Assembly: GCA_003132865.1 (NCBI GenBank)
Contig: PKYZ01000354.1
Coordinates: forward strand, 1 to 14,805
Length of the DNA stretch: 14,805 bases
Direction: 5' to 3'
Source: Bryobacterales bacterium
GTDB taxonomy: Bacteria > Acidobacteriota > Terriglobia > Bryobacterales > Bryobacteraceae
Shown: piece after piece, positions 1-14,805 of the stretch
Layout: every line of letters starts with the position of its first letter
Numbering within the stretch: position 1 is the first letter of the stretch
Position numbers and translations under genes: made by a program
Notes under the pieces: model-generated
Databases searched by the model: none
Told to the model about the DNA's origin: nothing
What the model saw: the letters and a program-made list of their open reading frames with translations, nothing else

Positions 1-92
1 CCGAGACCTACACGATCAACCTCGACAACCACATCAACAAGAACGTGCTGGCGACAGATCTGGGCGTCCAGGGCGCCAGCACCATTCAGTAG
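1..92 (+). CDS. 3' end of an unidentified protein (partial)
   Basis: An open frame runs from the window edge (first full codon at base 3) to a TAG at 90-92. The 29 visible residues begin ETYTINLDNHINKN and end GASTIQ. They are polar, rich in Asn and Thr, and lack charged clusters, which would suit the end of a secreted or outer-membrane beta-rich protein. That is only an impression. Nothing here identifies a family, and the gene's start lies outside the window. Confidence 0.5.
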   Translation, partial: ETYTINLDNHINKNVLATDLGVQGASTIQ

Positions 93-159
93 ATTTACTT
101 TCAAGCGCCCTGTCGATTTTGACCGTGCCCAATCGTTATGATGGCGGAGGAGAAACATT

Positions 160-519
160 ATGGCAAACGCCTTCGTACACCTGGAATTGAACACGACCGA
201 TGTGGATAAAGCGAAAGCCTTCTACGGAAAGCTTTTCGAATGGACGCTGGAGGATGTCCCGATGGGGGCCGGCGCCTACACAATGATCAAAGTCGGAAAA
301 GGAACGGGCGGAGGAATGCTGAAGCACCCCGTGCCCGGCGCACCTTCGGCATGGCTCGCTTATGTGGAAGTCGCCGACATCGCGGCGGCCACGCAGAAGG
401 CCCGTTCCCTGGGCGCGACGATCATGCAGGATGTCACCGAGGTCATGGGTATGGGTTGGCTGAGCATCCTCATCGACCCGACGGGCGCCGCGCTGGGCCT
501 GTGGCAGACCAAGGGATAG
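160..519 (+). CDS. VOC-superfamily (glyoxalase/bleomycin-resistance fold) protein
   Basis: A 119-residue single-domain protein, the usual size of one VOC unit. It opens with FVHLELNTTDVDKAKAFYGK (residues 5-24), the first beta strand and helix of the fold, where His7 is in the usual first metal-ligand position. It closes with LIDPTGAALGLWQ, the typical last strands. The middle segment (AWLAYVEVADIAAATQKA) is the second beta-alpha unit. A strong Shine-Dalgarno, GGAGGAG at 146-152, lies 7 bases before the ATG. Members of this small cytosolic class are often annotated as glyoxalases or isomerases, but the substrate cannot be read from sequence. The gene stands alone and ends 20 bases from the convergent antitoxin gene. 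Fold assignment is confident; function is open. Confidence 0.88.
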   Translation: MANAFVHLELNTTDVDKAKAFYGKLFEWTLEDVPMGAGAYTMIKVGKGTGGGMLKHPVPGAPSAWLAYVEVADIAAATQKARSLGATIMQDVTEVMGMGWLSILIDPTGAALGLWQTKG

Positions 520-539
520 GGTAAATACTCGGCGCGCAA

Positions 540-791
540 CTACTCCTGGATCTCGTCGCCCGGAACAGGCGGTTTCCCTTTGCCGGCGCGGTTGAGGATT
601 CGCATGGCTTGGGGAATGTCGGCGCGGCTTGAACGCAGGCGAAAGTACTCTTCCGTGCGCAAAGCCGACAGCTTTTCGGCGACCGCCACGTTGATGAACT
701 GATTGAGCGCGACCCCTTCGCTTTCTGAAACGCGCCGGGCCTCATCGAGCAGCGACGGCTGCAGCCGAAGCGCGACGTTACTTTTCCCCAT
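540..791 (-). CDS. Ribbon-helix-helix antitoxin (HicB/Arc-like)
   Basis: An 83-residue protein. Residues 3-40 (beginning KSNVALRLQPSLLDEARRV, with ALNQFINVAVAEKL following) fit a ribbon-helix-helix DNA-binding unit: a short basic strand and two helices. The rest, with RADIPQAMRILNRAG, is the usual acidic/Pro-rich tail of antitoxins that bind a PIN partner. The ATG at 791 is preferred because AAGGAGG (810-804) lies 12 bases upstream; a TTG at 803 would directly abut that site. The start lies 14 bases inside the end of the PIN gene, so the order is toxin first, antitoxin second. In an intact pair this protein would neutralise the PIN nuclease and repress the operon. Here the toxin frame is broken, so it may be an orphan antitoxin. 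Confidence 0.82.
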   Translation of the reverse strand: MGKSNVALRLQPSLLDEARRVSESEGVALNQFINVAVAEKLSALRTEEYFRLRSSRADIPQAMRILNRAGKGKPPVPGDEIQE

Positions 792-1215
792 ACGGACGTC
801 CAACCTCCTTCCACGCCTCTGGCGGCGTCACCACGAGGATCCCGAACGCATTCGCCGCCGATTTAAGATGATGCAAATTGAAAGTCACAATTCGATCCGC
901 AGCGGCCATTTCACGGCTATCTCCAAAACCATCTCGTCCGCCGGATCCTCCAGTCGCGGCCGCCAGAGGAATCGCAAGTGCACCGGCTCGGCGACCCCAG
1001 TCAAGGCGTCCAAGATAGCGTTCGCTTCCGCTATCGACAGACCGGTAGCCTCCAATTGATGCGGCCTGGTCAATACAGATTCGTAGTCGAGCGGCAAAGG
1101 CACGGAGACAATCGCCTGGATCTCGCCCCTCAGCGCGCTCAACAATACCTGCGGGAGTGCCACGGCCGCTCCTGCGGGCCGCGACCAACACGTTGGTATC
1201 GAGCACGCACCGCAA
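778..1215 (-). pseudogene. PIN-domain toxin (VapC-like RNase family) with two frameshifts
   Basis: The homologous protein is split over two frames. The TTG-started frame gives CVLDTNVLVAARRS (first PIN strand, Asp6). Near 1150-1176 the match moves to another frame, which carries QVLLSALRGEIQAIVSVPL, then DYESVL (Glu) and DPADEMVLEIAV (Asp). Near 903-912 it returns to the first frame with AADRIVTFNLHHLKSA and ends VVTPPEAWKEVG. All the acidic PIN positions survive but no single frame contains them. Two compensating indels explain this. In the second, the sequence fits an ancestral NGAADRIV with two extra bases. GAGG lies 5 bases before the TTG. Active members are Mg-dependent ribonucleases. 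Either this is a real inactivated toxin or the assembly has two indel errors. Confidence 0.75.
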
Positions 1216-1292
1216 AAGCGCCTCGGGAAAATGATATCACGTGCAATATCTCCTGTGCACATCGGCGTTGCCCTCGGCGGCATTCCGACCGG

Positions 1293-2150
1293 TCACCCTC
1301 GCGGATAGCAGCCCAGAACCTTCAGCACGTCGGCCAATTCTCGAAGGTGGCCGAGGGCGTTCTGGGCTGCGGGTGCATCCACGCGGCCCAGAAAGTCCAA
1401 ATAGAAGAGATACTCCCACGGTTTGCCGCGCAGCGGCCGGGATTCGATTTTGGTGAGATTCAGATCCCGGAGTGCGAAAGCACTGAGGCAACGGAACAAA
1501 GCGCCGGGGATGTTGCGCGTGGAGAACACCAGCGAGGTTTTCCATTGCGCATTTGGCGGTACCTTGGATGGATATTTGCGCGTATAGCCCAGTGTCCTGA
1601 GGAGGAAGAAGCGGGTAAAATTCCGGCGATCGTCCTCAATCGAGCGCCGCAGGATGCGCGCGCCGTAGATCTCGGCGGCGACCGCGGAAGCGATGGCGCC
1701 GGCCTCGCTAAGTCCTTCTTCCATAATCATTTTGGCGCTGCCGGCGGTGTCGTAGTAGGTCACCCGCTCGATGCGCGGGTGGCGTGCGAAGAAATCCAGG
1801 CACTGGTTCAGAGCAACCGGATGCGAGTACACGCGCCGGATGCGGGAGAACGGTACGCCCGGGGGCGCCATCAGGTTGTGGACGATGCGCACGTTGGTTT
1901 CGGCCACGATGGGAAACTCGTAACGCTGGAGGTGATCGTAGTTCTCGTGTACGGAACCGGCCAGGGTATTTTCAATCGGAATTACCACGCCCGCGGCGGC
2001 GCCCTCCTGCAGGCTGCGGAAAACATCTTCGAAGCGCGGGCAGGGGAGCACGTCGATTCCGGCGCCCAGCAGCTTGCGGGCGGCTTCCTCGCTGAATGCG
2101 CCGCGTTCGCCCTGGAATGCGATGAGCTGGGTGGGGGCGCGGCGGGTCAT
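1293..2150 (-). CDS. pheA: Prephenate dehydratase with C-terminal ACT domain
   Basis: A 285-residue monofunctional enzyme that converts prephenate to phenylpyruvate in phenylalanine synthesis, in the cytosol. Numbering from the ATG at 2150: FQGERGAFSEEA (12-23) is the N-terminal motif, PIENTLAGSVHE (58-69) lines the active site, and NFTRFFLL (177-184) holds the catalytic Thr-Arg-Phe. An ACT domain follows, with NIPGALFRCLSAF and the ESRP motif (236-239) that forms the phenylalanine allosteric site, so feedback inhibition is expected. There is no chorismate mutase part. The ATG at 2150 overlaps the ubiX TGA as ATGA, favouring this start over an ATG at 2168 and suggesting translational coupling. 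The PIN remnant lies 77 bases downstream on the same strand. Confidence 0.95.
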   Translation of the reverse strand: MTRRAPTQLIAFQGERGAFSEEAARKLLGAGIDVLPCPRFEDVFRSLQEGAAAGVVIPIENTLAGSVHENYDHLQRYEFPIVAETNVRIVHNLMAPPGVPFSRIRRVYSHPVALNQCLDFFARHPRIERVTYYDTAGSAKMIMEEGLSEAGAIASAVAAEIYGARILRRSIEDDRRNFTRFFLLRTLGYTRKYPSKVPPNAQWKTSLVFSTRNIPGALFRCLSAFALRDLNLTKIESRPLRGKPWEYLFYLDFLGRVDAPAAQNALGHLRELADVLKVLGCYPRG

Positions 2151-2713
2151 CGCGCGGGGCCATCCCACCGGCGCACTTGCGCATCCGGTACGCCCATCAG
2201 GTCCAGCACGCGGTCCACGCCGTGATCCACCAGATCGAGAACGGTTTGCGGGCGATTGTAGAATCCCGGAATGGGCGGCGCGATAATGGCCCCCATTTCG
2301 GTGAGCGCGACCATGGTCCGCAAGTGGCCCAGGTGGAAAGGCGTTTCGCGCACCATGAGCACCAGCTTGCGGCGTTCCTTGAGGGCCACGTCGGCGGCTC
2401 GCAGGAGCACATTGGAGGTGACGCCTGTGGCGATGGCGGACATGGTCTGGATGGAGCAGGGCGCCACCACCATGGCATCCACCGGAAACGAGCCGCTGGC
2501 CAGGCGGCAGGAGATATCCTCAATAGAATAAGAGTAATGGACCTTTTTCTTAAGGTCCGCAGCGTGGCTTCCGGTTTCCAGGAACAAAGTCTTTTCGCCC
2601 GCGCGGGTGAGCACCAGGTGGGTTTCCACGGCCGGATTCTGGCGCAGCCGCTCCAGCAGCCGCACGCCGTAGATGGCGCCGCTGGCGCCCGAGATTCCCA
2701 CCACAATTTTCAA
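2147..2713 (-). CDS. ubiX: UbiX-type flavin prenyltransferase
   Basis: A 188-residue flavoprotein that attaches a dimethylallyl group to FMN, giving the prenyl-FMN cofactor used by UbiD-type decarboxylases. Family signatures are in order: KIVVGISGASGAIYG at the N-terminus (FMN phosphate loop), APCSIQTMSAIATG in the middle, then RETPFHLGHLRTM and PPIPGFYNRPQT near the end. The start codon is TTG, with GAGAGG six bases upstream; starting here gives exactly the canonical N-terminus. No ubiD is visible in the window, so the client decarboxylase must lie elsewhere. It is the first gene of a minus-strand run with pheA. A palindrome at 2737-2754 lies 23 bases before the start and could act as operator. 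Confidence 0.95.
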   Translation of the reverse strand: MKIVVGISGASGAIYGVRLLERLRQNPAVETHLVLTRAGEKTLFLETGSHAADLKKKVHYSYSIEDISCRLASGSFPVDAMVVAPCSIQTMSAIATGVTSNVLLRAADVALKERRKLVLMVRETPFHLGHLRTMVALTEMGAIIAPPIPGFYNRPQTVLDLVDHGVDRVLDLMGVPDAQVRRWDGPAR

Positions 2714-2733
2714 AATTGGCCTCTCGCGCCGAG

Positions 2734-2754
2734 CTCTGTTCCGAATTCAGAACA
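2734..2754. promoter_or_regulatory. Palindromic operator-like motif, copy 1
   Basis: TGTTCCGAATTCAGAACA (2737-2754) is a palindrome with one mismatched pair; its arms are TGTTC and GAACA. With the three preceding bases (CTC) it matches a second site at 4255-4275 at 17 of 21 positions. It lies between divergent ubiX and the XRE regulator gene, 23 bases from the ubiX start, so it could control either. Binding by the adjacent regulator is inference. It superficially resembles GAAC/GTTC LexA-type sites, but spacing and ownership are unknown. Confidence 0.45.
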
Positions 2755-2772
2755 AAATCGGCTACATTTGCC

Positions 2773-2801
2773 TTGCCTGGGAGCCCGCGCCCGGATATAA
2801 T
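2773..2801 (+). promoter_or_regulatory. Sigma-70-like promoter for the XRE/S24 regulator gene
   Basis: TTGCCT at 2773-2778 and a consensus TATAAT at 2796-2801 are separated by exactly 17 bases. Transcription would begin near 2808 and leave a leader of about 107 bases before the ATG at 2915. That leader contains the short hairpin at 2816-2830. A second possible -10 (TATTAT, 2883-2888) has no good -35. Confidence 0.5.
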
Positions 2802-2815
2802 CGCAAGCGGTATAT

Positions 2816-2830
2816 CGGGGTATCGCCCCG
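2816..2830. other. Short GC hairpin in the regulator leader
   Basis: CGGGG (2816-2820) and CCCCG (2826-2830) form a perfect 5-bp stem around a TATCG loop. It would lie about 8 bases into the predicted leader transcript. It has no T-run after it, so it is not an evident terminator; it may be an operator or a leader structure. Confidence 0.3.
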
Positions 2831-2914
2831 GTACCCGGCGGTGTCGATCAGGCATCGGCCAAGCCACGGTACCCAGACCGAGTATTATAGTCGGGATCAT
2901 AACGGTCATAAAAG

Positions 2915-3697
2915 ATGGAGAACGCCGGACAGAGGCTCAAGCGGGCGCGCGAGCGGCTCAACCTGCGCTATCGCGATGTGGAACAAGCCAGCCTCCGGAT
3001 CGCCGAGCTGCGCCAGAACGACGAGTTTCTCATCGCGCTCAGCCGCCTATCCGATATTGAGAACAAAGGCACCGTTCCCACCATCTACCGCCTGTATTCG
3101 CTGTGCGCCATTTACCGGCTGGACATGGCGGAGGTTCTGGAGTGGTACGGAGTGGATCTGGCGGTGCTGCCCGCGGACGCCGCCGCCCTCCCGCTGGAGA
3201 GCACGCACCTGCTCGGTTTTGGGCCCGGCATACACGGCGAGGTTCAGGTGCCTCTGGCGATCGACCCGGGGGTAGATCTAAGCAAAACCACCTATTTGAG
3301 CCGCGCCATCCGCCGTTGGGGCAAACTCCCGCTCTCCTTGTTGAATGCGGTGGATCTGAAGCATCATCGCTATGCGTTCGTCGGCACGGAGGATTGGTCC
3401 ATGTACCCGATCCTGCAACCGGGCGCTCTGGTACTGATCGATGAGAGCCGTCGCAAGATCGTCAACGCCGGCTGGAACAACGAGTTCGAGCGCCCCATCT
3501 ACTTTCTGGAGCATCGCGGTGGCTGCGTGGTCGGCTGGTGCACATTGGACGGCAGCCAGTTGGTCTTACAGCCGCATCCGGCCTCGCAATGTTTTCCCGT
3601 GGTCTATGCGTATCCGTCCGAAATCGACGTGATCGGCCAGGTATCCGGCGTCGCTATGATCCTGGATCAGGGGAAGCGCCGCCGTACTCGCGTTTGA
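2915..3697 (+). CDS. XRE-family transcriptional regulator with S24-like C-terminal domain
   Basis: A 260-residue protein. Residues 4-85 form an XRE/Cro-type helix-turn-helix (GQRLKRARERLNLRYRDVEQ, then LSRLSDIENKGTVPTIYRLY). A linker leads to a domain at about 153-250 resembling the S24/LexA-like fold: FVGTEDWSMYPILQPGALVL has the Ser-Met-x-Pro signature with Ser162. I find no lysine between 182 and 253, where the catalytic Lys of self-cleaving repressors should lie, so autocleavage is doubtful and the domain may serve for dimerisation or ligand sensing. No Shine-Dalgarno is obvious before the ATG. The promoter at 2773-2801 probably serves it. The last 44 bases overlap the convergent gene 3654-4112. 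Its targets are unknown; the matching motifs at 2734 and 4255 are candidates. Confidence 0.82.
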   Translation: MENAGQRLKRARERLNLRYRDVEQASLRIAELRQNDEFLIALSRLSDIENKGTVPTIYRLYSLCAIYRLDMAEVLEWYGVDLAVLPADAAALPLESTHLLGFGPGIHGEVQVPLAIDPGVDLSKTTYLSRAIRRWGKLPLSLLNAVDLKHHRYAFVGTEDWSMYPILQPGALVLIDESRRKIVNAGWNNEFERPIYFLEHRGGCVVGWCTLDGSQLVLQPHPASQCFPVVYAYPSEIDVIGQVSGVAMILDQGKRRRTRV

Positions 3698-4112
3698 GCA
3701 GCGCGAGCAGGGTTTCCAGATCCGCTACGAAGAGCCGCCGCTCGACGTCCTGCGCCGTGGACGGCACCCAGCTTTGGTAAGCGGCAGAGGCCGCCCAATC
3801 GGCCAGCATGGCGGCCGGATTCGGGGTTTCGGCCAGATACTCCTGCAGGTCGGCCTTCTGCTGTTCCAGGGTCAGGCATAGCCAATCCTGGAATACCCGC
3901 GCGTGGCTCCGGCGCAGCGTCTCCCCGGCTTCCTCATCGCCGACCATTTGCGCCAGGCCCGGGTGTTCGTATACGCCGTTCGTCGGGTTGCGCAGGGAGG
4001 AGAGATACAGCACCCGGCCGAAGAGGGTCGGGATGCGGGCCAGTGTGTGACGCCAAAGATCGACGACCGGCTCCCTGGACCGCTCGTCTGGGCCGAATTT
4101 TCCAGTACTCAT
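3654..4112 (-). CDS. Hypothetical soluble protein, 152 aa
   Basis: I do not recognise a family. The protein is acidic, helical in appearance and lacks a signal peptide or membrane span. Notable stretches are VVDLWRHTLARIPTLFGRV near the start, DEEAGETLRRSHARVFQDWL in the middle, and a helical end (RRLFVADLETLLALLKREYG). GGTGAG lies six bases before the ATG, and an in-frame TAA about 19 codons upstream fixes this as the only good start. Its 3' end overlaps the regulator gene tail to tail by 44 bases. The ATG overlaps the TGA of a 23-codon ORF (4109-4180) as ATGA. A TATAAT-type -10 (4219-4214 on the minus strand) lies about 100 bases upstream, beside a cluster of inverted GGACT half-sites. Confidence 0.72.
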   Translation of the reverse strand: MSTGKFGPDERSREPVVDLWRHTLARIPTLFGRVLYLSSLRNPTNGVYEHPGLAQMVGDEEAGETLRRSHARVFQDWLCLTLEQQKADLQEYLAETPNPAAMLADWAASAAYQSWVPSTAQDVERRLFVADLETLLALLKREYGGASPDPGS

Positions 4113-4192
4113 AGAAGGCTCACCAAGCTCAGCCTTGCGGCGACCTGCAAAAGCCAGGTTGTAAGCTCCTTAGATTCCATATTGAAAACGGA

Positions 4193-4219
4193 AGGACTAG
4201 CAGTCCTGGACTGATTATA
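4193..4219 (-). promoter_or_regulatory. Minus-strand -10 box with adjoining inverted half-sites
   Basis: TATAAT is read on the minus strand at 4219-4214, with a preceding TG but no convincing -35. Directly downstream are three alternating GGACT/AGTCC half-sites: AGGACT (4193-4198), AGTCCT (4202-4207) and GGACTG (4208-4213). They create two overlapping perfect palindromes, CAGTCCTGGACTG and AGGACT-AGC-AGTCCT. Placed around the expected transcription start, they could be an operator or a leader hairpin for the gene at 3654-4112. Confidence 0.4.
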
Positions 4220-4254
4220 CATCATGGATCTTTTTTTGGTTATCGATGGCTAAC

Positions 4255-4275
4255 CTCTGTTCCGGTTTCGGAAAA
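4255..4275. promoter_or_regulatory. Palindromic operator-like motif, copy 2
   Basis: The segment starts CTCTGTTCCG like copy 1 at 2734 and continues into the inverted repeat TTCCG-GTTT-CGGAA (4260-4273). Seventeen of 21 positions match copy 1. It lies 40 bases upstream of the likely -35 of the secreted-peptide gene. It could bind the regulator encoded at 2915-3697, but this is inference. Confidence 0.4.
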
Positions 4276-4294
4276 GTTTTGCGCGGCACCCCCG

Positions 4295-4324
4295 TTGCGA
4301 ATGGCCACCGTATAACTTTATGCA
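4295..4324 (+). promoter_or_regulatory. Possible promoter of the secreted-peptide gene
   Basis: TTGCGA (4295-4300) and TATGCA (4319-4324) are 18 bases apart. An alternative -10, TATAAC at 4311-4316, has no matching -35. The -10 area sits inside an inverted repeat, TAACT (4313-4317) and AGTTA (4326-4330), and AGTTA recurs at 4335-4339. This arrangement suggests regulated transcription, but the promoter match is only moderate. Confidence 0.35.
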
Positions 4325-4357
4325 TAGTTACTCTAGTTAGCAAGGAGAAAATACCCT

Positions 4358-4471
4358 ATGTTTAAAAAAGTTTTGCTGGCGGTAGTGCTGGCACTTTCGT
4401 TCTTCTCGGCGATTGGCATCCAGGCGAGCGCACCACCGCCCGAGTGCCTTCCGTGCCCTTGGGTCAATTAA
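4358..4471 (+). CDS. Small secreted peptide with CxxC motif (37 aa)
   Basis: A short gene with a complete export signal: MFKK, a hydrophobic core (VLLAVVLALSFFSAIG) and a likely signal-peptidase site after IQA (residue 23) or ASA (25). Proline at 26 disfavours the second choice. The mature product would be about 14 residues, SAPPPECLPCPWVN, with Cys30 and Cys33 in a CLPC arrangement that could form a disulfide or bind metal. There is no lipobox. AAGGAG (4342-4347) lies 10 bases before the ATG, and TAA ends the frame. It is followed after 113 bases by the seven-helix membrane protein on the same strand; a small hairpin (GCGGA/TCCGC, 4496-4510) lies between. I do not recognise the peptide. Signalling peptide, envelope micropeptide or metal/thiol peptide are all possible. 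Confidence 0.6.
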   Translation: MFKKVLLAVVLALSFFSAIGIQASAPPPECLPCPWVN

Positions 4472-4584
4472 GGCCACAGTCCGTCGCCCGGTATCGCGGA
4501 GTGAATCCGCAAACGCAGATGCTGGCCCTATTTCATCCGGCGTGTTGATAGAATTGGGTCTCGAGGCGCTGCTCCGGAGTCCCA

Positions 4585-5340
4585 ATGGCCCGCATCCTTG
4601 ATTTGCTCATCGTGGCAGGCACTGCGATATTGGGTGTCCGCCTGTTTGCCGCGGACCTCCATCGCCGATACCGGGTCTTCTTCTTTTACCTGATCTTCGC
4701 TACGTTGCGCGCTGGGGTTCTCGCCAGTCTTGGACACAAGAGCGACGCCTACCAGTATGTCTGGGTGCTGACGGAGCCCCTTGAATGGCTCTTTTATGTC
4801 TTGGTGGTTCTAGAGATTTATGCCTTAGTCCTGCAGGACTATCGGGGCTTGGCTACGGTTGGCCGCTGGGCTCTGATCGCGGCGGTTGTGGTGGCATTGT
4901 TGGCCTCCGGCGTCAGCTTGATGGCGCCGTCCCAATCTCCGCAGAGCCATTTGATGCGTTATTACTACGTGGCTGAGCGGGCAATGTACTTTAGCCTGGC
5001 TGTCTTCCTGCTTTCGATTTTGGGTTTCCTGATGCAATACCCTATCACTCTGAGCCGCAACATCATCGTCCACAGTATGGTTTTCTCCGTTTATTTTCTT
5101 GGCAATACGGTTCTCTACCTATTGCTCAGCATGCGCGGATACGGGTCCATCCCCGTGGTCAGGTATGCGCTCTCCGCTATAACCTTAGCGGCGGTTGGCA
5201 CTTGGCTGGTGATGTTGAATCCGGCCGGAGAAGTCCGCAAGCTGAGGCTGCGCCCCCACTGGATGCCGGGCCGGGAAGAGGAACTCGTCATCCAGTTGAA
5301 CAATCTCAACGCCGCGCTCCTCCGCGCTACTCGAAAATAG
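4585..5340 (+). CDS. Seven-helix integral membrane protein, unknown function
   Basis: A 251-residue protein with seven clear hydrophobic segments, about 5-22, 30-47, 64-82, 92-111, 130-152, 162-180 and 190-208. A basic tail of about 40 residues follows and ends in an amphipathic helix (EEELVIQLNNLNAALLRATR). The topology resembles seven-helix sensory or carrier proteins, and the tail looks like the first turns of a signalling helix, but there is no attached enzyme domain. CGGAG (4575-4579) lies five bases before the ATG. It follows the secreted-peptide gene and precedes the anchored protein at 5406 by 65 bases, all on one strand, so co-expression is likely. A role as membrane receptor or partner of the peptide is speculation. 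I recognise no named family. Confidence 0.8.
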   Translation: MARILDLLIVAGTAILGVRLFAADLHRRYRVFFFYLIFATLRAGVLASLGHKSDAYQYVWVLTEPLEWLFYVLVVLEIYALVLQDYRGLATVGRWALIAAVVVALLASGVSLMAPSQSPQSHLMRYYYVAERAMYFSLAVFLLSILGFLMQYPITLSRNIIVHSMVFSVYFLGNTVLYLLLSMRGYGSIPVVRYALSAITLAAVGTWLVMLNPAGEVRKLRLRPHWMPGREEELVIQLNNLNAALLRATRK

Positions 5341-5405
5341 ATCAAAGTAACCATTGCTTTTCCGTGCCAGACAGGGTATTCTCATCGTGGGGAAGAAAGG
5401 AGATC

Positions 5406-5939
5406 ATGGATCTCATCCTTTGCCTAGCCGCGTTCGTTTGCCTGGCAGTCGGAGCGGTTTTGGCTTTTCTATTTCGGAGGCTGATAGCGGGACCCAAGTC
5501 GCTGCCGGTGTCCGTGGATTGGATTAACGACCTTTCCGTGGCGCGATACCGGCCGATGGAGAGGTTGCTGAGCGAAGAGGATTACCGCTTTTTGGCCAGC
5601 CAGCCCGGCTTCGACAAGAGGATGCTGCGACGCATCCGGTCGGAGCGCCGGAGGGTGTTCCGGGGTTATCTGGCTTGTTTAAGCCGCGATTTCAGCTTGG
5701 TCGGTGCCGCCTTGCGGCTGATGATGATGTATTCCGCGCAGGACCGTCCGGATCTGGCGGGAATCCTCTATAAGCAGCAGGCGTTGTTTGCTTTCGGGAT
5801 GCTGGCCGTACAATGGCGTCTGGTTCTGCACGCTTGCGGTTTGGGAACGGTGGATGTTCGTGGCTTGGTCCGCGCCATGGAGTCCATGCGCCTGGAGTTG
5901 CGGCAAATGATTCCCGCTGAAGGCGCGGCCGTCGCTTAA
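5406..5939 (+). CDS. Membrane-anchored hypothetical protein, 177 aa
   Basis: One N-terminal membrane helix (LILCLAAFVCLAVGAVLAFL, about 3-22) is followed by RRL and a cytoplasmic, helical, Arg-rich domain. The domain has an acidic/aromatic segment (MERLLSEEDYRFLASQPGF), a strongly basic stretch (RMLRRIRSERRRVFRGY) and a C-terminal helical bundle. The frame is open from 5202, but the ATG at 5406 is chosen because AAAGGAG (5396-5402) lies just upstream and the earlier part runs antiparallel through the preceding gene in another frame. The spacing (three bases) is short. It probably belongs to the same transcript as the seven-helix protein and could be its cytoplasmic effector, but no family is recognised. 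Confidence 0.75.
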   Translation: MDLILCLAAFVCLAVGAVLAFLFRRLIAGPKSLPVSVDWINDLSVARYRPMERLLSEEDYRFLASQPGFDKRMLRRIRSERRRVFRGYLACLSRDFSLVGAALRLMMMYSAQDRPDLAGILYKQQALFAFGMLAVQWRLVLHACGLGTVDVRGLVRAMESMRLELRQMIPAEGAAVA

Positions 5940-6070
5940 GCAGTGCATCGCCGGCTGCCGGAACCGCGCCCAGCCTGAAACCACGGTTTCCGTTGCTACC
6001 AGAACGCCATAAGTAATTGCGCATCCGCTCCCTGTCGGGGCGCCCTCTGGGCCCGGCTCCGAATGGGTGT

Positions 6071-6113
6071 GGTACCGAGCCGCGCGCGTAAGGAAGCGGT
6101 TGTCGCGCAAACC
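6071..6113. repeat. Candidate dispersed intergenic repeat
   Basis: The 203-base gap 5940-6142 between two convergent genes holds no gene. Within it, a segment containing CCGAGCCGCG and CGTAAGGAAGCGG and ending GTTGTCGCGCAAACC looks like a short repeat I associate, from memory, with intergenic DNA of acidobacterial genomes. Only one copy is present here, so the window itself does not prove repetition. The segment has no coding features. Confidence 0.35.
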
Positions 6114-6142
6114 ATAGCGTCGCCGTGTTTAGAAGGGTATCT

Positions 6143-6880
6143 TCACAGTTTCTTCAAAATCTCCTTGGCTTCCTTCAATTTCACGAACTGCTTTTCCGCT
6201 TGATGGAATTCCCGCGTGTGCACCCGCCTCCTGGCCCCACTATGCTCCACCGGATACCGCAGATGCAGCATCTCGTGAAACATCACGTACTCCAGAGCAA
6301 CTCCCGGCACCGTTGGACTATCGAAGATCCGGCTGACGATGATCGCATTGTGCGACGGATCGAAATGGCCCAACCGGCTGCGCGAGGCCCCGCGGCTCCA
6401 GCCTAACTGCGGCCGGGCCAGCAATCCTTGGAAGTGCTCCGCGTTCAGCGCCTCGAACACCGTCTCCAAGTTATAATGACTACCTTGTGGGCCGGAGACA
6501 AACTTGCGGCCGCGGATCTGGCGGACCAGATGCATTTGGCGCCGCACATCCCGCCGGTTCAGGTACAGCCGGTAGCGGTGGGCGTAAATGCGCGCGGCCG
6601 GGCGGCGAAACAGCTTGCCCAACAGAATATAGGCCAGCGCTTCCACGACTGGAGCTGGAGCGCCCTCCAACAGATCCGAGATGCGCACATGGATGGCGCC
6701 GGATTCCAGACGGATGAAACTGTCGGCGTTGGCGAAACGGCAGAACTCCACTGCGATTCTTGGCAGTGGAGTACGAGGTTTGAATTCCCGGAAGACGCGG
6801 GCGTAGATTTCTTCCGGGCTTTCGAAAAGTAAGGCGCTTTGAAATCCGGAGACGGCAAAGCCCGAGCCGGGGTCTTGCAT
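6143..6880 (-). CDS. SprT-like zinc metalloprotease
   Basis: A 245-residue protein. The C-terminal half carries the SprT-like pattern: FEALNAEHFQGLL (142-154), LGWSR (159-163), a strand with NAIIVSRIFD, then HEMLH (202-206) with metal ligands His202 and His206 and catalytic Glu203, and His221 in the following VHTREF as third ligand. The N-terminal 110 residues are less typical, with a segment around 60-110 rich in Arg. It ends in a Lys-rich helix. No signal peptide is present, so the protein is cytosolic. Relatives are small zinc proteases of the SprT/Spartan group; the bacterial substrates are mostly unknown. The ATG at 6880 lies 47 bases from the divergent fabH start, and the two genes may share this short promoter space. 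No strong Shine-Dalgarno is seen. Confidence 0.85.
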   Translation of the reverse strand: MQDPGSGFAVSGFQSALLFESPEEIYARVFREFKPRTPLPRIAVEFCRFANADSFIRLESGAIHVRISDLLEGAPAPVVEALAYILLGKLFRRPAARIYAHRYRLYLNRRDVRRQMHLVRQIRGRKFVSGPQGSHYNLETVFEALNAEHFQGLLARPQLGWSRGASRSRLGHFDPSHNAIIVSRIFDSPTVPGVALEYVMFHEMLHLRYPVEHSGARRRVHTREFHQAEKQFVKLKEAKEILKKL

Positions 6881-6927
6881 TTCTCAACAATTTAACACAT
6901 CAGGGCCATTGGGGCCTTGGAGGAAAC

Positions 6928-7923
6928 TTGCCGAAAGCGAAAATCAGCGCGCTGGGCTGCTATGTGCCGCCGGGCGTGCTCACCAACAAAGATCTGGAAC
7001 GGATGGTCGACACGAACAGCGAATGGATCGTGGAACGCACGGGCATCTGCGAGCGGCACATCGCCGCTCCCGAAATGGCCACCTCCGACATGGGAACCGA
7101 GGCCGCGCGTGTGGCGCTGGCCGCCCGCGGCATCACGGGCGCCGAACTGGATGCCATTCTGGTCTGCACGGTGACGCCCGATATGCTGTTTCCGTCCACC
7201 GCGTGCCTGGTCCAGGATCGCCTGGGCGCCCACCGGGCGTGGGGCTTCGACCTGATCGCCGCCTGTTCCAGTTTTCTGTACGGCCTGACGACCGGGGCCG
7301 CCCTGATCGCCGCCGGCACGCACCGCAAAGTGCTGATCATCGGCGCCGATACCATGAGCCGGATCATCGATTACACGGACCGGGGAACCTGCATCCTGTT
7401 CGGCGACGGCGCGGGCGCCATGCTGCTGGAGCCCGCCGGCGAATCCGACGCCGGCGCGGGCTTCATCGATTTTATCGGCGAAATCGATGGATCGGGCGGC
7501 GATTTCCTCAAGATGCCGGCGGGTGGGAGCCGCCTCCCGGCCTCCGCCGAAACCGTCGAGAAGCGCCTGCACTTCGTACACCAGCAAGGCCAGCAGGTGT
7601 TCAAGTACGCGGTGAAGAAGATGTACGAGATGTGCTCGGAAGTGCTGGAGCGCAACGGCCTGAAGCCGTCCGACGTGGGCGTAATGATCCCCCATCAGGC
7701 CAACCGCCGCATCATCACCGGTGCCTGCGAACGCATGGGCCTGAAGCCTGAGCAAGTGGTGATCAATATCGACCGCTACGGCAATACGACCTCGGCGACG
7801 CTGCCGCTGGCCACCCGCGACGTCATCGAGCAGGGCCGGCTCAAAAAGGGCGACCTGGTCATGTTCGCCGCCGTGGGGGCAGGCTACACGGCGGGCGCGA
7901 GCCTCTGGCGCTGGGCGTATTGA
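6928..7923 (+). CDS. fabH: 3-oxoacyl-ACP synthase III (KAS III)
   Basis: A 331-residue thiolase-fold enzyme that condenses an acyl-CoA primer with malonyl-ACP to begin fatty-acid synthesis in the cytosol. The triad is complete: Cys113 in DLIAACSSFLYG, His256 in MIPHQANRR and Asn286 in DRYGNTTSA. The N-terminal WIVERTGICERH and the C-terminal GAGYTAGASLW are also typical. Length is normal. The start is TTG at 6928 with GGAGG (6919-6923) four bases upstream; this gives the standard PKAKISALGCYVPP opening and no ATG fits. No other fab gene is adjacent, so this is a stand-alone copy that could serve primary lipid synthesis or a secondary pathway. The stop codon is the first base pair of a hairpin (7921-7938). 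Confidence 0.95.
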   Translation: MPKAKISALGCYVPPGVLTNKDLERMVDTNSEWIVERTGICERHIAAPEMATSDMGTEAARVALAARGITGAELDAILVCTVTPDMLFPSTACLVQDRLGAHRAWGFDLIAACSSFLYGLTTGAALIAAGTHRKVLIIGADTMSRIIDYTDRGTCILFGDGAGAMLLEPAGESDAGAGFIDFIGEIDGSGGDFLKMPAGGSRLPASAETVEKRLHFVHQQGQQVFKYAVKKMYEMCSEVLERNGLKPSDVGVMIPHQANRRIITGACERMGLKPEQVVINIDRYGNTTSATLPLATRDVIEQGRLKKGDLVMFAAVGAGYTAGASLWRWAY

Positions 7924-7938
7924 CCGCCTTCGCGGTCA
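7921..7938. terminator. Hairpin overlapping the fabH stop codon
   Basis: TGACCGC (7921-7927) and GCGGTCA (7932-7938) form a perfect 7-bp stem around CTTC, beginning with the TGA stop itself. There is no T-tract after it, so factor-independent termination would be weak; it could instead protect the mRNA 3' end. Confidence 0.4.
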
Positions 7939-7975
7939 GCGATCAGCTTTCAGCAATCAGCTTTCAGCAGACAGC
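7934..7975. repeat. Heptanucleotide tandem repeat (NNTCAGC type)
   Basis: Six consecutive 7-base units follow fabH: GGTCAGC, GATCAGC, TTTCAGC, AATCAGC, TTTCAGC, AGACAGC. Five share TCAGC and the sixth ACAGC. The first unit shares bases with the fabH hairpin. Such 7-bp periodic repeats are known in intergenic DNA of several phyla. It overlaps the last codons of the doubtful ORF 7957-8178. Confidence 0.7.
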
Positions 7976-8178
7976 TCGCGGCGGGGGCGCTGCTTGGCCG
8001 GCACCGATTTGACGATCGTACGGCCCCGGCCGGCTGCAGGCAGCGGCGACTTCGCCTGGGCGGCGGCTGCGCTCAGGAGCGCCTTTACCTCCGGCCTGGT
8101 CAGCGCCGCCGCATTCTCCAGACGGATGAAGCGATTCTGATTTCCGCTGCGCAGCAGGATCTTGCCCAACGAGACCAT
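7957..8178 (-). CDS. Doubtful small ORF, possible gene remnant (73 aa)
   Basis: The frame gives a plausible protein-like core (SLGKILLRSGNQNRFIRLE, then LTRPEVKALLSAAAAQ) followed by a basic, low-complexity tail that runs into the heptad repeat. No Shine-Dalgarno precedes the ATG at 8178. The frame is open upstream to about 8260 without a good start, so this may be the 3' remnant of a longer gene. A faint resemblance to the end of DUF1801-type proteins is too weak to claim. It lies in the 439-base gap between fabH and the VWFA-related gene. Confidence 0.3.
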   Translation of the reverse strand: MVSLGKILLRSGNQNRFIRLENAAALTRPEVKALLSAAAAQAKSPLPAAGRGRTIVKSVPAKQRPRRELSAES

Positions 8179-8272
8179 GCAGTCCGACGGGCGTTCGGTC
8201 GTGCTGAACCCAATGACGAAAAGTTGTAGTTGTCGTAGTGTGTTGTCACTGGAAACCGGCTAATCCCATGAA

Positions 8273-8304
8273 TGAAGGCTGGCAAGGCTCGGGGCCAGCC
8301 TTCA
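8273..8304. terminator. Strong 11-bp hairpin downstream of the VWFA-related gene
   Basis: TGAAGGCTGGC (8273-8283) and GCCAGCCTTCA (8294-8304) pair perfectly around a 10-base loop. The 8305-8351 segment next to it can pair too (GGTTCGG with CCGAACC). It lies about 60 bases past the stop of the minus-strand gene 8363-9343 and is the best candidate for its 3' end, though no U-tract follows on either strand. Confidence 0.5.
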
Positions 8305-8362
8305 GGTTCGGGATTGGGTCGGTCAGTAAGGAACGCCGCACCATCCGAACCGGGTGGTCTCG

Positions 8363-9343
8363 TTACGGCACCGGCCAGTATCCCGCTCTGGTCCGCACTA
8401 CCAGGTCGGAACGATTCCGCACCGTCACGCGGATCTGATGGAACTCCTCCGGATCCGAATGCGGCGGGGTGAAGCTGATCAGATACTGATTGTGGATCTC
8501 CGCGCCAAGACTCTCAATCACTTCTTCCAGCCCTTTCTGCTTTAGAAACGAAACCCGCCGCCCGCCCGTATACTTGGCGAAAGCCTCCGCGATATTGGTC
8601 TTGGCGAGCTCCTGCATCTGGCCGAGCATGGCAAGCAGATCCTTCGCATCGCCCCATTCCGGATCGCGTGGCTTGCAGTTCTCGTGGTGCGCGTCGCACA
8701 CTGGCCCCCAGTCCGTCGAAGTGAACGGCGTCAGAAACCGCGAGTAAGTGATGAAGTAGACCGTCACATTCTCCCGCTGCGCGCGCGAGATGGCTTGTGC
8801 GAGCGGCATCTTGCTGCCGCGGTCCTTGCTCTCGCCGATGACAAACACTATCTTGCGGCTGTCTTTCCGCGCAGCTAGGAGATCGACGGCCTTAGCCACC
8901 GCCTCGATGGCGCTGCCACCGGAACCATGCGCCCGCACGTGCCGAAAAACTCCCTCTAGCGTCCCTGTATCCGAAGTGAAATCCTGCGCCAAAGTCACCT
9001 CCTGGCCATACCAGATCACCGCGGCCTCGCCGCGCTCGCCCGCCACCAGCGGTTCGATCATGCTGCCTATCTTCTTGATCTTGTCCAGGGCGGCCCAGGC
9101 CTCCTGCGTCGAGTTCACGGCGACCACCAGCGAAATCGGCATGGTCAGCTCATCCACCTGGATATTACGCGGCACATTGTTGTCCAAAAGGAGCAGGTCC
9201 GGGGGCGTCAGGCTCCGCACATAGTGGCCGGCCCGGTCGGTGATGGTGGTAGGGGCAACTACCAGCGGGACCGTAGTTTTGAGCGTGGTTTCTTGCGCCG
9301 GCATGAGCCATGCCATCGCGCACAGCAAGCCAGCGGGGCGCAT
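8363..9343 (-). CDS. Secreted VWFA-related protein of the acidobacterial type
   Basis: A 326-residue protein matching the VWFA-related family described from Acidobacteria (I recognise the TIGR03436 style). A short N-terminal export signal (AGLLCAMAWLMPAQ) is followed by the family's opening (TTVPLVVAPTTITDRAGHYV, then LTPPDLLLLDN), a VWA-like Rossmann domain at about 68-285 (PISLVVAVNST; RKIVFVIGESKDRGS; ENVTVYFITYSRFL), and the usual close (YLISFTPP; VRTRAGYWP). The metal-site DxSxS is absent: the aligned residues are A75-V-N77-S-T79. An insert with two cysteines (Cys216, Cys223) lies around 208-230. The family is usually exported; its role is unknown. Start choice is uncertain because no Shine-Dalgarno is visible; Met10 or Met14 are alternatives. 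Confidence 0.88.
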   Translation of the reverse strand: MRPAGLLCAMAWLMPAQETTLKTTVPLVVAPTTITDRAGHYVRSLTPPDLLLLDNNVPRNIQVDELTMPISLVVAVNSTQEAWAALDKIKKIGSMIEPLVAGERGEAAVIWYGQEVTLAQDFTSDTGTLEGVFRHVRAHGSGGSAIEAVAKAVDLLAARKDSRKIVFVIGESKDRGSKMPLAQAISRAQRENVTVYFITYSRFLTPFTSTDWGPVCDAHHENCKPRDPEWGDAKDLLAMLGQMQELAKTNIAEAFAKYTGGRRVSFLKQKGLEEVIESLGAEIHNQYLISFTPPHSDPEEFHQIRVTVRNRSDLVVRTRAGYWPVP

Positions 9344-9459
9344 ATCTTAACATCGCATAGCACGCCAGGTGCCGCGAAGCGGAAGCAACCTTCCTAGCGG
9401 CCCGAGCGTAGCACACGCGGGTTGCGGCATCTCAAAGGAGCAAGTGATCATCCATCGGC

Positions 9460-9488
9460 TTGAGGTTCTGTCACACGTGCTATATGGT
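9460..9488 (+). promoter_or_regulatory. Sigma-70-like promoter for the PEGA-domain gene
   Basis: TTGAGG (9460-9465) and TATGGT (9483-9488) are 17 bases apart. The predicted start near 9495 leaves a leader of about 50 bases containing AAGGAG before the ATG at 9544. The rest of the 200-base divergent gap shows no other clear signal. Confidence 0.45.
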
Positions 9489-9543
9489 ACGCTTATGCTG
9501 GTTCTGATCGGGCAGCCGATGCGCGACAGAAGGAGCCACGATA

Positions 9544-10323
9544 ATGAGTTACAAGGGCCTGACATGCCTGTTCCGCGTTTCTCTCCCCCTCCTTTCAGCG
9601 ATGCTAGTCGCGCAAACCGCGGGGCAAACCCTTAAAATCCAAGATGCGACGGCTGTTCGCCTATCGCTTACGGAATCCCTCAGCTCGGCTACGAATAGTG
9701 TCGATGATCCGGTTCGTTTCGAAGTGACGGAAGATGTAAAGGTGGGCGATCTCATCGCTATCCCCAGAGGTTCAACTGCCGTGGGCCACGTGGTAGAAGT
9801 CGAACCAAAGCGGCGCCTGGGCCGTGCCGGCAAATTGAACTTCTCCATCGATCATGTAAAGGCTCCCGACGGCGCCAATGTCCGCCTGAGGGCCTCATCC
9901 GCGAGGAAGGGAGAGGACAAGACTGGCACCGTTATTGTCGGGACTGTCTTGTTGTCGCCGCTTTTCTTGATCATGCGCGGCAAGGATGTGAGTATCCTAA
10001 AGGGTACTAACGTTATCGCATACGTAGACGGCGATCGGGAGATCGCCTTGCCGGGTACTCTCGCTATCGGTACCACGGCTGCGGGGAGCGCCCAAGCTGG
10101 CCCGGGCGTTCAGACGGCTGCCGTGTCGTTCACCTCGACTCCGGACGGCGCCGACGTTATCATTGATGGCAAGTACGCGGCAAGCACGCCATCAACACTC
10201 CAGTTGGCGGCCGGTGACCACAAGGTTTCCATAGAGAAGGGTGAGTTCAAGATCTGGCAGCGGACGATCACAGTTACCGTTGGCAGCAGCATCACGATGA
10301 GCGCAACGCTGGAAAAACAATAG
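9544..10323 (+). CDS. Exported PEGA-domain protein
   Basis: A 259-residue protein. A signal peptide covers about 1-28 (LFRVSLPLLSAMLVAQTAGQ). Residues 30-170 form a beta-rich domain (RFEVTEDVKVGDLIAIPRGS; VRLRASSARKGEDKTG) with one short hydrophobic segment (TVIVGTVLLSPLFLIM, 129-144). A PEGA domain occupies about 194-258: SFTSTPDGADVIIDGKYA, then GDHKVSIEKGEF, where the usual P-x-G-A is PDGA (200-203). PEGA modules are small beta domains found in envelope and surface proteins. AAGGAG lies about 10 bases before the ATG. The N-terminal region looks like a surface or periplasmic module; the ligand is unknown. The gene has its own promoter and a 97-base gap to the next gene. Confidence 0.82.
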   Translation: MSYKGLTCLFRVSLPLLSAMLVAQTAGQTLKIQDATAVRLSLTESLSSATNSVDDPVRFEVTEDVKVGDLIAIPRGSTAVGHVVEVEPKRRLGRAGKLNFSIDHVKAPDGANVRLRASSARKGEDKTGTVIVGTVLLSPLFLIMRGKDVSILKGTNVIAYVDGDREIALPGTLAIGTTAAGSAQAGPGVQTAAVSFTSTPDGADVIIDGKYAASTPSTLQLAAGDHKVSIEKGEFKIWQRTITVTVGSSITMSATLEKQ

Positions 10324-10420
10324 GTCTCCCGCGATCATGCTCGCACGACGCAACGCTCGAAGCCCGATGAAATGATCTCTCGGCTGTGGTAGAGTGGCAT
10401 CTGCGACTCGGAGGCGACGC

Positions 10421-11593
10421 ATGGCTCAAAGCGCGGCAATCGCTTGGCAGCAGAAGGCCGCCGCACAGCGCACCACCGTTCCCTGGCACATCTGGGCGTG
10501 CGCGCTGGCCGTAACTTCCGCCTCGTTCGGCGGTGTCTGGGACATATCCTGGCATGAGAGCATCGGCCGCGACACGTTCTGGACCGCGCCCCACTTATTT
10601 ATCCACTTTGGCGGCATCCTGTCCGGAGCGGCCGCAGCCTGGCTGATCTTCCACACCACGTTCAGCCGCTCACCCGCCGAGCGCGCCGGCGCGGTGCGCA
10701 TCTGGGGCTTCTACGGACCGCTGGGCGCATTTCTCTGCTGCTGGGGCGGGGTGGCCATGGTCACCTCGGCGCCATTCGATAACTGGTGGCACGCAGCCTA
10801 CGGACTGGATGTCAAGATCCTGAGCCCGCCGCATGTCGTGCTGATCCTCGGGCTGATGGCGATTCGCTTTGGCGCGGTGGTCTTGATCCTGGGAGAAATG
10901 CACCGGGCCGAAGGAGTCTTACGCCGCAAACTGCAGGCGCTGCTCCTCTATACGTTCATGTACCTGCTGGGCGTGGCCATCGCCGTGTTCCAGGAATACA
11001 CGTTCACCGACTACATGCATAGCGCGCTGTTTTACCTGCTGCTGTCGCTGTTTGCTCCCATGTTCCTGGTGGCGGTCGCGCAGGTTTCCGAGTTTCGCTG
11101 GGCGAGCACCGCGATCGCCGGCATCTTTACCACGCTGAACCTGATGTTCCTGTGGCTCCTGCCTCTGTTTTGCGCCGAGCCGAAGCTGGGTCCGGTGTAT
11201 CACCATGTGACCAGCTTCATCCCACCGCCCTTTCCACTGCTGATCGTCGTGCCGGCTCTGGCGCTCGACCTGTTGCGCCCCAGGCTGCAGACCTGGAACC
11301 GCTGGCGCCGTTCCGCCGCGTTCGGCGGGGTGTTCCTGGGAACGTTCGTGGCTGTGCAGTGGCCGTTCGCGAATTTTCTGCAGTCGCCGGCCGCCCGCAA
11401 CTGGGTCTTCGGAACGCAATATTTTCCCTTCTTCGTTCCACTCACCGATAACTGGGTGCGATACGTCTTCACCCAGGTGGAAAGCGGCGCGCCGGAGTTC
11501 TGGTTTCGAATGGCGCTGACCCTGGCGATCGCCATCCTCAGCGCTCGGGCCGGCCTATCGCTAGGCGGCTGGATGCGCCGCGTGCGCCGATAG
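10421..11593 (+). CDS. Polytopic membrane protein with duplicated D..WH...G.D motif
   Basis: A 390-residue protein with about ten membrane segments. The same pattern occurs twice near the N-terminus: D41-ISW-H45 ... G49-R-D51 ... PH(57-58), and D120-NWW-H124 ... G128-L-D130 ... PH(137-138). The spacing is identical up to the Asp and differs by one residue at PH. Each copy precedes a hydrophobic span, so the N-terminal half is probably an internal duplication placing His and Asp at the membrane face, possibly a metal or heme site. Other notable residues are H199-200 region (YMHSAL) and HH(261-262 area). GGAGG (10410-10414) six bases upstream fixes the ATG at 10421 over an in-frame GTG at 10394. 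No enzymatic family is recognised. The lipoprotein gene follows 83 bases later. Confidence 0.82.
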   Translation: MAQSAAIAWQQKAAAQRTTVPWHIWACALAVTSASFGGVWDISWHESIGRDTFWTAPHLFIHFGGILSGAAAAWLIFHTTFSRSPAERAGAVRIWGFYGPLGAFLCCWGGVAMVTSAPFDNWWHAAYGLDVKILSPPHVVLILGLMAIRFGAVVLILGEMHRAEGVLRRKLQALLLYTFMYLLGVAIAVFQEYTFTDYMHSALFYLLLSLFAPMFLVAVAQVSEFRWASTAIAGIFTTLNLMFLWLLPLFCAEPKLGPVYHHVTSFIPPPFPLLIVVPALALDLLRPRLQTWNRWRRSAAFGGVFLGTFVAVQWPFANFLQSPAARNWVFGTQYFPFFVPLTDNWVRYVFTQVESGAPEFWFRMALTLAIAILSARAGLSLGGWMRRVRR

Positions 11594-11610
11594 CATCACC
11601 TCAACCTCAT

Positions 11611-11657
11611 AGCCGCGGCAGATGCGGCTTGCAATCGGCACTGCCTTGTGATATTGC
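11611..11657 (+). promoter_or_regulatory. Hairpin and possible promoter before the lipoprotein gene
   Basis: AGCCGC (11611-11616) pairs with GCGGCT (11624-11629) across seven bases, just after the upstream gene. TTGCAA (11629-11634) and TATTGC (11652-11657) are 17 bases apart and would start transcription near 11664, almost on the Shine-Dalgarno. The promoter is a weak call; the gene may be read from upstream. Confidence 0.25.
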
Positions 11658-11676
11658 TTTCCTCGGAGGCATATCT

Positions 11677-12513
11677 ATGATCGATATGGCTAACCGAAGT
11701 GTGGCCCTGTGGGCCCTGATTGCAGTGAATCTGATCCTGTTGTCCTGTTCCGGCAGCAACGCGCCCGAGCCCGGCACTCCCGCGTTCTACTGGGCAGCCG
11801 CCAAGGAAACCTATGCCACAGGCGACTATCAGAAGACCGTCGAACACCTGGGCAACATTCTATCCAGCCAAAACGATTACGTCGCGCGCGCCCAGCCGTG
11901 GATGTTGGTCTTGACCTCCGGCATGGCTCAAGGCTATATGGATCTGGCCGAATCGTTCGAGGCCGGGGGCCACGCCAGTCACGCAAACACCACGAATTTT
12001 CACCGCCAGGTGAACACTTACCACGGCGCCGCCAACACGTTAGCGCTCCAGTTTGCCGACACCTTCTCGAAATTCCAGAGCAAGGACGAATACGTCACTC
12101 TGGCTTTTGCGTACCCCACCGGCAGTCCCACCGAAGTCGTGCTGCTCAACCGCGTCGCCGGCGGCGCCTGGCTGCCCGACGCCGAGATCGAAACCGCCCA
12201 GAAACGCGCCATCGAGCGCGCCGTGCTGTTGGCCACCTGCCGGGCCGCGGGCGCGAAAAACGATCCGGCCAAAGCCCAGGATCTGCTCAAGACCGGCGAG
12301 GCCAAGGTTCCACGAGCCGCGTTCTTGCACGCCATGGCGGCCGCGCTATTTGAAGAGTCCCAGTTGTACGCGCACAACAAGCTGGATCAGCCGGATAAGA
12401 TGAAGATCTTCTGCAGCCGCGCGCAGGAGGCTTTGAAGATGGTGCCTGCCTCCAAGGAGAGCCAGGATCTGGACAAGAAGATCCAGGCGGCCATGAAGAA
12501 GCTCAAAGCGTAA
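11677..12513 (+). CDS. Lipoprotein with TPR-like helical repeats
   Basis: A 278-residue protein. The signal peptide ends in a lipobox LLSC (21-24), so Cys24 would be lipidated and the protein anchored in the envelope. After a Pro-rich linker, residues 36-62 (FYWAAAKETYATGDYQKTVE and beyond) read like one tetratricopeptide hairpin, and the C-terminal third (AQDLLKTGEAKVPRAAFLHA; SRAQEALKMVPASKESQDLD) looks like more degenerate helical repeats. The centre contains a His/Asn-rich stretch (HASHANTTNFHRQVNTYHGA). GGAGG (11665-11669) lies seven bases before the chosen ATG; the open frame upstream to 11629 has no such site. Function is unknown; a scaffold role in the periplasm would suit the helical repeats. 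It converges on the glycosyltransferase gene with a 12-base gap. Confidence 0.82.
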   Translation: MIDMANRSVALWALIAVNLILLSCSGSNAPEPGTPAFYWAAAKETYATGDYQKTVEHLGNILSSQNDYVARAQPWMLVLTSGMAQGYMDLAESFEAGGHASHANTTNFHRQVNTYHGAANTLALQFADTFSKFQSKDEYVTLAFAYPTGSPTEVVLLNRVAGGAWLPDAEIETAQKRAIERAVLLATCRAAGAKNDPAKAQDLLKTGEAKVPRAAFLHAMAAALFEESQLYAHNKLDQPDKMKIFCSRAQEALKMVPASKESQDLDKKIQAAMKKLKA

Positions 12514-12519
12514 AACGGA

Positions 12520-12535
12520 CCGCGTTCACTCGCGG
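12520..12535 (-). terminator. Possible terminator of the glycosyltransferase gene
   Basis: On the minus strand, CCGCG and CGCGG form a 5-bp stem around a six-base loop that includes the glycosyltransferase stop codon, followed by TCCGTTTTA. The stem is short and the T-run has only four bases, so this is a weak call; it could serve both convergent genes. Confidence 0.35.
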
Positions 12536-13920
12536 CCGGCTGCCAACCGGATACAAATCAAGTGACCGCTCTCCGCCAGCACGTGGTGACTCATTTGCTC
12601 CGCCACATATGCGCGGTAGCTATCCTTATCCAGCACGAAAACCCGCGCGCGGCTGCCGCGCAAGGCCTCCATTAGTTCTGCGTGGCTGAATAACCGGATG
12701 AGGAAGCGGTCGCCGTACCACTGCAGTTGGTTGTCTTCATCGAATCGGGGCTGGCCGGCGTCGTAAAACGCGACGCGTTCGCCAGGGGCCGTCGCACCGG
12801 TCGCCGCTTTGGCGATGGGCCGGATCTCGGCGGCTTCGAAGTGCGTCCGCGGGAAAGCCGCCACGGCCACCACAGCCAGCGCCATCACGGGCGTCGCGAC
12901 GCGCAGACCCGTGCGCAGGTACCTCTCCGGCACGAACTGCCTCAGGCCCAGCGCCGCAAGTATGGCAAAAGCCGGATAGGCCGGAAGCATGTATCGCAAC
13001 ACGCGGCTGCGCGCGGCCGCGCACAGGGCAACGACCACCGCCACCCATGCGATCAGCAGCCACAGTCTGCGGTCCCGCCCGCGGATGACCACGGCCAAGC
13101 CGGCCAGCATCGCCGGTAGCCACGGCCAGTAAGACTTCGCCAGCATCCACGCATACTCGAAAGCGCCGGTATAACGCCGCCACGCTGGAGACAATCCTCC
13201 GTAAACCTCGTTCCGCAGCCATGTGGAGTGCACCTGCAGGAACCACATTCCGAACAGATGAACCAGGTAGGCATACCAGGCCGCCAGCGGCAAATAGGCC
13301 ACCAGCAGAGCCGGAATCGCGTAGCGCCACGACGGCCGGCGGCGGCTGACGATTAGGTGCAGCACGAACACGGCCGGCAGCGCCAGCCCCATCATGCTGC
13401 GCGTCATCTGGGCGAGGGCCGTGCAGGCGCCCGCGGCCAGGTACCAGCGCGGATCGTCCCCGGTGAGCGACCACGCGCAAATCGCGCACAGGAAGAAGAA
13501 GGTGAACGGCACATCGGTCATGCCGCGCGCCGTGTACTTCAGAAAATAGAGGCTGGTCGCCATGACAAACATGGCCAGCACAGCCGTCCACGCATCGCCC
13601 GTCAGCTTGCGCGCCAGCCAGTAGACCAGCAGGATGACGCCCAGCCCGCACATGGCGGAGGGCAGCCTGGCAAGCGCGTCCGAAAAGCCGAAGGCTGCGA
13701 ACAGCGGAGCTTCCATCCACTCGAGCAGCGGCGGATTCTCCAGCGCGGGCTCGCCGTTGCTGTGCAACACCAGCCAGTCTCCGGTGCGCAGGATATCCTT
13801 GGCGATGTGGGCGTACTGCGCGTCGTCATAGCCGGTGAGATCTCCCGTGCGGAGCGGCGCGAGGACCAGGATGGCGGAAAGAATTGCGAGGATCGGGAAG
13901 TACCGGCGGGTGTCCAACAA
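12526..13920 (-). CDS. GT-C fold glycosyltransferase, family 39-like (ArnT/PMT type)
   Basis: A 464-residue polytopic protein with roughly ten to twelve membrane spans. It opens with a helix (FPILAILSAILVLAPL) and then the first periplasmic loop with the acidic pair Asp32-Asp33 in TGYDDAQYAHIAKDIL, the metal/donor site of this fold. NPPLLEWMEAP (62-72) and FGFSDALARLPSAMCGLGV match the family's usual KPP-L and F-G....R-P.. pattern. A short soluble domain closes the protein (VFLDKDSYRAYVAEQM). Members move sugars from polyprenyl-phosphate to lipid A or proteins at the outer face of the inner membrane; the acceptor here is unknown. The reading begins TTG-TTG without a good Shine-Dalgarno, so the exact start is uncertain. 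The gene ends 12 bases from the lipoprotein gene. Confidence 0.88.
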   Translation of the reverse strand: MLDTRRYFPILAILSAILVLAPLRTGDLTGYDDAQYAHIAKDILRTGDWLVLHSNGEPALENPPLLEWMEAPLFAAFGFSDALARLPSAMCGLGVILLVYWLARKLTGDAWTAVLAMFVMATSLYFLKYTARGMTDVPFTFFFLCAICAWSLTGDDPRWYLAAGACTALAQMTRSMMGLALPAVFVLHLIVSRRRPSWRYAIPALLVAYLPLAAWYAYLVHLFGMWFLQVHSTWLRNEVYGGLSPAWRRYTGAFEYAWMLAKSYWPWLPAMLAGLAVVIRGRDRRLWLLIAWVAVVVALCAAARSRVLRYMLPAYPAFAILAALGLRQFVPERYLRTGLRVATPVMALAVVAVAAFPRTHFEAAEIRPIAKAATGATAPGERVAFYDAGQPRFDEDNQLQWYGDRFLIRLFSHAELMEALRGSRARVFVLDKDSYRAYVAEQMSHHVLAESGHLICIRLAAGRE

Positions 13921-13968
13921 GCCAAGTATATCGCGCGGATCGGGATGCCTCGCGCGGGCGGGGCGGCG

Positions 13969-14343
13969 TTACCTCAGTAGCTCTTCCACGCTTGTGGCAT
14001 CCAGCACGTGTACACACAGTTCTTCGAGATCGGTCGTCGATAGGCCCGCTAGCTTTTCCGCGGCCCAATTTGGCAGCGCGCCGAAGCGTTTCTCAATCAG
14101 CCGGCGAAGGATAGTCAACTCGCCTCTCTGTTCCGCTTCTCTAAACATAGGTCCCAAGACCTCGTGATCCCGAATATCGATATCAATCGGCATTTTTAAA
14201 ACACAGGCCGGATATAATCGTACATTATCGTACCACCACGCTGCGTACCTCACGGCCTGCAAACCCAATTCTAGGGTCATCGCCTCAAGCCGAAAGAGAA
14301 TCCCAGCCTGCCTCTCCGCCGTTTTGCCGGTTTTCGGTGACAC
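13969..14343 (-). CDS. Small protein with DUF4351-like C-terminus (Rpn-type fragment)
   Basis: A 124-residue protein. Residues 68-124 (RGELTILRRLIEKRFGALPN and LAGLSTTDLEELCVHVLDAT) match the DUF4351 module usually found at the end of Rpn/PD-(D/E)XK transposase-like nucleases of about 250-300 residues. The nuclease domain is missing; the first 50 residues are unrelated-looking, with the aromatic stretch RYAAWWYDNVRLYP. The GTG start at 14343 has an excellent AAGGGGGAGG seven bases upstream, so it may be translated as it stands. Met51 (14193) is an alternative without a ribosome site. A 10-bp tandem repeat (14214-14233) lies just where the familiar part begins. It is either a solo DUF4351 gene or the remnant of a deleted nuclease gene. 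Confidence 0.6.
   Translation of the reverse strand: MSPKTGKTAERQAGILFRLEAMTLELGLQAVRYAAWWYDNVRLYPACVLKMPIDIDIRDHEVLGPMFREAEQRGELTILRRLIEKRFGALPNWAAEKLAGLSTTDLEELCVHVLDATSVEELLR
14214..14233. repeat. Tandem 10-bp imperfect direct repeat
   Basis: ATAATCGTAC (14214-14223) is followed at once by ATTATCGTAC (14224-14233), with one mismatch. It lies inside the reading frame 13969-14343 near the junction between the unfamiliar N-terminus and the DUF4351-like part, and could mark a rearrangement point. Confidence 0.5.
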
Positions 14344-14805
14344 ATCTCAGCCTCCCCCTTCCACGCTGAATACAAACGCCCAACTGCAATCCGTCAATCG
14401 AATCCACGTAGCCTCCATGCTACGCTTACATCGGGTGGAGCGTCGCCTGGGTCTTTGAAATCCGAATATTTATCAGGGCCGGGCGCGGGCCGGACACGCC
14501 CGCCGGAGGCCCCCCCGGGACGAACCCAAAACAAGATTACGAAACGAACCCAATTCGGCCCTTTGTTTTCAACACAAGCTCAAAACCAAAGCCAAATTCC
14601 AGCCGCCGGAGGCAGCCCTGAAGCCCACGCAGTCCAAATGCAACAATGTTACACGATGCAACGCAAAATCGAAAAACGGCTCCTGGTTGCAGGCGTCGGG
14701 CTTACCGCCTGGCCAAACACCGGAGGCCACCCAAAAAGATGGCCCGCAAGTCAAGATTGGCTGCCTCCCAAGAATCGCCGCGGGCGCGCGAAGAAACTGA
14801 TGGAT
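14344..14805. other. Gene-free, AC-rich tail with short repeats
   Basis: No frame here has a ribosome site plus a credible protein. The segment holds a hairpin (CGTAGC 14407-14412 with GCTACG 14419-14424), two copies of ACGAACCCAA (14520-14529 and 14544-14553), three copies of CCGGAGGC (14503, 14606, 14720) and a GGCCA/TGGCC inverted repeat near 14725-14744. From about 14520 to 14660 the plus strand is strongly A and C rich, unlike the coding DNA around it. It may be non-coding spacer or a decayed mobile sequence. Confidence 0.4.

Follow-up and report, generated by a model that had tools for sequence, protein, structure and literature searches.

A conserved gene cluster of soil Acidobacteria with the appearance of a hitherto undescribed peptide signalling system

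Signalling by peptides has been described at length in Gram-positive bacteria, and Acidobacteria are abundant in soil. The locus described here raises the question of what a peptide gene of 37 codons, short enough for gene callers to skip, could be doing in an acidobacterium next to a seven-helix membrane protein and a membrane-anchored partner. It lies in a stretch of 14,805 nt from a Bryobacterales genome (contig PKYZ01000354.1), which we refer to as the window. The original prediction, made from the letters of the window, had proposed that the three genes have the layout of a secreted peptide, a receptor and an effector. A search of the open-access literature turned up no account of a locus of this kind in Acidobacteria.

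Layout and conservation of the locus

The genes and sites of the window on which the argument turns are the following.

2738..2753: putative operator, a GTTCYR-N4-YRGAA palindrome ahead of the regulator gene
2915..3697, plus strand: XRE-like regulator (helix-turn-helix, HTH), its C-terminal part weakly S24-like, assigned from Pfam HTH rows below the cut-off and from synteny
3654..4112, minus strand: REV152, a 152-aa protein of no known family (sub-threshold rows only), its gene overlapping that of the regulator tail-to-tail
4259..4273: palindrome before the peptide gene, in the region divergent to REV152, putative operator
4342..4347, plus strand: AAGGAG, the Shine–Dalgarno-like sequence of the peptide gene, with similar sequences before most relatives
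4358..4471, plus strand: micropeptide precursor of 37 aa with an ATG start; predicted signal-like part at approximately residues 1–23 and mature part at approximately 24–37
4585..5340, plus strand: TM7, a seven-helix membrane protein of 251 aa, proposed receptor
5406..5939, plus strand: PART, a single-span protein of 177 aa with a helical cytoplasmic domain, proposed effector
downstream, minus strand: SprT-like gene, its Pfam match just under the cut-off
downstream, plus strand: gene for beta-ketoacyl-ACP synthase III (FabH)

In none of the libraries searched did the peptide, TM7, PART or REV152 have a match that passed the cut-off. In Pfam, at E <= 1, there were no rows for the peptide and PART, and those for TM7, REV152 and the regulator all fell below the cut-off, which agrees with the original view, in which none of the three proposed components was recognised as a named family. 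NCBIfam had no matches for TM7, PART or REV152, five proteins of the window matched no family of the PADLOC anti-phage defence models at E <= 0.1, PHROGs returned weak rows only, for the regulator and REV152, and none of four alignments used as profiles against the PDB reached significance (best E 0.077). Outside the described locus, further downstream, lie a protein that matches VWA weakly (8363–9343, minus strand) and a PEGA-domain protein (9544–10323, plus strand).

Protein searches returned 254 relatives of TM7 and 303 of PART; among the 120 listed of each, those named by organism were Bryobacteraceae, and relatives of the two proteins carry neighbouring locus tags (e.g. VN924_10490/10485). 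The search at genus level covered G001 as its sole genome, where a TM7 profile scan of contigs found one partial locus that gave entry to the genomes of its family, the first family below. A set of 80 regions was mapped together with the window, 60 of them picked by TM7 down the score list, and the usual order is HTH (plus), REV152 (minus), one or more peptides (plus), TM7 (plus) and PART (plus), often followed by the SprT-like gene (minus) and FabH (plus). The regulator is upstream in 48 of the 60 TM7-chosen loci, and all 48 have the peptide, so that the 37-codon ORF with its signal-like sequence does recur upstream of TM7 homologues as a conserved peptide; PART follows TM7 in 45 of them. Profile matches account for 43 of the 48 peptides, a count that is not independent because some of these genomes had contributed to the profile, and the other five were found by eye (L124, L127, L137, L138 and L143) as signal-like ORFs with a Pro/Cys tail at the same place, that of L127 having no clear Shine–Dalgarno sequence.

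The original prediction also asked whether the peptide tail always stands beside the membrane pair, which it does not. Among the 12 TM7 loci without a regulator, some of which are second copies (as in G021), a peptide is present in three, where TM7 lies near a contig end, and nine have no peptide match. Five other loci (L066, L067, L070, L073 and L081) carry a peptide after HTH and REV152, with no TM7 match for at least 5 kb downstream. Because the peptide is present without TM7, and TM7 loci without the regulator are mostly peptide-free, the peptide of the first family is tied more strictly to HTH and REV152 than to TM7. The regulator (2915–3697) and REV152 (3654–4112) are thus its tighter partners; like the palindrome and the multi-copy nature of the peptide, they had no place in the original prediction. 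Elsewhere in the class, L176–L182 have HTH and REV152 but neither a peptide nor a TM7 match was seen there, and of 250 genomes sampled across the class 124 encode REV152. In a tree, the TM7 copies of the first family that have a peptide do not separate from those that have none. The G001 genome also holds a second TM7 copy, which consists of two overlapping pieces in different frames (contig C113, 47878–48626; L003, L005).

The peptides and their palindromes in two families

The window peptide, encoded by 4358–4471 on the plus strand, is MFKKVLLAVVLALSFFSAIGIQASAPPPECLPCPWVN. Like its relatives it has a basic start, a hydrophobic stretch and an AxA-like end, followed by a tail of which DLPWPTCGPCPIEKVAK is a usual example among relatives. 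The PxPxCxPC tail was found in 92 of 101 extracted copies, a few of which are cut at contig ends or have no clear start, and both Cys residues of CxPC are invariant in the first family (17-row and 45-row alignments). Judged by its sequence, the peptide is a member of a conserved family of putatively secreted micropeptides, composed of a signal-like sequence and this tail. Since Pro is disfavoured at position +1 of a signal cleavage site, predicted cleavage of the window peptide after IQA is likelier than after ASA. A profile built from 17 peptides gave strong matches in many of the 200 genomes drawn from the first family, often in tandem at a spacing of about 150 nt; at E <= 10 some row appears in 199 of 200 genomes, a cut-off at which the genome count gives no prevalence. 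In the first family the genes are in tandem, with one to five copies per locus, and in L124, L127 and L134 a single precursor with two, five and three core repeats, respectively, takes the place of tandem genes. The mature parts are rich in Pro and range from neutral to acidic. A promoter-like TTGA-TAGAAT before the window TM7 is not conserved (2 of 70 loci).

Selection was assessed among the copies within 16 tandem arrays, after dropping those without a usable start or stop; L084 and L085 belong to one genome, the pairs of array copies are non-independent, and the last residue, absent from one copy in L080, plays no part in the codon counts. Overall, the mature part has a pS of 0.328 and a pN of 0.023, and the signal part a pS of 0.348 and a pN of 0.096. 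There are no non-synonymous differences in the mature part in 14 of the 16 arrays, which sum to 146 synonymous differences over pairs (the L084 array has neither kind), and the 50 non-synonymous differences are confined to L069 (8) and L078 (42). Over 79 similar-copy pairs, within and between loci, pN/pS is 0.25 for the mature part and 0.32 for the signal. These comparisons confirm that the peptide codons are under purifying selection. The window peptide and the nearest relative compared, that of G001, are separated by 8 non-synonymous and 11 synonymous codon changes, with no indel and the core intact, and the mature part differs between genomes. A mature product that is the same within most genomes and divergent between them is as expected of a ligand. 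For the repeats within 17 precursors of both families, pS is 0.55 and pN 0.013 (L193 having no synonymous differences); here the low pN is by construction, because the repeats were picked by amino-acid pattern, and only the high synonymous rate is informative.

REV152 is present in 77 of 89 genomes of the family of G356, the second family of the class to be considered. Across 30 loci, TM7 is on the peptide strand in 17, on the opposite strand in 11 and out of range in 2, and the two kinds of TM7 form separate groups in the tree (100/99 each). A signal-led precursor with one to four near-identical Pro-rich units, located between REV152 and TM7, was found in 16 of the 17 co-directional loci, in none of the 11 with TM7 on the opposite strand and in neither of the 2 without TM7; in L202 there is a co-directional TM7 and a palindrome, yet the peptide was not found. 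Examples of the units are four copies of SGSPLPLPTPP (L223) and three of DGWPLPPPIPP (L195), and they have no Cys, although the locus is the same. Eight loci (L185, L186, L187, L190 and L196–L199) represent a second kind of HTH–REV152 locus, in which TM7 is on the opposite strand and neither a peptide nor an exact palindrome was seen; on the strand of TM7, three of them (L186, L187 and L190) show another short ORF with a hydrophobic start, resembling MEARIFLQYAQLR or MTEARIFLQYAQLR. Pro-rich ORFs without repeats on the other strand in this family (L196, L209, L218 and L219) were taken as chance.

In both families the palindrome GTTCYR-N4-YRGAA is found between REV152 and the peptide. The two sites of the window, at 2738 and 4259, amount to three strand matches where 0.08 are expected, and none of 200 shuffles reached three. 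In the first family the regulator has a palindrome no more than 400 bp away in 61 of 67 loci (median distance 131 bp), and the gap between REV152 and the peptide holds an exact one in 26 of 56 loci, at a median of 109 bp (IQR 107–112) before the first peptide; with up to one mismatch the figure is 52 of 56, a relaxed count without a shuffle control. In the second family the exact palindrome follows the orientation of TM7 (13 of 17 co-directional loci, 0 of 11 opposite-strand and 0 of 2 without TM7), and there was none before the regulator within the stretch examined. Almost every exact site in 794 kb of locus sequence is before a regulator or a peptide, with 3.6 in total expected under shuffling. 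Positions of this kind point to the regulator as the probable binder of the palindromes, both at its own gene and at the peptide gene.

Covariation with the peptide was weak for TM7, and no stronger than for the SprT-like neighbour (29 loci): raw r was 0.57 for TM7 and 0.65 for the flanking SprT-like gene, and in partial Mantel tests over the 29 loci PART reached 0.23–0.28 and TM7 0.10–0.20, with none for the regulator and REV152. As the SprT-like neighbour correlates as strongly as any (partial 0.42 with FabH held), covariation is no main argument here.

A candidate ligand–receptor module and its alternatives

The AlphaFold2 model of TM7 (pLDDT 82.9, pTM 0.76) has helices at 2–22, 30–48, 54–82, 87–111, 122–151 and 158–210 and a C-terminal helix at 231–250; the helix at 158–210 is long enough for two spans and is read as TM6 and TM7, which gives what looks, in the model, like a rhodopsin/GPCR-like arrangement of seven helices. 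Foldseek returned no match to it at E <= 0.001; its top rows were microbial rhodopsins, with the Ste2 structure 7ad3 also among the fold rows, at a fold Z that helical bundles can reach by chance. There was no PDB sequence match of note for TM7. The PART model (pLDDT 79.8) has one hydrophobic helix at 2–27 and a helical domain, for which Foldseek gave nothing useful, and the two models together support the early description of a seven-helix protein and a single-span partner on the same strand. Among TM7 relatives the outer half is more variable than the inner half (2.44 against 1.82, p 8e-9).

Multiplied, putatively secreted peptides that are identical in their mature parts and specific to a genome, encoded next to a fast-diverging TM7 and under an apparently autoregulated switch, make a ligand–receptor module the best explanation, and we give a probability of a little under 0.6 to the locus being a peptide-signalling module with a secreted ligand, an autoregulated switch and sensing by TM7 and PART. 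Against it stand the peptides that have no TM7 nearby, the mixing of peptide-bearing and peptide-free copies among first-family TM7 proteins, the weak covariation, the peptide-free L202, the HTH–REV152 loci L176–L182, the finding of no exact palindrome before second-family regulators within the stretch examined, and the Foldseek outcome. With the peptide conserved and its codons under selection, the proposed arrangement of a peptide with a membrane protein and an anchored partner is real, and ligand binding and signalling would be its putative functions. In such a module the signal sequence would export the precursor, which would be trimmed to a mature peptide of about 12–20 residues that may act between cells or only in the periplasm; the XRE-like regulator, acting on the palindromes of its own gene and of the region divergent between the peptide and REV152, would set peptide output; TM7 would recognise the mature peptide from outside, and its inner face, which is conserved, and its helical tail may carry its state on to the anchored PART. 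The anatomy underlying this scheme can be read from the DNA (the conserved locus, the peptide family, selection on the mature part, multiplication, the palindromes and, as a prediction, the fold); we infer export, cleavage, regulator binding, ligand contact and the roles of PART and REV152. Should the scheme be true, the ligand of any one genome could be deduced from its DNA and synthesised, at about 14 residues, for testing; peptide sensing through a seven-helix receptor that is not a kinase would be new for bacteria.

Instead of a free signal, the peptide could be a periplasmic component that serves TM7 and PART as a small subunit, a chaperone or a reporter of their state, made at high dose and kept near the membrane. 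This would suit the shared locus, the finding of no outer-membrane exporter among its mapped genes, and the occurrence of the second-family peptide only with a co-directional TM7; however, mature parts that are identical within a genome and divergent between genomes suit a ligand better, and there are peptide arrays without a nearby TM7, so that we regard it as unlikely. A secreted bacteriocin-like antagonist, for which TM7 and PART would provide immunity, seems to us slightly less likely again. Multi-copy short secreted peptides do adjoin a fast-diverging membrane protein (mean TM7 p-distance 0.67), but a TM7 relative is present in 149 of 200 genomes drawn from the first family, widespread at one syntenic place and not patchy, the mature parts are neutral to acidic, unlike Pro-rich antimicrobial peptides, which are cationic, and PADLOC gave no match.

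The retention of both Cys residues in the first family would fit a metal- or redox-responsive periplasmic peptide acting through the CxPC pair, a proposal made improbable by the Cys-free repeat units at the same locus in the second family. We consider it very improbable that the peptide is a translated leader or arrest peptide controlling TM7 expression in cis: a short ORF with a Pro-rich conserved end does stand right before a membrane-protein gene, but there are up to five tandem copies, repeats within precursors and loci with no downstream TM7, and the spacing from peptide to TM7 runs from 79 to 329 nt (L073 left out).

Returning to the ligand–receptor module, a more far-reaching formulation is offered only tentatively, namely that a hormone-like system of diderm bacteria exists in no fewer than two families of a single acidobacterial class, with a genome-specific ligand cut from tandem or repeat precursors, a non-kinase rhodopsin/GPCR-like receptor, an anchored partner and an autoregulated XRE-like switch, as a bacterial counterpart of the alpha-factor/Ste2 design. 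The likeness to the yeast system lies in a repeat-bearing secreted precursor and a similar predicted helix arrangement; here, in contrast, no sequence kinship was seen, there is no G protein, the regulator is XRE-like, and the fold rows are below the level of kinship. The agr system (AgrD peptide, AgrB peptidase) shares a small precursor beside a multi-span membrane protein, but the window TM7 has no Cys, no AgrB match was among the Pfam rows, and there is no kinase gene in the mapped order. Microbial rhodopsins resemble the modelled seven-helix arrangement and supplied the top Foldseek rows, but the window TM7 has no Lys in its last membrane helix (about 186–210), where retinal would bind.

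Set beside LexA/CI-like XRE-S24 regulators, the regulator of the window has HTH rows below the Pfam cut-off and a weakly S24-like part. HTH_31 was found in 19 of 20 regulators, Peptidase_S24 rows were weak and occurred in 7 of the 20 (best E 0.0017, Pfam), and S162 (EDWSM), which we take to be the S24 catalytic Ser, is not kept, the position being S, T, F, A or L across 20 rows. In the RRNPP/RRNPPA systems of Firmicutes, such as AloR–AloP of Paenibacillus polymyxa, a short signal-led propeptide adjoins a helix-turn-helix regulator, and a TPR receptor domain is the defining feature (PMC7425212, PMC10075063). The likeness is a signal-led propeptide and an HTH regulator in one locus; here, however, REV152 sits between the two on the other strand, a Pfam search of 20 regulators gave no TPR row at E <= 1, the locus includes TM7 and PART, and its precursors come in multiples, either as tandem genes or as repeats.

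Palindromes outside the locus

In 12 whole genomes the palindrome was more frequent than its reversed control in 8, tied in 3 and less frequent in 1. In at least 6 of 16 regions around such sites it precedes a gene for a small RGRPP (AT-hook-like) protein, and the regulon may therefore reach further; on the placement of the sites, the RGRPP gene is likely a second target of the regulator. In six regions (L243, L245, L247, L250, L253 and L256), at about 3.4–5.0 kb in each, the palindrome is single or paired about 83 bp apart, and one small gene that encodes a coiled coil plus RGRPP lies downstream of it, with permease-like neighbours, as judged by eye. In L258, at about 3777–4136, an ORF of near-identical repeats (FAEGNAGAALAGGWSQPALGWWRFSLGLRRA) stands beside a pair of palindromes.
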